From Changchengzhania lutea (lineage in GTDB: Bacteria; Bacteroidota; Bacteroidia; Flavobacteriales; Flavobacteriaceae), in contig NZ_CP039456.1 in NCBI RefSeq assembly GCF_006974145.1, positions 1,394,001 to 1,458,000 on the forward strand: DNA of 64,000 nucleotides. The letters run 5' to 3'. The notes beneath the pieces were generated by a model that had not been told where the DNA came from, ran no database searches, and saw nothing but the letters and a program-made list of their open reading frames with translations. The position numbers and the translations under genes were made by a program. How positions within the stretch are numbered: the first letter of the stretch is position 1; the number at the start of each line of letters is the position of its first letter. Below are positions 1 to 64,000 of this stretch, piece by piece.

Positions 1-425
1 TCGGTAATTATCGCATCAAATTCATGTTTTACATGGGTTTTCATGGCATTGTAAAGCCCTCTAAATACACCTTGTTTTCTAAATGCTTTATCAATGCAAA
101 TCTGCCCCATGGTTATATAGCTAAGATTTGGATCTACACAGCTATCTATTTTCTTAAACATGGGTTTTAAAACAGGTATCTCTTCCTTAAATGCTTTAAC
201 CATAGATAAGGCATACCCAATTACGTTGCCATTACTTTTTGCAATGGTGTGGGCACAGGTATTGTTCATGGCTTTTAAGATGGAAAAATCATGTTGTACG
301 GTTACAAAGCCTTCAGATTTGCTCTCTGCTTTGGATATAGAATCTCGAATATTTACATGTTGAAGATCGAGAATTTGATATAACTCCTCAGTAGTTTCTG
401 CCTTTTTGTAAATTATATTTTTCAC
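1..425 (-). CDS. GNAT family N-acetyltransferase, C-terminal part cut by window edge
   Basis: Reading the minus strand from a GTG at 425 gives an open frame of 141 codons that runs off the window start. The protein begins VKNIIYKKAETTEELY and contains GQICIDKAFRKQGVFRGLY, which matches the acetyl-CoA-binding motif A of GNAT acetyltransferases (Q/RxxGxG/A-like loop preceded by a beta strand). The substrate cannot be inferred. The GTG lies 8 nt after the stop of the UmuD-like gene, so the two are probably co-transcribed. No clear Shine-Dalgarno is visible, which is common in Bacteroidota. The GTG start is chosen because the frame has no ATG near the expected N-terminus. Family assignment is fairly safe; function beyond that is unknown. 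Confidence 0.75.
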   Translation of the reverse strand, partial: MKNIIYKKAETTEELYQILDLQHVNIRDSISKAESKSEGFVTVQHDFSILKAMNNTCAHTIAKSNGNVIGYALSMVKAFKEEIPVLKPMFKKIDSCVDPNLSYITMGQICIDKAFRKQGVFRGLYNAMKTHVKHEFDAIIT

Positions 426-433
426 TTAAAAGA

Positions 434-874
434 CTACACTTTTTTAATCACATTGGTAACAATACCCCAAATGATAAAATCATTTTCGCTTGTAATTTTT
501 ATTATGGGATAATTGGGATTTTCTGGCTGCAACCAAACCTCATCTTTATCTACTTTTAAACGTTTTACTGTAAACTCACCATCTAAAAAGCAGACCGCTA
601 TTTTGTTGTTTTCTGGTTCCAGGCCTTTATCTATAACCAACAAATCATTGTCGTCAAGTCCTGCTCCAATCATAGATTGCCCGCTTACCCGTGCAAAAAA
701 AGTGGCTTCTTTGTTTTTAATAAGTTCTCTGTCTAAAGAAAGTCGCTCTTCTTTAAAATCTTCGGCTGGCGAAGGAAATCCTGCTGAAATGCCGGTATCT
801 AAAAATACGGCATCCAATCCGTTGATGGCTTCTGGTGTGAAAAGCGTTAAACTTTTAGAGGTATGAAGTATCAT
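434..874 (-). CDS. umuD: UmuD-like S24 family peptidase (SOS mutagenesis protein, LexA-like)
   Basis: A 146-residue protein with the full UmuD layout. The self-cleavage site Ala31-Gly32 lies in SAGFPSPAED, the nucleophile Ser67 in SGQSMIGAG, and the general base Lys104 in TVKRL. UmuD proteins cleave themselves when bound to RecA filaments, and the shortened form works with the polymerase UmuC in translesion synthesis. The length is typical (about 140 residues). The usual partner umuC does not follow: the next gene downstream is a GNAT acetyltransferase. Either umuC is elsewhere in the genome or this is an orphan. An IS1595-type element has inserted about 160 bp upstream, so any promoter must lie in 875-1033 or in the IS end. 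Confidence 0.92.
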   Translation of the reverse strand: MILHTSKSLTLFTPEAINGLDAVFLDTGISAGFPSPAEDFKEERLSLDRELIKNKEATFFARVSGQSMIGAGLDDNDLLVIDKGLEPENNKIAVCFLDGEFTVKRLKVDKDEVWLQPENPNYPIIKITSENDFIIWGIVTNVIKKV

Positions 875-1041
875 GTTTATTTGTGTATTATTTTTTTGCT
901 TTAGTGTTGCAATCCTTTGTATTCGCTAACACTTTATAATGACATTTAAAACCTTTTGCAATCTGACTAAGGTGGATGTGAAAGTAAATATACGAGAAAG
1001 TGATATTTAAATTGAAAAAGAAACTATTAAAATAAAATTTT

Positions 1042-2042
1042 ATTGTATATCCGTAAACACCCCTATATTGATTAATATTTTGTATATTTAATTGATTCAA
1101 AAACAGTTAGCTATGGATATATTTTCTTTTGGGGTTCATTTCACAGATGAAAAGAGTTGCAGGCTTCATTTCAAGGAGCAAAGGGACAAGCAAGGTGTTG
1201 TTTGTAAGCGTTGCGGATGTACAGACCACTATTGGCTGATCAATAAATGGAGCTATCAATGTAAATCCTGCAACTCAAGGACATCATTGCGCAGTGGCAC
1301 CATAATGGAAAGCTCTAAATTGTCATTTCTGGTTTGGTACAAGACCATTTTTTTGATGAGCACCACAAAAAAAGGATTTTCCAGTAAAGAGATACAGCGC
1401 CAGTTGGGGCTAAAACGTTATGAGCCAGTTTGGGCAATGGTCCATAAACTGCGTAGAGCAATGGGGGATCGTGATGACAGGTACACATTGGAAGGAATGA
1501 TAGAAATGGATGAAGGCTATTTTACTATTGAAGCCTCGGAACAAGCACACAAAACCCAAAAAGCAGGTCGAGGGAGCAAAACTAAATCCAATGTTATGAT
1601 TATGGCAGAAAGCACCATACTGGAAGATATAGAAACAGGAAAAGTAGATAGACAATGCCGTTATTTTAAAGCTAAGGTATTAGAAGACCACAAGGCAGAT
1701 GGCACAGACCAAAGCTTCAAAGACGCTATTGATGACGAGCAAACTATTATATTTACAGATAAGAGTACTTCATATGTAAATATTGCAGACTATGTAGAAA
1801 TACATATGACAGAGAAATCAAACGAACAAACCACCAAAGAAACACTCAAATGGGTGCATATAGCAATAAGCAATGCTAAAAGGAACTTTGCGGGAACTTA
1901 TCATAAAATCAAGAAGAAATATTTGCAATTATATCTGAACGAGTTTGTTTATAAGCTCAACCGCAGGTATTTTGGAGAACGAATCTTTGATAGGCTTATT
2001 ATTGCTAGCATTACAGCTAATGGACATTAAACGGATATACAA
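1042..2042 (+). mobile_element. IS1595-family insertion sequence, apparently complete
   Basis: The element is bounded by perfect 12-bp inverted repeats, TTGTATATCCGT at 1043-1054 and its complement ACGGATATACAA at 2031-2042. The flanks carry AAAATTTT at 1034-1041 and 2043-2050, which fits the 8-bp target duplication usual for this family, although the AT-rich flanks leave a one-base uncertainty at the left edge. The single gene inside is an intact IS1595-type transposase. The right inverted repeat begins immediately after the transposase stop codon. Clean ends and an intact gene point to a recent insertion into the AT-rich gap between umuD and the 82-residue ORF at 2056-2304. Confidence 0.88.
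1113..2030 (+). CDS. IS1595 family transposase
   Basis: A DDE-type transposase of about 305 residues counted from the ATG at 1113, which gives MDIFSFGVHFTDEKSCRLHF. An in-frame TTG at 1092 would add 7 residues but is less likely. Near the N-terminus is a zinc ribbon with CKRCG and CKSCN pairs, typical of IS1595/ISXO2-like transposases. The first catalytic Asp lies in IEMDEGYF, the second in IFTDKSTSY, and the C-terminal region has WVHIAISNAKRNFAGTYH, matching the family's third catalytic block, where the acidic residue is often replaced. The gene ends flush with the right inverted repeat. It looks functional: no frameshift or internal stop. Confidence 0.92.
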   Translation: MDIFSFGVHFTDEKSCRLHFKEQRDKQGVVCKRCGCTDHYWLINKWSYQCKSCNSRTSLRSGTIMESSKLSFLVWYKTIFLMSTTKKGFSSKEIQRQLGLKRYEPVWAMVHKLRRAMGDRDDRYTLEGMIEMDEGYFTIEASEQAHKTQKAGRGSKTKSNVMIMAESTILEDIETGKVDRQCRYFKAKVLEDHKADGTDQSFKDAIDDEQTIIFTDKSTSYVNIADYVEIHMTEKSNEQTTKETLKWVHIAISNAKRNFAGTYHKIKKKYLQLYLNEFVYKLNRRYFGERIFDRLIIASITANGH

Positions 2043-2055
2043 AAAATTTTTGATC

Positions 2056-2304
2056 TTAAAAAAACTTCGCTTTCTTTATAATAGAATTCCCAATACGTTT
2101 ATAGGTCACTTTTTTGCCCTTTGCACAAAAATGATACACTGCTTTTTCCTTTTGTTCTTTATAAGACAACAATAAAACATCAGTGACATCGCACTTATAG
2201 TCTTTAGCAACCTTTTTCTTTACATGATCAATTGTGGCATGACCTCGCTTTAATTTTGATTGGATTTTACTATCTAACTTTGGCTCTTTAAACCCTTTCT
2301 CCAT
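2056..2304 (-). CDS. small basic hypothetical protein
   Basis: An 82-residue, lysine-rich protein starting MEKGFKEPKLDSKIQSKLKR and ending IIKKAKFF. I do not recognise a family. The high Lys content and lack of any hydrophobic stretch suggest a soluble, possibly nucleic-acid-binding protein, but that is a guess from composition. The stop lies just beyond the right target duplication of the IS1595 element, so the insertion stopped short of breaking this gene. It lies downstream of, and in the same direction as, the small secreted protein at 2326-2505, with a 21-nt gap, so the two may be co-transcribed. Confidence 0.55.
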   Translation of the reverse strand: MEKGFKEPKLDSKIQSKLKRGHATIDHVKKKVAKDYKCDVTDVLLLSYKEQKEKAVYHFCAKGKKVTYKRIGNSIIKKAKFF

Positions 2305-2325
2305 ATTACAGGCATTCTTACTTAA

Positions 2326-2505
2326 TTACTTAGAGCCATCTGCAACGGCACCAACTGTAGCTGGTTTTTCTGAATCGATATACTCCCAAGAAAAATCAGT
2401 CTTTAGTAAAACGCGTCTGCCATCATCTGTTTTTACAATATGATTATCTTGGGCAAAACCGATACCAGAGATCGTAAATAAGAGCAATAAAAAAATCGTT
2501 TTCAT
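2326..2505 (-). CDS. small secreted protein, DUF3157-like
   Basis: A 59-residue protein read on the minus strand from ATG at 2505 to TAA at 2326-2328. Residues 1-19 (MKTIFLLLLFTISGIGFAQ) form a signal peptide ending in the AQ cleavage context common in Flavobacteriia. The mature part contains DGRRVLLKTDFSWEYID, resembling the core repeat of DUF3157-type proteins (an aspartate-glycine-arginine turn followed by a tryptophan strand). The function of that family is not known. The mature peptide is only about 40 residues, short for the family, so it may be a reduced member. It is likely periplasmic or outer-membrane facing. Confidence 0.65.
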   Translation of the reverse strand: MKTIFLLLLFTISGIGFAQDNHIVKTDDGRRVLLKTDFSWEYIDSEKPATVGAVADGSK

Positions 2506-2552
2506 AGTGCGTATATTTTATAGAATTATAAAAATACACTTTTCGTGTTAAA

Positions 2553-2759
2553 CTAATCTTCTACATATTCTAAAATATCGGCTGGTTGGCAATCTAAGGC
2601 TTTACAAATAGCCTCTAATGTTGAAAACCGAACCGCTTTAGCCTTACCCGATTTCAAAATAGATAGATTGGCAGGCGTTATATCTATAATTTCGGCCAAT
2701 TCATTGCTACGCATTTTACGCTTCGTCAACATGATATCAAGATTTACAATTATTGGCAT
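2553..2759 (-). CDS. XRE-family helix-turn-helix regulator
   Basis: A 68-residue protein consisting of one Cro/CI-type HTH domain. Helices 2-3 are seen around RSNELAEIIDITPANLSILKSG, and the C-terminal helix LEAICKALDCQPADILEYVED is typical of the short family that partners DUF2975 proteins. It would bind DNA as a dimer. The start lies 3 nt after the stop of the DUF2975 membrane protein gene, so the two are one operon. The best operator candidate is the 11-bp-arm palindrome at 3316-3342 just upstream of the pair. The regulator and membrane protein may form a membrane-linked sensing pair; this is inferred from their constant association in other genomes. Confidence 0.88.
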   Translation of the reverse strand: MPIIVNLDIMLTKRKMRSNELAEIIDITPANLSILKSGKAKAVRFSTLEAICKALDCQPADILEYVED

Positions 2760-2762
2760 AAG

Positions 2763-3284
2763 TTAGATTGTTAGGTCGTTTTCAGCTTGAATTTCAGTAG
2801 CTCGTTTAAATAATGACGCTATAACAAAAATGACACCAGCCATAAATATATATGCAGAAGTCTCCATTTCTAGTTCTGTAAAAATCACTTTGTAACTCAA
2901 CCATTTGGTATAAGCATTCGAAATAATCCCCAAGAGACCCACACTTAATGAAAAATAACTAATTTTAAAAATCAGTTGTACTACTACTCCATCAAATGGC
3001 CTATTAAAATCCATTGTTTTAAATATTTTAATTAGAAGGTAAAAAATATAAGCCTTTATAATTACAATCAATACAAAGAGCAACACAACAAAAGTGTAGT
3101 GCATCTCACTAAAATCATAAAGATTAGAGATATCAATTCCCATATATAAATTTTCGGTAGCCTTCTTATTTACAAAAATGGTAAGAATTGACACTATAGC
3201 TATGGCACCCGCTTTAATACAGTAGCCTATAAATACAATCCACGATACTACGTTCATTATGTTTAAAACTTGTTTTGTTTTCAT
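2763..3284 (-). CDS. DUF2975 domain-containing membrane protein
   Basis: A protein of about 173 residues from the ATG at 3284 (MKTKQVLNIMNVVSWIVFIGY). An upstream ATG at 3317 would add 11 residues but would overlap the -7 promoter element, so the inner start is preferred. Four hydrophobic segments are visible: near residues 9-35, 60-85, 103-125 and 140-160. This topology and the adjacent small XRE regulator identify the DUF2975 family. Function is unproven; the family is thought to act with its HTH partner in sensing or regulation. The protein is expected in the inner membrane. Confidence 0.85.
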   Translation of the reverse strand: MKTKQVLNIMNVVSWIVFIGYCIKAGAIAIVSILTIFVNKKATENLYMGIDISNLYDFSEMHYTFVVLLFVLIVIIKAYIFYLLIKIFKTMDFNRPFDGVVVQLIFKISYFSLSVGLLGIISNAYTKWLSYKVIFTELEMETSAYIFMAGVIFVIASLFKRATEIQAENDLTI

Positions 3285-3306
3285 AATTATTATTGTTTTT
3301 CGATAA

Positions 3307-3342
3307 CAAATATACAAAAATTATTGATAAACAATAATTTTT
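3307..3342 (-). promoter_or_regulatory. promoter with overlapping palindromic operator for DUF2975-XRE operon
   Basis: On the minus strand TATATTTG (plus coordinates 3307-3314) matches the Bacteroidota -7 consensus TAnnTTTG. Immediately upstream is an inverted repeat with 11-bp arms, AAAAATTATTG (3316-3326) and CAATAATTTTT (3332-3342), around a 5-nt centre. The palindrome fills the spacer between -7 and -33, the position expected for a repressor site. The downstream XRE protein is the natural candidate to bind it; that is inference. Confidence 0.55.
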
Positions 3343-3370
3343 TATTAAAAAAAGATAAATATAAATTTTT

Positions 3371-3403
3371 AGACCTATCATGTTTTAAAAACCTGACAGG
3401 TCT
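3371..3403. repeat. short inverted repeat before bioF
   Basis: AGACCTATCA (3371-3380) and TGACAGGTCT (3394-3403) pair at 9 of 10 positions around a 13-nt loop. Similar CCT-ACAAGGTC-type arms recur at 14708-14782, suggesting a dispersed palindromic repeat. It lies 15 nt upstream of the bioF start, so it could also act in the leader of the biotin operon. No BirA- or BioR-type operator was recognised here. Confidence 0.45.
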
Positions 3404-3418
3404 TTGTACATTTGATTT

Positions 3419-4561
3419 GTGATTCCAAAAAAACTTCAACAAAAACTAGAAGAACGCAAAGCGAATAACGCTCTGAGATATTTGGGAACACCATCTAATT
3501 TAATAGACTTTTCATCCAATGACTATTTAGGTTTTTCTAAATCTGAAACCATTTTTAATAAGACACACGCGTTTTTAGTGGGGCATAACATGACCCAAAA
3601 TGGGGCTACGGGCTCTCGTTTATTATCAGGTAATCACACTTTATATCCTATTACTGAAAATATAATTTCAAATTTTCACAACAGTCAATCTGCACTCATG
3701 TTCAATTCGGGTTACGATGCCAATATCGGGCTCTTTTCGTCTGTCCCACAGCGCAACGACGTGATTTTATATGATGAATTTGCACACGCTTCCATACGTG
3801 ATGGCATCTCTATGAGCCATGCCACAGCCTATAAGTTTATGCACAATGATCTGGAAGATCTAGAACGTCACCTTGTGCGTTGCCGACAGATTTCAAAGGA
3901 AACCACTATGTATATAGTAACAGAATCTGTGTTTTCTATGGATGGTGATTCGCCAGATTTAAAAGCCCTAGTTACCATCAGCAAAAAGCATCAAGCGCAT
4001 GTTATTATTGATGAAGCACATGCGGTTGGTGTTTTTGGAAAAAATGGTGCAGGTCTTGTTCAAGAATTAGAATTAGAACAGTATATATTTGCTCGCATTA
4101 TAACCTTTGGAAAAGCGCTGGGGTGTCATGGTGCTGCTATTCTTGGAAGCGAGCCCTTGAAAGCATATCTCATCAATTTTGCGCGTAGTTTTATATATAC
4201 TACCGGGCTACCACCTCATAGTTTAGCCACCATTCAGTTTGCGTATCAGGAATTAACTGATACAAAAATCAGACATAAACTGCATCAAAATATTCACTAT
4301 TTTAAATCGGAAATCACTAAAAATAATATTGAAAATATCTTTATTGAATCTCATTCGGTGATTCAGTGTTGTATTATTTCAGGTAATGATTTGGTAAAAT
4401 CTATTGCAAAAAAACTACAAGACCATCAGTTTGATGTCAAACCAATAGTATCACCAACCGTTCCTAAAGGCAAAGAGCGCTTGCGTTTTTGCTTACACAG
4501 TTATAATACTAAAAAAGACATCTCAGCGGTTTTAAATTTGCTGGCAACTTTTATAAATTAG
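3419..4561 (+). CDS. bioF: 8-amino-7-oxononanoate synthase
   Basis: A PLP enzyme of the alpha-oxoamine synthase family, 380 residues, condensing pimeloyl thioester with L-alanine in the first ring-directed step of biotin synthesis. Visible motifs are NDYLGFS (34-40), GATGSRLLSGN (62-72), VTESVFSMDGD (167-177), the DEAHAVGVFG segment (198-207) and the PLP-binding Lys232 in TFGKALGCHGA. The start is GTG at 3419; no ATG lies nearby. It is slightly shorter than E. coli BioF but complete. It heads the biotin gene run and is followed after 27 nt by the DUF2007 gene. Confidence 0.95.
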   Translation: MIPKKLQQKLEERKANNALRYLGTPSNLIDFSSNDYLGFSKSETIFNKTHAFLVGHNMTQNGATGSRLLSGNHTLYPITENIISNFHNSQSALMFNSGYDANIGLFSSVPQRNDVILYDEFAHASIRDGISMSHATAYKFMHNDLEDLERHLVRCRQISKETTMYIVTESVFSMDGDSPDLKALVTISKKHQAHVIIDEAHAVGVFGKNGAGLVQELELEQYIFARIITFGKALGCHGAAILGSEPLKAYLINFARSFIYTTGLPPHSLATIQFAYQELTDTKIRHKLHQNIHYFKSEITKNNIENIFIESHSVIQCCIISGNDLVKSIAKKLQDHQFDVKPIVSPTVPKGKERLRFCLHSYNTKKDISAVLNLLATFIN

Positions 4562-4588
4562 GCATGACGGAAACACCCAATAAAATGT

Positions 4589-5002
4589 ATGAGCGAAATA
4601 TTTAAAACCATAGCACGATTTCAATATTCCATGGAGGCACAAATCGTAAAAGGCCGACTGGAAGCCGAAGGCATACAAGTGTTTCTATCAGACAACCTAA
4701 CCATAGATACAGACCCGTTGGTAAGCCATGCTATTGGCGGCGTGAAACTCAAAGTGTTATCCCGTCAAGCGTTGGAAGCACAGCATATTTTAGAGTCTAT
4801 CAAAAAATATTCTATTGATGACGATGGTAATACCGTAAATTGCCCAAATTGTAAAAGCGAAAAAATAGAACTCTTTTCAACAATAAAGGATGCTAAATCA
4901 TTATTCTGGTTTATTTTTGGTGTATTATTTTCAACACTCCCATTTTACACAAAACATAAATATAGGTGTGAAAATTGTAAAACAGAATTTGATTTAAAAT
5001 GA
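4589..5002 (+). CDS. DUF2007 domain protein with membrane segment and zinc-ribbon tail
   Basis: A 137-residue protein with three visible parts: an N-terminal DUF2007-type signal-transducer fold (residues 5-75, including FQYSMEAQIVKGRLEAEGI), a CPNCKSEKIELF half zinc site, a hydrophobic segment (about 103-122, FWFIFGVLFSTLPFY), then CENCKTEF as the second half site. The two CxxC pairs flank the membrane segment, an unusual split zinc ribbon. The gene overlaps bioD by 4 nt (ATGA), so translation is probably coupled. Its placement inside the biotin operon is not explained by any known biotin enzyme. Role unknown. Confidence 0.85.
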   Translation: MSEIFKTIARFQYSMEAQIVKGRLEAEGIQVFLSDNLTIDTDPLVSHAIGGVKLKVLSRQALEAQHILESIKKYSIDDDGNTVNCPNCKSEKIELFSTIKDAKSLFWFIFGVLFSTLPFYTKHKYRCENCKTEFDLK

Positions 5003-5607
5003 ACACCTATTTCATTACAGGAATTTCAACCGATGTCGGTAAAACAATCGCTTCAGCAATTATAACGGAAGCTTTAGAGGCCGATTATTGGAAGCCTATT
5101 CAAGCTGGGGAATTAGACCATGGCGACACCAAAAAAGTAGAACATTTAATTTCAAATAAAACATCGAAATGTCACCCCAATAGCTATGCGTTACAAACTC
5201 CAATGAGTCCACATGCAGCTGCAGAAATTGAGAATATTTCAATTGACATTAAAAAAATTAAATCGCCGAAAACTAAAAACCATTTGGTTATTGAAGGTGC
5301 GGGCGGATTGTTGGTCCCTTTAAATGACACCCAGACCGTTTTAGACCTCATCAAACCAGGATATATGGTCATTGTGGTATCTCGTCATTATTTAGGAAGC
5401 ATTAACCATACACTGCTTACCGTGAATCTTTTAAAAGAAAAAGGCTTTAATGTGTCTATCATCTTTAGCGGTGCGGAACACGTAACAACCGAACGTATTA
5501 TTTCTAAAATGACAGGTGTTCCCATCATTGGAAGAATTGATGAAGAGCCCTATTTTGATAATAATGTGATTAAGGAATATGCCGAAATTTTTAAAGAAAA
5601 ATTGTAA
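4999..5607 (+). CDS. bioD: dethiobiotin synthase
   Basis: A 202-residue ATP-dependent carboxylase that closes the ureido ring of dethiobiotin from DAPA and CO2. The P-loop is GISTDVGKTIAS near residues 8-19, followed by YWKPIQAG and, further on, the VIEGAGGLLVPL segment typical of the family. It is about 20 residues shorter than E. coli BioD, mainly in loops, without loss of the catalytic motifs. Its ATG overlaps the stop of the DUF2007 gene. A repeat-rich gap separates it from bioA. Confidence 0.94.
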   Translation: MNTYFITGISTDVGKTIASAIITEALEADYWKPIQAGELDHGDTKKVEHLISNKTSKCHPNSYALQTPMSPHAAAEIENISIDIKKIKSPKTKNHLVIEGAGGLLVPLNDTQTVLDLIKPGYMVIVVSRHYLGSINHTLLTVNLLKEKGFNVSIIFSGAEHVTTERIISKMTGVPIIGRIDEEPYFDNNVIKEYAEIFKEKL

Positions 5608-5610
5608 TCA

Positions 5611-5705
5611 ATGTTACCTTGAAATTGCTTGTGCCGAATTTATTTCAGTATTTCAGGGGTAACATCAAAAAAATATGAGATACTGAAAACGAGTTCAGTA
5701 TGACG
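5611..5705. repeat. intergenic palindromic repeat cluster between bioD and bioA
   Basis: Two nested structures. The first has arms near 5611-5623 (GTTACCTTGAAAT) and 5650-5663 (ATTTCAGGGGTAAC). The second, 5677-5705, is a REP-like unit with stem TACTGAA (5681-5687) and TTCAGTA (5694-5700) inside GAGATACTGAA...TTCAGTATGACG. The same unit recurs at 51770-51797 and, inverted, at 56671-56694. The unit ends 3 nt before the likely bioA start codon. Confidence 0.8.
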
Positions 5706-5708
5706 CTT

Positions 5709-6974
5709 ATGAACTTACAAGAACGCGACAAAAAACACCTATGGCATCCCTTAACGCAACATAAGTTGCATCCCGATACCGTAGCCATAACCAAAGCCGA
5801 AGGTTGCATCCTAACAGATGAAAACGGTAACGAGTACATTGATGCTATAGCCTCTTGGTACACCTGTATGTTTGGGCATTGCCATCCGTATATTACCAGT
5901 CGAGTCTCAAAGCAAATGCAACAACTCGATCAAGTGGTGTTTAGCGGTTTTACTCATAAACCAGCTGTAAAACTTAGCGAAGCGCTTATAAAAATCCTCC
6001 CTGAGAATCAAAACAAGATTTTCTTTAGTGACAATGGTTCTACGGCTGTTGAAATTGGAATTAAAATGGCGCTACAGTTTCATTTTAATAAAAGTGATAA
6101 ACGGAATACCTTAATTGCCTTTGAAGATGGATTTCATGGCGACACCTTTGGTGCCATGAGTGTTTCTGGATTATCGGTTTATAACGGCCCTTTTGAAGAC
6201 TTCTTTTTAGATGTACAACGCATTCCTACCCCTAATGGCAAAAACCATGAAGACATATTAGACACTCTGGAGGCTATTGTTAAAACACATGATGTGGCAG
6301 GCTTTGTTTACGAACCTTTGGTACAAGGTGCCGCCGCCATGAAAATGCATGACGCTGAGGGTTTAAATGCTATTCTAAACTTTTGTAATGACCATGATAT
6401 TATTACTGTGGCAGATGAAGTCATGACCGGTTTTGGGAAAACAGGCAGGCACTTTGCATCACTCTATATGGATACAAAACCAGATATTATCTGTTTAAGC
6501 AAAGCACTTACCGGGGGTTTATTACCTATGGCGCTTACCACCTGTTCCCAGAAAATATATGATGCCTTTTATAGCGACGACCTTAAAAAAGGACTTTTTC
6601 ACGGGCACACCTATTCTGCAAATCCACTGGCTTGCACCGCTGCTTTGGCGAGTATTGAGCTTTTGACCTCGAAAGAGATGCAAGACAACATAGCCCGCAT
6701 TACCGATTCACATCAAGCGTTTGGAGCACGTATAAAAAACCACCATAAAGTAGTATCTATTCGGCAAATGGGTATCATTTTCGCACTAGACCTGAATGTT
6801 GAAATGGCACGTTATGGTAACTTACGAGACAAGTTATTCCAGTTTTTTATGGATAAGGGTGTCTTTCTGCGCCCATTAGGCAATACCATATATATTCAAG
6901 CGCCATACGTGATTACTAAAATTCAATTGGATAAAGTGTATCAAGTTATTGAAGATGCTTTAGAAATAGTATAA
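5709..6974 (+). CDS. bioA: adenosylmethionine-8-amino-7-oxononanoate aminotransferase
   Basis: A class III PLP aminotransferase of 421 residues that converts KAPA to DAPA with SAM as amino donor. Features include RDKKHLWHPLTQH at the N-terminus (the BioA-type W-HP-L-Q signature), the SDNGSTAVEIGIKMA segment, ADEVMTGFGKTG holding the PLP-contacting Asp, and the Schiff-base Lys265 in CLSKALTGG. An upstream in-frame ATG at 5700 lies inside the REP-like repeat (TTCAGTATGACG), so ATG 5709 is preferred. Part of the biotin operon. Confidence 0.95.
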   Translation: MNLQERDKKHLWHPLTQHKLHPDTVAITKAEGCILTDENGNEYIDAIASWYTCMFGHCHPYITSRVSKQMQQLDQVVFSGFTHKPAVKLSEALIKILPENQNKIFFSDNGSTAVEIGIKMALQFHFNKSDKRNTLIAFEDGFHGDTFGAMSVSGLSVYNGPFEDFFLDVQRIPTPNGKNHEDILDTLEAIVKTHDVAGFVYEPLVQGAAAMKMHDAEGLNAILNFCNDHDIITVADEVMTGFGKTGRHFASLYMDTKPDIICLSKALTGGLLPMALTTCSQKIYDAFYSDDLKKGLFHGHTYSANPLACTAALASIELLTSKEMQDNIARITDSHQAFGARIKNHHKVVSIRQMGIIFALDLNVEMARYGNLRDKLFQFFMDKGVFLRPLGNTIYIQAPYVITKIQLDKVYQVIEDALEIV

Positions 6975-6978
6975 CTTT

Positions 6979-7067
6979 GTCATCCGAACGTCAATCTAAA
7001 TTTATTTCAGATTTACATCCCAACATGATGAGGTGCTGACACAATCCCAATATCGGGACAGCATGAC
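6979..7067. repeat. REP-like intergenic repeat between bioA and the ketosynthase gene
   Basis: The gap contains degenerate pieces of the flavobacterial repeat vocabulary: GTCATCCGAACGTC, TTTATTTCAGATTTACATCC, and a short hairpin TCCC-AATATC-GGGA at 7045-7058 followed by ACAGCATGAC. It ends 8 nt before the ketosynthase start codon, a placement like that seen before bioA and before the permease gene at 51800. Confidence 0.6.
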
Positions 7068-7075
7068 AAAAACAT

Positions 7076-8233
7076 ATGGACAAACCAATCTCTATAACGG
7101 CTATAGCATCTATTTCCCCCTTGGGAAAATCATTGGCCGACACTTGGACGAATTATCAAACGGACAGCCATTTTATCAAAGAAAAAAAGTTTAAAAATGA
7201 TCCTGTTTTAGTCGCTGAAATTCCAAAAGAAGCAAAACAAGACATTGAATTATTAAGACAATCTGACAGCAAATATAAATCGCTTGACAATACGGTTTTA
7301 TATGCCATTTACGCCTCTAGACAAGCCGTAAGAGATGCCGGTTGGAAAAATACAGACAATTTTGGTATCAATATCGGCTCATCAAGGGGCGCGACACATC
7401 TCTTTGAAACCTATCACGAAGATTTTCTTAAAAATAACAAGGCCAAAACCCTAAGTTCGCCAACCACAACTTTAGGGAATATCTCATCTTGGGTGGCTCA
7501 TGATTTACAAACTAAGGGCCCAAACATTAGCCATTCTATTACCTGTTCAACGGCATTGCATGCGGTACTAAACGGAATTGCTTGGATAAATTCTGGCATG
7601 TGCCGTTCCTTTTTGGTTGGCGGCAGTGAAGCGCCATTAACAGGGTTTACTATTGCGCAAATGCAAGCTTTAAAAATTTATGCTAAAGACACTAATGACT
7701 ATCCGTGCAAAGCCTTAGACCTGAACAAAACCCAAAACACGATGGTATTGGGAGAAGGCGCTTCTATGGCCTGTTTAGAATCTGGCAGAAAAGAAAATGC
7801 CTTAGCTATTATTAATGGTATGGGTTATGCCACCGAAATTCTTGAACATAACATCTCCATTTCAAGCGATGCCAAATGTTTTCAAAAATCCATGCAAATG
7901 GCATTGGGCGGCATGAATCCGGAGGCCGTTGATGCTATTGTAATGCATGCTCCAGGGACTATAAAAGGCGATCAATCGGAATATAAGGCCATTGAAACCC
8001 TATTTAAAACAAAGATGCCCGCTTTAACTTCCAATAAATGGAAAATAGGGCACACCTTTGGTGCTTCTGGAATGTTGAGCATAGAATTGGCGATTTTAAT
8101 GTTACAACATCAAACCTTTATAAACGTGCCCTATTTAGATAACGAGCACCAACCGACCACACTCAATCATATTTTAGTGAATGCCGTAGGTTTTGGCGGA
8201 AATGCCGTGAGTATTTTGTTATCTAAAAAATAA
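7076..8233 (+). CDS. FabF-like beta-ketoacyl synthase in the biotin operon
   Basis: A condensing enzyme of 385 residues with a complete Cys-His-His active site: Cys157 in SITCSTALHA, His291 in MHAPGTIKGD and His326 in SNKWKIGHTFGASG. It is thus likely catalytic, not a chain-length-factor type. It is shorter than FabF (about 410 residues) and lies between bioA and bioB. No bioC, bioH, bioG, bioW or bioI is seen in the window. A role in building the pimeloyl moiety is a reasonable inference from position, but substrate and partner acyl carrier are unknown. It could also be a diverged fatty-acid ketosynthase recruited by chance. Confidence 0.88.
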   Translation: MDKPISITAIASISPLGKSLADTWTNYQTDSHFIKEKKFKNDPVLVAEIPKEAKQDIELLRQSDSKYKSLDNTVLYAIYASRQAVRDAGWKNTDNFGINIGSSRGATHLFETYHEDFLKNNKAKTLSSPTTTLGNISSWVAHDLQTKGPNISHSITCSTALHAVLNGIAWINSGMCRSFLVGGSEAPLTGFTIAQMQALKIYAKDTNDYPCKALDLNKTQNTMVLGEGASMACLESGRKENALAIINGMGYATEILEHNISISSDAKCFQKSMQMALGGMNPEAVDAIVMHAPGTIKGDQSEYKAIETLFKTKMPALTSNKWKIGHTFGASGMLSIELAILMLQHQTFINVPYLDNEHQPTTLNHILVNAVGFGGNAVSILLSKK

Positions 8234-8283
8234 AAGCGTAACTTTTAAATTAGTATTTTTGAAATTGAATAACCAACAGATTT

Positions 8284-9378
8284 ATGAGCGAGATAAGACA
8301 CAACTGGACTAAGGAAGATATTCTTAATATTTATAATAAACCCTTAATGGAATTGCTTTACGAAGCAGCTACCATTCACCGTTTGCACCACGATCCTAAT
8401 ACGGTTCAGGTGAGCACCTTGCTATCTATTAAAACGGGGGGTTGTCCAGAAGATTGTGGTTATTGTCCGCAGGCAGCACGTTATCACACCGATATTGAGG
8501 GGAATGATTTAATGTCTCTTCAGCAAGTAAAAGCGCAAGCTTTACGAGCCAAATCAAGCGGAAGCTCGCGCGTATGCATGGGTGCCGCATGGCGAAATGT
8601 AAAAGACGGCGAGGAGTTTGACCAAGTTTTAGAAATGGTACGCACCATAAACAAATTGGATATGGAAGTGTGCTGTACCTTGGGTATGATTACCGAAAAC
8701 CAGGCCCAACGTTTAGCAGAAGCCGGATTATATGCTTACAACCATAACTTAGATTCCTCTGAAGAGTATTATAAAGAAGTCATTTCCACGCGAGGTTACG
8801 AAGACCGTTTAGAAACTATTGATAATGTACGTAAAACCAATGTTACAGTGTGTAGTGGCGGTATTATTGGTATGGGCGAAAAGATTGAAGACAGAGCTGG
8901 CATGTTAGTCACCTTATCAACATTAAATCCGCAGCCAGAATCAGTTCCTATTAATGCGTTGGTAGCCGTTGAAGGCACGCCTCTAGAAGACCAAGAACCT
9001 GTATCTATTTGGGATATGGTTCGTATGGTAGCTACCACTAGAATCGTGATGCCCGAAACCCAAGTACGATTAAGTGCGGGTAGAACCGACATGACCAGAG
9101 AAGGACAAGCCATGTGCTTTTTTGCTGGTGCCAATTCCCTTTTTGCAGGTGATAAATTATTAACCACACCCAATCCAGATGTGAACGAGGATATGAAAAT
9201 GTTTGAGTTATTGGGCTTGAACCCGCAAAAGCCCTTCATTAAAAAAATGCAACCTGAAACCGTTGAGGCCAATAATTCTCAGTATCAAGCCTTAGGTGAA
9301 AAGCCGAAATGGACACGGCCAGAGCATGCTATTGAACGTAATGAAGCAGCAAAGGCAAAAGCTAAGACTGTTAAGTAG
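8284..9378 (+). CDS. bioB: biotin synthase
   Basis: A radical-SAM enzyme of 364 residues that inserts sulfur into dethiobiotin. The SAM-cluster cysteines are Cys54, Cys58 and Cys61 in GGCPEDCGYCPQAARY. The auxiliary [2Fe-2S] ligands are seen in RVCMGAAWR, EVCCTLGM and TVCSGGIIGMGE, with the Arg ligand in RLSAGR. The C-terminal tail after about residue 330 is charged and lineage-specific. Last gene of the biotin operon; followed by a repeat starting one base after its stop. Confidence 0.97.
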   Translation: MSEIRHNWTKEDILNIYNKPLMELLYEAATIHRLHHDPNTVQVSTLLSIKTGGCPEDCGYCPQAARYHTDIEGNDLMSLQQVKAQALRAKSSGSSRVCMGAAWRNVKDGEEFDQVLEMVRTINKLDMEVCCTLGMITENQAQRLAEAGLYAYNHNLDSSEEYYKEVISTRGYEDRLETIDNVRKTNVTVCSGGIIGMGEKIEDRAGMLVTLSTLNPQPESVPINALVAVEGTPLEDQEPVSIWDMVRMVATTRIVMPETQVRLSAGRTDMTREGQAMCFFAGANSLFAGDKLLTTPNPDVNEDMKMFELLGLNPQKPFIKKMQPETVEANNSQYQALGEKPKWTRPEHAIERNEAAKAKAKTVK

Positions 9379-9404
9379 CGTCATTTCGACGATAAGAGAA
9401 ATCT
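9379..9404. repeat. CGTCATTTCGAC-type intergenic repeat
   Basis: CGTCATTTCGACGATAAGAG followed by AAATCT directly after the bioB stop, a unit I recognise as frequent in flavobacterial intergenic regions. A second partial unit, CCTCATTTCGACATGAC, is at 9766-9782. The two flank the decayed GIY-YIG gene. Confidence 0.5.
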
Positions 9405-9446
9405 GATAATCTTAATCTGTGAAAACCTAACTATTTTTCGTTGCTA

Positions 9447-9740
9447 CATAAATACGTCGTTTATATTACTACTAATAAATACCGAACCACATGATACATA
9501 GGTTTTACCAATAATATCCAAAATAGATTATCTCAACATTATTTTGATAGTCAACATACTAAAAAATCTTTTGCAGGAAAATATGCATGCATCTATATGG
9601 TTTATTACGAAACATTCAAATATCCAAAATTACGGATTGCAAGAGAAAAAGGACTCAAAAAATGGTGACGCGAAAAGAAAAATAAATTAATATCAGATTT
9701 CAATTCTAAGTGGGAGACTTTAAATCATCACATATTCTAA
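9447..9740 (+). pseudogene. decayed GIY-YIG nuclease gene
   Basis: A 98-codon frame on the plus strand reads as a single-domain GIY-YIG endonuclease (UvrC/YhbQ type) interrupted by two in-frame TGA codons, at 9492-9494 and 9666-9668. Recognisable pieces are YVVYITTNKYRT, then YIGFTNNIQNRLSQHY, KKSFAGKYACIYMVYYETF, LRIAREKGLKKW and WETLNHHIF before the true stop. The GIY motif is altered to VVY and the start is not preserved. Each nonsense codon could arise by one base change from a common codon at that place in the family (Leu and Ser). It is therefore called a pseudogene. The rest of 9405-10008 holds only repeats. Confidence 0.8.
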
Positions 9741-9790
9741 TCTTTATGCGATGTCTCAATCGTTCCTCATTTCGACATGACTAAAAAACA

Positions 9791-9933
9791 CCTGCGTTAG
9801 GGATAGCAGCGGCATCCTTTTTTGTGCCCAACAATACGTTATAATAGAAACTCATTTTAAGAGGTATTGCGAGCATTTATTGAGATCCTGAAATAAATTT
9901 AGCACAAAAAAGATATAGCGTATAGCCCGACCC
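9791..9933. repeat. CGGCATCC palindromic element, copy 1
   Basis: The left arm near 9801-9828 (GGATAGCAGCGGCATCC then TTTTTTGTGC) pairs with the right arm at 9902-9929 (GCACAAAAAAGATATAGCG then TATAGCC). Between them are 73 bp that include GAGATCCTGAAATAAATTTA, a half REP unit. The same element, inverted and compact, is found at 50664-50729. It resembles a repeat common in Flavobacteriaceae genomes. It may form a large cruciform. Confidence 0.7.
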
Positions 9934-10008
9934 TTGTGGTAACGCACAAATTACTTTTTTACTTCGACTCTATTTTAATACCTTTGACTCCCTTAAAACT
10001 CGGAAGCA

Positions 10009-10869
10009 TTGTCCTTAAACCTTCAAGATATACCGCGCGTTCATACCATTAGTAAGGCTAATTTTATAGAGTACTACCTAAAGCCGCAAAAGCCTGTTGT
10101 GATCGAGCATTTTATTGATGATTGGCCAGCCTATAGCAAATGGAATTTAGCGTATATGAAACGTTTGGGAGGCGACATTACGGTGCCGTTATATGATGAC
10201 CGCCCCGTGGATTATAAGGATGGGTTTAATGAGCCGCATACTAAAATGAAATTGGGTGATTATGTCGATTTATTACAGCGCGAACCTACCAAATACCGTA
10301 TTTTTTTATGGAATGCCTTAAAGGAAATACCGCAGTTACAAAAGGATTTCTGGTTTCCGGATTTTGGTTTAAGGCTGATGAAAGGTTTGCCTATGCTATT
10401 TTTTGGAGGTCGCGATGCACACACTTTTATGCATTATGATATTGATTTAGCCAATATTTTTCATTTTCATTTTGAAGGCAAAAAACAATGTATTTTGTTT
10501 GACCAAAAGCAAACCGATTATTTATATAAAATTCCGCATTCCTTAATTACCCGCGAGGATATTGATTTTAATAATCCTGATTTTGATAAATGGCCCGCAC
10601 TTAAAAAAGCCACCGGATATAAAACAGAACTCAATCATGGTGAAACGCTGTATATGCCCGAAGGCTATTGGCATTATATGCGTTACATCACACCAGGTTT
10701 TTCTATGAGCTTGCGCGCTATTGCCAGAAACCCAAAAAACTTTAGTAAGGCTGTTTATAATTTATTGATCATGCGTCAATATGATAACGTTATGCGTCGC
10801 TTTAAAGGGCAGAAATGGATAGATTGGAAAAATGAACAGGCTATAAAATCCACAAATAAACGTTTGTAA
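10009..10869 (+). CDS. cupin-like (JmjC/cupin_8) putative 2-oxoglutarate-dependent oxygenase
   Basis: A 286-residue protein of the cupin_8/JmjC-like group. The N-terminus (KPVVIEHFIDDWPAYSKWN) is typical of the family. The iron-binding facial triad is visible as His142 and Asp144 in FMHYDIDLANIF and His222 in MPEGYWHYM. These residues predict an Fe(II)/2OG hydroxylase acting on a protein or small molecule; the substrate is unknown. The start is TTG at 10009, since no ATG occurs near the conserved N-terminus, and GGAAG sits just upstream. Members of this group are widespread in Flavobacteriia. Confidence 0.85.
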   Translation: MSLNLQDIPRVHTISKANFIEYYLKPQKPVVIEHFIDDWPAYSKWNLAYMKRLGGDITVPLYDDRPVDYKDGFNEPHTKMKLGDYVDLLQREPTKYRIFLWNALKEIPQLQKDFWFPDFGLRLMKGLPMLFFGGRDAHTFMHYDIDLANIFHFHFEGKKQCILFDQKQTDYLYKIPHSLITREDIDFNNPDFDKWPALKKATGYKTELNHGETLYMPEGYWHYMRYITPGFSMSLRAIARNPKNFSKAVYNLLIMRQYDNVMRRFKGQKWIDWKNEQAIKSTNKRL

Positions 10870-10929
10870 TTAAAACCTTAACAATTACAAAACTTAGTAA
10901 TACATTTGCACACTCAAAAAATAAAAATA

Positions 10930-11422
10930 ATGAAGAAAATAATTTTAGTAGTAACCTTATTAAGTGCTTACTTAATAAATGCACAAGCTTTTATAGGTAG
11001 TGGCGATAACAAATTTCAAGTTGGTGCAAATTTTTCAAGATAATGGTACAGGGCTTAACGCCAGTTACGATTTTGGTGTTGGCGAGAACATGTCTTTAGG
11101 TCTTTCGTCTACCTACGCCTTAGGTGTTGATGATGCGCTTGATGCTGATTTTGGAGATCGTTTTGATGTTAGAGCGCGTTTTAACGCCAACTTAGGCAGT
11201 GTGGTTAATATTGATGAGAATTTTGATATTTACCCAGGTTTAAGTTTTGGTTTAAAAAACTTTGGCGGCCATTTAGGGATGCGTTATTTTTTTACTGAAG
11301 GTTTCGGGATTTATACCGAATTCAATACGCCTTTTGCTAAATACAATACCGATAGATTAACGCCAGATGAAAAACTACACAACCAGTTTACCGTAAATTT
11401 AGGTGCTGCCTTTAACTTATAA
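10930..11422 (+). pseudogene. DUF6646-like outer membrane beta-barrel protein, frameshifted in a T run
   Basis: ATG at 10930 starts MKKIILVVTLLSAYLINAQ, a signal peptide, then AFIGSGDNKFQVGANF before the frame reaches a stop at about 11041. The next frame continues with QDNGTGLNASYDFGVGENMS and runs to TAA at 11422, with alternating strands ending FTVNLGAAFNL. The two parts join in one frame if the five T residues at 11031-11035 were four. The repaired product would be 163 residues, a small eight-stranded-type barrel resembling DUF6646. The cause may be a real mutation, slippage at the homopolymer or a sequencing error. The downstream part shows no other damage, arguing for a recent or artefactual event. 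Confidence 0.8.
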
Positions 11423-11444
11423 ACCCTATACTTTTAAAAAAAGC

Positions 11445-11461
11445 GAATAAGAGAATTATTC
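11445..11461. terminator. possible bidirectional terminator
   Basis: GAATAA (11445-11450) and TTATTC (11456-11461) form a short stem around GAGAA. An A-run lies upstream and a T-run (11471-11476) downstream, between the convergent barrel gene and recX. The stem is weak, so confidence is modest. Confidence 0.4.
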
Positions 11462-11481
11462 TTTACCCGATTTTTTATGCC

Positions 11482-11955
11482 TTACTTGATGATTTCGTGT
11501 GCTTTAGCATAAACTAAATGCGACTCCCAACCGCGATATAAAAAATAATCTATAAACTTCTTTCTTTTCTTCATAACATGCATTTCGGTAATGATTTTCG
11601 CTCTTTTTTCGGCTAAATCATTAAAAATCTCGATATACTCCGCCTCTGGTATTTCTGCAAGTGCCTGATTTATATTAACTTTGGACACGTCCTTTTGCTT
11701 TAGTTCATAAGTTAATCGGCGTCGACCCCAAGCCTTAATTCTAAACTTACCACTTACAAATGTTTTGGCAAAACGTTCTTCGTTAAGAAAGTTGTGTTGC
11801 AACAGGTGTACTACAATCATATCGATAGCTTCAGGTATCATACGCATAGACACTAATTTTTGCCTGACTTCTTGATGACAACGTTCTTGGTACGCACAAT
11901 AATGCTCTAGTTTTTTGGTAGCTTCTTGTAGGGTATATGTTTTATTTGATTGCAT
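11482..11955 (-). CDS. recX: regulatory protein RecX
   Basis: A 157-residue, highly basic, helical protein with RecX signatures: CAYQERCHQEVRQKL near the N-terminus, HNFLNEERFAKTFVSGKFRIKAWGRRRLTYELKQKDV in the middle (the FAK...K...WG..RI..EL core) and a C-terminal repeat with YFLYRGWESHLV. RecX modulates RecA filaments. recA is not in the window. The gene is convergent with the barrel gene at 10930. Confidence 0.92.
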   Translation of the reverse strand: MQSNKTYTLQEATKKLEHYCAYQERCHQEVRQKLVSMRMIPEAIDMIVVHLLQHNFLNEERFAKTFVSGKFRIKAWGRRRLTYELKQKDVSKVNINQALAEIPEAEYIEIFNDLAEKRAKIITEMHVMKKRKKFIDYFLYRGWESHLVYAKAHEIIK

Positions 11956-12041
11956 AGGCTTTCAAAAATAACAATAGATACATTAACAATAAGAATAAAA
12001 ATTTATAAAAACCAAATCGTAGATTTTCAAAAGGTAACACG

Positions 12042-14573
12042 ATGCAAAACTTGACTTATAAATCATCCCTTACATTTTTAATAGGTTGCTTGTTTGTGGT
12101 GTCTTTTGGGTTTGGGCAAATAAAATTAGCTGAAGTAAATTTTGAAAAATCAGGAGGGTATTCTACAAGTATTCCAGAATTTACAGATTTTGTTGATCCT
12201 GGAACAGGAACGGATGGAAGGGATTATTTTATTAGAACAGACGGGGCTAATATTAGAGCAGAAATATTTACCAACAAACAAGGGTCTTATTATTTTACCG
12301 CCCAAGATCATAGCGCTGATGGCAGACCCAATATTGCCAGATTATTTTTAAACAATTTGAACGTAAGCGGCTATTCTAATTTAGTGTTTAAAATACATCT
12401 TGCTGAGGATGATTTAGTAGATGGAAGTACAAATCATTGGGATAACCCAGACTATGTCCATATTGGTTATGATATTGATGACACCGGAATTTATTCAGAC
12501 CTTTTATGGATTGAAGGGTCTGGGGGTGACAATAGCGCACCCAGAATAGATACAGATTTTGACGGTACAGGTGATGGTACAGAAATCACGGATGAGTTCG
12601 TGCAATTCTCTGAAACCATAGGTGGTATAGGGAGTCTTTTAGACATCCAGATAGAATTTAGACTAAACGCCGAGGGAGAAGATATTGCCATCGACAATAT
12701 TGAAATTTGGGGGACTTTAGACCCTTGTGGTTCAGCGGTGACTTGGGATGGTTCTTCTTGGGATAACGCTGGTGCCGGACCAGATATCACAACACCTGCA
12801 ATTATTAACGCTGATTTTAACACTGGCACAAACGGAAGTTTTAGTGCTTGTAATTTAACCGTATCTAACGATTCCGATTTATTTATTGCAGATAACACTT
12901 TTGTGGAAATTCAAAATGATATAAGGGTTGATGCTTTAAGTTCTATTGATATTGCACCTACAGGTGCTATAGTTCAGAGAAATGATTTTAGTGATCTTAT
13001 AAACAGCGGTTCTATGTCCGTTGACAAAATAACCGCTCCTATGGACGCTTGGTATGAATACACCTATTGGAGTTCGCCTGTTTCAAATGAAACTATTGTT
13101 GGAGCGATTCCTGACTCTGAACCTAGTAGACGTTTTGTATATAATGGGCAGGATTTTTTGGATGCCACTGCCGAATCCAATAATGACAATTCATCTGATT
13201 CCGGTCAGGACGATGTAGATGATGATGGCAATGATTGGGCACGGGTAGATAGCACGACAGTTATGGAAGCAGGCGTTGGATACGCTACTACATTAACTGA
13301 GTTTGCCTATAATATTGTGCCAGGAACATCTAATAAAAGTTTTAGATTTACTTTTACAGGTGATTTTCATAATGGTGTTTATAAAATTCCTGTATATAGA
13401 AATGACTCTGAAATGGCAGACAACAACTGGAATTTAATAGGAAACCCATATCCTTCAGCTATTGATGCGGATCTGTTTTTAGAAGTCAATAGTGCTATTC
13501 CTCAAGATATTAGCGGCATCGATTATACTGGCATCCCATATATAGATGGTGCGATTTTTTTATGGTCTCAAGACACGAATTTTTCTGCTAATAACAATGG
13601 AAATGAAGCACTAAATTTTTCAGCCTCAGACTACGCTATAATCAATGGATCGGGTGAAACTGCCGGTGGCGATGGGATACAGCCAAATCGATTTATCCCT
13701 TCGGGTCAAGCCTTTTTTGTATCCATGTCTAATGATGCCCCTGCCGATTTGTTTTCTGGAGATGTTTACACAACAGAGGTCAGGTTTAATAATGGGATGC
13801 GTACTTCTGGGACTACGGATAACAGTCAATTCTTTAAAAACTCATATACTAAAAAGAGTTCTACTTTAAATGCTAATAAATTATGGATTGATTTAACTTC
13901 TGATAATGGCGTGTATAATCAAACTCTTGTCGCTTATATAAACGGTGCTTCTAACGATGATGATGGTGCTTATTTTGATGCTCGTAAAAGTCCATCTGCT
14001 GGTACTTCTGCAATACTATATACTATTATAGAAAATTCTGATAAAAAATTCGCTATTCAAGGAAAATCACCACATAGCTTAAATGAAGATGAAATTATAC
14101 CACTTGGATTTAGTACGACTATAGATGTAGCTACCTTATACAAACTATCTATTGCGCAATTAGAAGGCGACTTTTTAGACAACAATCCTATCTTTTTAAA
14201 TGACAAACTTTTAAACACCGTGCATGATTTATCGGCATCAGATTATAGCTTTACATCCGAAGTCGGGGAATTTAACGAGCGTTTTGAAATCGCCTTTACT
14301 GCCAGTGCATTTTCTACCGAAGAACTCCGCGCAGAGCAGCATGGATTGAAAATTATAGAAAGTAATGGTAACCGTGTACAGTTTAGCGTAAACCCTAATC
14401 TAAACATTAAAACTGTTGTTATTTTTGATGTATTGGGCAGACCCTTGTACAATTTAAAAGGGACGCAACCTACCGAAACGTTTACCTTATCCAATTTAAA
14501 GAACACGGTTTATATTGCTAAGGTGACCTTGTCAAATGGTGCCGTGATTACTAAAAAGGCTCTAAAAAAATAA
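12042..14573 (+). CDS. large secreted protein with type IX secretion sorting domain
   Basis: An 843-residue protein with signal peptide (residues 1-25, ending FGFGQ) and a C-terminal T9SS type A sorting domain of about 75 residues, containing VVIFDVLGRPLYNL, TFTLSNLKNTVYIAKV and ITKKALKK. The body carries many Asp/Asn/Ser-rich turns, for example DDVDDDGNDWARVD, possible calcium-binding loops, and strand-rich segments such as WNLIGNPYPSAIDADLF, a motif common in large flavobacterial surface proteins. No catalytic domain is recognised. It should be exported by Sec, then by the T9SS, and attached to or released from the surface. Stands alone as a single gene. Confidence 0.88.
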   Translation: MQNLTYKSSLTFLIGCLFVVSFGFGQIKLAEVNFEKSGGYSTSIPEFTDFVDPGTGTDGRDYFIRTDGANIRAEIFTNKQGSYYFTAQDHSADGRPNIARLFLNNLNVSGYSNLVFKIHLAEDDLVDGSTNHWDNPDYVHIGYDIDDTGIYSDLLWIEGSGGDNSAPRIDTDFDGTGDGTEITDEFVQFSETIGGIGSLLDIQIEFRLNAEGEDIAIDNIEIWGTLDPCGSAVTWDGSSWDNAGAGPDITTPAIINADFNTGTNGSFSACNLTVSNDSDLFIADNTFVEIQNDIRVDALSSIDIAPTGAIVQRNDFSDLINSGSMSVDKITAPMDAWYEYTYWSSPVSNETIVGAIPDSEPSRRFVYNGQDFLDATAESNNDNSSDSGQDDVDDDGNDWARVDSTTVMEAGVGYATTLTEFAYNIVPGTSNKSFRFTFTGDFHNGVYKIPVYRNDSEMADNNWNLIGNPYPSAIDADLFLEVNSAIPQDISGIDYTGIPYIDGAIFLWSQDTNFSANNNGNEALNFSASDYAIINGSGETAGGDGIQPNRFIPSGQAFFVSMSNDAPADLFSGDVYTTEVRFNNGMRTSGTTDNSQFFKNSYTKKSSTLNANKLWIDLTSDNGVYNQTLVAYINGASNDDDGAYFDARKSPSAGTSAILYTIIENSDKKFAIQGKSPHSLNEDEIIPLGFSTTIDVATLYKLSIAQLEGDFLDNNPIFLNDKLLNTVHDLSASDYSFTSEVGEFNERFEIAFTASAFSTEELRAEQHGLKIIESNGNRVQFSVNPNLNIKTVVIFDVLGRPLYNLKGTQPTETFTLSNLKNTVYIAKVTLSNGAVITKKALKK

Positions 14574-14707
14574 TGCGTTTTCAAATGGGTAGTGGCATCA
14601 AAATAGTTGGCGACCAGATTCTTTCAACGAGTCGTCATAACTGTTGGCTTTGTTATGCTTTAAACAATCTGGGGTTGATTAATAAATTTTTAATTAGTTA
14701 TTAAAAT

Positions 14708-14782
14708 CCTACAAGGTTTTCAAATCTTGTAGAATTATTTTGTAATTCTAATACCTACAAGGTCAAAATAAGACCTTGCAGG
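14708..14782. repeat. paired CTACAAGG palindromes
   Basis: Two consecutive hairpins in the gap after the T9SS protein. The first has stem CTACAAG (14709-14715) and CTTGTAG (14726-14732). The second has stem CCTACAAGGTC (14754-14764) and GACCTTGCAGG (14772-14782), 10 of 11 paired. They could end transcription of the convergent genes, but no strong T run follows, and relatedness to 3371-3403 suggests a dispersed repeat. Nothing else is seen in 14574-14851. Confidence 0.65.
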
Positions 14783-14851
14783 ATATGAAAAAGAATTATT
14801 TGTTGTTGAAATTCAGGTTTTTTAATCTTGAACATTAATCGAACCCAGGTT

Positions 14852-17263
14852 TTAAAAACGATACTTCAAAGCCATAATTAAGTTTCTTCCTCCTGCCGTA
14901 ATTCCCGAAGAATAGGGTCTATAACGCTGGTCTGTAATGTTTTCTAAGGCTGCCGTAATAGTTGTAGAAGCTCCAATAGTATATTGAGTTCTTATATTAA
15001 GGGTATACCATGAGGGTGCAAAAGGATTCCCATCAGCATCGCTAGCATACAAATAGTCTTTTTCCACTTCAGAAGGCGCTAATTGATTGAAGGCTAATTC
15101 ATTATTATAATTCAAAAATGCATCCACTTTAAAATCCCCTTGATTCCAAATAAGGTGGGTATTTCCAAAGTGTGGTGCGACGTGACGGATGGGTACCTCA
15201 ACTCCATCATTATCCTCTGTTCCACCAATAATACTGTACTGCGATGTGAGTTGTAATTGGGTAGATATAGGAAGTTTTAAACCCACCTCAAACCCATAAA
15301 TCCATGCCTTGGACGCATTTTGAATGGCTTGTACTTGACTGAGTTCTCCATCATACATGATTTCTGATGCACCGTTTAGGGTAGCATCACGTCTTACAAG
15401 CGCATTGTCTAAATACGTATAGTAAGTGCTCATGTCTAAAATAAGTTTCTTATTGAAATTTAATTTTAGTCCCAATTCGCCACCATAAGCATATTCTGGT
15501 CTTAAGGCCTCATTAGGCACCACCACCGATCCAGGTTCGGAATCGAATACTTTACCAATATCATCAATATTGGGTGCACGAAACGCAGAAGAGGCATTTA
15601 ACTTCCACTGCATAATCTTATTCGGAGACCAGGTCATACCCGCGGTTCCTGTGAGCGCCCCTGCGCGATTGGTCGATCCATTAAATGGTAAGTTTAAATA
15701 TATATTATTCTCTGAAAAGTCTGCTTTCGATACCACATGATTAAAACGCAAACCCGACTGAAACACAAATTTGGAATTGGGTTTATATTTAATACTGCCA
15801 TACACTGCTGCCGATTGCCAACTGGCACCATTTGGGTATCTGGACACTGTTGAATTTAATTCTTGTGTGGCAATATTCTGTTCTAAGCCTTTAGATTTTA
15901 CTTTATTATACACATACGCTGCTCCGTAATAGAACCGGGTTTTTAAGCTCGCCGTTTTTTCAAAATCTAAATTGAATGAATAGGCATCTACAGCTTCTTC
16001 CCGAGTGCTTCTAATATCGGATTGAAAATCACGATCCGATCGACTTTCTTGAAAATTTTGATAGGCTATCGTGGCCTTTATTTTATCATATATATTAGAG
16101 CCACTGCTTAATTTAGTGACTTGCATATTGGACATGAACCAACGTTGTGGGCCGTAATGCCATTCAACAGACCGTAAGCTGTTATTTTTATAGCGAATTA
16201 AACGATCGTACCTAGGAATATCTGAGGTGGTGGTGTAATACAATCCCAAATCGAAACTCAAGTTCTCGGTAGGTTCATAGCGCGCTTTCTGCAATAGATT
16301 CAACTGACTATAGCCAGAATATCTTTGAATCTTTGGATTACTATTTAAAATACTTATGTCTTCACCATCTACTCGTATGGCGAACTCTGGTCTTAAATAA
16401 GCATCTAGTCCGTTTGCTCCCATTCGTAAATCCCCAAAACTGGTATAGCTGGCATGCGTTACAAAACCCCATTTCCTGAATCCTAAATTAAAATCGATAT
16501 GTCCTGTTTTCTCATCACTAGCGGTAGCATAGCGCGTAATCACTTGAGACCTTATAACTAAAGAATCTATATAAGACAGCTTGGGTTTTTGGGTATAAAA
16601 ACTCATGACGCCCCCAATGGCATCGCTACCATAAATTACAGAACCCGAGCCCAAGGTCACCTCTGTATTTTGAATAGCAAAAGGGTCTATGGAAATCACA
16701 TTTTGCAAGTTTCCCCCTCTAAAAATGGCGTTGTTCATGCGTACGCCATCTACCGTAATTAATAATCTATTGGTTGAAAACCCACGAATCATCGGGCTGC
16801 CACCACCCAACTGACTTTTTTGAATGTAAACCTGTCCTGTACTTTCTAACAAATCGGCAGTGGTTTGCGGATTCACAAATGCCACACTTTCGGCATTCAT
16901 GCTTATTATTTTTTGAGGAATATCTCTTTTACTTTGTTGAAATTTAGAGGCCGAAATAACAATTTCTTCCAGGCCTTGCGTGTTCGATTCTAAATAAATG
17001 CGATTAGCGATCCCGAGTTTAGATTTCGTAAGGCTTTTTAAAACAAAAGATAAGTGTTTAAGATAAATGGTTTCAGTATCTGAAAACTTATCAAGATTGG
17101 CTTCCCCAATAAAATTTGTAACAACACTTTTAGATTTGTCAATATTGTAGATTGCCACCCCAAAAACAGGTGCGTTGCTGCTTTTATTAAGCACCTTTAT
17201 TTGTTGCCCATGCATGCTGGTTATGGCAAATAAAAAAGTTAAGAATCCGTAAAAAAATTTCAT
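14852..17263 (-). CDS. TonB-dependent outer membrane receptor
   Basis: An 803-residue receptor with signal peptide (ending SMHGQ), a carboxypeptidase-like N-terminal domain (about residues 20-95), a plug domain starting around EEIVISASKFQQ with TTADLLESTGQVYIQKSQLGGGSPMIRGFS (plug consensus), and a C-terminal barrel that ends in aromatic MALKYRF. The plug wording RLLITVDGVRMNNAIFRGGNLQNV resembles heme/hemoglobin- and siderophore-type receptors, but ligand prediction is not reliable. The gene lies 3 nt downstream of recO and may share its transcript. No SusD partner adjoins it. Confidence 0.9.
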   Translation of the reverse strand: MKFFYGFLTFLFAITSMHGQQIKVLNKSSNAPVFGVAIYNIDKSKSVVTNFIGEANLDKFSDTETIYLKHLSFVLKSLTKSKLGIANRIYLESNTQGLEEIVISASKFQQSKRDIPQKIISMNAESVAFVNPQTTADLLESTGQVYIQKSQLGGGSPMIRGFSTNRLLITVDGVRMNNAIFRGGNLQNVISIDPFAIQNTEVTLGSGSVIYGSDAIGGVMSFYTQKPKLSYIDSLVIRSQVITRYATASDEKTGHIDFNLGFRKWGFVTHASYTSFGDLRMGANGLDAYLRPEFAIRVDGEDISILNSNPKIQRYSGYSQLNLLQKARYEPTENLSFDLGLYYTTTSDIPRYDRLIRYKNNSLRSVEWHYGPQRWFMSNMQVTKLSSGSNIYDKIKATIAYQNFQESRSDRDFQSDIRSTREEAVDAYSFNLDFEKTASLKTRFYYGAAYVYNKVKSKGLEQNIATQELNSTVSRYPNGASWQSAAVYGSIKYKPNSKFVFQSGLRFNHVVSKADFSENNIYLNLPFNGSTNRAGALTGTAGMTWSPNKIMQWKLNASSAFRAPNIDDIGKVFDSEPGSVVVPNEALRPEYAYGGELGLKLNFNKKLILDMSTYYTYLDNALVRRDATLNGASEIMYDGELSQVQAIQNASKAWIYGFEVGLKLPISTQLQLTSQYSIIGGTEDNDGVEVPIRHVAPHFGNTHLIWNQGDFKVDAFLNYNNELAFNQLAPSEVEKDYLYASDADGNPFAPSWYTLNIRTQYTIGASTTITAALENITDQRYRPYSSGITAGGRNLIMALKYRF

Positions 17264-17266
17264 GTA

Positions 17267-17986
17267 TTAATTAAAAACTTGATTAAAAATCTTCAAGGAT
17301 TTAGGGGTTTTAAAGCTGCCCAAATGTAATTCAAAATAGAGCAAAATCATATTTAAAAATGCTTGTCTTTGTTTGGCGTTAATCTTCACTAAATAAAGTG
17401 CATCAAATGTTGTGCCCATTAGTTGTTTTAAGAGTATTAAATTTTCTCCTGAAATGGAATATCGATCTGTTTTTTTTAACTCGAATTGACCATGACTGAG
17501 GTTAAAATATTGATAATCTGTATTAAAATCTTCGGGATAAAACCCTAGGTACTTGGTGAGGTTAAGTAAAAACAATAAGTGAAAGTTTGAATAATTCGAA
17601 TGGGTGTCGAGCCAGAGTAGCGTGGTTTCAATATATTTAAATAGCGATTCATTTTTTTCTTCTTCTTGCAAGGTGCTCGATAAAACCTCGGAAAGGAACA
17701 TAACAATCGAACTTTTTAAAATATGCGTATGTAAACTGGTATATTGATGATTAAGTTTCGTTTCTGTGATGGCCTGCAATGAACGATTGCCTTTATAAAC
17801 GATGTTTAATTGCAATTGCGAAAGAAGCTGAAAATAGGCTACTCTTGAAGCGCCTTTTTTGCTTTTTAAGACCCCACGAATAAGAAAACTAACAACGCCC
17901 AATTGCTCCGTATAGCACTTGACTATTAAATCGTTATCACGGTATTTTAGCTTAGAAAGAACAATGGCATTTGTGAAAACCTGCAT
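17267..17986 (-). CDS. recO: DNA repair protein RecO
   Basis: A 239-residue protein with the RecO N-terminal OB fold (TNAIVLSKLKYRDNDLIVKCYTEQLGVVSFLIRGV) and a helical C-terminal domain. RecO helps load RecA onto SSB-coated DNA. The zinc-binding cysteines found in some RecO proteins are absent, as in other Bacteroidota. Its start shares one base with the stop of porZ, indicating tight coupling. The recO-porZ pairing is a known flavobacterial arrangement and supports both assignments. Confidence 0.92.
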   Translation of the reverse strand: MQVFTNAIVLSKLKYRDNDLIVKCYTEQLGVVSFLIRGVLKSKKGASRVAYFQLLSQLQLNIVYKGNRSLQAITETKLNHQYTSLHTHILKSSIVMFLSEVLSSTLQEEEKNESLFKYIETTLLWLDTHSNYSNFHLLFLLNLTKYLGFYPEDFNTDYQYFNLSHGQFELKKTDRYSISGENLILLKQLMGTTFDALYLVKINAKQRQAFLNMILLYFELHLGSFKTPKSLKIFNQVFN

Positions 17987-20331
17987 TACCTAACCACCAT
18001 TAATTTTATAATGCGTGTTTCAAATGTATCCAAATCTGATAGCATCACCAAATAGACACCAGAAGCCACGATATTATTCGCTAGGTTTTTACCATTCCAA
18101 TAGGCTGTTCCGCCATCAATTTCGAGATTAAAACCATTATATCTTTGATTGGTTCGAGACTGCGCCTCTGCAACTAAATTACCTTCAATATCTGTTATTT
18201 TTATATTTACATTTTCAGAAAGGTCTTTAATCTTGACCTTTTCATCTACTATATTAAAGTTCGGTCTAACGGGATTGGGATATGCGAAGGTGTTTGTTAA
18301 GTCTTCCAAAGGATCCGAAGACCCCGACCGAAAAGAGACTAAACCTTTGCTTGTGGCAATATACACAATGCCGTTTACATCATCTATTGCGACATCATTG
18401 ACCGTGTTTGAAGGTAGTGGTGAATTATCTGTTGTAAAATGATAAATGGTTTGTTGGCCGTCCGAAGAAAAATAGAATAATCCTGAATCGGCAGTAGCAA
18501 TCCATTTGTTATTGGAGCCATCTACTTTTATATCGGTCACAAACTGCTGAAATAATAACTCCTTAGCAATGCCATCTTCAAGAATAATTATTTCTTCAAC
18601 CGTTGCATTATCATTAGTGAAAAAGTCGGATGTGTTATAAAGCACCCGCAATCCACTTTCCGTACCTATCCATAATTGATTTCTCTTGTCTAAAGCTACA
18701 GCCCAAGTTCGGGTTGTTGGCATATTTTCTTCTTTTTCTCTTATATTTTTTAATAATGGCGTGCCGCTATTTTCGTTATATACAATTAGACCATAGTTGT
18801 AACTTCCAATCCATTTGGTAGAATTATTATCAATAACAAGATCGCTAAATCCAAGGTTACCAAAAGGATCTGGGATTAAGGAGCTAAAATCATAACTTTG
18901 CCACTGGTCTGTATTGGGGTTATAAGACTTTAATGGCTTATCTATTATGGCCGTCATAGACCACAATAAACCGTCTCTATCGAACACCGATCCCGAAAGC
19001 CTTAGACCAATAGCATTTGGATCGGTTGGCAGTGCGTAGGATTCCAAACCACTATTGGTTTGATCAAATCGGTTGGTAGGAATATCATCCAGGATTTCTA
19101 ACAAACCATCCTGGAATGAGCTTACAAATACTTGTTGAGGATTAAATGGATTAATGGCAATATTGTTTAAATTTCTCAAATTAAACAAACTATCGTAAGG
19201 AATATTCCTCCATAATTCGTCATCAAGTTTACTAAGGCCATAAGGTCTTACTGGCGAGGGAACATATCTACTCGTATAATCACCAAAAGAAACCCATACT
19301 TTATTAGTCCCTGCTTGAATTGAAAAAGGTGTATTTAATAATGGTCCATCGGGATGAATTTCTCCATAGTTTACAGGGTTTGCAATGGCTGTTTTCAAAA
19401 CACCAAAATTTTTGGTGCCAATATATAGAAATTCTGAATCTGAAGTGGCAGATGTGAATACCGTTGGAAAATCCGTTGATACGGTTGCTTGCACTATTAA
19501 ATTAAAAGCCGCATCGTAAACGAATACATCATTTTTAGTGGTTACGGTTAAACGGTTGTTGACAGAATTGGTATGAAGTGGTGCATCATTATATGTAAAC
19601 CGCGTTACGGGAACATCATTCACTATCTCAAAAATACGTCTTCCCGTATTAACAGCATATAATGCATTCTCCACATACTCGACGGATAAAAAACTACCCG
19701 TAGTAATAGTTTGCCAATTCCTAAAGTCAATCAAATTTGGATTTGAAATTTGTGCTTTTTTTATACCATTTCCATTTGAGCAGGCTGCATAAATGTAATC
19801 GCCTTTAATGGCTGTTTGTTTGACTTGCAATTGAGCGCCACTATTGCCTATAAAATACGTATCTCCAAACTCCAATCGCTCTAAATCAAATACAGAAATT
19901 CCAAAATTTGTAGATATGTAAATGACGTTATTATATGAATTAAAGTGATTGATTCTTTTATCTATCGAAGGAATGGTTGGTTTGTCAATAATATCGACTA
20001 CCGTTAGAATTTTATCGTCATTATCAAAAGCAATTTCAATCAAGCCATTTTCATAGCCTATAATTAATAATTCATATGTCGTGCTGTAATAAATAGTTGA
20101 TATAGATTCTCCAGACAGCCCATTAACCGTGGTTAGTTTTTCAATGTCATTAGTGTCGGTATCATAGCTAAAAATCGCATTCTCCGCAGCAGCATATATC
20201 TTGTTGTTCCCAGGGATCACATCTTTAATATTAAAATACGAAAAATGACCTTCCCATAATGCTGAAAAATCTTGAGCAAAATGTAGCAATGGCAACAGGA
20301 GAATAAATAGTGAAAAGGTTTTTTTCAGCAT
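17986..20331 (-). CDS. porZ: type IX secretion system component PorZ
   Basis: A 781-residue secreted protein. After the signal peptide (to HFAQ, residue 19) it shows repeated beta-propeller blades of the two-component-regulator type, such as NGLSGESISTIYYS, YNNVIYISTNFGISVFD and WIATADSGLFYFSSDG, then a C-terminal domain beginning about NTFAYPNPVRPNFN with ASGVYLVML and IIKLMVVR. This two-propeller plus CTD layout and length match PorZ, part of the T9SS attachment complex that delivers the anchoring lipid in Porphyromonas. The gene is alone upstream of recO. Confidence 0.85.
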   Translation of the reverse strand: MLKKTFSLFILLLPLLHFAQDFSALWEGHFSYFNIKDVIPGNNKIYAAAENAIFSYDTDTNDIEKLTTVNGLSGESISTIYYSTTYELLIIGYENGLIEIAFDNDDKILTVVDIIDKPTIPSIDKRINHFNSYNNVIYISTNFGISVFDLERLEFGDTYFIGNSGAQLQVKQTAIKGDYIYAACSNGNGIKKAQISNPNLIDFRNWQTITTGSFLSVEYVENALYAVNTGRRIFEIVNDVPVTRFTYNDAPLHTNSVNNRLTVTTKNDVFVYDAAFNLIVQATVSTDFPTVFTSATSDSEFLYIGTKNFGVLKTAIANPVNYGEIHPDGPLLNTPFSIQAGTNKVWVSFGDYTSRYVPSPVRPYGLSKLDDELWRNIPYDSLFNLRNLNNIAINPFNPQQVFVSSFQDGLLEILDDIPTNRFDQTNSGLESYALPTDPNAIGLRLSGSVFDRDGLLWSMTAIIDKPLKSYNPNTDQWQSYDFSSLIPDPFGNLGFSDLVIDNNSTKWIGSYNYGLIVYNENSGTPLLKNIREKEENMPTTRTWAVALDKRNQLWIGTESGLRVLYNTSDFFTNDNATVEEIIILEDGIAKELLFQQFVTDIKVDGSNNKWIATADSGLFYFSSDGQQTIYHFTTDNSPLPSNTVNDVAIDDVNGIVYIATSKGLVSFRSGSSDPLEDLTNTFAYPNPVRPNFNIVDEKVKIKDLSENVNIKITDIEGNLVAEAQSRTNQRYNGFNLEIDGGTAYWNGKNLANNIVASGVYLVMLSDLDTFETRIIKLMVVR

Positions 20332-20404
20332 AAGTGTGTTCTAAATGTAAATATATTTATAAGTAACGGGTTTTAGCAGAAAATAATATATTTTAAATGA
20401 AAAA

Positions 20405-20426
20405 GACCTCTTGTTTCCAAGAAGCC
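20405..20426 (-). terminator. intrinsic terminator after gdhA
   Basis: On the minus strand GGCTTCTTG, loop GAAA, CAAGAGGTC form a 9-bp stem with two wobble pairs, followed by TTTTTC. It lies 27 nt past the gdhA stop codon. Confidence 0.75.
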
Positions 20427-20452
20427 TTTTATAATTTAACTATTGGTGCTTT

Positions 20453-21796
20453 CTAAACCACGCCTTGTGCTAACATAGCATCTGCCACCTTAACAAAACC
20501 GGCAATATTAGCCCCTTTTACATAATCGACATAACCATCATCGTCTTTTCCATATTCAATACATTTATCATGGATATCTTCCATAATATCTTTCAGTTTC
20601 TCATCGACCTCTTCTCTCGACCAATTATATCGTAACGAATTTTGAGTCATCTCTAACCCAGAGGTTGCAACTCCTCCCGCATTTGATGCTTTCCCCGGTG
20701 CAAACAAAATTTTAGCTTTGTGAAATGCAGTTATTGCTTCCTTTGTAGATGGCATATTAGCGCCTTCACTTACGCAAAAACAGCCGTTTTTTAATAAGGT
20801 CTCGGCATCTGCTTCATCTAGTTCATTTTGAGTAGCACATGGTAAGGCGATATCACACTTTACCCCCCATGGCGTTTTACCTGCTTCAAATTTGGCATGA
20901 GGATATGCATTAACATATTCACTTATTCTACCGCGTTCCACGTTTTTTAAATGCATAATAAACTTCAACTTATCGGCATCAATGCCTTCCTCATCATGAA
21001 TATATCCTGAAGAATCTGAAAGTGTCAATACTTTTCCGCCTAGGTGCAGCACTTTTTCTGCGGCATACTGTGCCACATTTCCTGATCCAGAAACCACGAC
21101 GTCTTTTCCTTCAAAGCTATCCTCTCTAATTTGTAGCATTTTTTGCGCAAAATAAACGTTGCCATAACCCGTTGCCTCTGGTCGTATTAAAGAGCCTCCC
21201 CAAGACATTCCTTTTCCTGTTAGAACACCTGTAAATTCATTTCTTAGTTTTTTATACATACCGAACAGGAAACCTATCTCTCGTCCACCAACACCAATAT
21301 CTCCAGCAGGAATATCTGTATTAGCTCCAATATGTCTAAATAATTCACTCATGAAGGCATGACAAAAACGCATGATTTCGTTATCGCTTTTTCCTTTAGG
21401 ATCGAAGTCACTTCCTCCTTTTCCTCCTCCCATTGGTAAAGTTGTCAGACTATTTTTAAATACCTGCTCAAAGGCTAAGAATTTTAAAATACTCATGTTG
21501 ACAGTCGGGTGAAAACGCAAACCGCCTTTGTAAGGTCCAATGGCTGAATTCATTTGAATTCTATAACCTCTATTTACTTGAATTTCTCCTGAATCGTCTA
21601 CCCAGCAAACCCTAAAGGTTATAGCCCGTTCTGGTTCTACCATTCTTAAAAGAATGTTTTTACCATGATAAATATCATGATTAACAATATAAGGAAGTAC
21701 CGTTTCTGCTACTTCTTCAACAGCTTGCAGAAACTCGGGTTCGTTGCCGTTTCGTTCTTTAACAAGATCTAAAAACGAATCAATTGTGTCTTTCAT
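20453..21796 (-). CDS. gdhA: NADP-specific glutamate dehydrogenase
   Basis: A 447-residue hexameric-type glutamate dehydrogenase that aminates 2-oxoglutarate with NADPH. Visible are MNSAIGPYKGGLRFHP (substrate-binding lysines), LPMGGGKGGSDFDPKGKS with the catalytic Lys, PAGDIGVGGREIGFL and the Rossmann motif VVSGSGNVAQYAAEK. Length matches the family. A TATATTTG promoter element is placed 46 nt upstream and a terminator follows, so it is a single-gene unit. Confidence 0.97.
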   Translation of the reverse strand: MKDTIDSFLDLVKERNGNEPEFLQAVEEVAETVLPYIVNHDIYHGKNILLRMVEPERAITFRVCWVDDSGEIQVNRGYRIQMNSAIGPYKGGLRFHPTVNMSILKFLAFEQVFKNSLTTLPMGGGKGGSDFDPKGKSDNEIMRFCHAFMSELFRHIGANTDIPAGDIGVGGREIGFLFGMYKKLRNEFTGVLTGKGMSWGGSLIRPEATGYGNVYFAQKMLQIREDSFEGKDVVVSGSGNVAQYAAEKVLHLGGKVLTLSDSSGYIHDEEGIDADKLKFIMHLKNVERGRISEYVNAYPHAKFEAGKTPWGVKCDIALPCATQNELDEADAETLLKNGCFCVSEGANMPSTKEAITAFHKAKILFAPGKASNAGGVATSGLEMTQNSLRYNWSREEVDEKLKDIMEDIHDKCIEYGKDDDGYVDYVKGANIAGFVKVADAMLAQGVV

Positions 21797-21842
21797 TTAT
21801 TCAATTTTGTATTATAATTTATAAATTTGCAATTTCAATGCA

Positions 21843-21850
21843 CAAATATA
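21843..21850 (-). promoter_or_regulatory. gdhA -7 promoter element
   Basis: CAAATATA on the plus strand reads TATATTTG on the minus strand, a full match to the Bacteroidota -7 consensus TAnnTTTG, 46 nt upstream of the gdhA start. No good -33 TTTG is seen. Confidence 0.5.
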
Positions 21851-21994
21851 CGTTATCTTTAAAAATTACATCATTTTTTTTTGAAATTCGCAATTAATTA
21901 TTTGATGATATTTTAGTCATTTTCTTAATATTTGTTTCTACCCTCAGTTTTTATATATTTGTTCTTAATTGCGCCTATGAGTCAAAACCTTATT

Positions 21995-22816
21995 ATGCTT
22001 AATTTGAAACATTTAGCTCTAATATTTTGCTTGTTCTTTATTTGCCACTTCTCATTTGCACAATTAGGCTTTTCTCATGAAATAGGCATTGTTGCTGGTC
22101 CTGTTCAGTTTCGATCAGATTTTGGTGTAAGGGAGGATTCGCAAACAAATTTTGAGAATTCAGGTGTAGGGATTGGTCTTCTACATTATATGAATTTCGC
22201 TTACAGTGCCGATTGTAATTGTTATACAACAGACACCTATTTTAATGATCATTTTAAGGTTAGAAACGAAATTTCATGGAATAGAACGAATTTAGAACAT
22301 GCTGGTGAATTTGTTGATCCTTCCAAAACTAGCGCTGATGCGAATAGATTGAGAGCACACACAGGAGTTGCCCAAAACCTTGATATTGGCACACAATTAG
22401 AATGGTTTCCTTTAAGTATAAGATCTTTTCAATCTTATGGTTACAAATTTGCGCCTTATCTTAGTTTGGGTGCGCATTTCACATCTTATAGCCCAAAGGC
22501 AAAAACAGTTTATAATAGCCCAGATCCAACGGTAGCATTTGGAGATGTCTTTGATGCTGGTAATATTTATTCGTTTTGGGTAGACGATCCAAGTGCAACA
22601 TATCCTATTAATACCAATGGTGGCACAACATGGTCCGTTGTATCCAGTATTGGCGTGCGCTACAAACTAGGCCCCCTATCTGATTTATTATTGGATTTTA
22701 GGGGACAATATTATTTTAATGATTGGGTTGACGGCCTGAACCATAAATTGGAGTATAATAAACATAATGATTGGTTATTGTGGTTAAACTTTGGCTACAT
22801 TTATTATTTGGACTAA
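21995..22816 (+). CDS. THC0290_0291-type secreted protein, putative beta-barrel
   Basis: A protein of about 273 residues from ATG 21995 (MLNLKHLALIFCLFFICHFSFAQ), which gives a proper signal peptide; earlier in-frame ATGs at 21932 and 21977 would only lengthen the leader. The mature part, LGFSHEIGIVAGPVQFRSDFGVREDSQ with repeated aromatic strands and a final GYIYYLD, resembles the flavobacterial THC0290_0291 family, expected to sit in the outer membrane. Cys pair CNC at the middle (SADCNCYTTDTYFNDHF). Function unknown. It is divergent from gdhA. Confidence 0.8.
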   Translation: MLNLKHLALIFCLFFICHFSFAQLGFSHEIGIVAGPVQFRSDFGVREDSQTNFENSGVGIGLLHYMNFAYSADCNCYTTDTYFNDHFKVRNEISWNRTNLEHAGEFVDPSKTSADANRLRAHTGVAQNLDIGTQLEWFPLSIRSFQSYGYKFAPYLSLGAHFTSYSPKAKTVYNSPDPTVAFGDVFDAGNIYSFWVDDPSATYPINTNGGTTWSVVSSIGVRYKLGPLSDLLLDFRGQYYFNDWVDGLNHKLEYNKHNDWLLWLNFGYIYYLD

Positions 22817-22835
22817 AGAATATCATTTATAAGCT

Positions 22836-23975
22836 TTATTTCAAAGCCTGTTCTAAATCAGCAATTAAATCATCAATATCTTCAATCCCAACGCTCAATC
22901 TAACTAAAGAATCTACAACACCTATTTTTTCACGCTCTACTTTAGGGATGCTAGCATGTGTCATACTTGCTGGATGTCCAGATAAAGATTCTACGCCGCC
23001 TAAAGACTCTGCTAAAGTGAATACCCTAAGGTTCTCAATGATTTTAATAGCTCGCTCATAATTATTGCCTTTTGCGGTAAAAGAGATCATCCCACCAAAC
23101 CCGTTCATTTGGCTTTTCGCAATATCGTGATTGGGATGACTTTCAAATCCTGGCCAATATACTTTTTCAATTTTAGGGTGTTTTTGAAGATATTTTGCAA
23201 CCGCTTTACCATTTTCACAATGACGCTGCATTCTAACATGCAGTGTTTTTATACCTCTCAAAACCAGAAAACTATCTTGAGGCCCACAAATAGCGCCACT
23301 AGCATTTTGTATAAAATACAATCTATCGGCTAAGTCTGTATCTTTCACTGCAAGGGCTCCCATGACAACATCACTATGGCCGCCTAAATATTTTGTTGCA
23401 GAATGCATAACAATATCTGCTCCTAAATCTAAAGGTTGTTGTAAATAAGGCGTTGCAAAAGTGTTATCTACCGCTAAAATCACATTATGTTTTTTAGCTA
23501 TGTCAGATGTCGCCTTAATATCTATAATGTTCATCATCGGGTTGGTTGGTGTTTCAACCCAAATGAGCTTGGTGTTTTTATTGATATACTTCTCAACATT
23601 CGAAGCATCTTGCATCCCGATAAAATGAAATTTGATGCCAAAATCCTGAAAAATCTTAGTAAACAATCTAAACGAACCGCCGTACAAATCGTTTGTAGAA
23701 ATCACTTCATCATGAGGCTTTAAAAGTTTCATGACGGCATCAATAGCCGCCAGTCCTGAGCCAAATGCTAAACCATATGTCCCATTTTCGATACTAGCAA
23801 AAGCATTTTCTAAAGCATTACGCGTAGGGTTGTGCGATCTAGAATACTCATAACCCTTATGCCCACCAGGAGTGGTTTGTGCATAGGTAGTAGTTTGATA
23901 TATTGGTGGCATAACGGCACCATATGCTGGATCGTGCTCTTGACCGCCATGTATCGTTTTGGTATTAAATTTCAT
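22836..23975 (-). CDS. metB: cystathionine gamma-synthase / trans-sulfuration PLP enzyme
   Basis: A 379-residue Cys/Met-metabolism PLP enzyme. Key features are YEYSRSHNPTRNALE (PLP phosphate and substrate site), AFGSGLAAIDAV, and the Schiff-base Lys195 in MHSATKYLGGHSDVVMG. The C-terminal ESLGGVESLSGHPASMTH is the standard family end. It could use O-succinyl- or O-acetylhomoserine, or act as a lyase; sequence alone does not separate synthase from lyase. metB is the most likely label. It is divergent from the DUF3298 lipoprotein gene with a 92-nt gap. Confidence 0.9.
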   Translation of the reverse strand: MKFNTKTIHGGQEHDPAYGAVMPPIYQTTTYAQTTPGGHKGYEYSRSHNPTRNALENAFASIENGTYGLAFGSGLAAIDAVMKLLKPHDEVISTNDLYGGSFRLFTKIFQDFGIKFHFIGMQDASNVEKYINKNTKLIWVETPTNPMMNIIDIKATSDIAKKHNVILAVDNTFATPYLQQPLDLGADIVMHSATKYLGGHSDVVMGALAVKDTDLADRLYFIQNASGAICGPQDSFLVLRGIKTLHVRMQRHCENGKAVAKYLQKHPKIEKVYWPGFESHPNHDIAKSQMNGFGGMISFTAKGNNYERAIKIIENLRVFTLAESLGGVESLSGHPASMTHASIPKVEREKIGVVDSLVRLSVGIEDIDDLIADLEQALK

Positions 23976-24067
23976 TGTAATTTCTGTTTGTATAAATGTA
24001 AGTTTAAATTCGGTCTATTCAAATGCAATATTTACCTTTAACATTAAAACAAACCTGTCATACATTT

Positions 24068-24784
24068 ATGAAAAAATATGGTCTAATTCTCTGTGTTTAT
24101 ATAGTTTTATTTTCCTGTGAACAACCAACGAAGCTATTATTTGCCGAGGTTGATTTTACATCTAACAACGATGATCTCGTAACGGTTAATATTCCAGTAG
24201 CTACAGAAGGTTCGGTTATTTCTGAATATATAAATTCTGAAATTCATTCACAGGTTATATCTGTTTTAAGTTTTGATGATTCTGATGATGAAAACGCCGA
24301 AACTATAGAAGAAAGCATCGCAAATTTCAACAATGCGTTCGTTAATTTTCAAAATGATTTCCCAGAGCGTGCTCAAGAATGGGAGGCTCAAATAGATGGC
24401 GATGTTATGTTCCAATCTGAAGAAATTATAAGTATCGCGCTAAGCAATTACATCAATACTGGTGGGGCGCACGGTATTTTAACCATTGTTATTTTAAACT
24501 TTGATGCGAAAACAGGATCAATTCTAACTTCCGGAAACTTAATTAATAATCCCTCAAAATTGAAAGCCATTGCAGAACCCTACTTTAGAGAGGCGTTACA
24601 AGATCAAAACATGACGTTTAATAGCAAAGATTTTAAGCTACCAAGAAATATAGGTTATAGTGATGATGGTCTCGTATTTGTATATAACATAAACGAGACA
24701 GATCCTTATTCTGATGGGATTATTGAATTTGTAATCCCTTATAATAAAATTAATTCGCTGTTAGTTTTTGATAGCGCGATATAA
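24068..24784 (+). CDS. DUF3298/DUF4163 (RsiV-like) lipoprotein
   Basis: A 238-residue lipoprotein from ATG 24068 (MKKYGLILCVYIVLFSCEQP); the LFSC lipobox supports this start over one 45 nt upstream. The core NYINTGGAHGILTIVILNFDAKTGSIL is the DUF3298 signature seen in RsiV-type anti-sigma factors and in peptidoglycan deacetylase-associated domains. No sigma factor or deacetylase is adjacent, so its partner is unknown. The last 24 nt overlap the convergent DinB-like gene. Confidence 0.85.
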   Translation: MKKYGLILCVYIVLFSCEQPTKLLFAEVDFTSNNDDLVTVNIPVATEGSVISEYINSEIHSQVISVLSFDDSDDENAETIEESIANFNNAFVNFQNDFPERAQEWEAQIDGDVMFQSEEIISIALSNYINTGGAHGILTIVILNFDAKTGSILTSGNLINNPSKLKAIAEPYFREALQDQNMTFNSKDFKLPRNIGYSDDGLVFVYNINETDPYSDGIIEFVIPYNKINSLLVFDSAI

Positions 24785-25225
24785 GGCCATGACATAGCCC
24801 AAATGCATACCTTCATGAAACAGTATAAACTCTAGAGCATCATCAATATTAGAAAGTGTATTTCCTGTAGTAGACACGGTATATTCTTGGAAATTCTTAA
24901 ATGTCTCACTATTATAATCGGCTTGCGTGCTTTCAATAGTTCTGAATAATAATGTATTAATTTCATCAACTTCCTGCTGCGTTACTTCACTTTCAGGTTT
25001 ACTTCCTTTTTTGTATTTGTCGATTAAATCGTCACTAACCATGGTTGGTAATCCAGATAATCTATATGCTAATAACTGCTCGGTAACTACAATATGACCA
25101 ATATTCCAGATAATATTATTATTAAATCCTTTTGGGATTTTATTCAAATCTGATAACGATGTGTTTTCAATATAGTTTCTAAAAAATTTTCTAGTCTTAA
25201 ATAATACTTCAAAGGTTATGGTCAT
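24761..25225 (-). CDS. DinB-like metalloprotein
   Basis: A 154-residue four-helix DinB/YfiT-type protein. The three metal-ligand histidines are recognisable: one in IWNIGHIVVTEQLL and two in FILFHEGMHLGYVMALYR. Such proteins often act as thiol-dependent transferases (bacillithiol or mycothiol), but this one has no assigned substrate. It overlaps the convergent lipoprotein gene by 24 nt at the 3' end. Confidence 0.88.
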   Translation of the reverse strand: MTITFEVLFKTRKFFRNYIENTSLSDLNKIPKGFNNNIIWNIGHIVVTEQLLAYRLSGLPTMVSDDLIDKYKKGSKPESEVTQQEVDEINTLLFRTIESTQADYNSETFKNFQEYTVSTTGNTLSNIDDALEFILFHEGMHLGYVMALYRAIKN

Positions 25226-25295
25226 AGCTACAGATTTTTTAATAAATATAGTTTAAATGCCATAATTACTTTATTTTGTTGAAAATTATTTCTCA

Positions 25296-25649
25296 ATGAA
25301 AAAAGTTTACTATTTAAAAACCTGTAGCACCTGTGTTAGAATTTTGAAGAATTTAAATTTATCTGAAGATTTTATATTACAGGATATAAAAACGGAACCC
25401 ATTACAAAGTCACAACTCGAAGCCATGAAAGACCTAGCTGGTAGCTATGAGTCCTTATTTAGCAAAAGAGCACAGCTTTATAAAACAAAAGGATTAAAAG
25501 CTATAGATTTAAAAGAGTCTGACTACAAAGCGTATATTTTGGAACATTATACCTTTTTAAGCAGACCGGTTATTATTATTGAAAATGCGATTTATATAGG
25601 TAATTCCAAGGCTACGATTGAGAGCGTTAAAGCTTCATTAAGTAAATAG
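25296..25649 (+). CDS. ArsC/Spx-family thioredoxin-fold protein
   Basis: A 117-residue protein of the ArsC family. It starts MKKVYYLKTCSTCVRILKNL, with a CSTC redox site near residues 10-13, and keeps RPVIIIENAIYIGN, the Arg-Pro turn typical of ArsC/YffB/Spx proteins. The second cysteine in a CxxC pair recalls Spx more than classical arsenate reductase. No ars genes adjoin it, so arsenate reduction should not be assumed. Confidence 0.85.
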   Translation: MKKVYYLKTCSTCVRILKNLNLSEDFILQDIKTEPITKSQLEAMKDLAGSYESLFSKRAQLYKTKGLKAIDLKESDYKAYILEHYTFLSRPVIIIENAIYIGNSKATIESVKASLSK

Positions 25650-25718
25650 TGGTTATTATTCGATTTCTCTTTTAAGACTTAAGGAACCTTTATACTCATA
25701 AAATTAATAACTGAACCA

Positions 25719-25765
25719 CTATGGACTAAAAGTCCATAGGTTCGCGATGGTGACTTAAAGTCACC
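25719..25765. repeat. tandem hairpins at the end of an IS200-like remnant
   Basis: CTATGGACT-AAA-AGTCCATAG (25719-25739) and GGTGACTT-A-AAGTCACC (25749-25765) are two perfect palindromes 9 nt apart. Subterminal hairpins are recognised by IS200/IS605 transposases, and these lie directly past the tnpA-like 3' fragment at 25772-25912. Confidence 0.7.
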
Positions 25766-25771
25766 CAATGG

Positions 25772-25912
25772 TCACTTCTCAATTATAAAATTCGTTGCAT
25801 TACCATCATCTGGTCTTCGATGGTGCTCCAAATACTCATTGACCATTTCATCAGTAATATTCCCGGTCCTCCAGCAACCATAACCAATTCCCCAAAAATG
25901 CCTTCCCCAGCC
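25772..25912 (-). pseudogene. 3' fragment of an IS200/IS605-type transposase (TnpA) gene
   Basis: On the minus strand this frame reads WGRHFWGIGYGCWRTGNITD then EMVNEYLEHHRRPDDG and ends EK-stop at 25772. The text matches the C-terminal third of IS200-like HUH transposases (the HFW...GYG...TGN.TDE...YLEHH pattern). The HUH motif and Tyr nucleophile region are missing: upstream of 25912 the sequence continues open but reads as unrelated Cys-rich text (VAPCACIACACIRHPFF). So only a 47-codon tail remains. The stretch 25913-26100 is noticeably richer in G+C than its neighbours and holds no recognised gene. Confidence 0.75.
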
Positions 25913-26152
25913 ACCATTAAGCAAAAAGAATGGATGCCTAATACAGGCGCAAGCAATACAAGCACAGGGAGCAACATCGCAGTAGTCGCCAAAGGACAGT
26001 CCGTGCTCATTACCCGGGCGACGGGCTTCAGCAAAAAAGTTTCATAGCTTCCGCACTGAGTCACAGAACCTGTTCGCAAGTAACCAAGGTGTGCTTTTAA
26101 GTTAGGTATTTAAATACACTTACCTCTACAATTTTAATCTATAGTATCTAAT

Positions 26153-27205
26153 TTACACATCATTATAATCTACCACAATTGTAGGGGTAATAGCTTGTGC
26201 TTGACAGGTTAAAATTAAACCTTCGTCAATATCACTATCTGTCAAAATATTGTTATGAAGCATATTAGCTTCACCTTCAGTGAGTCTAGCGATACAGCTG
26301 CTACAAATACCTCCTTGGCAAGAGTAAGGGGCGTCAATACCTTCATTTAAAGCAGCTTCTAGTATGGTGCTTTTTTGTGACATTGTAAAGAGCAACTCTT
26401 TCTTTTTTATTATAACGGTTATTTTTGTACTGCCATCCAATACATTTTTTATAGTATTAGCAGGAGCTGAAACTTTAAATAGTTCAAAATGAATATTATT
26501 ATTTTTTATATCATACTCTTGTAAAACTTCTGAAACAGCAGTTATCATAGCTTCTTGCCCACATAAGTAGAATGCATCGACAATAATACCTTTATATTTA
26601 TTTTCGATAAAGTATTTTACTATGTTTTTTTCAATTCGACCAAATAAAGCATTCTCCTCATCACTTTGGCTAAATACAAATTCAAAATTAAACTGATTTG
26701 GATATTTTAGATTAAGATCTAGTAATTCCGCATAAAAAATAGTATCCTTAGGTGTTTTATTACCATAAATTAAAATAAATTTACTTAAAGGCTCTTCTTC
26801 TAAAACGGTCTTTATAATGCTCATGATTGGAGTAATACCACTACCAGTAGCAAAACCCACAATAATTCTTGCTGTAGATTTAATTGGCTCGAAAACAAAA
26901 CGTCCTTTTGGTGGAGCTACCTCCAAAACATCATTAGCTTTTAACTGAGTATTTGCATAAACTGAAAATAATCCGTTTTCAACTTTTTTAATAGCTACTT
27001 TTAGTTCATTGCTTTTTGGAGAAACACATAACGAATAATCTCTACGAATTTCCTTTCCTTTAATTTTAGTTTTAAGCGTGATATACTGCCCTGCCTTAAA
27101 GGCAAAAATTTCGTTTAAATTCTGAGGCACATCAAAACTAATGATTACAGCGTTATCAGTATCTTTAATAACTTTCTTTATTGTTAGTTGGTGAAATTGT
27201 GACAT
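26153..27205 (-). CDS. PaaE/ferredoxin-NADP-reductase-like protein with C-terminal 2Fe-2S domain
   Basis: A 350-residue flavoprotein reductase. Order: FAD-binding barrel (RRDYSLCVSP, the RxYS motif), NAD(P)-binding domain (VGFATGSGITPIMSII and YLCGQEAM), then a plant-type ferredoxin domain with cysteines in APYSCQGGICSSC and LTCQA. It would pass electrons from NAD(P)H to a partner. It is the last gene of the run SusC-SusD-PepSY on this strand, though a 360-nt gap separates it from the PepSY gene. No phenylacetate degradation genes adjoin, so a role as reductase for an imported metal chelate is a better fit to context; this is inference. Confidence 0.88.
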   Translation of the reverse strand: MSQFHQLTIKKVIKDTDNAVIISFDVPQNLNEIFAFKAGQYITLKTKIKGKEIRRDYSLCVSPKSNELKVAIKKVENGLFSVYANTQLKANDVLEVAPPKGRFVFEPIKSTARIIVGFATGSGITPIMSIIKTVLEEEPLSKFILIYGNKTPKDTIFYAELLDLNLKYPNQFNFEFVFSQSDEENALFGRIEKNIVKYFIENKYKGIIVDAFYLCGQEAMITAVSEVLQEYDIKNNNIHFELFKVSAPANTIKNVLDGSTKITVIIKKKELLFTMSQKSTILEAALNEGIDAPYSCQGGICSSCIARLTEGEANMLHNNILTDSDIDEGLILTCQAQAITPTIVVDYNDV

Positions 27206-27564
27206 AAATTTTAATAAATTTATAAGGGCGAATGCATATTCGTTATAAATTCCATACGGAAGAATTTTTAAGGATCTTAAAAAAAATAGCTTTAGTATAA
27301 AGGAAATAGTATTAATGAACCATTTGAATATCTATTAGAGAAAGCCTATCTCCACAACGCGATTTGATTCCTAGTTTACCAATGAAAACTAGATAAACGA
27401 ATCATCAAATTAATTCAATTTCCCCAAGGGCGTTCATTAATCCCTTAAAAATCAATGTGCTTCCGAGTTAAGAAGTAAGGCTTACCATAACACTCTCAAT
27501 AAATATATCACTATAAATAAACTTCTTATTATTCATGGTAAACCTTCAAAATAATCTCAATACT
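27206..27564. other. 359-bp gap with no recognised gene
   Basis: Between the reductase and PepSY genes. I see no credible frame. A palindrome CTAGTTT/AAACTAG at 27371-27392 is enclosed by GATTC...GAATC, and AAGGG/CCCTT pairs occur near 27425-27445. The gap is unusual within a same-strand cluster and may hide a promoter or a decayed gene. Confidence 0.5.
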
Positions 27565-28302
27565 TTATTTCTTCTTTGCCTTTTTCTTAACTGGGTTTAA
27601 TAGCTTTCTAACAGAAGGAGATGAGATGTACCATAGTAAAAAACCACTCATTACTGTTATTAACCCTAAAATAGAAAATATTCTTAAAAGTGTATTGTTA
27701 AAGTTATCTCTTCCTTCATAATCCATTGTATGTGTCATCCATAAAAAATCAAAAATACGCCAGTTGCGATGTCTTACAGTTTGAAATTTGCCATCATTAA
27801 TTGATATATATGCTTTTAGCGCTTCATCATTTGAATAAGAAACTACATATGCTGGCAATTTCCCTATATCCTTTCTTTGGCGAAATTCATGATGATTATC
27901 AGTCTCAGTTAATATGTCAATTGATACCACTTTTAAATCATCCCTCATTCTTTTATTAGCTATATATAATGCTTCATCTTGAGTAATTCCATTTTTTGGA
28001 TTACCTGAATTAGCATCAAAGAGTTTACTTTCATTCAGCCAATAATAGGGCTTGTCCGCAATATTTAACAATTCCAATGAAGTAATATCTTCGTTTGATT
28101 GTATTTCGTTTGGGCCAATCAAATTACTAAATGATGTTTTTAACATCGATTCATTCAGAAATTGGTCGCCATGAATTTCATCAATATCAGTCCAACTAAA
28201 ATATAAACCACTTATTGTCCACATAAGGAATTGTATGCCCAAAAATAAGCCCAAATAGCGATGAACCTTTCTTATTTTTGATGCTGTATGTCTATTTACC
28301 AT
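27565..28302 (-). CDS. PepSY-domain membrane protein (putative reductase component)
   Basis: About 245 residues from ATG 28302 (MVNRHTASKIRKVHRYLGLFLG). An upstream ATG at 28335 adds only a hydrophobic leader. There is an N-terminal membrane helix (about 15-37, following VHRYLG), a periplasmic PepSY-like part with ITQDEALYIA, and a C-terminal helix (RIFSILGLITVMSGFLLWY) preceded by WMTHTMDY. Histidines bracketing the helices are typical of PepSY-associated transmembrane proteins, some of which are heme-linked ferric reductases. It lies just downstream of the SusD gene, recalling the XusA-XusB-XusC arrangement of Bacteroides siderophore use. Confidence 0.85.
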   Translation of the reverse strand: MVNRHTASKIRKVHRYLGLFLGIQFLMWTISGLYFSWTDIDEIHGDQFLNESMLKTSFSNLIGPNEIQSNEDITSLELLNIADKPYYWLNESKLFDANSGNPKNGITQDEALYIANKRMRDDLKVVSIDILTETDNHHEFRQRKDIGKLPAYVVSYSNDEALKAYISINDGKFQTVRHRNWRIFDFLWMTHTMDYEGRDNFNNTLLRIFSILGLITVMSGFLLWYISSPSVRKLLNPVKKKAKKK

Positions 28303-28378
28303 AATTGTATTTATTTTTTTTAAATAAAAGAACATAGCGCTATTTCCAATAAAATAGCGCTATGGAGCTTTGACTAAA

Positions 28379-29797
28379 TTAGTATCCTCCTTGTGTTTGT
28401 ACCATTCCTGATGCGTTAATTTCTTCAATTGGAATGGGATAAATAGTTTGATAATTATCAAACTTAATCGTTATTTTGTCTAGCGGTATATTTTCATGAT
28501 CTGATGCAACACGAGTAATGTCCTTACCTCTTCTAATATAATCATATACACCATGACCTTCTACTGCTAACTCTTTTCTTCTTTCAATAGCGATTTCATC
28601 TACAAGGGCATCTCCAGTTAACGTTGATAAAGTATAGGATGTGCTTCTTCGTTGGGTAACTTCAAATAGGTAGCTCGCGCCGTCCCCGTTACTTCTTGCT
28701 GCAGCTTCGGCAGCAATCAGAAAAACTTCTGACAAACGAATGACAACAACATTATGAGACCCCTCTTGAGCAACATCTAAATACTTTGCATAACTTAATT
28801 CGTCTGTAGTTTCTCTATCCTCTTGAAAAAATTGGCCTCTCGGGTCATCAGCAAATTGAGTCAATAATGTTTTAAATGAAAGTGTTGCCAAAATATCTTC
28901 CTGTCCTCCATTATCGTTTGTTAATTGAGCACTTATAGCACTACTTCCTACAGAATTATTTGGATGAATTAAATCTAGTTCAAATAAAGATTCTGAATTA
29001 AAAGGATCTCTTGTAAAATTAGATATATTCATTAAGCTACTGGAACCCATCGTTGAGATAACTTTTTCTGCATAGATGAGCGAATTAGCCCAATCTTCTT
29101 GATATAAATAAGTTCTTGCCAATAATGCTTGCACAGCTGTTTTATTAATGAATCTTGAATTTTCGACAGGACTCAATAAAGCTTCAGCGGCTTTATAATC
29201 GGTAATTACTTGCGCATATACATCTGCAACAGTGCCTCTTTCTATTATTGCTGCCCCAGTAACTTCAACAACCAAAGGGATTCCTTGAGACGACCCATTA
29301 CCTATTATCCATGGATAGGAAAATGTTCTTACCAAATCAAAGTGAATCATAGCTCTTAAGGCCAGTGCTTCTCCTTTTATTCTGTTACGCTCACCATCAT
29401 CTCCAGGTACTTCATCAATTTTTGCTAAGAGAATATTAAGATTATTTAATGCCTTATAGCAAGAACTCCACATATTAAAAGCATTTCCATTTAATATAGC
29501 AGTTTCACTATATTCATATTCTACCCTTAAAGGATTCCTCTCATTTAAACTAGGCTTGATGGCTCTAAAATCGGTGCCTTTCATGGCAGCACGTAAATAA
29601 AGCCCTGCACCCAAATAGCTTGTTCCAGCAATCTCGTTATATACTCCCATTAAAACACCATTTGCCTTCGTTACAGTAGAGAATACTATTACTTCATTTA
29701 TTTGATCGTCAGGAAATTTTTCCAATACATTTTCACAAGAGCTAAGCAGTATACTCATTACCAACATGTACACTATTGTTTTTATATTTTTCATCAT
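28379..29797 (-). CDS. SusD/RagB-family surface lipoprotein
   Basis: A 472-residue SusD-like nutrient-binding lipoprotein. The lipobox is LLSSC (Cys21) after MMKNIKTIVYMLVMSIL. TPR-like segments include NAFNMWSSCYKALNNLNILL, RIKGEALALRAMIHFDLVRTFSYPW (the classic SusD LRA..F.LV..Y motif) and ALLARTYLYQEDW; the C-terminal RRKELAVEGHGVYDYIRRGKD is also standard. It acts as lid for the SusC barrel. An AGGAG lies 4 nt before ATG 29797 and 7 nt before ATG 29794, so the second Met may be the real start. The ligand cannot be read from sequence. Confidence 0.93.
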   Translation of the reverse strand: MMKNIKTIVYMLVMSILLSSCENVLEKFPDDQINEVIVFSTVTKANGVLMGVYNEIAGTSYLGAGLYLRAAMKGTDFRAIKPSLNERNPLRVEYEYSETAILNGNAFNMWSSCYKALNNLNILLAKIDEVPGDDGERNRIKGEALALRAMIHFDLVRTFSYPWIIGNGSSQGIPLVVEVTGAAIIERGTVADVYAQVITDYKAAEALLSPVENSRFINKTAVQALLARTYLYQEDWANSLIYAEKVISTMGSSSLMNISNFTRDPFNSESLFELDLIHPNNSVGSSAISAQLTNDNGGQEDILATLSFKTLLTQFADDPRGQFFQEDRETTDELSYAKYLDVAQEGSHNVVVIRLSEVFLIAAEAAARSNGDGASYLFEVTQRRSTSYTLSTLTGDALVDEIAIERRKELAVEGHGVYDYIRRGKDITRVASDHENIPLDKITIKFDNYQTIYPIPIEEINASGMVQTQGGY

Positions 29798-29828
29798 TTT
29801 TCTCCTTTTATTTTGTTAAAAATTACTG

Positions 29829-32800
29829 TTAAAAATCAAGCTTTAAACCCAAAGTAAAACTTCTAGCTGTTGGGATTTGATAAAAATTTACTCCATTTAT
29901 CGAAGATTCTGGGTCATAACCGTCTAGCTCTGTTGATAGAAATACATTATTTATTAAAGCATACAAATTTACAGATTGTATATACTTATTTTTAATAGGT
30001 ACGTTATATCCAAGACGTATGTTTTTAAGTTTTAAATAATCTGCACTATACAAATATCTTGTTGATATAGCATTGGACCCGTTAGTGGCTCCATTTATTC
30101 TTACAGGAACATTTGTATTAGTATTTGTTGGAGTCCACCTATTTAATTGATTTGTTGTTACGGTATATTGAGGTCTCGCCCCATCATCATCTCTTTTGTA
30201 CGAGGTTAAATCATATACACTACCACCAATTCCATAAGTGAATAAAAAATTAAAGCTCCAGTTCTTATATGTGATTTCATTAGAAAAACCACCTTGAACG
30301 TCCTGTGTTGCTTGACCAAAAATACCGTAACCAGCTTCTTGATAGTCCTCTGTAATTGATCCTGTTCTATTTCCATTATTATCTAAAACATACCATTGAG
30401 CACTACCGGTTTCTGGATTCACTCCTTTATAATCTCTTAGATAAAAAGAATAAAAATTTTCTCCTTCTCGACGAATAATAGGGTATTCATCATAGTTTCT
30501 AGAAGTAATAATAATATCGCTAGGCAATTGAGTAATCTTATTTTTTAAAGTACTCGTATTGATAGTAGTATTCCATGTAAAATCTTCTTGTTCTATAATA
30601 CTAGCTCCTAATGAAAACTCAAGTCCACTATTCTCCATACTACCATAATTTCTTAACGCAGTATTAAATCCACTAGTAGAAGATATAGGTACGTCTAATA
30701 ATATATTATCAGTTTTTTTATTAAAATACTCCAGAGTTATCGCATACTTATCAAACAATTGAAAATCAAATCCTATATTAAAATTTTCACTTGTTTCCCA
30801 AGATAAATTTTCGTTAGCAACTTGAGATAGTTGTACCCCTGCATCGTCTCCATAGCCATTTCCTCCACTAAAAAAAGGAAGATGTGCATATAATTGAGAC
30901 GGTAAGTTCCCATTTGTACCATAACTAGCTCTTAATTTCATATCTTGAAAAACACCATCCTTTCCCTCCATAAAATTCTCTTGACTTATTCTCCAAGCAC
31001 CAGAAATTGCCCAAAAATTACCCCATCTTGAATTAATTCCAAACCTTGAAGAACCATCTCGTCGAAAACTTCCACTTAAATAATACTTTTTATCAAAGTC
31101 ATAGTTAACCTGTGAAAGAAAAGAAACTAAACCATAGCCTGTTTCATTACCTGAAAAACCCCAATTTCCGTTAACTCCATTTGGCGCTAGTAAATCGTCA
31201 TCCAATACATCATATCCATCTATTCCAATCCACTTAGCCTTAGTATCTTCTATTTCAAAACCAGCTAAGGCGCTAACAGTGTGTTTTTCATTAAATACTT
31301 TATTATAATTTACAATATTAGAACTTGTTATTTTGAATCCTTCTTGTTTATATTGCCCCGTTGCTCCATTCCATTGTCCTGCACCCGAGCCAAATTGACT
31401 ATTGTCATAACTAACTTCATCTGTTGAGTAATGTTCTATACCAAATGTGGATTTGAATGATAAATTTTCATTAAAATCTAATTTTCCCCAAAAAGTTCCT
31501 CTGGTCCTAAATTCATCATTTGTAAACACTCCTAATGCTAATAAAGCAGAGGGATTAGAATTTGCGTCTAACTGGTTTGGCAAATCGGCGTACGAACCAT
31601 CATCATTTCTTATACGAGCTACTGCGGGAATCATACGTGCCATATAATAAGGATTTAATGAGAATGCTCTCTCATAAGTTGCTCCCCTTTTCCTTAAAGC
31701 CATCGATAAATTAGCACCGAAACTTACATAATCATTTGCCTTGTTTTCTAAATTAATTCTACCTGAATAACGTTTCAAATCAGACCCTACAAATGTTCCT
31801 TCTTGATCTAAATATTCACCTGAAACAAAAAATTTGAACGTATCTGACCCCCCACTGGCAGTAAGGTTATATTTTTGAGTTACACCATTTCTTGAAATAT
31901 CTCCAATCCAATCACTATTATATGCCGTAGTTCCATATAACTGTTCATAGTTTGTAGTAGCTATAGCAACATAAGAGTTATAAAGGCTTGAATTAGCATA
32001 AACACCTTTAAAATCGCTATTATCATTATTCACAATTAGCCTGTTCACATCACCTTCTAACCATAATTCTTTATATTGCTCTCCGTTAACTAAGTTTTCC
32101 ATGCCTAAGTTATTGGCAAAACCTAATTGAGAAGTAAATGAAAATTTAGTTTTTCCGCTTTGCCCTCGTTTTGTTGTAATAATAATTACACCGTTAGCTG
32201 CTCGAGAACCATATAAGGAAGCTGCCGCTGCATCTTTTAATACTGTAAGAGTTGCGATATCGTTAGGGTTGATACTGGTTAAGGGATTCTCTGCTTGAAT
32301 ACTCCCATTACTAGCTCCTCCCCAAGCTCTTAAAGTGGCATCCGAGTTAATCACCACACCGTCAACTACGTATAAAGGTTGAGATGACCCATTTACCGAA
32401 CCAACCCCTCTAATACGAATATTTGATGGCCCACCTGGTTGTCCAGTAGTAGCAATCTGAACTCCAGCAACATTACCCTGTAATCCCTCCTCAAAACTAC
32501 TAGTAGCTTCTCTAACAATTGCTTCTGTTTTAACAGTTTGTGCAGATCCTGTAAAACTGCTTTTTTTAGAGGTTCCATAAGCAGTTATTACGACTTCGTC
32601 TAATTGGTTATCTACTTCCATTGTCACATTAATAATGTTTGATTCTCCTACTGTAAATTCTAATGATTTGAATCCTACATAAGAAAAAATTAAAACCTCA
32701 CCCTCACTAATACCGATTGTGTAATTGCCGTCAAAATCTGATTGTGCTCCTTTAGTTGTTCCCTTTACAATAATATTTACTCCAGGTAAAGGTATCCCTG

Positions 32801-32984
32801 AATTGTCAGTAACAGTACCTGTAATTGTTTTTTCTTGAAGGTTAATTATGTTATCTGTATATATTGAATTTGCATAAACAGGGCTGAAATTTATATTAAT
32901 TAATACAAGAAACGTAATTAATATATAATCTCTAAGATTCCTTTTTTTCTTAAAAACGGAATTGATGTTGTTAATTTTATTCAT
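29829..32984 (-). CDS. SusC/RagA-family TonB-linked outer membrane transporter
   Basis: A 1051-residue SusC-type receptor. Order: signal peptide (to about residue 39), carboxypeptidase-like domain (TITGTVTDNSGIPLPGVNI, near 53-130), TonB box region DEVVITAYG, plug with NVAGVQIATTGQPGGPSNIRI then RGVGSVNGSSQPLYVVDGV, and a barrel ending FTLGLKLDF. Length is typical. It forms an operon with the SusD gene 31 nt downstream, then PepSY. It should take a bulky substrate across the outer membrane using TonB energy. No glycoside hydrolases adjoin, which argues against a polysaccharide locus and for a small chelate. Confidence 0.94.
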   Translation of the reverse strand: MNKINNINSVFKKKRNLRDYILITFLVLININFSPVYANSIYTDNIINLQEKTITGTVTDNSGIPLPGVNIIVKGTTKGAQSDFDGNYTIGISEGEVLIFSYVGFKSLEFTVGESNIINVTMEVDNQLDEVVITAYGTSKKSSFTGSAQTVKTEAIVREATSSFEEGLQGNVAGVQIATTGQPGGPSNIRIRGVGSVNGSSQPLYVVDGVVINSDATLRAWGGASNGSIQAENPLTSINPNDIATLTVLKDAAAASLYGSRAANGVIIITTKRGQSGKTKFSFTSQLGFANNLGMENLVNGEQYKELWLEGDVNRLIVNNDNSDFKGVYANSSLYNSYVAIATTNYEQLYGTTAYNSDWIGDISRNGVTQKYNLTASGGSDTFKFFVSGEYLDQEGTFVGSDLKRYSGRINLENKANDYVSFGANLSMALRKRGATYERAFSLNPYYMARMIPAVARIRNDDGSYADLPNQLDANSNPSALLALGVFTNDEFRTRGTFWGKLDFNENLSFKSTFGIEHYSTDEVSYDNSQFGSGAGQWNGATGQYKQEGFKITSSNIVNYNKVFNEKHTVSALAGFEIEDTKAKWIGIDGYDVLDDDLLAPNGVNGNWGFSGNETGYGLVSFLSQVNYDFDKKYYLSGSFRRDGSSRFGINSRWGNFWAISGAWRISQENFMEGKDGVFQDMKLRASYGTNGNLPSQLYAHLPFFSGGNGYGDDAGVQLSQVANENLSWETSENFNIGFDFQLFDKYAITLEYFNKKTDNILLDVPISSTSGFNTALRNYGSMENSGLEFSLGASIIEQEDFTWNTTINTSTLKNKITQLPSDIIITSRNYDEYPIIRREGENFYSFYLRDYKGVNPETGSAQWYVLDNNGNRTGSITEDYQEAGYGIFGQATQDVQGGFSNEITYKNWSFNFLFTYGIGGSVYDLTSYKRDDDGARPQYTVTTNQLNRWTPTNTNTNVPVRINGATNGSNAISTRYLYSADYLKLKNIRLGYNVPIKNKYIQSVNLYALINNVFLSTELDGYDPESSINGVNFYQIPTARSFTLGLKLDF

Positions 32985-33164
32985 AAGCTTGTGTTTTATA
33001 ATTAATTATTATCGCTGTAAAATACAGTAGTTCATTTTATAACAAATTTTAGTTTATCTTCTTTAATTACCCATTTCATATATTGTATTAATTAATATAA
33101 ATTTTGCTCTGAATTAAATCCCTTTCCATAAGAAAATTATGAGTGAAATCAAAAATGAAGTTTC

Positions 33165-33176
33165 ATTTGTCCAAAT
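33165..33176. promoter_or_regulatory. candidate LysR-type operator
   Basis: ATTTG-TC-CAAAT is a short dyad in the 245-bp gap between the divergent susC and lysR-type genes, 53 nt before the LysR start. LysR regulators usually bind dyads in such shared promoters. The site is AT-rich and only 12 bp, so it is tentative. No other gene is seen in 32985-33229. Confidence 0.3.
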
Positions 33177-33229
33177 TTATTCTTATTTTTAATACCTAAC
33201 AAGACTAATTAAGTAAGTTATTGATGTTT

Positions 33230-34111
33230 ATGGGTAATCAAATAGAATTAAGACATATTCGCTATTTTTTAGCTGTAGCTGAAGAATTGCACTTTAGAAA
33301 AGCTGCGGAGCGATTATACATTTCTCAACCAGGACTGAGCAGGCAAATAAAACAAATGGAAGATGATTTGGGAATTAAATTATTTGAACGAAATAACAGA
33401 AAAGTAAATTTGACCAAGGTCGGTCTGTATCTTAAAACTGAACTTTCAAGAAAATTAAAAAATTTAGATCATATTTTCAACCATGCTAAATTGCTTCATG
33501 AAGGAAAGAATGGTATTTTAAATTTAGGTTATGTAGGCTCTGCCATGCAAAAAATTATCCCCGATCTACTATTGAAGTTTAAGAAAGATCATCCAAATGT
33601 TCTATTTAATTTAAAAGAAATGGACAATAAAAGACAAATAGAACATTTATTTTTGCAAAATATTGATGTAAGTTTCACAAGGTTAGAAAGGGTTTCAAGA
33701 GATCTAAATATTCAGCAAGTTTTAAAAGAACCTTTTTGTTTAGTTCTTCCAAAAAATTATCCAATAGATAGTACAAATTTTAAAGACATTTCTCAATTTA
33801 AAAATGAATCTTTTATCCTGTTTGACGAAGAATTCAGTCCGTCTTATCACAAAAAAGTAATGCAAATTTTTGACGATAGTGGGTTTACCCCTCAAATTTC
33901 TCATAATACAATCCATTCAAGTACCATTTACAAATTAGTTGAAAATAATTTAGGCATTGCTATAGTTCCAAAATCTTTACAACTTAAATTTTATAAAAAC
34001 GTGAAGTTTATTGAATTGGATAAAATTCCTCAACGAACAATTTTATCCATTGTATGGGATAATAACAATACAAATCCCATTTTAGAAATTTTATTGAAAT
34101 ATTTTAAATAA
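33230..34111 (+). CDS. LysR-family transcriptional regulator
   Basis: A 293-residue regulator from ATG 33230 (MGNQIELRHIRYFLAVAEEL); two start codons 6 and 9 nt upstream are possible. The N-terminal wHTH contains HFRKAAERLYISQPGLSRQIKQMEDDLGIKLFER, the standard LysR signature, followed by a periplasmic-binding-like effector domain. It is transcribed away from the SusC-SusD-PepSY-reductase cluster, the usual geometry for a LysR activator of that cluster. The inducer may be the transported ligand or a product; not known. Confidence 0.93.
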   Translation: MGNQIELRHIRYFLAVAEELHFRKAAERLYISQPGLSRQIKQMEDDLGIKLFERNNRKVNLTKVGLYLKTELSRKLKNLDHIFNHAKLLHEGKNGILNLGYVGSAMQKIIPDLLLKFKKDHPNVLFNLKEMDNKRQIEHLFLQNIDVSFTRLERVSRDLNIQQVLKEPFCLVLPKNYPIDSTNFKDISQFKNESFILFDEEFSPSYHKKVMQIFDDSGFTPQISHNTIHSSTIYKLVENNLGIAIVPKSLQLKFYKNVKFIELDKIPQRTILSIVWDNNNTNPILEILLKYFK

Positions 34112-34162
34112 AAAAATTCTTGAATCCGACTATACCCGATACATGGACTTGCTAAAACAAAA

Positions 34163-34188
34163 AAGACCTTACATTTCTGTAAAGTCTT
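34163..34188 (-). terminator. terminator of displaced tRNA-Asn 3' end
   Basis: On the minus strand AAGACTTTACA, loop GAAA, TGTAAGGTCTT forms a strong hairpin followed by TTTTTGTTTT. It sits 12 nt past the tRNA 3' fragment at 34201, the same spacing and layout as the terminator after the intact tRNA-Asn at 40591. Confidence 0.75.
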
Positions 34189-34200
34189 TCTCTTACTAAG

Positions 34201-34227
34201 CTCCTTCTCTTGGGCTCGAACCAAGGA
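34201..34227 (-). repeat. tRNA-Asn 3'-end fragment (island attachment repeat, distal copy)
   Basis: These 27 bp repeat the 3' end of tRNA-Asn (40591-40617) with two differences, both in the T stem (CTTGG/CCAAG here, CTAGG/CCTAG there) and compensatory, so the stem still pairs. The acceptor 3' strand AGAAGGA, the discriminator G and the T loop are kept. The rest of the tRNA is absent. With its own terminator it looks like the original 3' end displaced when an island entered the gene. Confidence 0.82.
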
Positions 34228-34310
34228 GATTAAACTGCTTTACATCAAATGCTTGACAACTTGACAACTTTTATTGTAACCTTTTTGTATGCCTTTTTTA
34301 AATAATTAAA

Positions 34311-35804
34311 TTACTTCAAATTCTTAATCGCTGGTTGTAATGCCACTTCAAATTTAGGTAAGTAGGTAACTAAAAATTCATTCATTTTATCCCAATCGTT
34401 TTTATCAAATAAGTTTACATCACCCAATTCATATTTAATACGACTCATTTTGTAGTTTGCTAATTCTTCCCATTCAAGTTCACCACCAAATGTGTTTTCA
34501 ATACTTTCTTTATTAGATAATAAGTATTTTTTATTTAGTTCTTTGCTTGATGAACCTATACTTAATTCTATTCTTACATACTTGCCAGTTATAACGAATG
34601 TATAGCCTAAACCACTAATTCCAGCTCCAGAACTTAACCAATGGTCTTTAGTTGGGTTTACATTAGAAAATAGTTCAGTGTCTACAATTAAAGGCAACAG
34701 CTGTTTCCAATATTCTTTACGTACACCAAAACGATTAGGTACGTTACCACTATCACTATCAGCATATTTTATTAGTAACTCATCTTCAAGTTCAAATAAT
34801 GGAAGTAATTTTTTAAGTGTACTAAACTTAGAATTACTATCTATATTTGATTCAATAAAATAACCACTTTGCAATTCTTGTGGTGCTCTAAAATCTGATG
34901 CATTACGAGACATTTTAAATACATCTTTAGCTTCTAATAATAGTTGTGCGTTTTTCTCGTATAATTTTTCAATTACATAAAAATACATTTGAGCAATAAC
35001 CTCTTCATCTACTTTAGTGTTTTCAAAAATAAAATACTCTAATTTTTTATGTTTAGGTGATTCTGCATTGTATAGATTTTGTTCTTCTGTATTATCCGAA
35101 ACAGGTATTTCTACATCTGGGTATTCCCATATTTTAAGAAAACGACTGTAAATTAAATCAAACCTTTCATTGTAGTTTTCAATATTCCAATTATTAATGG
35201 TTTTAAGATAATCGTTAAGCCAAAGACGACTATAATTATAACCTTGTTCACCACATTGTCGGTTCATCATCTTTTTATCTGGAAAGGATTTATTACTTAA
35301 AGCTCCATTATTACCTGATAAAGTTAAATTAGCAATTGTGTTTACATACTTCTCTTTAAACTGAAAATAATCATCAGGTGTTATATTTTTATTCCAATCT
35401 TCATTTGGGGTTTGAGGAAAAATATGTTCAATTGTTATGTTTTCATTTGAAGTGTTTACATATTCTCTGTTGTTATAATTCTCTAACAACTCAAACATAT
35501 AATTTCTGTTTTTTGATTGGATATTATATAAATCTTTATCCTTCAATGCTGTTTTTAAATCTTCGTCGGTTGGGAATTTTGCACCACCACGTTTCTTTAT
35601 TAAAGCTAATGCAATAGAATCATAATACTCTTCTGTATCAACTTCAGAATATAAAGTCATAAATATTTTATTCAATGAATTGGTAGGCAAGCCTACAACA
35701 AAACGTCTCCAAGTATAAGATTGAATCAATTTTAAAATTTTAATTAACTCGTCATTGCTAAGTCTCTTTTTTATTAAATCTAAATCTTGCATCATAATAC
35801 GCAT
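34311..35804 (-). pseudogene. 5'-truncated DUF262/DUF1524 (GmrSD-like) endonuclease
   Basis: 497 codons that match only the back half of a DUF262-DUF1524 protein. Residues 14-50 (DELIKILKLIQSYTWRRFVVGLPTNSLN) fit the helical linker, then the DUF1524 HNH-type nuclease is visible with ITIEHIFPQ near 124-132 and NLTLSGNNGALSNKSF, followed by a C-terminal DUF4268-like domain (FGVRKEYWKQLLPLI onwards). The N-terminal DUF262 ParB-like NTPase, about 300-400 residues, is missing, and an in-frame stop lies just upstream of ATG 35804. GmrSD-type enzymes attack modified phage DNA. The remaining frame is intact, so a stand-alone nuclease cannot be excluded. Confidence 0.72.
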
Positions 35805-36069
35805 TACTAAACACTATGAGTATGCTGAAAAAAACTAAAAAGCAAAGTGACCATTTCAATTTCAATAGCAAGGGATACTGATGATAGACAATTATGATTG
35901 GTAAAATAACAACAAACAATAGTGCTGATATTAAGAATAAATAAATTTTACTTTTACTCTTTTTAATTTCATTTTCTAGTATTGAATTTATTGCATTAGT
36001 TATTTTTACCCTTGGTTTTAAATACACAAAGATTATTAGATTGCTTGTTAATTTAATTAGCCATTCCAT
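35758..36069 (-). CDS. small two-helix membrane protein, hypothetical
   Basis: A 103-residue protein with two clear membrane helices: IYLFLISALLFVVILPIII near residues 41-60 and WSLCFLVFFSILIVFSNAY near 72-92, after a basic amphipathic N-terminal part. I do not recognise a family. Its 3' end overlaps the truncated DUF1524 gene by 47 nt in another frame. It may be a remnant of whatever recombined away the missing DUF262 domain, or a separate small gene of the island. Confidence 0.5.
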   Translation of the reverse strand: MEWLIKLTSNLIIFVYLKPRVKITNAINSILENEIKKSKSKIYLFLISALLFVVILPIIIVYHQYPLLLKLKWSLCFLVFFSILIVFSNAYYDARFRFNKKET

Positions 36070-36270
36070 ATACCAAGATATAGGTATAAGTTACAGATAA
36101 ATGAAAGTAAATGCAAGGGATATTTGTCGTACCATATGGCATCAAAACAAATTAAAATAGCACAATTAGAAGCAAATAATATTTTCGTTTTATTTTATAA
36201 AAGTTAGAAAACGCAGATAATGAAAAATTTGTATTTCAATTTACACGTAAAATGGTTTATTCGAAAAAAG

Positions 36271-36361
36271 TAAAATGTTGTACCAATATTGTGCTGAAGG
36301 GTAATATTTAAAAATAAAAAAACCACTCAATCTCTTGAATGGCTTTCTCTTTTTAAGCTCC
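36271..36361. repeat. internal copy of the tRNA-Asn junction sequence
   Basis: This 91-bp stretch repeats 40515-40594: TAAAATGTTGTAC, then CTGAAGGGTAATATT, then an A-rich run, the hairpin CCACTCAATCTCTTGAATGG, CTTTCTCT, and finally TAAGCTCC, which includes the last four bases of the tRNA. It carries a 10-bp insertion after TTGTAC. The preceding gap 36070-36470 holds no other recognised feature. Confidence 0.85.
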
Positions 36362-36470
36362 CTTTAATAAGCTATTATTGAATCGATTAATTTTGATTTT
36401 CAAAGAGTTAGACTTAAATTAAACCTTTCTTGAATATCATACCAACAACCAATTAATAACAACTTAGAGG

Positions 36471-36641
36471 TTATTCTTCCTTTTTTAAATCCTTAGGATA
36501 CACTTTTAAAATTTTTCCATCTTTGGAAATAACTATTGGTGTTTCTTTTTGTTCTTTAAATTTGATCATTTTCTCATAGGCTTTTTCTAAGCCCTTTGAA
36601 ATTTTATCTTCTAATTCCTGTAATTGTTCTTTAATTCCCAT
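36471..36641 (-). CDS. small partner of zeta-toxin-like kinase, putative antitoxin
   Basis: A 56-residue charged protein on the minus strand, beginning MGIKEQLQELEDKISKGLEK and ending KDLKKEE. A helical, coiled-coil-like N-terminal half (heptads of Leu/Ile) is followed by a short strand pair (IVISKDGKILKVYP). It starts inside the last codons of the zeta-like gene with an 11-nt overlap, so translation is coupled. A two-gene toxin-antitoxin unit is a plausible reading. The role is inferred from position only. Confidence 0.7.
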   Translation of the reverse strand: MGIKEQLQELEDKISKGLEKAYEKMIKFKEQKETPIVISKDGKILKVYPKDLKKEE

Positions 36642-37206
36642 TGTATTTTTCTTTTAATTCATTCCAAACTATATCATCTTTTATAAATAGTTTATCATCA
36701 GCTCCTTCTGCTATAAATTTAAACCTTTCTTCTGAATTATCAGCAATTATCCATTTATCAACTATTAGGATATATTTCTGGAACAAATTTCTTAGTCCAT
36801 TTTTGTAACGCCTTCTTATAACATCTACTGGAATATTATGCCCACCTTCCAAAACTCTAGTTTTAACACGTTCAATTGCTAACTCTTCTGAATTTAATTT
36901 CAAAAAAAGTAAAATTACCTCGTATCTTTTTAGTTTTGCCTTTTTAATAAAACTTACATAGCTATTCGTTGACAACGTTGTTTCTAAAGCAAAAGTCTTG
37001 CCATCTTCCAATAACTCATTAATTCTAGCTAGCATTATTCTTCCTGCCTGAAAAGCAACTAAGTCTGGATTAAACGGAGAAAGTCCTCTTGCAATTTCAT
37101 CGGCATTTACAAACTCTTTACAATCAAAAATTTCAGGTAAAATAGTAAATGAAGCAGTTGTTTTTCCTGCGCCATTTGGGCCTGCAATAATGTATAACTT
37201 TTTCAT
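36631..37206 (-). CDS. zeta-toxin-family P-loop kinase
   Basis: About 191 residues from ATG 37206 (MKKLYIIAGPNGAGKTTAS); an ATG 6 nt upstream is possible. The Walker A motif is at residues 6-13, followed by VNADEIARGLSPF and an ETTLS segment, the arrangement of zeta toxins and related AAA_33 kinases. Zeta toxins phosphorylate UDP-activated amino sugars and block wall synthesis; whether this one is toxic is not shown. It is divergent from the primase-helicase gene with a gap of 113 nt, and coupled to the 56-residue gene downstream. Confidence 0.88.
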   Translation of the reverse strand: MKKLYIIAGPNGAGKTTASFTILPEIFDCKEFVNADEIARGLSPFNPDLVAFQAGRIMLARINELLEDGKTFALETTLSTNSYVSFIKKAKLKRYEVILLFLKLNSEELAIERVKTRVLEGGHNIPVDVIRRRYKNGLRNLFQKYILIVDKWIIADNSEERFKFIAEGADDKLFIKDDIVWNELKEKYNGN

Positions 37207-37319
37207 TAGCACAAAGATAGTATAATCTTTTAGCTTTAGTATTTATGAGTTTACTTAAAAAGAATTTTCAGATTAAAACTATATTTTTATCAAAATAAAG
37301 GTGATTTTATTTTTTAAAT

Positions 37320-40295
37320 ATGGAAGTGATTACAAAAGAGCAATTACAACTTTTTCGTTCTCTTTTTAAAGGGCGTGATGATGTTTTTGCTTTACGTTGG
37401 GAAAAGCAAAACAAAAATGACTATATGCCTGCATATTCTTATGACCCTTATATGTATCGACTTCATAAGCAAAGCGGTGGCTCATTTAAGAATTATACTG
37501 ATAAAACCTATTTAAAACTAGATGATTACCAACTTTTAAAACATTTAAAAGGCAATCATTTTACAGGAATTTATCCACTTTTAAAAGATAATACATCAAA
37601 TTTTATAGTTGCAGATTTTGATAAAACTGGTTGGGAAAAACAATCAAAAAAAGCATTAGAAGCTTGTACAGAAGCGCAAATTCCTGCTTATTTAGAACGG
37701 TCTCGGTCTGGAAATGGCGGACATGTTTGGATTTTCTTTGAAGAACCGTATCCTGCAATTAGAAGCAGAAGAATTGTTCTAACACTTTTTGAGCAAGCTA
37801 GTATCTTTTCAGTCTTTGATAAAAACACAAGTTTTGACCGTTTATTCCCAAATCAAGATTATTTATCAGGTAAAGGATTGGGAAATCTTATTGCGCTTCC
37901 TTTACACGGCAATACTTTACAACAAGGAAACTCTTGTTTTATTGATGCCGATACATTAATACCTTTTCTGGACCAATGGGCATTTTTAAAAACAATCAAA
38001 AAAGTATCAACACTTGATTTAGATGCTATTCTAAAATTATTTTCTGAAAAACCAAATCAAGAAATTTCAATAGAAAAAGAAATTACGTACAATGGAAAAA
38101 TTCAAATCATTTTAAAAAATAGTATCACTTTAAACCGTAATGGTTTAACCCGTATTCTAACTAATTTTCTAAAAGAGCAATTAAACTTTTTCAATTCTGA
38201 TTATGCTATAAAAAAGAAAACAGGCAGAAGCACTTATAAAACGGAACGTTATTTTAAACTTATTGAAGAAACCGAAAACACTATAGAAATACCAAGCGGC
38301 TTTATAGGTAAGTTGTTACGGTTTTGTAATCAAAATAAAATTCAATATAATTTTTTAGATGAAAGAATTAAACTAGAAGAAATTGAAATAACGTCTTCAA
38401 TTCAATTATTAAACCACCAACATTTATCTCTTGAAATTACCAAGAAAAAAGATTTTGGAATTATAGTTGCCCCTCCAGGATCTGGTAAAACTATTATTGG
38501 CTTAAAAGTCATTGAACAGAAAAAACAACCAGCATTAATTATCACGCACAGAAAACAAATTGCAGAGCAATGGATAGGCAGAATTGAAAGCTTTTTTGGA
38601 ATACCCAAAAGAGACATCGGGAAAATTGGTCAAAGGAAAATGAAGATAGGAAAACAAATAACAGTTGCATTAATTCAGTCCTTATCAAAAAAACTGAATA
38701 CTGCCCCTAAAGAGTTAACATCGGCTTTTGGTACAATTATTATTGATGAATGCCATCACATTCCAGCAAAGTCTTTTAGAGAAGTTATAAATCGTCTATC
38801 TCCCTTCTACCAATATGGATTAACAGCAACACCTTTTCGAAAAAATAGTGATGAAAAACTACTGTTTGTCTATTTGGGCGATATTATTTCGGAAATAAAA
38901 CCCAATGAAATAGATACTTTTAAAAAAGCAAGATTTACTGTACGTGATACAAATCTAGATATTCCATTTAATTCCAAAACTGACCATTTTGAAACATTAT
39001 CCAAAATATTGATTCATGATTCTGAAAGGAACAAGATCATATTAAAAGATATTCAATATGAGTTAAACAAAGGTAGAAAGGCAGTTATTATTACAGAAAG
39101 AAAAGAACATATTCAAACACTAAATCAATATTTAAAGAATCAATATGAAATTATTACACTTTCTGGAGAAGACAACACATCTTCAAGTAACTCAAAATGG
39201 CAAGCTATAAAACAAGGGAATTACCAAGCTATTATTACTACTGGGCAATATTTTGGAGAAGGTATTGATATTAAGGATGTTTCATGTTTATTTTTAGTAT
39301 ATCCTTTTGCCTTTAAAGGAAAGTTAGTTCAATACATTGGTCGTGTTCAGCGTTCAGAATTAACCCCAATTATCTACGATTATAGAGATAAACATATTCC
39401 ATACCTCAACAGACTATTTTTAAAACGAAACACATATTACAGAAATCTAGACCGACAAGCTACATTATTTGATGATTTTGAAGAAAATATAAATCCTATT
39501 TCAAAAGGGAATAAAATTGACAAAACTTTCAAAGTTCCTATTAATGATTTAGAGTTTCATTATGGAATGGTTAGTTTTTCTTATTCTTTGAAATCAAACA
39601 TATCTATTCCATTTGAAATCGAGAATGAAGATATACAACCAGAATTTGAAGTTCTGAAACCATATTTTGCAAAAGTACTAAACTCAAAATCTGTTGTTAT
39701 TCATATAAATATTGAATTTGAAAACGATATCATTGTATCGCAAATAGCAACATCTAAAGATATTGAGAACATAAACAAGGAAGTCATTGAAAGCGTAAAG
39801 TTTCAACTTGTAAAACAAAATTTTATAAAATCTGGAAAAACAATCAATCAAGAAGATATCACAAATAATATTGAAGCTTTTTTTGATTCAAAGGAAAACC
39901 TATTGGAAACTATTTTAAAAAATGACATTTATGTCCATTCCAAACAACTTTATTATTTGGCAAAGCATCACGATTTCAAAACTCTAAAAATTAGATTTGT
40001 TTTAAGCCCATTTTCATTTGTATTTTTATTGGTAGGAGAGCTGAATTACCATATTATTTTAGAAACGTTAAATACTAAAGAAGCAACTTACATTTGGCGT
40101 CTTTCCAAAGATTCAATCCTATTTAAAAAAGAGTTGTCACAAATAAATCAAAAACTAAACTTAATTCGTATAAGTGGTCGACAAGCTTTTTTAGAAACTA
40201 AAAACAGCAACTTTAGTCGAATTATACATGATTATAATAATGCCGAAAAAGGATTTTATAAATGGAAAAACATACTAGAAGAAAGGTTGAGTTAG
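37320..40295 (+). CDS. TOTE-type archaeo-eukaryotic primase fused to SF2 helicase
   Basis: A 991-residue protein. N-terminal part (about 10-230) is an AEP primase of the TOTE conflict-system type: LFRSLFKGRDDVFALRWEK, catalytic Asp pair in VADFDK (98-102), SRSGNGGHVWIFF with His135, and DRLFPNQDYLSGKGLGNLI. The central region is an SF2 helicase: APPGSGKT (384-391), DECHH (476-480), LTATPF (501-506) and QYIGRVQR (671-678). The last 250 residues are unassigned. Linkage of primase and helicase suggests activity on replicating or invading DNA, and TOTE genes are considered conflict or defence systems. It lies in the tRNA-Asn island, divergent from the zeta-like kinase. Confidence 0.87.
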   Translation: MEVITKEQLQLFRSLFKGRDDVFALRWEKQNKNDYMPAYSYDPYMYRLHKQSGGSFKNYTDKTYLKLDDYQLLKHLKGNHFTGIYPLLKDNTSNFIVADFDKTGWEKQSKKALEACTEAQIPAYLERSRSGNGGHVWIFFEEPYPAIRSRRIVLTLFEQASIFSVFDKNTSFDRLFPNQDYLSGKGLGNLIALPLHGNTLQQGNSCFIDADTLIPFLDQWAFLKTIKKVSTLDLDAILKLFSEKPNQEISIEKEITYNGKIQIILKNSITLNRNGLTRILTNFLKEQLNFFNSDYAIKKKTGRSTYKTERYFKLIEETENTIEIPSGFIGKLLRFCNQNKIQYNFLDERIKLEEIEITSSIQLLNHQHLSLEITKKKDFGIIVAPPGSGKTIIGLKVIEQKKQPALIITHRKQIAEQWIGRIESFFGIPKRDIGKIGQRKMKIGKQITVALIQSLSKKLNTAPKELTSAFGTIIIDECHHIPAKSFREVINRLSPFYQYGLTATPFRKNSDEKLLFVYLGDIISEIKPNEIDTFKKARFTVRDTNLDIPFNSKTDHFETLSKILIHDSERNKIILKDIQYELNKGRKAVIITERKEHIQTLNQYLKNQYEIITLSGEDNTSSSNSKWQAIKQGNYQAIITTGQYFGEGIDIKDVSCLFLVYPFAFKGKLVQYIGRVQRSELTPIIYDYRDKHIPYLNRLFLKRNTYYRNLDRQATLFDDFEENINPISKGNKIDKTFKVPINDLEFHYGMVSFSYSLKSNISIPFEIENEDIQPEFEVLKPYFAKVLNSKSVVIHINIEFENDIIVSQIATSKDIENINKEVIESVKFQLVKQNFIKSGKTINQEDITNNIEAFFDSKENLLETILKNDIYVHSKQLYYLAKHHDFKTLKIRFVLSPFSFVFLLVGELNYHIILETLNTKEATYIWRLSKDSILFKKELSQINQKLNLIRISGRQAFLETKNSNFSRIIHDYNNAEKGFYKWKNILEERLS

Positions 40296-40514
40296 CATTA
40301 ATGGCTCTTATACTCGAACCTATTTTAACACTTAAAAAAACAGCGTCAATTTCAATTAAGGTAGGAGAATTATAGAACCGCTTTATTCAAAACCGTTTAA
40401 AATGGCTAATTCAATAAAAATAACCACCAATATTGGCTAAACTGGATATGATTAAATTATAAATTATCGGATAGAGTATCTTAATCCTCTTTCTTTTTAA
40501 TTTTTTAACAAAAA

Positions 40515-40590
40515 TAAAATGTTGTACTGAAGGGTAATATTAGAAAATAAAAAAGCCACTCAATCTCTTGAATGGCTTTCTCTCACTAAG
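40515..40590 (-). repeat. proximal junction repeat downstream of tRNA-Asn
   Basis: This stretch downstream of the tRNA 3' end is repeated at 36271-36361. It includes the tRNA terminator and TAAAATGTTGTAC...GAAGGGTAATATT. In 40296-40514 no gene is seen. Confidence 0.85.
40554..40577 (-). terminator. tRNA-Asn terminator
   Basis: On the minus strand AGCCATTCAA, loop GAGA, TTGAGTGGCT pairs at 9 of 10 positions and is followed by a T run (TTTTTTATTTTC). It starts 13 nt past the tRNA 3' end. Confidence 0.85.
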
Positions 40591-40664
40591 CTCCTTCTCT
40601 AGGGCTCGAACCTAGGACCCTCTGATTAACAGTCAGATGCTCTAACCAACTGAGCTAAGAAGGA
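40591..40664 (-). tRNA. tRNA-Asn (anticodon GTT)
   Basis: A 74-nt cloverleaf on the minus strand: acceptor TCCTTCT/AGAAGGA, D arm GCTCAGTTGGTTAGAGC, anticodon arm TCTGA-CTGTTAA-TCAGA with anticodon GTT, variable region GGGTC, T arm CTAGG-TTCGAGC-CCTAG and discriminator G. CCA is not encoded. Its 3' end serves as an island attachment site; see 34201-34227. Confidence 0.97.
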
Positions 40665-40746
40665 GTGTGCTTTTTCGCCTTAGCGAGCGCAAATATATAG
40701 TAATTTTTAATTACTACAAAACGACTTTTAATTTTAATTAAAAAAA

Positions 40747-42093
40747 TTAATCAAAAACTGCTTTAAATATATCATTCCCGTTTGCAAACAGTACCAAAGC
40801 TATTAACAGTATAAACCCAACCATTTGTGCATATTCCATAAACTTATCTCCAGGTTTTCTTCCAGACACCATTTCATATAATAAGAACATGACATGACCT
40901 CCGTCTAAGGCTGGGATAGGCAATAGATTTAAAACCCCCAGCATAATGGATAAAAAGGCGGTAATATTCCAGAATACTTCCCAGTTCCAGAAACTAGGAA
41001 ATATATCATAAATAGCCTTAAAACCACCAACGCCTTTATACGCACCGGTACTCGGTGTGAATATGGCTTTGAATTGTGTAATGTATGACGAAATTTTATC
41101 ACCAGTCTTTTTAATACCAATCGGAATGGACTCAAAAAATCCGTATGTCTTATTTTTAAATTTATAATAATCTAGAGCCTCTAAAGTTTCTGGAGTAGAA
41201 CCGTTGGCATATACCAATCCCAATTTACCATCTTCGCTAATTTTTAAAGGGATGACGGTTTCATTATTATCTCTTAAAACGGTAGCAGATACTGTTTGTC
41301 CTTTAAATTTTTCTAAGCCCTCTTTTACTTGATCAATATATCTAGTGTTGTAATCATTTAAACCAAGTATGATATCTCCTGCTTTAATTCCACTTGCTTT
41401 GTTATAGGATGTATCAGGAACCTGAACAATGGCGAATGGCATCCTCAAATTGATAAAACTTTTTTCCTTAGAATCAATTAATTGTGCTAAAAAATCCTCA
41501 GGCATGGTTACTGTAGATTGTTGCCCGTCTCTTTCAATAGTAATCTCTCTCCCAAATAATACTTTTTCGGAAACTTCAGAAAAGGTTTCTATCTTATCAC
41601 CATCAACAGCTATAATATTATCTCCGGTTAGTAATCCCGCTTTATTGGCCACAGTGCTCTCGATAAATAATCCATCTTTTATATTTTCAATGGGTAAAAA
41701 AGTCTCTCCGTAATAAAAGGTCATGCCTATATAAATAAAAACAGCCAATAAGAAATTAACCGTGACGCCACCCAACATAATGATTAAACGTTGCCATGCT
41801 GGTTTAGAACGAAATTCCCATGGCTGTGGCTCTTTTGCCATTTGCTCAGTATCCATGCTTTCATCAATCATTCCAGCAATTTTAACATAGCCTCCTAGTG
41901 GCAACCAACCAATTCCGTATACCGTTTCGCCTATTTTTTTCTTAAACAGGGAGAACTTCACATCAAAAAATAAATAAAACTTTTCTACTCTTGTTTTAAA
42001 GGCTTTTGCAGGAATAAAATGCCCTAATTCATGTAAAATAATAAGCAATGAAAGACTCAATAAAAATTGAGATATTTTAATAACAAACTCCAT
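40747..42093 (-). CDS. rseP: site-2 intramembrane metalloprotease
   Basis: A 448-residue RIP metalloprotease. The zinc motif HELGH (21-25) lies in the first membrane helix, and the third ligand region NLLPIPALDGGHV near the C-terminus. Two PDZ domains lie between (for example ESTVANKAGLLTGDNIIAVDG and NKASGIKAGDIILGLND). Such enzymes cut anti-sigma factors and leftover signal peptides in the inner membrane. Length and order match RseP. Single gene between tRNA-Asn and the divergent SCO gene. Confidence 0.95.
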   Translation of the reverse strand: MEFVIKISQFLLSLSLLIILHELGHFIPAKAFKTRVEKFYLFFDVKFSLFKKKIGETVYGIGWLPLGGYVKIAGMIDESMDTEQMAKEPQPWEFRSKPAWQRLIIMLGGVTVNFLLAVFIYIGMTFYYGETFLPIENIKDGLFIESTVANKAGLLTGDNIIAVDGDKIETFSEVSEKVLFGREITIERDGQQSTVTMPEDFLAQLIDSKEKSFINLRMPFAIVQVPDTSYNKASGIKAGDIILGLNDYNTRYIDQVKEGLEKFKGQTVSATVLRDNNETVIPLKISEDGKLGLVYANGSTPETLEALDYYKFKNKTYGFFESIPIGIKKTGDKISSYITQFKAIFTPSTGAYKGVGGFKAIYDIFPSFWNWEVFWNITAFLSIMLGVLNLLPIPALDGGHVMFLLYEMVSGRKPGDKFMEYAQMVGFILLIALVLFANGNDIFKAVFD

Positions 42094-42263
42094 ATATCTT
42101 CTGTCGTATTTTTATAATCGCACAAAAGTAAGCTTTTAAACCAACTTTAAAAAGCCTATTGCTGAATGGCTCTGTATTTAACAAGAATTTAAGTCAAGAA
42201 TAAATTCCATCTGTTTGAATTTCATTGTATTTTTGCAAAAGTTCAAATCTATACTTCTAAAAA

Positions 42264-42938
42264 ATGTTATCCTTTTTTAAAGATTATAAAAAGTTCGCCA
42301 TTGTTTTTGGTATTATTTCCGCCATTATAATCATACTCATTTATAACACCTTAAATGTGTACCGGCCACTTGATATTTACCAACCTGCCAGGGTGAGCTC
42401 TGAATTGGTTGACAGCACCATTCAACACCAAAAAAAGTATCATAAAATAGCCGATTTTAAATTTATTAATCAAAATGGAGACACCATTACGCAAGAAGAT
42501 TATAAAGATAAAATCTATGTTGCCGATTTCTTTTTCACTACCTGCCAAACCATTTGTCCGATTATGACAGATCACATGGTAGACATTCAAAATAAGCTTA
42601 TAGATGATGATGACGTCATGCTGCTTTCTCATACGGTGACTCCACAAATTGATACTGTAGCACAACTAAAGCGATACGCCATTAAAAAAGGGGTGAACGA
42701 TAAGAAATGGAATTTGGTTACCGGTGACAAAAAGCAAATCTACGAACTTGCAAGAAAATCCTATTTGGCCGTAAAAACCAACGGGCTCGGGGACAAATAT
42801 GATATGATTCATACCGAAAATTTTATGCTTATTGACAAGAAACGCCAAATTCGTGGGTTTTATGATGGTACTAATTCCGAAGATATTTCCAAACTCCTTG
42901 AAGATATTAAAATCTTGAAAAAAGAATACGACCAATAG
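42264..42938 (+). CDS. SCO1/SenC-family copper-binding protein
   Basis: A 224-residue protein with an N-terminal membrane anchor (residues 12-30) and a thioredoxin fold. The copper site is complete: Cys94 and Cys98 in TTCQTICP and His183 in MIHTENF. SCO proteins deliver copper to, or maintain thiols of, the CuA site of cytochrome oxidase. No oxidase genes adjoin; it lies 72 nt upstream of feoA, perhaps by chance. Confidence 0.93.
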   Translation: MLSFFKDYKKFAIVFGIISAIIIILIYNTLNVYRPLDIYQPARVSSELVDSTIQHQKKYHKIADFKFINQNGDTITQEDYKDKIYVADFFFTTCQTICPIMTDHMVDIQNKLIDDDDVMLLSHTVTPQIDTVAQLKRYAIKKGVNDKKWNLVTGDKKQIYELARKSYLAVKTNGLGDKYDMIHTENFMLIDKKRQIRGFYDGTNSEDISKLLEDIKILKKEYDQ

Positions 42939-42976
42939 TTTATAACAATCTATTTCTTTAGCCTAAATTTTTATAT

Positions 42977-43006
42977 TACTTTTGCTTCTTTAAAATCAAT
43001 CTAAAT
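42977..43006 (+). promoter_or_regulatory. feoA promoter with candidate DtxR-family box
   Basis: TACTTTTG at 42977-42984 matches the -7 consensus TAnnTTTG, 27 nt before the feoA start. The 18 bases 42989-43006 match the perfect palindrome at 46645-46662 at 14 positions, with the right half AATCTAAA identical. This would place the site over the transcript start, suited to repression. Because the sequence is AT-rich the match could be fortuitous. Confidence 0.4.
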
Positions 43007-43010
43007 AAGC

Positions 43011-43247
43011 TTGGAAGATACTTTAGCCAATTTAAAACGTGGAGAACGCGGCATTATAAAGGATGTTTCGTCAGTTCATATTCCATTAAAGCTCCTAGAA
43101 ATGGGGTGCTTACCAGGTAATAGTGTCAAACTAGTACAAATGGCTCCATTCCAGGATCCCATGTACTTAAACATCAATGGCACGCATTTAGCCATAAGAA
43201 AGGAAACTGCTATCCATGTTTTAATTGAACGCGTAGCAGATGAGTAA
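43011..43247 (+). CDS. feoA: ferrous iron transport protein A
   Basis: A 78-residue SH3-like protein that assists FeoB. It shows LANLKRGERGIIKDV, RLLEMG-like LKLLEMGCLPGNSVKLV and HLAIRKETAIHVLI, all standard. The start is TTG at 43011; no ATG exists in this part of the frame. The 3' end overlaps feoB by 8 nt, so translation is coupled. Confidence 0.93.
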   Translation: MEDTLANLKRGERGIIKDVSSVHIPLKLLEMGCLPGNSVKLVQMAPFQDPMYLNINGTHLAIRKETAIHVLIERVADE

Positions 43248-45339
43248 ACAAATAAATGTTGCCTTAATTGGAAATCCAAACACAGGGAAAACTTCCGTTT
43301 TTAATGCCTTAACCGGACTCAATCAAAAAGTTGGTAATTACCCAGGCATAACGGTTGAGAAAAAAGAAGGTATTTGTAAGCTTCCCCGCGGTGTGAAGGC
43401 ACATATTATAGATCTACCTGGTACGTATAGCTTAAACGCTTCATCCCTTGATGAAAATGTTGTTATAGAACTTCTTCTTAATCGAAATGATAAAGACTTT
43501 CCAGATATTGCGATTGTTGTTAGTGATGTCGAGAACTTAAAACGTAACCTGCTCCTTTTTACCCAAATAAAAGATCTTCAAATTCCTGTTGCCTTGGTGA
43601 TTAATATGGCAGATAGAATGCGTTATAAAGGCATTTCGCTAGATATTCCTTTTTTGGAAGAACACCTTAAAACAAAAATTGCATTAATTAGTACCCGTAA
43701 AAATGAAGGTATTGACACTTTAAAAGATATTATTGCCAATTATAAGGAGTTATCGGTCACACCATGTTTAAATGCTTCTGAGATTGATGTAGAATATTTT
43801 GAAAACCTGCGAAAAGCCTTTCCAAATCAATTACTCTATAAACTTTGGCTCGTCATTACCCAGGATGTTAACTTTGGTAAAACCGACCGAAATGAAATTG
43901 ATGCTGTTGCAAATTTCAAAACTAAAAGCAAAAGCGATTTAAAGCGGTTACAGCAAAAAGAAACCATAAAACGCTATCAATTTATAAACAACGTACTTAA
44001 AAAAGGGCAAACTATAGACGCCTCTCAAGCTAAAGATTTACGAACCAAATTGGATCGTGTTTTAACCCATAAGGTTTGGGGTTATGTCATATTCTTTTTA
44101 ATCTTGCTTACTATTTTTCAAGCCATTTATGACTGGTCTAGTGTTCCCATGGATTTTATCGATGGTGTTTTTGCCTCATTAAGTGAATGGACAAAAAACG
44201 AACTACCACAAGGTGCATTTACAAGTTTGCTGGCAGAAGGCATCATTCCCGGACTTGGCGGTATCGTTATATTTATTCCGCAAATTGCCTTTCTGTTTTT
44301 ATTTATTGCCGTACTTGAAGAAAGTGGTTATATGAGTCGTGTGGTGTTTTTGATGGATCGCGTCATGCGCCGTTTTGGTTTAAGTGGCAAAAGTGTTGTT
44401 CCCTTAATTTCAGGAACAGCCTGTGCCATTCCCGCTATAATGGCAACCCGAAATATTGAAAGTTGGAAAGAACGCCTCATTACTATTTTAGTGACGCCAT
44501 TTACCACCTGTTCTGCAAGACTTCCGGTATACTTGATTATTATTTCACTCATCATTCCCGAAGGCCGCTTTCTTGGATTGAGCTTTCAAGCATTAACGCT
44601 CATGCTATTATACCTTATTGGCTTTGGTACCGCCGTTATATCCGCCTATATTTTAAATAAAATTTTAAAGATTAGGAGTAAAACCTTTTTTGTGGTTGAA
44701 ATGCCTAATTACAAGCTGCCGTTATTAAAAAATGTCGTTTTAACGGTTGTTGAAAAAACAAAATCCTTTGTTTATGGTGCCGGGAAAATAATTTTAGCAA
44801 TATCCATTGTGTTGTGGTTTCTAGCATCTTATGGCCCGGGCGAAGATTTTAAAAATGCCGAAAATATAGTAAACATAGAATATGCCTCTCAAAATTTATC
44901 TTCAGAAGCTTTGCAACAAAAAATCGCATCGCATAAATTAGAACACTCCTTTATTGGCATCACTGGAAGAGCTATTGAACCTGCTATTAGACCCTTGGGC
45001 TATGATTGGAAAATTGGTATTGCCATAATAAGCTCTTTTGCTGCTCGGGAAGTTTTTGTTGGCACTTTGGCTACAATTTACAGTGTTGGAAGCGATGAAG
45101 AAGCCACCATAAAAAACAGAATGGCTGCTGAAATTAATCCAATTCTGGGTGGTCCATTATTTACGTTTGCTTCTGGTATTTCATTGTTGCTGTTCTACGC
45201 CTTTGCCATGCAATGCATGAGTACTTTGGCTATTGTAAAACGTGAAACCAATAGTTGGAAATGGCCCATCTTACAGCTAGTAATTATGAGCGGATTTGCT
45301 TATATTGTAGCATTAATTGCTTTTCAGCTTTTGAAATAA
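43240..45339 (+). CDS. feoB: ferrous iron transport protein B
   Basis: A 699-residue inner-membrane Fe(II) transporter with N-terminal G domain: GNPNTGKTS (11-19), DLPGTYSL (59-66) and VINMAD. It then has two Gate-type membrane modules with GFAY and the ISGTACAIPAIMATRN segment holding a Cys typical of FeoB, and MQCMSTLAIVKRET near the end. Complete. Operon with feoA and followed after 39 nt by a small Cys-rich membrane peptide. Confidence 0.97.
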   Translation: MSKQINVALIGNPNTGKTSVFNALTGLNQKVGNYPGITVEKKEGICKLPRGVKAHIIDLPGTYSLNASSLDENVVIELLLNRNDKDFPDIAIVVSDVENLKRNLLLFTQIKDLQIPVALVINMADRMRYKGISLDIPFLEEHLKTKIALISTRKNEGIDTLKDIIANYKELSVTPCLNASEIDVEYFENLRKAFPNQLLYKLWLVITQDVNFGKTDRNEIDAVANFKTKSKSDLKRLQQKETIKRYQFINNVLKKGQTIDASQAKDLRTKLDRVLTHKVWGYVIFFLILLTIFQAIYDWSSVPMDFIDGVFASLSEWTKNELPQGAFTSLLAEGIIPGLGGIVIFIPQIAFLFLFIAVLEESGYMSRVVFLMDRVMRRFGLSGKSVVPLISGTACAIPAIMATRNIESWKERLITILVTPFTTCSARLPVYLIIISLIIPEGRFLGLSFQALTLMLLYLIGFGTAVISAYILNKILKIRSKTFFVVEMPNYKLPLLKNVVLTVVEKTKSFVYGAGKIILAISIVLWFLASYGPGEDFKNAENIVNIEYASQNLSSEALQQKIASHKLEHSFIGITGRAIEPAIRPLGYDWKIGIAIISSFAAREVFVGTLATIYSVGSDEEATIKNRMAAEINPILGGPLFTFASGISLLLFYAFAMQCMSTLAIVKRETNSWKWPILQLVIMSGFAYIVALIAFQLLK

Positions 45340-45378
45340 AAATTGGTAAATTATAAGCGCTAATAACGACAAAGACCT

Positions 45379-45519
45379 ATGAATCCTCTTTTGCAAAATA
45401 TTTTAGCCTTTTCTGCACTCATAGTTGCTGTCGGATTTCTAGTGGCTAAATTTATCTGGAAACCGAAGAAAAAATCCTCTAAAGCCTGTGGCGGTGACGA
45501 TGGTTGTGGCTGCCATTAA
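45379..45519 (+). CDS. FeoB-associated Cys-rich membrane peptide
   Basis: A 46-residue peptide beginning MNPLLQNILAFSALIVAVGF with one membrane helix (about 7-26), then KPKKKSS and a terminal CGGDDGCGCH cluster. This architecture matches the FeoB-associated Cys-rich family, which sits in the place of FeoC in many genomes. The three cysteines and final His could bind iron. The product is short and easily missed. Confidence 0.88.
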   Translation: MNPLLQNILAFSALIVAVGFLVAKFIWKPKKKSSKACGGDDGCGCH

Positions 45520-45543
45520 ATTATATTAACTACAAACTCGTTC

Positions 45544-46200
45544 TTAACACAATTTAACAAACAAGTTATTGGCTATTATATTAGATATAATAAGTTCTTG
45601 TGTATTTGTTTTTATTTTTATTGAATTATCAAAAGGTTCTCTATTGCTTACTTGGAACTTTGTTCCTAAAGCAATATTATTTTTATCTAAATACTTTAAA
45701 AAATCTGACGAGGAATCTTTAACACCAACACAGATGCAGTCCTCTCCAATTGGAACTTTCGATAAAAGTATTTTATCCATTTTTTTTATATTTCCGCTTT
45801 TATCAGGAATTGGGTCGCCATGTGGATCGTGTGTTGGGAATTCTAAAAAAGCGTCCAATTGATCGATGAGCTTATCCGACTTGATATGCTCTAATTGTTC
45901 TGCAACTTCATGAACCTCATCCCATGAAAAATTGAATTTTTCAACTAAAAACACCTCCCAAAGCCTATGCTTTCTAATAATATTAGTTGCTATTTGATTC
46001 CCTTCATCAGTAAGATTAACGCCTTGATATTTTTTGTAAGCAGCATAGCCTTTTTCTGATAGTTTCTTTACCATGTCTGTTACCGAAGAAGCTTTTGTAT
46101 TCATTTCTTTTGCTATAGCATTTGTACTCACATTAATAGCTCCTTGCTTTCCTAAATGATAAATGACTTTTATATAATTCTCTTCGGTAAGTGTTATCAT
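45544..46200 (-). CDS. DtxR/MntR-family metal-dependent repressor
   Basis: 218 residues from ATG 46200 (MITLTEENYIKVIYHL). An upstream start at 46224 is in the promoter. The wHTH NVSTNAIAKEMNTKASSVTDMVKKLSEKG is typical of the family, followed by the dimer/metal domain (RKHRLWEVFLVEKFNFSWDEVHEVAEQLEH and DPHGDPIP) and a C-terminal SH3/FeoA-like domain. Metal choice (Fe or Mn) cannot be told from sequence by eye. It is convergent with the feo operon and divergent from the di-heme operon, whose promoter holds a palindrome of the expected type. Confidence 0.93.
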   Translation of the reverse strand: MITLTEENYIKVIYHLGKQGAINVSTNAIAKEMNTKASSVTDMVKKLSEKGYAAYKKYQGVNLTDEGNQIATNIIRKHRLWEVFLVEKFNFSWDEVHEVAEQLEHIKSDKLIDQLDAFLEFPTHDPHGDPIPDKSGNIKKMDKILLSKVPIGEDCICVGVKDSSSDFLKYLDKNNIALGTKFQVSNREPFDNSIKIKTNTQELIISNIIANNLFVKLC

Positions 46201-46221
46201 CGCTATACTAATTTTTAACAA

Positions 46222-46229
46222 CAAATATA
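46222..46229 (-). promoter_or_regulatory. -7 element of the DtxR-family repressor gene
   Basis: CAAATATA on plus, TATATTTG on minus, matches TAnnTTTG 21 nt before the ATG at 46200. No clear palindrome like 46645-46662 overlaps it, so autoregulation is not supported by this sequence. Confidence 0.5.
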
Positions 46230-46290
46230 AAATAATTAACCCGTTGTGTATTATGGTTTGTTCAACTTAATTTGGGTGCCAGTTGGGTTT

Positions 46291-46436
46291 CTATAACGTA
46301 ACCAAACGATTTTTAAATAGATTTCCACTTTTAATAATCCCAAAGATGCTATGTATGATTTTGTTTCTAACAACACTTAAAACCACCATTTTGTTTTTGC
46401 CTTCCTCTTTTTCTTCGAAAATATATACTTAAATCA
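46291..46436 (-). pseudogene. C-terminal remnant of an IS110-family transposase
   Basis: On the minus strand the frame ending with TAG at 46291-46293 reads VYIFEEKEEGKNKMVVLSVV then RNKIIHSIFGIIKSG. This matches the end of IS110/IS1111 transposases (EGK.KM.VLNAVRNK....RIFA pattern). Only about 45 codons remain and no upstream frame continues. It sits in the 450-bp gap between the DtxR-family gene and the di-heme gene. Confidence 0.72.
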
Positions 46437-46510
46437 TTTCTGGCTTAATGACGCTCATTACATCTAAATGGAGTAATTTTTTCATCAATCTGATTTTAAG
46501 TAGAAAACTA

Positions 46511-46552
46511 TATCGAGAACTAGTTTACTCTTCGGAAGTTTAATTCTCGATA
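46511..46552. repeat. TATCGAGAA inverted repeat
   Basis: TATCGAGAA (46511-46519) and TTCTCGATA (46544-46552) are perfect 9-bp arms around ACTCTTCGGAAGT-containing sequence. It resembles dispersed flavobacterial palindromes. It lies 93 bp upstream of the DtxR-type box and could be a terminator or a repeat; not decided. Confidence 0.6.
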
Positions 46553-46644
46553 CTAATTTCACGCATATTTATTAGCAAAATTCACGCGAAGTGACAAATT
46601 TTCGCCAAAAAGCATCCAGATAATAATTAAATCATTAAAATAAT

Positions 46645-46677
46645 TTTTAGATTAATCTAAAATAATATTTATATTTG
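46645..46677 (+). promoter_or_regulatory. promoter with perfect 18-bp DtxR/MntR-type operator
   Basis: TTTTAGATTAATCTAAAA at 46645-46662 is a perfect 18-bp palindrome of the form expected for DtxR/MntR regulators (TTAG-type half sites). Seven nt later is TATATTTG (46670-46677), the -7 consensus; the palindrome covers the -33 region. It lies 36 nt before the di-heme gene and opposite the DtxR-family gene, so metal-dependent repression of this operon is strongly suggested. Confidence 0.8.
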
Positions 46678-46698
46678 CAAAAAATAAATATCAACTTA

Positions 46699-47883
46699 AT
46701 GAAAAAATCATGTTTTATTATTAGTTTAGTCGTAACACTTATTTGTGTGTCGTGTGATAAAGCCATTCTCGAAGGTCCTTTAGATGAAAATGTATTAGAT
46801 GGACAAATAGAAGGGTTATCATTTGATGAAAATATTCAGTTTTTAAATGGAGATGAGGCTTTTGCAGAAGTGTTTACATCAAGTAATGGATTAGGCCCTT
46901 TGTTTGTTGCAAACAGTTGTGTTACCTGTCATGCGGGGGATGGGAAAGGACATCCTTTTACTACATTAACACGATTTGGACAAATAGACGCAAGTGGAAA
47001 TCAGTATTTAAACTTTGGAGGTCCTCAATTACAAAATAGAGCGTTACCCGGTTATACTCCAGAGGCTATTCCAAGTGGAGCAACATCGGCAAAATTAACA
47101 CCTCCAATAACCACAGGATTGGGATTTTTAGACGCAGTAACGGATGCAGATATTATTGCAATGTCCGATCCAAATGATGCAGATGGCGATGGTATTAGCG
47201 GCGTACCAAACTGGGCAGAAATTCCACCTTATGTGATTTTAAGAGCCAATGCCATAGCTCAAAACGGAAAATACATTCATCGTTTTGGAAAAAAAGCTGC
47301 CGCATATGATTTATTACACCAAACCGTATCAGCATACAATCAAGATATGGGAATCACCTCTACTTTTGAACCAATTGACACCTATTCTGGATTAGAGGTT
47401 GATCCAGAAGTTTCAAATAATGCCGTTAATGATGTTGTTTTTTATCTTAAGACATTAAAAGCTCCTATTCAGCGTGATGAAGACAATGTGTTTTCTGGTA
47501 AAAATATTTTCTCAGAAATTAAATGTGCTAGTTGCCACAAACCAACATTGAAAACTGGATTTTCTCCTATCGAAGCAATCTCAAACAAAGAATTCCATCC
47601 TTTTACCGATTTATTATTACATGACATGGGAAGTAATTTAGATGATGGCTATACAGAAGGTGGTGCATTAACTGCCGAATGGAGAACACCGCCATTATGG
47701 GGGCTTGGGTTAGCTCCAGACTCTCAAGGTGGTGAGTATTTTTTAATGCATGATGGCCGAGCCAGAAGTATTGAAGAAGCCATACTTTTGCATGAAGGCG
47801 AAGCAGCAAATAGCAGATCACTCTATCAAAATCTTTCTCAAACAGAGAAAAATAATTTGATAGAATTCTTAAACTCTCTTTAA
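46699..47883 (+). CDS. di-heme oxidoreductase-family lipoprotein
   Basis: 394 residues from ATG 46699; the lipobox is ICVSC (Cys19). Two heme c sites are visible: CVTCH (74-78) and CASCH (276-280). The domain matches the DHOR/DUF1111 family, related to di-heme peroxidases; homologues with imelysin proteins are often iron-regulated. It keeps RTPPLWGLG and HDGRARSIEEAILLHEGEA, family motifs near the C-terminus. Expected in the periplasm, lipid-anchored. It starts an operon with the Rieske gene (1-nt gap) and the barrel. Substrate unknown; redox handling of iron or manganese is an inference from the operator and neighbours. Confidence 0.87.
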   Translation: MKKSCFIISLVVTLICVSCDKAILEGPLDENVLDGQIEGLSFDENIQFLNGDEAFAEVFTSSNGLGPLFVANSCVTCHAGDGKGHPFTTLTRFGQIDASGNQYLNFGGPQLQNRALPGYTPEAIPSGATSAKLTPPITTGLGFLDAVTDADIIAMSDPNDADGDGISGVPNWAEIPPYVILRANAIAQNGKYIHRFGKKAAAYDLLHQTVSAYNQDMGITSTFEPIDTYSGLEVDPEVSNNAVNDVVFYLKTLKAPIQRDEDNVFSGKNIFSEIKCASCHKPTLKTGFSPIEAISNKEFHPFTDLLLHDMGSNLDDGYTEGGALTAEWRTPPLWGLGLAPDSQGGEYFLMHDGRARSIEEAILLHEGEAANSRSLYQNLSQTEKNNLIEFLNSL

Positions 47884-47884
47884 A

Positions 47885-48325
47885 ATGAACAGAAAAGAAT
47901 TTATAAAAACATGTGGGTTTGCTTGTGCAGGAACACTTGTTTTTGGCAGTGTTTTTCAAAGTTGTTCTTCAGTAAAAATGATTTCTGGAATAATTGAAAA
48001 TGATATCATTATTGTTAAATTATCTGACTTTATAATCTCAAAAGATAATTCCTTTAGGAAATACGTAATTATACAAAATGAAAAATTAAATTTTCCGATA
48101 AGTGTATATCGAATAAATGATACTCAGTATAGTGCGTTATGGATGCAATGTACACACCAAGGTAACGAATTAACTGCTTTCGGAGACAGACTTCAATGTT
48201 CTGCCCATGGTAGCGAATTTGACAAAAACGGCAATGTAACCAATGGTCCTGCATCTAATCGTTTAAAGACATTTCCAGTTGTAAAAGAAAAAGAATTATT
48301 AAAAATTTCACTAAAAACGGTATGA
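47885..48325 (+). CDS. Rieske 2Fe-2S protein, lipid- or membrane-anchored
   Basis: 146 residues. The cluster ligands are Cys89/His91 in QCTHQG and Cys105/His108 in CSAHGSEF, the full Rieske motif. The N-terminus has MNRKEFIKTCGFACAG followed by a hydrophobic stretch and SVFQSCSS, so a signal or lipobox at Cys27 is likely. It probably works in the periplasm as electron carrier to or from the di-heme protein encoded just upstream. It overlaps the barrel gene by 4 nt (ATGA). Confidence 0.9.
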   Translation: MNRKEFIKTCGFACAGTLVFGSVFQSCSSVKMISGIIENDIIIVKLSDFIISKDNSFRKYVIIQNEKLNFPISVYRINDTQYSALWMQCTHQGNELTAFGDRLQCSAHGSEFDKNGNVTNGPASNRLKTFPVVKEKELLKISLKTV

Positions 48326-49551
48326 ACAAATTCATAATATTACTAGTAATTGTTGCTTTATCGATACCTGAAAGTATCGCCCAAATTGATGATTCATTAT
48401 TAAGAAAAACACAAAAAGACACCGTAAATAAATCTATGAATATGGATGCTGTTTACAACAGACCTTTTCTTGGCTTAGGCAAAACACCTATTTCAGTTGG
48501 AGGTTACGCCGAAGCCAATTGGCAATATTTAGGTACGGATGGTGTTAGTGAGGGGCATCAATTTCAAATGAGAAGAATGACTCTATTCGTTTCTTCAACC
48601 ATTAGCAAAAAAATTAAATTCTTGAGTGAAATTGAATTTGAAGAAGGAGGAAAAGAAATTGCGATTGAATTTGCTGCAATCGATGTAGAATTTCATCCCC
48701 TGTTTAATTTAAGAGGAGGCATTATCATGAACCCAATAGGCGCATTTAACCAAAATCATGATGGCCCAAAATGGGAATTTACTGATCGCCCTATTTCAGC
48801 AACACAAATGCTACCTGCAACATGGAGCAATGCTGGATTTGGACTGTTCGGGAAAACATATTCCGATAATTGGATGTTTGGTTATGAAACCTATTTATCA
48901 GGCGGTTTTGACAACACAATTATTGATAATGCAGAAAACAAAACCTTTTTACCTGCAGCTAAAAACAATGAAGAACGATTTGAAGAGTCTGCAAGCGGAA
49001 CCCCTTTATTAACTGCCAAATTGGCTGTACGCCATAATAAAATTGGAGAATTAGGAATCTCCTATATGGGAGGAATTTATAATACATTTGAAGATGATGG
49101 TGTGGTATTAGATGAAAAACGCAGGTTGAACGTGTTTGCTTTAGACTTCAATACGACCATTCCAAAAACAAACACTTTTATTGTAGGAGAATGGGCTTGG
49201 ATTTCTATAGATATTCCTTCTACGTATACACAACAATTTGGGAACAAACAAAAAGGTGGATTTGTTGATATTGTACAGCCCATACTAAAAAAAGAGATGC
49301 TAGGTTGGGAAAAAGCGACTTTAAATGTGGCATTTCGTTTGGAATATGTAGATTGGAATGTTGGTGAATTTAACGAAACAGGAGGAAATATTGGTGAAGA
49401 TACTTGGAGTATCGTACCAGCAATTAGTTTTAGACCAACATCAGAAACCGTATTTCGATTAAATTATAGATACCAGCAACAATATGACCTTTTAGGCAAT
49501 GGTCCCGCCGAAACTAGTGGACTTAGTTTTGGGGTTTCTACCTATTTTTAG
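48322..49551 (+). CDS. porin-like outer membrane beta-barrel
   Basis: 409 residues with signal peptide ending ESIAQ (residue 21). Strand-rich throughout, with VGGYAEANWQYLGTDG, FQMRRMTLFVSSTISKKIKFLSE, and a terminal FGVSTYF with C-terminal Phe, as expected of a barrel. It resembles phosphate-selective-porin/OprP-type or generic flavobacterial porins; no ligand can be named. Operon position suggests it admits or contacts the substrate of the di-heme and Rieske proteins. Confidence 0.82.
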   Translation: MNKFIILLVIVALSIPESIAQIDDSLLRKTQKDTVNKSMNMDAVYNRPFLGLGKTPISVGGYAEANWQYLGTDGVSEGHQFQMRRMTLFVSSTISKKIKFLSEIEFEEGGKEIAIEFAAIDVEFHPLFNLRGGIIMNPIGAFNQNHDGPKWEFTDRPISATQMLPATWSNAGFGLFGKTYSDNWMFGYETYLSGGFDNTIIDNAENKTFLPAAKNNEERFEESASGTPLLTAKLAVRHNKIGELGISYMGGIYNTFEDDGVVLDEKRRLNVFALDFNTTIPKTNTFIVGEWAWISIDIPSTYTQQFGNKQKGGFVDIVQPILKKEMLGWEKATLNVAFRLEYVDWNVGEFNETGGNIGEDTWSIVPAISFRPTSETVFRLNYRYQQQYDLLGNGPAETSGLSFGVSTYF

Positions 49552-49677
49552 TAATATAGCTATTATGAAACATCCATAACTAAAAATTAGAGACATAAAG
49601 GAATGATTATATGGATGTTCCATGCCTGTGCTGAGCGCAGCCGAAGTATGACCGATAAAATAAATAGATAAAGACAC

Positions 49678-50583
49678 ATGAAGCAAATAAGGATCATACT
49701 ACTTACAGCAATAATTTTAATAAGCTGCAAAACCGAAAAGAAAACCAACGGCAAACTAAACGTTGTTACCACGACATCTATGATAACCGATTTGGCTAAA
49801 AACATTGGTGGCGAGCATATCAATTTACAAGGTTTAATGGGTAGTGGCGTAGACCCACACTTGTATAAAGCCAGTGAGGGCGATGTATCAAAGCTTTCAA
49901 ATGCTGATATTATTTTTTATAACGGTCTACACTTAGAAGGTAAACTGGTTGAGGTTTTCGAGAAAATGAAAACCATACAAACCATGGCCATTTCTGATGC
50001 TTTAGACCAAAAAACCCTAATTGGTTCAGAATATTTTGCTTCAAATTACGATCCGCATATTTGGTTTAATGTCGATTATTGGATCCAAGCCACACAATTT
50101 ATTGTCAATAAGCTTTCTGAAGCCGTTCCTGAACAAAAAGCAGCCTTTGAAGCCAACGGTATCAATTATACCAAAAAGTTGGAATCCTTAAAAGTACACT
50201 TGAAATGCATCATTGAAACACTTCCCAAGGAAAAACGTATTTTAGTAACCGCACACGATGCCTTTAACTATTTTGGGAAGTCGTTTGGGTTTAAAGTTGT
50301 TGGCTTACAAGGCATTTCAACCGCTACCGAAGCTGGCGTACAGGATGTTCAAAAACTGGCAGCTTTCATTATAGAAAACAATGTAAAAGCTATTTTTGTG
50401 GAAAGCTCGGTGCCAAAAAGAACCATTGAAGCCTTACAAGCCGCCGTAAAGTCTAAAAATCACGACGTAACGATTGGCGGCACGCTGTATTCTGATGCTT
50501 TGGGTGATGCGGGAACTGTTGAAGGCACATATATTGGTATGTTTCAGTACAATGTAAATACGATTGTGAATGCACTAAAATAA
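49678..50583 (+). CDS. metal ABC transporter substrate-binding lipoprotein (Mn/Fe type)
   Basis: 301 residues, lipobox LISC (Cys17). It belongs to the cluster A-I TroA/PsaA/ZnuA family. Likely ligands are His61 (GVDPHLYKAS), His127 (NYDPHIWFN), Glu218 (STATEAG) and Asp273 (LYSDALG). The His-His-Glu-Asp set is the Mn/Fe type; there is no His-rich loop as in ZnuA. The gap before it carries a CTGAGCGCAGCCGAAG-type repeat. It is followed by the ATPase and two permeases on the same strand. Confidence 0.9.
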   Translation: MKQIRIILLTAIILISCKTEKKTNGKLNVVTTTSMITDLAKNIGGEHINLQGLMGSGVDPHLYKASEGDVSKLSNADIIFYNGLHLEGKLVEVFEKMKTIQTMAISDALDQKTLIGSEYFASNYDPHIWFNVDYWIQATQFIVNKLSEAVPEQKAAFEANGINYTKKLESLKVHLKCIIETLPKEKRILVTAHDAFNYFGKSFGFKVVGLQGISTATEAGVQDVQKLAAFIIENNVKAIFVESSVPKRTIEALQAAVKSKNHDVTIGGTLYSDALGDAGTVEGTYIGMFQYNVNTIVNALK

Positions 50584-50663
50584 GTTTTCAGTCACAGTCG
50601 CAGTTTGCAGTGCTTGCTCAAAACTTAAAAACAATTAGCTTTGAAAAATTATTTGAAGCTGTT

Positions 50664-50729
50664 TCCTGCTATCCGCTGTATCTTTTTTGAAGAAAAATCA
50701 AAAAAGGATGCCGCTTCTATCAGGGCTAA
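50664..50729. repeat. CGGCATCC palindromic element, copy 2
   Basis: TATCTTTTTTGA (50679-50690) pairs with TCAAAAAAGGAT (50699-50710) around AGAAAAA; the flanks read CTGCTATCCGC and GCCGCTTCTATCAGGGC. It is the inverted, compact form of the element at 9791-9933. It lies in the 293-bp gap of the metal ABC operon. Confidence 0.8.
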
Positions 50730-50876
50730 ATTATCAGCTATTGTTGGTGTTTTATCGAAAATTAAAGGCTTCCTGCAAGGTTTTTGAAACCTAGTAGGTA
50801 TAAAACAATAAAGTTCAATTAAAAAGATTCCCGCTGAAGTTTATCTTGAGCGTAGACGAAAGATAGGAATGAAAAA

Positions 50877-51614
50877 ATGAAACAAAACATTGCAGTACAA
50901 GTAGACGATTTAACGGTAGCTTATAACTATAAACCCGTGCTTTGGGATATCGATTTAGAAATTCCCGAAGGCGTACTTATGGCTATTGTTGGACCAAACG
51001 GCGCAGGGAAATCAACCCTTATAAAATCCATTTTAGGGATTTTAAAACCTATTGCTGGAAGTGTTTCTATTTATGGCAAACCCTATGAAAAGCAACGCTC
51101 GCTCGTAGCTTACGTGCCTCAAAAAGGAAGTGTGGATTGGGATTTTCCAACCACAGCATTAGATGTCGTGATGATGGGGACTTACGGGAGCTTAGGTTGG
51201 ATTAAGCGCCCTGGATTGACACAAAAAAAATTAGCTCTAGAAGCCTTAGAGAAAGTAGGGATGCTAGCTTTTAAGGGCAGGCAAATAAGTCAGCTTTCTG
51301 GCGGCCAACAACAACGTATTTTTTTAGCCAGAGCTTTGGTACAGAACGCTTCCATTTATTTTATGGATGAGCCTTTTCAAGGGGTGGATGCGACCACAGA
51401 AATAGCCATCATTAATATTTTAAAGGAACTCAGAAAAGAAGGTAAGACCGTTATAGTCGTGCATCACGATTTACAAACGGTTCCAGAATATTTTGATTGG
51501 GTAACTTTTTTAAATGTCAAAAAAATAGCAACAGGTCCTGTTAAGGATATTTTTAATGATGATAATCTCACTAAGACCTATGGTATTAACTATAAAGTGA
51601 GTATTCAGAAATAA
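50877..51614 (+). CDS. metal ABC transporter ATP-binding protein
   Basis: 245 residues. Walker [10 protein letters not shown] (39-47), signature LSGGQQQR, Walker [13 protein letters not shown] and the switch His in VVHHDL are all present. It powers the import of the metal bound by the protein encoded at 49678. Separated from the binding protein by a gap with a palindromic repeat, and from the first permease by 185 bp with other repeats, which is wide for one operon. Confidence 0.95.
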
Positions 51615-51714
51615 TGAATCAAGAAATGAAGACGCAAAGCGTAGCTTCTAACAAATAATTTCGAAAACGAAAGGTGTTAAAACAATTTCCTGATTTTGAT
51701 ATAATTTTTTGGTT

Positions 51715-51797
51715 CGTCCCGATAGTCATCGGGATATACCAAGACAACATAAACTGACAATAAAAATATGAGATTCTGAAAGAAGTTCAGAATGACA
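51715..51797. repeat. two intergenic palindromes before the first permease gene
   Basis: TCCCGAT-AGTC-ATCGGGA near 51718-51735 and a REP-like unit GAGATTCTGAA...TTCAGAATGAC at 51770-51797 (stem ATTCTGAA/TTCAGAAT). The REP unit is the same family as 5677-5705 and ends 2 nt before the permease ATG. Confidence 0.8.
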
Positions 51798-51799
51798 TT

Positions 51800-52927
51800 A
51801 TGGATATAACAGAATACATAAAACTCGTCTTTACAGACTACACCCTAAGAACCATAACCTTAGGAACTGCTGTTTTAGGTGCCGTAACTGGTATGTTGGG
51901 TAGTTTTGCAGTGCTTAGAAAACAAAGCCTATTGGGCGATGCCATATCACACGCTGCCTTACCAGGCATCGCCATTGCCTTTTTAATAACCGGTGCAAAA
52001 GACAGCAACGTACTCTTGTTGGGTGCTTTAGTAAGTGGGCTTATCGGGACGTTTTGGATTAGAGGTATCACCACAAAAACACACTTAAAATCTGACACGG
52101 CACTGGGTCTCATTTTGTCTTTATTTTTCGGTTTTGGGATGTTACTCCTCACGTTCATTCAAAAACAGCCCAACGCCAATCAGGCAGGTTTAGATAAGTA
52201 TTTATTCGGGCAAGCCGCCACTTTAGTTGAAAGCGATGTTTGGCTCATGGCCATTGTCACTGGTATTTGTTTGTTTGTTCTTTTACTTTTTTGGAAAGAA
52301 TTCAAAATCCTTTTGTTCGATGCCGACTATACTAAAACACTAGGTTTCAACACAAAATTTATCGATATTCTAATCACCTCGTTTATAGTACTAGCTATTG
52401 TGTTAGGCCTGCAAACCGTAGGTGTCGTGCTTATGAGCGCTATGCTACTAGCACCCGCTGCCGCTGCAAGACAGTGGACTAACAGCCTTAGTGTTATGGT
52501 GTTTTTAGCAGCGCTTTTTGGTGCTTTTTCAGGTGTGGTTGGCACCGCAATTAGCGCCAGCCAAAACAACCTGTCCACTGGACCCGTTATTGTGATCATT
52601 GCTGGTATATTTGTGCTGTTTTCATTTATATTTTCACCTAGTAGAGGTTTGTTATTTAAGCATATTAGATTCATTAAGAACCGTAGAGATATCGAATTGC
52701 ACAAAACATTAGCATTCATGTATCACATTGCAGAAACACACGAGAATATTTCACATCCTCATGCTGTTAAAATCTTAAATAATTTTCAAGGGTTTACCAA
52801 AGGCACACTTCAGAAATTGGTAGATAAAGACTATGTGACTATACACGGGAACGAATGGAGTTTAACTGAAGAAGGCTTTAAAACAGCAGCAAATTTATAT
52901 AATCAACAACCAGCACCTAATGAGTAG
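51800..52927 (+). CDS. metal ABC transporter permease with C-terminal winged-helix-like tail
   Basis: 375 residues. Residues 1-285 form the ABC-3 permease of the TroC/ZnuB type, with RKQSLLGDAISHAALPGIAIAF and LMSAMLLAPAAAARQWTN. After FSPSRGLLFKHIRFIKNR comes a cytoplasmic tail of about 85 residues, which reads like a wHTH of DtxR type (HAVKILNNFQGFTKGTLQKLVDKDYVTIHGNEWSLTEEGF). It overlaps the next permease by 8 nt. The tail may sense metal or bind a regulator; this is inferred. Confidence 0.9.
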   Translation: MDITEYIKLVFTDYTLRTITLGTAVLGAVTGMLGSFAVLRKQSLLGDAISHAALPGIAIAFLITGAKDSNVLLLGALVSGLIGTFWIRGITTKTHLKSDTALGLILSLFFGFGMLLLTFIQKQPNANQAGLDKYLFGQAATLVESDVWLMAIVTGICLFVLLLFWKEFKILLFDADYTKTLGFNTKFIDILITSFIVLAIVLGLQTVGVVLMSAMLLAPAAAARQWTNSLSVMVFLAALFGAFSGVVGTAISASQNNLSTGPVIVIIAGIFVLFSFIFSPSRGLLFKHIRFIKNRRDIELHKTLAFMYHIAETHENISHPHAVKILNNFQGFTKGTLQKLVDKDYVTIHGNEWSLTEEGFKTAANLYNQQPAPNE

Positions 52928-54080
52928 TGCACAGATAGAAATACAACTTATTGCTTGCTTGGTGGCGGTGGCCTGTGCTATTCCAGGTACGTTTTTAGTA
53001 CTCCGGAAAATGGCAATGATCAGTGATGCTATTAGTCATTCCATTTTACCTGGTATTGTCATTGGCTTCTTTATTACCCAAGATTTAAATTCGCCAGTAC
53101 TCATATTTTTGGCGGCGTTAACAGGCATACTAACCGTAGTGTTGGTAGAGCGCATTCAAAAAACAGGTTTGGTAAAAGAAGATACTGCCATTGGATTAGT
53201 CTTTCCAATTCTATTCAGTATTGGCGTTATCATGATTGCTAAAAACGCCAACGATGTGCATTTGGATGTAGATGCGGTTTTGCTGGGTGAGTTGGCTTTC
53301 GCGCCTTTTGATAGATTACTCATTTCGGGTGTTGATGTTGGACCAAAATCCTTATGGATTATTGGAAGCATTCTTATCGTAACTATAGGCTTATTAATTG
53401 CTTTTTTCAAAGAACTTAAGGTCAGTACATTTGATGCTGGTCTAGCTTCGGCATTGGGGTTTTCTCCTGCTATTATTCATTATGGATTGATGACCGTGTC
53501 TTCTATCACCACCGTAGGTGCATTTGATGCCGTAGGCGCCATTTTAGTCGTGGCATTAATGATTGCCCCAGCCGCTACAGCTTATTTACTGACCACCAAT
53601 TTAAAACGGATGCTTTTGTACGCCGTATTATTTGGCATATTCAGTGCCCTTTCTGGGTATTGGCTCGCCCATTGGCTAGATGCCTCCATATCTGGATCTA
53701 TAACGACTATGCTCGGGTTATTGTTTTTAGTGGTTTATTTATTTGCCCCCAGCAAAGGTATTATTGCGGTGTTATATCGAGAAAAACAACAAAGAACAGA
53801 AGTGTCGTTACTCACCTTTTTATTACATTTAAAAAACCATACTGAAGAACGGGAACGACATGTTAATCACCTTAGCGAGCATATCAATTGGCAAAAAGTG
53901 AGGGCTAAAACCGTATTGGACCTAGCACTTAAAAATAATATGATTTTAATTGAAAAAAACATTGTGTCACTTACTGTAAAGGGAGATGAATTTACTTCTC
54001 AAGCCATTGATTATATTATTACCAATGAAGATGCACAAATTGAAGATATGAAAGAGGATTTCTTCTTGTTTAGGGGATAG
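52920..54080 (+). CDS. metal ABC transporter permease 2 with C-terminal winged-helix-like tail
   Basis: 386 residues. Residues 1-285 match the ABC-3 family (RKMAMISDAISHSILPGIVIGF, ILVVALMIAPAATAYLLTT). The tail after FAPSKGIIAVLYREKQQ is about 100 residues with helices and a wing-like IEKNIVSLTVKGDEFTSQAI. It is similar in layout to the tail of the first permease but diverged, so both subunits of a heterodimer carry such extensions. Ends the metal operon. Confidence 0.9.
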   Translation: MSSAQIEIQLIACLVAVACAIPGTFLVLRKMAMISDAISHSILPGIVIGFFITQDLNSPVLIFLAALTGILTVVLVERIQKTGLVKEDTAIGLVFPILFSIGVIMIAKNANDVHLDVDAVLLGELAFAPFDRLLISGVDVGPKSLWIIGSILIVTIGLLIAFFKELKVSTFDAGLASALGFSPAIIHYGLMTVSSITTVGAFDAVGAILVVALMIAPAATAYLLTTNLKRMLLYAVLFGIFSALSGYWLAHWLDASISGSITTMLGLLFLVVYLFAPSKGIIAVLYREKQQRTEVSLLTFLLHLKNHTEERERHVNHLSEHINWQKVRAKTVLDLALKNNMILIEKNIVSLTVKGDEFTSQAIDYIITNEDAQIEDMKEDFFLFRG

Positions 54081-54215
54081 TGCCATTTAGGGCAAGCGAA
54101 GGATCTAATCTTAAATATATTGTAATTCCTTTTCGAATATGGAAAGACATTAGAATTTCTTCTTGCTTAGGGGCAAAATATATGCAAAAATATTTTATAG
54201 TTAAAACCAAATGGA

Positions 54216-54253
54216 TATATTTGTAACCATGTGTAATGTTACATAATATGGTT
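54216..54253 (+). promoter_or_regulatory. promoter and dyad operator at the start of the methyltransferase gene
   Basis: TATATTTG (54216-54223) is a -7 consensus. It is followed at once by AACCAT (54225-54230) ... ATGGTT (54248-54253) enclosing TGTAA-TG-TTACA (54233-54244). The dyad overlaps the start codon region, so a bound protein would block transcription. The methyltransferase's own N-terminal HTH is the obvious candidate binder. Confidence 0.55.
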
Positions 54254-55531
54254 ATAAAGGATTACTATTCAATATCAGAAGTATCGGAAATTCTAGAAAA
54301 AAGCACAGAAACATTAAGACGTTGGGATAGCACCGGTAAATTACCAGCAACCCGAGAGCCCATAAGCGACTATAGAATCTATAAAAAGGAACAACTTGAA
54401 CTATTTCCTAGATTTAATACGTATGTTAATGGAAAGAAATTTTCTGGGAATCATATAAAACCTACCAAAGAATTTTCTGTGTTAGAGCTTTTTGCTGGTG
54501 CAGGCGGTTTAGCTTTAGGACTAGAAAAAGCTGGTTTAAATTGTGTTGCTTTAAATGAAGTTGACAAATGGGCTTGCGAAACATTGCGTCAAAACAGACC
54601 TAGTTGGAATGTTTTGGAAGGGGACATTAAAAATTTTGATTTTTCAAAATATGAAAATGAAGTTGATATAGTCACAGGTGGATTTCCTTGTCAAGCGTTC
54701 AGTTATGCTGGAAAAAAATTAGGATTAAATGATACACGAGGCACTTTATTTTATGAATTTGCCAGAGTTATAAATGAAGTAAAACCTAAAATTTGCCTTG
54801 GAGAAAATGTAAAAGGCTTGTTGAGTCACGAAAAGGGAAAAACACTTGAAGGAATGATTTCTGTTTTAGATGAAATTGGTTATAACGTAGTTTCTCCGGC
54901 TCGAGTTTTAAAAGCGATTAACTATAATGTTCCTCAAAAAAGAGAACGGCTTATCTTAATTGGTGTTAGAAAAGATATTGATTTAGAATACCACTACCCT
55001 TTACCTTATGATACTATCTATAATTTAAGTGATGCGCTTAAAAAAGGAAAGCTTTTTGAAACCGATGTTCCAAAATCTGAAGGTTCTAAATATCCTAAAC
55101 ACAAAAAAGATGTGCTTGATTTAGTACCACAAAAAGGGTATTGGCGAGATTTGCCCTTAGATATTCAAAAAGAATATATGCAAAAAAGTTTTTATTTAGG
55201 TGGCGGAAAAACAGGAATGGCTAGACGCATTGGATGGGATGAACCTTGTTTAACATTAACATGCAGTCCAGCGCAGAAACAAACCGAACGTTGCCATCCA
55301 GATGAAACGAGACCTTTCACCGTTAGGGAATATGCTAGAATCCAAACTTTTCCAGATGATTGGAAATTCAATGGATCGGTGTCCCAACAATACAAGCAAA
55401 TAGGTAATGCCGTTCCAGTTAATTTAGCAAAAGAAATAGGCTTTTCTTTAGTGAATTTTTTAAATGATTATGAAAAAATGAATCAAGAAAATTTAGCTTC
55501 AATTTCTTTAGAAAGTGTTTCAATAGTTTGA
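54248..55531 (+). CDS. DNA (cytosine-5) methyltransferase with N-terminal MerR-like HTH
   Basis: 427 residues from ATG 54248 (MVIKDYYSISEVSEIL); an ATG at 54236 is in frame. The first 55 residues form a MerR-type HTH (SEVSEILEKSTETLRRWDSTGKL). The rest is a C5 methyltransferase: motif I VLELFAGAGGLALGLE, catalytic Cys148 in GGFPCQAFSYAG, ENV motif in GENVKGL, motif VIII QKRERLILIG and motif X QYKQIGNAVPVNLAKEI. It protects the host from the convergent endonuclease. The fused HTH probably autoregulates the gene. Confidence 0.95.
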   Translation: MVIKDYYSISEVSEILEKSTETLRRWDSTGKLPATREPISDYRIYKKEQLELFPRFNTYVNGKKFSGNHIKPTKEFSVLELFAGAGGLALGLEKAGLNCVALNEVDKWACETLRQNRPSWNVLEGDIKNFDFSKYENEVDIVTGGFPCQAFSYAGKKLGLNDTRGTLFYEFARVINEVKPKICLGENVKGLLSHEKGKTLEGMISVLDEIGYNVVSPARVLKAINYNVPQKRERLILIGVRKDIDLEYHYPLPYDTIYNLSDALKKGKLFETDVPKSEGSKYPKHKKDVLDLVPQKGYWRDLPLDIQKEYMQKSFYLGGGKTGMARRIGWDEPCLTLTCSPAQKQTERCHPDETRPFTVREYARIQTFPDDWKFNGSVSQQYKQIGNAVPVNLAKEIGFSLVNFLNDYEKMNQENLASISLESVSIV

Positions 55532-56190
55532 TGTAAAACTTTAGTGCCATCAACTTCTAAAGCCACTTCTCCAACAGCGTCAATTAAATCATAATAGAAA
55601 TCTTCTTTTCCTGTTAATCTGTGCCAAAAATCTTTTCCAACTATAACTGGGTACTTTTCGTTAATTCGCTTATAATGGGAACTTAGTTCAGAAGTTTCAC
55701 CATAAATAACCCCAACAACCATATCATTAATACCAATATTTAAATTGTTGGTTCTTGCTAAACTTATAGTGCCTTTAAAATGATTGAAAATCGTTTCCAC
55801 ATCATCAAAGTTTATCGTATTTGGGCCAGATTTGAGTTGGCAATATTTTTTTCTTCCGTCTATAGCATCAATAAATTCAATATCAACTCCATGTGTTGTG
55901 GAACCAAAACCTTCAAAAAGTTCACTTATCAATTTTTGAATCCTCATACCAAAAGATGTATTTATAGAAGAGCCTAAAACTCTAGGCAGAACCAAAGCTT
56001 CAGCAATACTTTTGGCATCATCATTCCCCTTTAAAAAATTAGCCAAATATTTAAACAAAAAAGGGTTAATGTTATAATTCTTTAACTGACTAGCCTTTTT
56101 ACAACCTACATTAATATGTGCTTTTACAATTTCATTTCTGAAAAAATTTTTAGCTTTGTTTAATAGCAATAATCTCTGATTTTCTTCCAT
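55483..56190 (-). CDS. type II restriction endonuclease, PmeII-like
   Basis: 235 residues. The PD-(D/E)xK-like core is GVDIEFIDAIDGRKKYCQLK with Asp103, Gln118 and Lys120. LPRVLGSSINTSFGMRIQKLI and SGPNTINFDDVETIFNHFKG agree with the PmeII family. The last 49 nt overlap the 3' end of the methyltransferase gene in tail-to-tail orientation. Recognition site not inferred here. Confidence 0.87.
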   Translation of the reverse strand: MEENQRLLLLNKAKNFFRNEIVKAHINVGCKKASQLKNYNINPFLFKYLANFLKGNDDAKSIAEALVLPRVLGSSINTSFGMRIQKLISELFEGFGSTTHGVDIEFIDAIDGRKKYCQLKSGPNTINFDDVETIFNHFKGTISLARTNNLNIGINDMVVGVIYGETSELSSHYKRINEKYPVIVGKDFWHRLTGKEDFYYDLIDAVGEVALEVDGTKVLHQTIETLSKEIEAKFS

Positions 56191-56304
56191 AATTATATTT
56201 GTCTCTCAAATATAATATATTAATTCAAACATTATAATTATAATCCTACAAATAAATAGTTCGTATCTTAATAATTTAAATTCCAATTTCGCATAAGATA
56301 TATT

Positions 56305-56664
56305 ATGGCAAAACACAACGAACTAGGTAAAAAAGGCGAGCAGCTGGCAGTCGATTTTCTTTTGAAACATGATTATGATATTGTAGAACGCAATTATAGA
56401 TTTCAGAAAGCCGAAGTTGATATTATAGCGCAACAAAAAGACATCCTTGCTATAATTGAAGTAAAAACACGCTCAACTACCGATTTTGGAAATCCGCAAG
56501 ATTTTGTAAAAACCAAACAAATTCAGCGTTTAGTAAAAGCTGTGGATGAATATATTACTATGAACAGCTTAGACGTGGAAGTCCGTTTTGATATTATTGC
56601 TATTGTAAAAGTTGGGAGAAACTTTGAAATTGAGCATTTAGAAAATGCATTTTATCATTTCTGA
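56305..56664 (+). CDS. YraN family (UPF0102) putative nuclease-fold protein
   Basis: 119 residues with the YraN core: GKKGEQLAVDFLLKHDYDIV, then AEVDIIAQQKDILAIIEVKTR, which is a PD-(D/E)xK arrangement (Asp, Glu, Lys). Role likely in DNA metabolism, not proven. It lies outside the restriction-modification pair on the plus strand. Confidence 0.92.
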   Translation: MAKHNELGKKGEQLAVDFLLKHDYDIVERNYRFQKAEVDIIAQQKDILAIIEVKTRSTTDFGNPQDFVKTKQIQRLVKAVDEYITMNSLDVEVRFDIIAIVKVGRNFEIEHLENAFYHF

Positions 56665-56670
56665 CTAGTC

Positions 56671-56694
56671 GTCCTGAACTTGTTTCAGGATCTC
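56671..56694. repeat. REP-like unit, inverted copy
   Basis: TCCTGAA-CTTGT-TTCAGGA (56672-56690) then TCTC. Complement of the unit at 5677-5705 and 51770-51797. It lies in the convergent gap after yraN. Confidence 0.8.
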
Positions 56695-56757
56695 ATAATC
56701 AACTGTAAAAATTAGTGTGATGCTTAAATGGATTCAGCATGATGTGGAAATATTCAA

Positions 56758-58092
56758 TTAATCCTCTTCTTCAAAAAAATCCTTTAAAGCTTCGAAATTT
56801 TCTGGTTTAGCTAAAATGACCTTATTTTTATTTAATAGAAAATAGGTGGGTGTCGCATGTATGTTATAATCATTGCTAATAGGGTTATTCCATTTTCCTT
56901 GACCATACACATGAATAAATTCTGAGAATGACTTTTTCAATGCCTTCCACTTTGTGGGTTCATCTTCTAAACCAATGGCCACAACTTTTAAAGCATTTTT
57001 TTCTTGACATTTGACAAATTCTTGCAGTTGCGGAATTTCATCCAAACAATGCGAACAGGTACTGCTCCAAAACACAATAACATACTTTTCAGAACCACTT
57101 AATTCGCTCAGCTTTTTTGTGATTTTTTCATTTTTATTTGCTGTCTGAAATGAAAAATCTGGAGCCTGTCTTCCAATAGCTGTTCTAGAAAATGCAGTTA
57201 GGCCATCCATTAACTCTTTATCTTTCAAGGTTTTTGCAATGTCCATTAAATATTTATCGGAAATATAATTGGCCACATTTTCAAATTCTAAATCTATCAT
57301 TTGTTGCCATAAATCTACCAGCAAAATACGCTTAATAGCATTAGGTGCTGTTCTTGCTTTATTATAAAATACATCAATATTAGTCTTGTAATTAGTGACT
57401 TCATCTACCGTTTCAGAAGACATCCCAAAAACATAATTAAGCATGCGTTCTTCTAAAAAATTAGAGGCCTGCAAGGTTTTATTATTGAAATCAACATAGT
57501 CAAAATAATGCGTTTTCAAACTGTCAACATATGGTTTTACCTTTATAATATTTTTTGGAATAAATGGCTTGTTCGCCTCAATAAAATGATAAGCAATCAT
57601 ACCTTTTGCCAATTTTTCATAACTCGCTTGCGCTTCGCTTTGGGTTTTAAATAAAGATTTTAAAGCAATCGTATCTTTACTTTCCTCTCTAAAAAAATTA
57701 CCAATACTGTGGGTTATTAAAGACATGCTATTGGTGTAGGATGACAGCAACTTGTTTTCTGATGAGGATTGAAATTCCACTCCTGTTTCTGAATTAAAAG
57801 TAAGTTTGATATCTTCTTTCCCATTGTAAATGATATCGAAATTATAATCTTCTTGAGGAATAGCATATACCAATCTGTACATGCCTCTCGTGTTTGTAGA
57901 ATCTAACTGAAACTGAAACCTACCACCCTTGCTAATTTCTGAATTGGCTATATACTCTGAAATCGTTGGCGTGACTTTATATAGAAGCGCCACATTATAA
58001 TCTTCGGCTGGAGAAAACGTACCAGAAATGGTATGTTGCCCAAAAAAAAGATTGGGTAACCATAAAACAACACATACAATCAGTTTCAACAT
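56758..58092 (-). CDS. TlpA-like thioredoxin-domain protein
   Basis: 444 residues with signal peptide (to FFGQ, residue 18). The N-terminal 300 residues contain a DUF4369-like start (ISGTFSPAEDYNVALLYKV) and a helical middle; the last 140 residues are a TlpA/AhpC-type thioredoxin domain with STCSHCLDE (CxxC) and cis-Pro in IHATPTYFLLN. A periplasmic disulfide reductase is expected. It lies downstream of mfd with a 30-nt gap. Confidence 0.9.
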   Translation of the reverse strand: MLKLIVCVVLWLPNLFFGQHTISGTFSPAEDYNVALLYKVTPTISEYIANSEISKGGRFQFQLDSTNTRGMYRLVYAIPQEDYNFDIIYNGKEDIKLTFNSETGVEFQSSSENKLLSSYTNSMSLITHSIGNFFREESKDTIALKSLFKTQSEAQASYEKLAKGMIAYHFIEANKPFIPKNIIKVKPYVDSLKTHYFDYVDFNNKTLQASNFLEERMLNYVFGMSSETVDEVTNYKTNIDVFYNKARTAPNAIKRILLVDLWQQMIDLEFENVANYISDKYLMDIAKTLKDKELMDGLTAFSRTAIGRQAPDFSFQTANKNEKITKKLSELSGSEKYVIVFWSSTCSHCLDEIPQLQEFVKCQEKNALKVVAIGLEDEPTKWKALKKSFSEFIHVYGQGKWNNPISNDYNIHATPTYFLLNKNKVILAKPENFEALKDFFEEED

Positions 58093-58122
58093 CGGAAGAT
58101 TTTATTTTTAAGTTGGCAATAA

Positions 58123-61100
58123 TTAAGCCAAAATGGGTTGCAATGCTTTTAATGCTTGGTCTACAGATTTTATAGATTCAAAAGTAAGTAATAATCTTAA
58201 ACCGTTGCGGGTTTGTTTTTCCTTAATCTTACATGTATTGGAATGGGTTTGGACAAATTGCAATACGCTTGTGAAATTGTTACTTTGGTAAAATTCACTT
58301 TGCTGATTGGTTATAAAATAGCCAATAAAACGACCCTTTTTCATAATTATTTTCTCAAAGCCTATTTTAGTAGCGAGCCACTTAATACGGACACTATTTA
58401 ATAAATCTTCCACTTGCACGGGTAACTCACCAAAACGGTCAATCAACTCCAATTCGAACTTTTGAAGTTCTTCTTCCGTTTTAAATTTATTAAGCTGCGT
58501 GTATAGGTTAAGCCGTTCGGCAATATTGTTCACATAGTCATCAGGGAACAACAATTCAAAATCTGAATCGATGGTGACTTCTTTCACATAGACTTTCTCC
58601 TCGGTATCATCGTCATACAGATCTTTAAATTCATTTTCCTTGAGTTCTTCAATCGCTTCATTTAATATTTTCTGATAGGTATCAAAGCCTATTTCATTAA
58701 TAAATCCGCTTTGTTCACCGCCTAATAAATCGCCAGCACCACGAATTTCCAGATCTTTCATAGCAATATTAAACCCGCTCCCCAATTCGGTAAATTGTTC
58801 TAACGCCGTAATACGTTTTCGTGCATCATCGGTCATTGCTGAATATTCAGGCGTAATAAAATAACAAAATGCCTTTTTATTACTTCGTCCCACACGACCT
58901 CGCATTTGGTGCAAATCACTTAATCCAAAATTATTGGCATTATTTATAAAAATGGTATTGGCATTGGGTACATCCAAACCGCTTTCTACAATAGTGGTAC
59001 TCACCAAAACATCAAAAGCCCCATTTATAAAAGCTAGCATGAGCTGCTCTAATTTTTTGCCTTCCATTTGTCCGTGACCGATTCCTATTTTAGCATCGGG
59101 CACCAACCGTTGAATCATTCCTGCAACTTCTTTTATATTTTCAATCCGATTGTGAATAAAGAAAATTTGTCCGCCACGTTCAATCTCATAACTCACTGCA
59201 TCCCGAATGGCATCTTCACTAAAACGAATTACGTGACTCTCTATAGGATATCTATTAGGAGGTGGCGTGGTAATAACCGATAAATCTCTTGCTGCCATTA
59301 AACTAAACTGAAGCGTTCTGGGTATTGGTGTGGCTGTTAATGTGAGTACATCTACATTATCTTTTAAGGTTTTCAGTTTTTCTTTTACGGCAACTCCAAA
59401 CTTTTGTTCTTCATCGACAATTAGTAAGCCTAAATCTTTAAATTTTACATTTTTATTTACGAGCTGATGGGTGCCAATAAGAATATCCACTTTACCTTGC
59501 TCTAAACCCTCTAGTGTTTCTCGTTTTTCTTTAGCAGTTCTAAAACGATTTATATAATCTACGGTTACCGGAAAGTCTTTCAAGCGCTCTTTAAACGTTC
59601 TGGAATGTTGATAGGCTAAAATAGTTGTTGGTACTAAAACAGCCACCTGTTTCCCGTTATCTACCGCTTTAAACGCTGCCCGAATAGCGACTTCGGTTTT
59701 ACCAAAACCTACATCTCCACACACTAACCGATCCATGGGACGTTCGCTTTCCATATCGGCTTTAATATCGGCTGTTGCGGTACTCTGGTCTGGCGTATCC
59801 TCATAAATAAAAGAGGCTTCCAGCTCATGTTGCATATAGCTGTCTGGTTTGTATTGGTAGCCCTTTTCTGTTTTGCGCTTCGCGTAGAGTTTAATTAAAT
59901 TAAAGGCCACGTGCTTAACCCGTGCTTTGGTTTTTTGCTTTAAGGTTTTCCAAGCATTGCTACCGAGTTTATAAATTTTTGGTGGCTTGCCATCTTTACC
60001 ATTAAATTTCGTGATTTTGTGTAACGAATGGATGCTTAAATATAAAATATCACGCTCGCCGTATACCAGTTTAATGGCTTCTTGTTTCTTGCCTTCAACA
60101 TCAATTTTCTGCAAACCTCCAAAACGCCCAATACCATGATCAATGTGCGTTACATAATCGCCAATATCTAAATTGGTCAATTCCTTTATAGTAATGGCCT
60201 GTTTTTTGGCATAACCATTTTTTACATGGAATTTATGATAACGCTCAAAAATTTGATGATCTGTATAGCAGACTATTTTGGTATCGTGATCTATAAACCC
60301 TTGATGTAATGATAAAATGATGGTATTATATGATTTTACCTCTAGGCTGGAATCATCAAAAATATCATGGAAGCGTTTTGCCTGCTGTTCGCTAACGCAG
60401 GCAATATAATTGGTATAACCTTTTTCGTGATTGGAATTTAAATCTTCTATTAAGCGGTTAAATTGCTTATTAAATGCGGGCTGAGGCGTGGTATTGAAGG
60501 CAATTTCATCCAATGAAACAGGTTGCTTCGTTTCACTCGCAATGACGCTGTGTTTAAAAACAGCCGTACTTCCAAATTCAATTATTGAAAAATCTAACAG
60601 TTGTTTTTTAAGCAAATCCGAATTACAGAACAACTCATCAGGTTCTGCATGTTTTATTTCTGACGACAAGGTTTTAAAAGCCTCTTCCGCTTTAGTGAAA
60701 AAATCATCTATTCTAGAGAAGAACAAATCGGCATTTTTAAAACAAATCACCGTTTTTTGAGCCACATACTTTAAGAAACTTTGCTGACTTTCTTGCAGTA
60801 ATTTATTAGCGACATTTGGTATGATATTAATTTTTTTAACCGGCTCAATAGACAGTTGTGTTTCCACATCAAAGGTTCTAATACTATCGACCTCATCCCC
60901 AAAAAACTCAATACGATAAGGCTCGTCATGCGAGAATGAAAATACATCTACAATACCACCACGCACTGAAAACTCCCCCGGTTCTGTCACAAAATCGACG
61001 CGTTTAAATTGATATTCAAACAGCACCTCATTTACAAAATCAATCGATAATTTATCGTTTACGCCTACTTTAAGAGTATGGCGTTCCAGTTCTTTCCTGG

Positions 61101-61488
61101 TGACTACTTGCTCGAAAAGCGCATCTGGATAGGTGACAATGATGGACGGTCTTTTTTGCGAATTGATGCGGTTTAGAACCTCGGCACGCAGCAGTACATT
61201 CGCATTATCGGTCTCTTCAATTTGGTAAGGTCTGCGATAACTGCCTGGATAGAACAACACATCTTTTTCCCCAATTAATGCTTCTAGGTCATTTAAATAA
61301 AAGGCAGCCTCTTCCTTATCATTAAAAATAAGCAAAAACGGTTTCTCTGTTTGTTTGAAAATACTGGATAGTACAAAGGAAAATGAAGACCCGACCAAGC
61401 CCTTTATATGTACTTTATTTTTGTTTTGAGATATAACAGCTTGCAGATTTTGCGTTTGCGAAAGCTGTAAATAGGTTTGTGCGAGCAT
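58123..61488 (-). CDS. mfd: transcription-repair coupling factor
   Basis: 1121 residues from ATG 61488 (MLAQTYLQLSQTQNLQ). A longer frame upstream to 61626 would overlap the DUF3179 gene and has no Mfd-like text. Order: UvrB-like N-terminal region, RNA polymerase interaction domain (TNLDIGDYVTHIDHGIGRFGG), translocase helicase domain (VCGDVGFGKTEVAIRAAFKA, DEEQKFGV, TATPIPRTLQFSL) and C-terminal TRCF domain. It displaces stalled polymerase and recruits repair. Confidence 0.95.
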   Translation of the reverse strand: MLAQTYLQLSQTQNLQAVISQNKNKVHIKGLVGSSFSFVLSSIFKQTEKPFLLIFNDKEEAAFYLNDLEALIGEKDVLFYPGSYRRPYQIEETDNANVLLRAEVLNRINSQKRPSIIVTYPDALFEQVVTRKELERHTLKVGVNDKLSIDFVNEVLFEYQFKRVDFVTEPGEFSVRGGIVDVFSFSHDEPYRIEFFGDEVDSIRTFDVETQLSIEPVKKINIIPNVANKLLQESQQSFLKYVAQKTVICFKNADLFFSRIDDFFTKAEEAFKTLSSEIKHAEPDELFCNSDLLKKQLLDFSIIEFGSTAVFKHSVIASETKQPVSLDEIAFNTTPQPAFNKQFNRLIEDLNSNHEKGYTNYIACVSEQQAKRFHDIFDDSSLEVKSYNTIILSLHQGFIDHDTKIVCYTDHQIFERYHKFHVKNGYAKKQAITIKELTNLDIGDYVTHIDHGIGRFGGLQKIDVEGKKQEAIKLVYGERDILYLSIHSLHKITKFNGKDGKPPKIYKLGSNAWKTLKQKTKARVKHVAFNLIKLYAKRKTEKGYQYKPDSYMQHELEASFIYEDTPDQSTATADIKADMESERPMDRLVCGDVGFGKTEVAIRAAFKAVDNGKQVAVLVPTTILAYQHSRTFKERLKDFPVTVDYINRFRTAKEKRETLEGLEQGKVDILIGTHQLVNKNVKFKDLGLLIVDEEQKFGVAVKEKLKTLKDNVDVLTLTATPIPRTLQFSLMAARDLSVITTPPPNRYPIESHVIRFSEDAIRDAVSYEIERGGQIFFIHNRIENIKEVAGMIQRLVPDAKIGIGHGQMEGKKLEQLMLAFINGAFDVLVSTTIVESGLDVPNANTIFINNANNFGLSDLHQMRGRVGRSNKKAFCYFITPEYSAMTDDARKRITALEQFTELGSGFNIAMKDLEIRGAGDLLGGEQSGFINEIGFDTYQKILNEAIEELKENEFKDLYDDDTEEKVYVKEVTIDSDFELLFPDDYVNNIAERLNLYTQLNKFKTEEELQKFELELIDRFGELPVQVEDLLNSVRIKWLATKIGFEKIIMKKGRFIGYFITNQQSEFYQSNNFTSVLQFVQTHSNTCKIKEKQTRNGLRLLLTFESIKSVDQALKALQPILA

Positions 61489-61574
61489 AGTTTTACTCAA
61501 GACATTTATTTTTTGCAAATATAAATGTTTAAGCCTATAGTTACTCCAAACTATTTTTACAATAAATAATAATT

Positions 61575-62663
61575 TTAATCCTGATAAATTAATGGGTTTG
61601 GATAGAATACAGCCAAGGCAAACCAATAGCTAACGACGGATTTTGCTCCAGTAAGTGTTTCTCCTTTTCTAGGTCCAGCAATAGCCTTTCCGAAAACGTC
61701 CCATTTATTTCCTTCATCATCTTTAAAAAAGACCCCTTCAGAACTATTAAAATCATATTCAAAATTTAAATTAATATAATCTCCTGTCAGCTCAAATGCA
61801 TATATTAAACTTTGGTTTCCCGCTACTACATAGTTTTTATTATTAAATGTATCTTTTATCACCTTACCTGTACCAAATTTTGAAAATTGATAAGCTCTAG
61901 ATTTATTGTCATCAATAATGCCATAAACCCGTTCTTTATTTGGTAAGTCATTGTTTAAAATTGATGGCCTGAATATAAAACGCGCATTATTAACCGCATA
62001 ATCTCCATATGGATACACCGAATATTGCCTTGAAAATCCAGTTTGTAAACTTAAAACCTTGGTATTTGGATAAAGGGTTTTCCAAATATCCCAAGTTGTT
62101 TCTACAACATTTAATAATTTAGGTTTCTGTGAAATTAATTCCCCATTTACACATTCCAATCGTAATTGGGACCAATTACTATCTGTGCTTCTATCATACA
62201 AAATCAAATTTGCATTGTACAGTAACCCTGAAACGCCAAAGGTTGTTTTAACACCATTTGATTCACTTTTCCATCCAAAAGCTGTTCCGGTTAACGGGCA
62301 ATAATTTATAGTAACGGCGTTTCCGTTAATGTCATCATTAACAATTTCATGCCAATCCAAAATTTGATGGGGATAGGCTCTGGCTTCATTACCATCTACA
62401 ATCCCAACAACTAAATCACTTGCGTTTATAAAATTCGCTTCACTGGCCGTAATAAATTGCGGATTATCTATAGACGGTATCCCGTCTTTGCCAGGACCAC
62501 CATCTCTAACTTCCGAAACTGGAATTAACCAGTTTGGTGTATTATCACTTGAAGGGTTTCCATCGTTGTTGTTCGGGTTTGACTGAAAAGAATCATTCTC
62601 ACCACTGCTGCTGCATGATGTAAAAAACAATAAAATCAATACATAAAAAACATTTTTTTTCAT
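61575..62663 (-). CDS. DUF3179 domain lipoprotein
   Basis: 362 residues, lipobox TSC (Cys17), followed by a Ser/Asn-rich linker. The DUF3179 core includes ARAYPHQILDWHEIVND, ITINYCPLTGTAFGW and VSGLLYNANLILYDRSTDSNWSQ. The conserved Cys-Pro-Leu-Thr-Gly motif is typical, but function is unknown. 3 nt downstream of the barrel gene at 62667, so they are one operon. Confidence 0.9.
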   Translation of the reverse strand: MKKNVFYVLILLFFTSCSSSGENDSFQSNPNNNDGNPSSDNTPNWLIPVSEVRDGGPGKDGIPSIDNPQFITASEANFINASDLVVGIVDGNEARAYPHQILDWHEIVNDDINGNAVTINYCPLTGTAFGWKSESNGVKTTFGVSGLLYNANLILYDRSTDSNWSQLRLECVNGELISQKPKLLNVVETTWDIWKTLYPNTKVLSLQTGFSRQYSVYPYGDYAVNNARFIFRPSILNNDLPNKERVYGIIDDNKSRAYQFSKFGTGKVIKDTFNNKNYVVAGNQSLIYAFELTGDYINLNFEYDFNSSEGVFFKDDEGNKWDVFGKAIAGPRKGETLTGAKSVVSYWFALAVFYPNPLIYQD

Positions 62664-62666
62664 AGC

Positions 62667-63641
62667 TTAAATATTTATTAGACCTAACTTAAGTCTGGGT
62701 TTTATTCTATATAACAATCCTGTAGTAAGTCTATATGTTGGTGTTAACTGGGTGCCATCCACATGACTATAAAGTGGTAATTCCGCTTTTACTGAAAAAC
62801 TTAAATTCGGAGAAAGTGCCATTGAAAAACTGGGTATTAAAAACACCCAATCCCCTCCCGTATTATCTAAATCAAAGCCATCAATTTTATCTTTTATGGC
62901 ATTTCTATATTTAAAGGAAATACTTGTGTTAACTATGGTTTTTAAGAGTAAAAATTCATCAGAAAACCCCAAAAAGGCTTGAAATTCGTTTCCGAACTTG
63001 TAAGTTGAATTTTCTAAATAGGTGTTGTTTGTTCCTGTCCCTCGGTATGTAAACCTAGTGGAAAAGGTAAATGAAGGTCTAAAATCGAAGTTTTTTGATG
63101 ACGATAGCCAATAAATAACATCCCAAGCATTGCTGCCAGGTTGTAAATCGGCATTTAATGTAATGCCCTGATTGTTTTTTTTAGTTGATGATCCTAACGG
63201 TAGTTTTGCTCCCAACCCTAATGCAAAACTACTGGATGCGCCTAAAACCTTGTTAAAGTTATACTTCATTAAAATAACAGCATCCCCAACGCCTGAGGTT
63301 TTATCTAAATTTTGATTACCAAATTGTGTGATTTTTCTTCGTTGGCTAACCCAAGTGAATAATCCTTCCGCAGAAAGATGGTCGGTTATAGAATAACTCG
63401 TATTTAATAAAACAGAATGTGTTATTCGTAGTCTGGAATTATCATTTAATGTATTACTACCTTCATTTAAGGTGTTTAAATTATTATAATCATAAGATAA
63501 TCCGACTTGAAGCGTTCCTTTTTCATAATTAGGCAATCCTATATTATTTGAAAGAGGAATACCTCCTGAGCAACATGTCTGTGCGTTCACATTAAGAAAT
63601 AACAAAAGGACTATTAAGATAATGAAACGCTGTGGATACAT
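62667..63641 (-). CDS. outer membrane beta-barrel, transporter-like
   Basis: 324 residues with signal peptide (ending NVNAQ, residue 21) and then TCCSGGIPLSNNIGLP, where a CC pair lies near the mature N-terminus. Alternating strands follow to the end, FRPSFTFSTRFTYRG and LTTGLLYRIKPRLKLGL. It resembles the phenol-degradation-meta-type or metal-efflux-associated OMPs found in Flavobacteriia. The substrate is unknown. It is co-transcribed with the DUF3179 lipoprotein. Confidence 0.8.
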   Translation of the reverse strand: MYPQRFIILIVLLLFLNVNAQTCCSGGIPLSNNIGLPNYEKGTLQVGLSYDYNNLNTLNEGSNTLNDNSRLRITHSVLLNTSYSITDHLSAEGLFTWVSQRRKITQFGNQNLDKTSGVGDAVILMKYNFNKVLGASSSFALGLGAKLPLGSSTKKNNQGITLNADLQPGSNAWDVIYWLSSSKNFDFRPSFTFSTRFTYRGTGTNNTYLENSTYKFGNEFQAFLGFSDEFLLLKTIVNTSISFKYRNAIKDKIDGFDLDNTGGDWVFLIPSFSMALSPNLSFSVKAELPLYSHVDGTQLTPTYRLTTGLLYRIKPRLKLGLINI

Positions 63642-63922
63642 ACGAACAAGTTTATAATAATGGTCGCATTAATTCCCACGCCTTACTAAAATTAACATTT
63701 ACGAGTGATTTTGTAAGCTATGTTATACCAAAACAGCCATTTCCCTCCCCTTTTTTAAAAACTGCGTCTAAAATGCACGCACTAAACCTAAAACCAGTTT
63801 ACCAAGTATCGCCTTTAATGATTTGAAATCGCGAGTTATGAGAAGCCTTAAAAAAGAACCTATTATATTTTCCTATAGCTCGTAGATTTATTTATATATT
63901 GCAGCAATAAAAGAATAGAAAT

Positions 63923-64000
63923 ATGTCATTTGCAGATTTATTTGATAGTGGATTTAAAAAACGTAATGAAGATCATTTTGCATCTATTGTGCGTGTCGCC
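63923..64000 (+). CDS. TerB-like protein, N-terminal part cut by window edge
   Basis: ATG 63923 starts MSFADLFDSGFKKRNEDHFA and continues SIVRVA to the window end, 26 codons. This N-terminus resembles flavobacterial TerB-like (tellurite-resistance type) proteins, helical and acidic later on. Assignment is tentative because only the start is visible. 63642-63922 upstream holds no recognised gene. Confidence 0.55.
   Translation, partial: MSFADLFDSGFKKRNEDHFASIVRVA

Follow-up and report, generated by a model that had tools for sequence, protein, structure and literature searches.

What might a di-heme oxidoreductase, a Rieske protein and an outer-membrane barrel do side by side among genes for iron and manganese import, and what controls them? 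The question is raised by a stretch of 64,000 nucleotides from Changchengzhania lutea (the window), in which a first-pass annotation had described a perfect palindrome overlapping the promoter of three tightly spaced genes (the trio), a DtxR-family repressor gene back to back with them and a Mn/Fe ABC importer following. Most of this description stood: the palindrome is followed closely by a promoter element, the di-heme (DHOR) and Rieske genes are 1 bp apart, the Rieske and barrel genes overlap by 4 bp, and metal-importer genes run from 49678. The regulator gene is indeed divergent; however, "back to back" does not mean tightly spaced here, as its ATG is ~445 bp from the palindrome. The features are as follows.

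42990..43005, + strand: degenerate box TTAAAATCAATCTAAA, 3 mismatches, just before feoA, a possible weak site (sequence)
43011..43247, + strand: FeoA, TTG start (PF04023, 62 bits)
43240..45339, + strand: FeoB ferrous iron permease (profile match)
45379..45519, + strand: small Cys-rich protein, by eye of the FeoB-associated type (read from sequence, no NCBIfam match)
45544..46200, - strand: DtxR/MntR-family metalloregulator, proposed repressor (domains, orthologue boxes)
46645..46662, no strand: proposed operator, perfect 18-bp palindrome TTTTAGATTAATCTAAAA of the type TTAG-N6-CTAA (sequence, conservation)
46671..46678, + strand: -7 promoter element TATATTTG, TAnnTTTG type (sequence, similar element in orthologues)
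46699..47883, + strand: DHOR (PF06537), short-form di-heme oxidoreductase, 394 aa, lipoprotein-like signal, lipobox-like ...VSC, two CxxCH (Pfam, motifs)
47885..48325, + strand: Rieske [2Fe-2S] protein of 146 aa, in which an RK-type (Tat-like) signal and a lipobox were recognised by eye (motif, sequence)
48322..49551, + strand: barrel of the outer membrane (409 aa), predicted to fold as a 16-strand porin (predicted structure)
49678..50583, + strand: SitA/MntC/ZnuA-like binding lipoprotein of a metal ABC importer (profile match)
50877..51614, + strand: ABC importer ATPase (profile match)
51800..52927, + strand: ABC-3 permease (profile match)
52920..54080, + strand: second ABC-3 permease (profile match)

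A conserved three-gene unit

The DHOR protein scored 203 bits against PF06537 (gathering score 22), aligning with profile positions 221-499 only, and its heme motifs, C74-C77-H78 and C276-C279-H280, were invariant in 35 sequences. The Rieske ligands, CxH...CxxH, are present in the window protein and in 75 length-filtered Rieske sequences, whilst the disulphide Cys pair is absent from the window protein and kept in some orthologues; TatC, which would go with the Tat-like signal, is encoded in the genome. Searches of solved structures with the DHOR and the barrel returned nothing useful.

Conservation of the neighbourhood, which the first-pass annotation had proposed searching for, was assessed with 80 DHOR loci, the best 80 of 444 relatives; the length filters for alignment and motif reading were passed by 78 of the 80 DHORs, 75 of the 80 Rieske proteins and 74 of the 80 barrels. 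Counted by motif, a Rieske sequence follows within 900 bp of DHOR in 79/80 of these loci, the one miss (L171) lying at a contig end, and the barrel gene follows in 77/80, the misses having just 220-559 bp of contig left. Searching in reverse with the porin as query, Rieske and DHOR genes were found upstream in 27 of 30 loci (our own included), with two of the misses at contig ends and, in the third, a barrel gene divided between two contigs. DHOR, Rieske and porin genes are thus shown by sequence comparison to form one conserved unit, and this unit is both widespread and mobile in the Bacteroidota; the two plasmid copies examined, in Haliscomenobacter and Hymenobacter, both lie alongside CzcA-type genes. 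Other flavobacterial Rieske genes were considered as members and rejected: ten further loci (of 19 listed), read by eye over ~1.5 kb each side, showed no two-heme oxidoreductase, the neighbours being ApbE-like, thioredoxin-like or other, and in one case (L076) cytochrome b-like.

A proposed operator shared with the regulator

By itself the palindrome is unremarkable, and as sole proof of an operator it was rejected: perfect 18-bp palindromes in the window number two against 0.69 expected, which is not beyond chance. Genome-wide, 185 copies with up to three mismatches compare with 117 of the reversed control, and TTTAG-N6-CTAAA occurs 50 times against 30 for its control, so that a match need not, in most cases, be an operator; three-mismatch matches being common, the same caution applies to TTAAAATCAATCTAAA before feoA. 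What gives the palindrome its meaning is its conservation ahead of DHOR orthologues, on which the first-pass annotation had staked its proposal. Among the best 80 of 444 relatives, TTAG-N6-CTAA lies no more than 120 bp ahead of DHOR in 64 loci (35/42 after dereplication at 85%), against 9/1086 at the same distance from other ORFs and 0/157 for Rieske and barrel starts, and it precedes DHOR in all five other same-family trios. TATATTTG lies 3' of the palindrome, with ~20 bp left to the ATG of DHOR (46699), and a similar element is found ~30 bp ahead of the DHOR start in five same-family orthologues; it follows TAnnTTTG, the Bacteroidota-type -7 consensus.

The regulator carries Fe_dep_repress, Fe_dep_repr_C and FeoA domains, that is, the helix-turn-helix, metal-binding/dimerisation and FeoA-like set, and its five best solved relatives include SloR and ScaR. 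Its orthologues have the box in their own promoters: all 30 loci examined (window included) carry it upstream of dtxR, in 28 cases at 31-59 bp, and FeoB homology is found near dtxR in 19 of them. The box is therefore part of the regulator's own conserved promoter, a point absent from the first-pass annotation. As judged by this comparison, which pairs a palindromic operator with the regulator, the proposed DtxR/MntR-type control of the trio promoter is well supported. An alternative operator, TTTGGYATRCC[AT]AA, was found in five loci that all share one distinct recognition helix; since these form two clusters at 85% DHOR identity, the covariation of helix and operator rests on few independent cases. 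Neither form of the box was found within 150 bp, or within 600 bp, of DHOR in 11 of the best 80 of 444 loci.

As to the metal sensed, the window protein has N at a position occupied by D in MntR and by M in DtxR (26 of the 30 orthologues have the N, four have D); its metal site reads E-x-x-E-H, with no Cys of the kind found in DtxR, and it scored below the cut-off of both the MntR and the DtxR NCBIfam models.

A separate observation, overlooked in the first-pass annotation, is that in 34 of the 80 trio loci (the best 80 of 444 relatives) the two ORFs upstream include no dtxR; the box is present in 29 of the 34. Many of the trio loci, as was likewise overlooked, are in heavy-metal-resistance neighbourhoods.

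Metal context and possible function

In our reading the trio would be a metal-starvation module, controlled by the regulator, in which porin, Rieske protein and DHOR aid the uptake of Fe or Mn; we lean towards this account, with some reserve as to its details, and a role in metal acquisition as such appears likely. Charged with Fe(II) and/or Mn(II), the regulator would occupy the palindrome and block the overlapping promoter, keeping the trio off, whilst metal scarcity would release the trio along with importers, sitABCD or mntH for example. Small metal species could then pass the outer membrane through the porin, and the Rieske and di-heme lipoproteins would exchange electrons with the periplasmic metal, in one direction or the other, before it reached divalent-metal importers. 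Reduction of Fe(III) to Fe(II) would be the slightly favoured direction because FeoB and a divalent-metal ABC importer are present and an FTR1-type Fe(III) permease is absent.

The link with Fe/Mn importers that had been suggested was borne out by feoAB and sitABCD here and by mntH beside the trio in two Flavobacterium loci (L141 and L144); the trio adjoins such importers at its locus in the window and also in G082 and L102. Some neighbours bear the box themselves, namely sitA/dtxR in G082, mntH in L141 and L144, and a TonB receptor in L141. Such importers are rare near the trio, with one sitA, four FeoB homologues and two mntH among the best 80 of 444 loci. PMC3143127 links DHOR/imelysin operons to iron uptake, one of them being Fur-regulated. 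In the Bizionia study PMC9478572, iron-uptake genes change together with two genes whose locus tags are consecutive, one for a cytochrome c and one for a Rieske protein; read there as respiratory complex III, this pair may be a candidate unit of the trio type. The mutant concerned has lower cellular Fe, Mn and Zn, yet the pair goes down in it; simple derepression explains this less well than activation or an indirect effect would.

A row of acidic porin residues was considered as a trio-specific mark of cation selectivity and rejected, Glu being common to paralogues (18/18 at residues 103, 105, 107 and 116; 16/18 at 112). These strand glutamates would face the pore, as judged from their alternation only, and their sharing by paralogous porins counts against the argument for a dedicated metal porin.

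What the first-pass annotation had not foreseen is that 52 of the best 80 of 444 loci lie near heavy-metal efflux genes. Each efflux family was named after a single representative had been identified. On that basis, RND genes (CusA/CzcA-type) or adaptor genes occur within 8 ORFs of 43 of these loci and P-type ATPases near 33; against a background of 48 CusA homologues of at least 50% identity (hand count) in 29 trio-bearing genomes (~122 Mb), less than 1% would be expected per 20 kb. These figures, and the CzcA-type genes beside both plasmid copies, favour a role in defence against Zn, Cd, Cu or Hg, in which porin and redox proteins would alter, expel or shield against the toxic metal and the DtxR-family regulator would sense shortage caused by mis-metallation. 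However, the box is absent from the efflux genes (RND 0/49, adaptor 0/49, P-type ATPase 0/42), and the four of 33 DUF6660 genes that have it are all divergent from DHOR over DHOR's own box; given also the loci where the trio lies beside Fe/Mn importers, we regard a defence module as unlikely. In the acquisition reading, keeping up the supply of Fe and Mn under competing metals would pay in Zn/Cd/Cu-efflux islands, some of them on plasmids. A bolder form of that reading, an outer-membrane redox machine whose porin, Rieske and di-heme lipoproteins reduce (or oxidise) Fe/Mn to feed Feo, Sit and MntH, and whose horizontal spread with resistance islands preserves Fe/Mn uptake under toxic-metal stress, is consistent with these neighbourhoods, and we put it forward only tentatively.

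The DHOR might instead oxidise Fe(II) as EfeB does, or remove peroxide with Fe(II), with the Rieske protein carrying electrons to the respiratory chain. Pfam labels DHOR a putative peroxidase, PMC3143127 treats DUF1111 proteins as di-heme peroxidases comparable to EfeB, and the disulphide Cys and the CPCHGS of bc1/b6f Rieske proteins are retained in some of the Rieske orthologues. The window's own Rieske protein, however, lacks the disulphide Cys, the neighbouring importers are of the divalent-metal type, and the genome gave no match to an FTR1-type (EfeU) permease or to imelysin (PF09375), with controls positive in both searches; this oxidative role is thus rather improbable. Least credible is a MauG- or MbnH-like enzyme oxidising partner residues, for instance of the porin, to make a metal-binding site, with the Rieske protein exchanging electrons: MbnH/MbnP offers a precedent for such a modifying enzyme, and MauG and di-heme cytochrome c peroxidase are among the fold matches of the DHOR model, but none is significant (E 0.7 or worse) and the model (pLDDT 59.5) is too poor to place heme ligands.

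Comparison with known systems

In many bacteria DHOR/DUF1111 proteins are encoded with iron-uptake genes, and we know of no reaction established for them. The trio is a minimal version, mobile and of just three genes, in which Rieske partner and porin are constant and a repressor site is recognisable; it supplies a candidate electron partner and entry route beside the DHOR gene, which makes the question testable. No description of this set, or of it as a DtxR/MntR target, was found in the literature searched.

The regulator shares its domain set with DtxR/IdeR and MntR/SloR/ScaR, and the DtxR/IdeR operator core, TTAGGTTAGCCTAA, resembles that of the trio; this exact 14-mer lies upstream of DHOR in one locus (L109). 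The trio thereby offers a DtxR-type operator for Bacteroidota that could be used for regulon mapping. With the bc1/b6f Rieske subunit the likeness ends at the missing Cys pair and at neighbours that are DHOR and porin rather than cytochrome b. MtrAB and PioAB are porin-cytochrome electron conduits in which an outer-membrane barrel is encoded with a heme protein, whereas the trio has a predicted 16-strand porin, only two hemes and no multiheme cytochrome that could run through the barrel. MnoP, the manganese channel of Bradyrhizobium, is a metal-regulated outer-membrane pore for a divalent metal; the trio porin is also a candidate for such a pore and has redox partners.

EfeUOB, a ferrous iron importer, resembles the trio in having a heme redox protein in the periplasm that is linked with the uptake of iron (PMC3143127). 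The absence of an FTR1-type ferric permease speaks against EfeUOB-type oxidation before import in C. lutea, and imelysin is missing as well. Closest are the DHOR-imelysin iron clusters (PA4370-PA4373 type, Fur-regulated, PMC3143127), which share a DHOR-family di-heme protein in an operon of metal-starvation type without an inner-membrane permease. Against these the trio has no imelysin, has a Rieske protein and a porin, and has a DtxR-type box; its DHOR is also shorter than those in the DHOR-imelysin loci read (463-489 aa), and ten long-DHOR loci of Flavobacteriaceae showed by eye imelysin-like neighbours and no Rieske motif. Both kinds are joined in a four-gene porin-Rieske-imelysin-DHOR operon (L264, by Pfam; L265, by eye).

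The trio and its surroundings

The features on which the analysis rests are as follows.

43011-45339: FeoA and FeoB, on one flank of the trio/regulator region
45544-46200: DtxR-family regulator with three domains (Pfam), divergent from the trio
46645-46662: perfect 18-bp palindrome TTTTAGATTAATCTAAAA, 5' of TATATTTG
46671-46678: TATATTTG, just 3' of the palindrome, a -7 promoter element of Bacteroidota type
46699-47883: DHOR, a two-heme lipoprotein (Pfam, 203 bits)
47885-48325: Rieske [2Fe-2S] protein (Pfam, 45.6 bits)
48322-49551: outer-membrane barrel, predicted to be a porin (Pfam, sub-threshold BBP2 match only)
49678-54080: ZnuA-type binding protein, ABC ATPase and two ABC-3 permeases, on the flank opposite FeoAB
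54236-55531: C5-cytosine methyltransferase carrying a MerR-type HTH at its N-terminus
55483-56190, minus strand: EcoO109I-type restriction endonuclease

The divergent DtxR-family gene and the Mn/Fe importer after the trio, both named in the first-pass annotation, are present, and SloR and ScaR are among the regulator's five best solved relatives. The last two genes face each other as a restriction-modification pair (54236-56190). A GC-rich element, GAGCGCAGCCGAAG (49633-49646), possibly an inserted repeat, lies in AT-rich surroundings between the barrel gene and sitA, as a single copy in the window.

DHOR, Rieske and barrel genes follow one another with almost no gaps in the window, and elsewhere the spacing is mostly -1 to 13 bp (DHOR-Rieske) and -4 bp (Rieske-barrel). 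Scanning GTDB genome contigs yielded 444 DHOR relatives; in the best 80, a Rieske motif lies within 900 bp of DHOR at 79 loci and a barrel gene follows at 77, those missing either having just 220-559 bp of contig left. The reverse search, from the barrel, found matches in 61 of 395 genomes of the phylum. Thirty of these loci were retrieved, that of the window among them, and in 27 the barrel gene is immediately preceded by Rieske and DHOR; of the other three, L203 and L209 lie at contig ends, and in L202 the barrel is split over contigs. Eighteen weaker barrel matches were fetched and proved to be other porins. The trio is conserved as a unit, with hosts that include, by record title, Flavobacteriaceae, Fluviicola, Chitinophagaceae, Pedobacter, Algoriphagus, Saprospiraceae and Prolixibacteraceae.

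The barrel is predicted to be a 16-strand porin (pLDDT 83) resembling the OmpT, OprP and OmpF folds; the DHOR model was poor. Rieske cluster ligands occur in all 75 sequences passing the length filter, and the Cys pair that forms the disulphide in bc1/b6f Rieske proteins is found in some orthologues and is absent from that of the window. RKEFIK-like motifs at the N-terminus and a lipobox, read by eye, suggest that the Rieske protein is Tat-exported and lipidated; TatC is present in this genome.

A box shared by the trio and the regulator gene

As a bare pattern the palindrome carries no significance, two perfect 18-bp palindromes being observed in the window against 0.69 expected. Among 100 same-family genomes, own included, five others have a close short DHOR (58-68% identity), in each case followed by Rieske then barrel and with TTTAG-N6-CTAAA within 90 bp of its start. 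The 120 bp before DHOR contain the core box, TTAG-N6-CTAA, at 64 of the best 80 loci, so the box is conserved upstream of most orthologues. Across all 80 loci it precedes, within the same distance, 36/47 DtxR genes, 0/157 Rieske or barrel genes and 9/1086 other ORFs, six of which are divergent from DHOR and share its box in reverse (four DUF6660, two mntH), the rest being one TonB receptor after the trio and two others. Five further loci (L158, L164, L167, L170 and L175) have a second form, TTTGGYATRCC[AT]AA, upstream of DHOR (a loose pattern of which precedes 4/1291 other ORFs), and at 11 of the 80 both forms are absent from the 150 bp, and also from the 600 bp, before DHOR, although some starts are possibly mis-called.

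Among the 30 best dtxR loci from 91 family genomes with a regulator homologue, window included, the box lies upstream of dtxR in all 30, at 31-59 bp in 28, 141 bp in one and about 445 bp in the window, where the stretch 46200-46645 looks expanded relative to the other 29. The same five second-form loci carry the regulator recognition helix NPATVTEGLRKL, which occurs in none of the TTAG loci of the compared list; as they form two clusters at 85% DHOR identity, independent cases of this covariation are few. The box is also kept in 29 of 34 trio loci lacking dtxR within two ORFs upstream, making it likely that the regulator acts on the trio in trans. Its metal could be Fe or Mn: the motif E-x-x-E-H has no counterpart of the DtxR Cys, but an Asn occupies the position of the MntR Asp. 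On this comparative evidence a DtxR/MntR-type repressor very probably controls the trio, as the first-pass annotation held.

Neighbouring importers and efflux genes

FeoB homology occurs within the fetched 1.5 kb at 19 of the 30 dtxR loci (12 with at least 60% identity) and sitA at four. Trio, dtxR, feoAB and sitABCD occur together, in differing gene order, in the window, G082 (L085) and Lutibacter NORP37 (L102), the last being the only one of the best 80 of 444 DHOR loci with sitA. The barrel-sitA gap is 126 bp in the window and 133 bp in NORP37; read-through from the trio promoter into sitA is possible, since TTAG-N6-CTAA is absent from both gaps and a search of the gap in the window showed no terminator-like site. 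In G082, dtxR and sitA point away from each other with a single box between them. The trio and mntH (Nramp) are likewise arranged divergently around one shared box in F. gawalongense (L141) and F. amniphilum (L144), where dtxR lies behind mntH. In the products of these mntH genes (L141:7981-9849, L144:8012-9880) the transporter is joined at its C-terminus to a universal-stress-protein domain (Usp match with Pfam in L144, weak Usp matches in L141).

Efflux genes (RND, adaptor or P-type ATPase, families named from one representative per cluster) lie within eight ORFs of the trio at 52/80 loci, or 53 including DUF6660: RND or adaptor at 43, P-type ATPase at 33. After dereplication, RND/adaptor genes remain near 19 of 42 cluster representatives. 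By hand count, 29 trio-bearing genomes (~122 Mb) hold 48 CusA homologues of at least 50% identity, which implies chance presence in <1% of 20-kb stretches. No box precedes the efflux genes near the trio (RND 0/49, adaptor 0/49, P-type ATPase 0/42), from which the trio is, on sequence grounds, a cassette controlled separately. DHOR matched 79 plasmid records, Thermus and Azospirillum being the largest groups, and on both Bacteroidota plasmids examined (Haliscomenobacter pHALHY01, Hymenobacter HDW8) the trio is accompanied by CzcA-type genes. On Thermus thermophilus plasmid pAA3-7b (L212) a short DHOR, 38% identical to that of the window, has an imelysin gene as its direct neighbour and an Nramp transporter gene at a distance of a few genes.

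A role for the trio in Fe/Mn acquisition is moderately probable. The whole proposal, a metal-starvation module combining repressor control with such a role, is held a little less firmly, and leans only somewhat towards acceptance, because importers are rarer than efflux genes among the best 80 of 444 loci.

Relation to known systems

No description of the trio was found in a literature search outside which most subscription-journal papers lay. According to PMC9478572, the ten transcripts most strongly lowered in an mliR mutant include BZARG_RS03000 (cytochrome c) and RS03005 (Rieske), together with iron-uptake and imelysin-like genes. This pair may be of the trio kind, since among the Rieske loci viewed in the 100 family genomes (those of the trio plus ten more) Rieske has a di-heme or c-type cytochrome gene beside it at trio loci only, the one exception being a cytochrome b-like neighbour that contains a CxxCH motif. 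The fall of the pair at low cellular iron, as reported there, is contrary to simple Fe-derepression.

PMC3143127 describes DUF1111 di-heme peroxidases occurring with imelysins and a P. aeruginosa operon under Fur control, along with putative clusters of the outer membrane that lack EfeU. The genome of the window has one DHOR, and neither imelysin nor FTR1 was found in it. An intermediate arrangement, porin-Rieske-imelysin-DHOR, occurs in genomes G456 (Pfam-checked) and G307, and porin-Rieske in G483; the four-gene operon (L264:5262-9419 and L265:8072-12220) is possibly an ancestor or sister of the trio.
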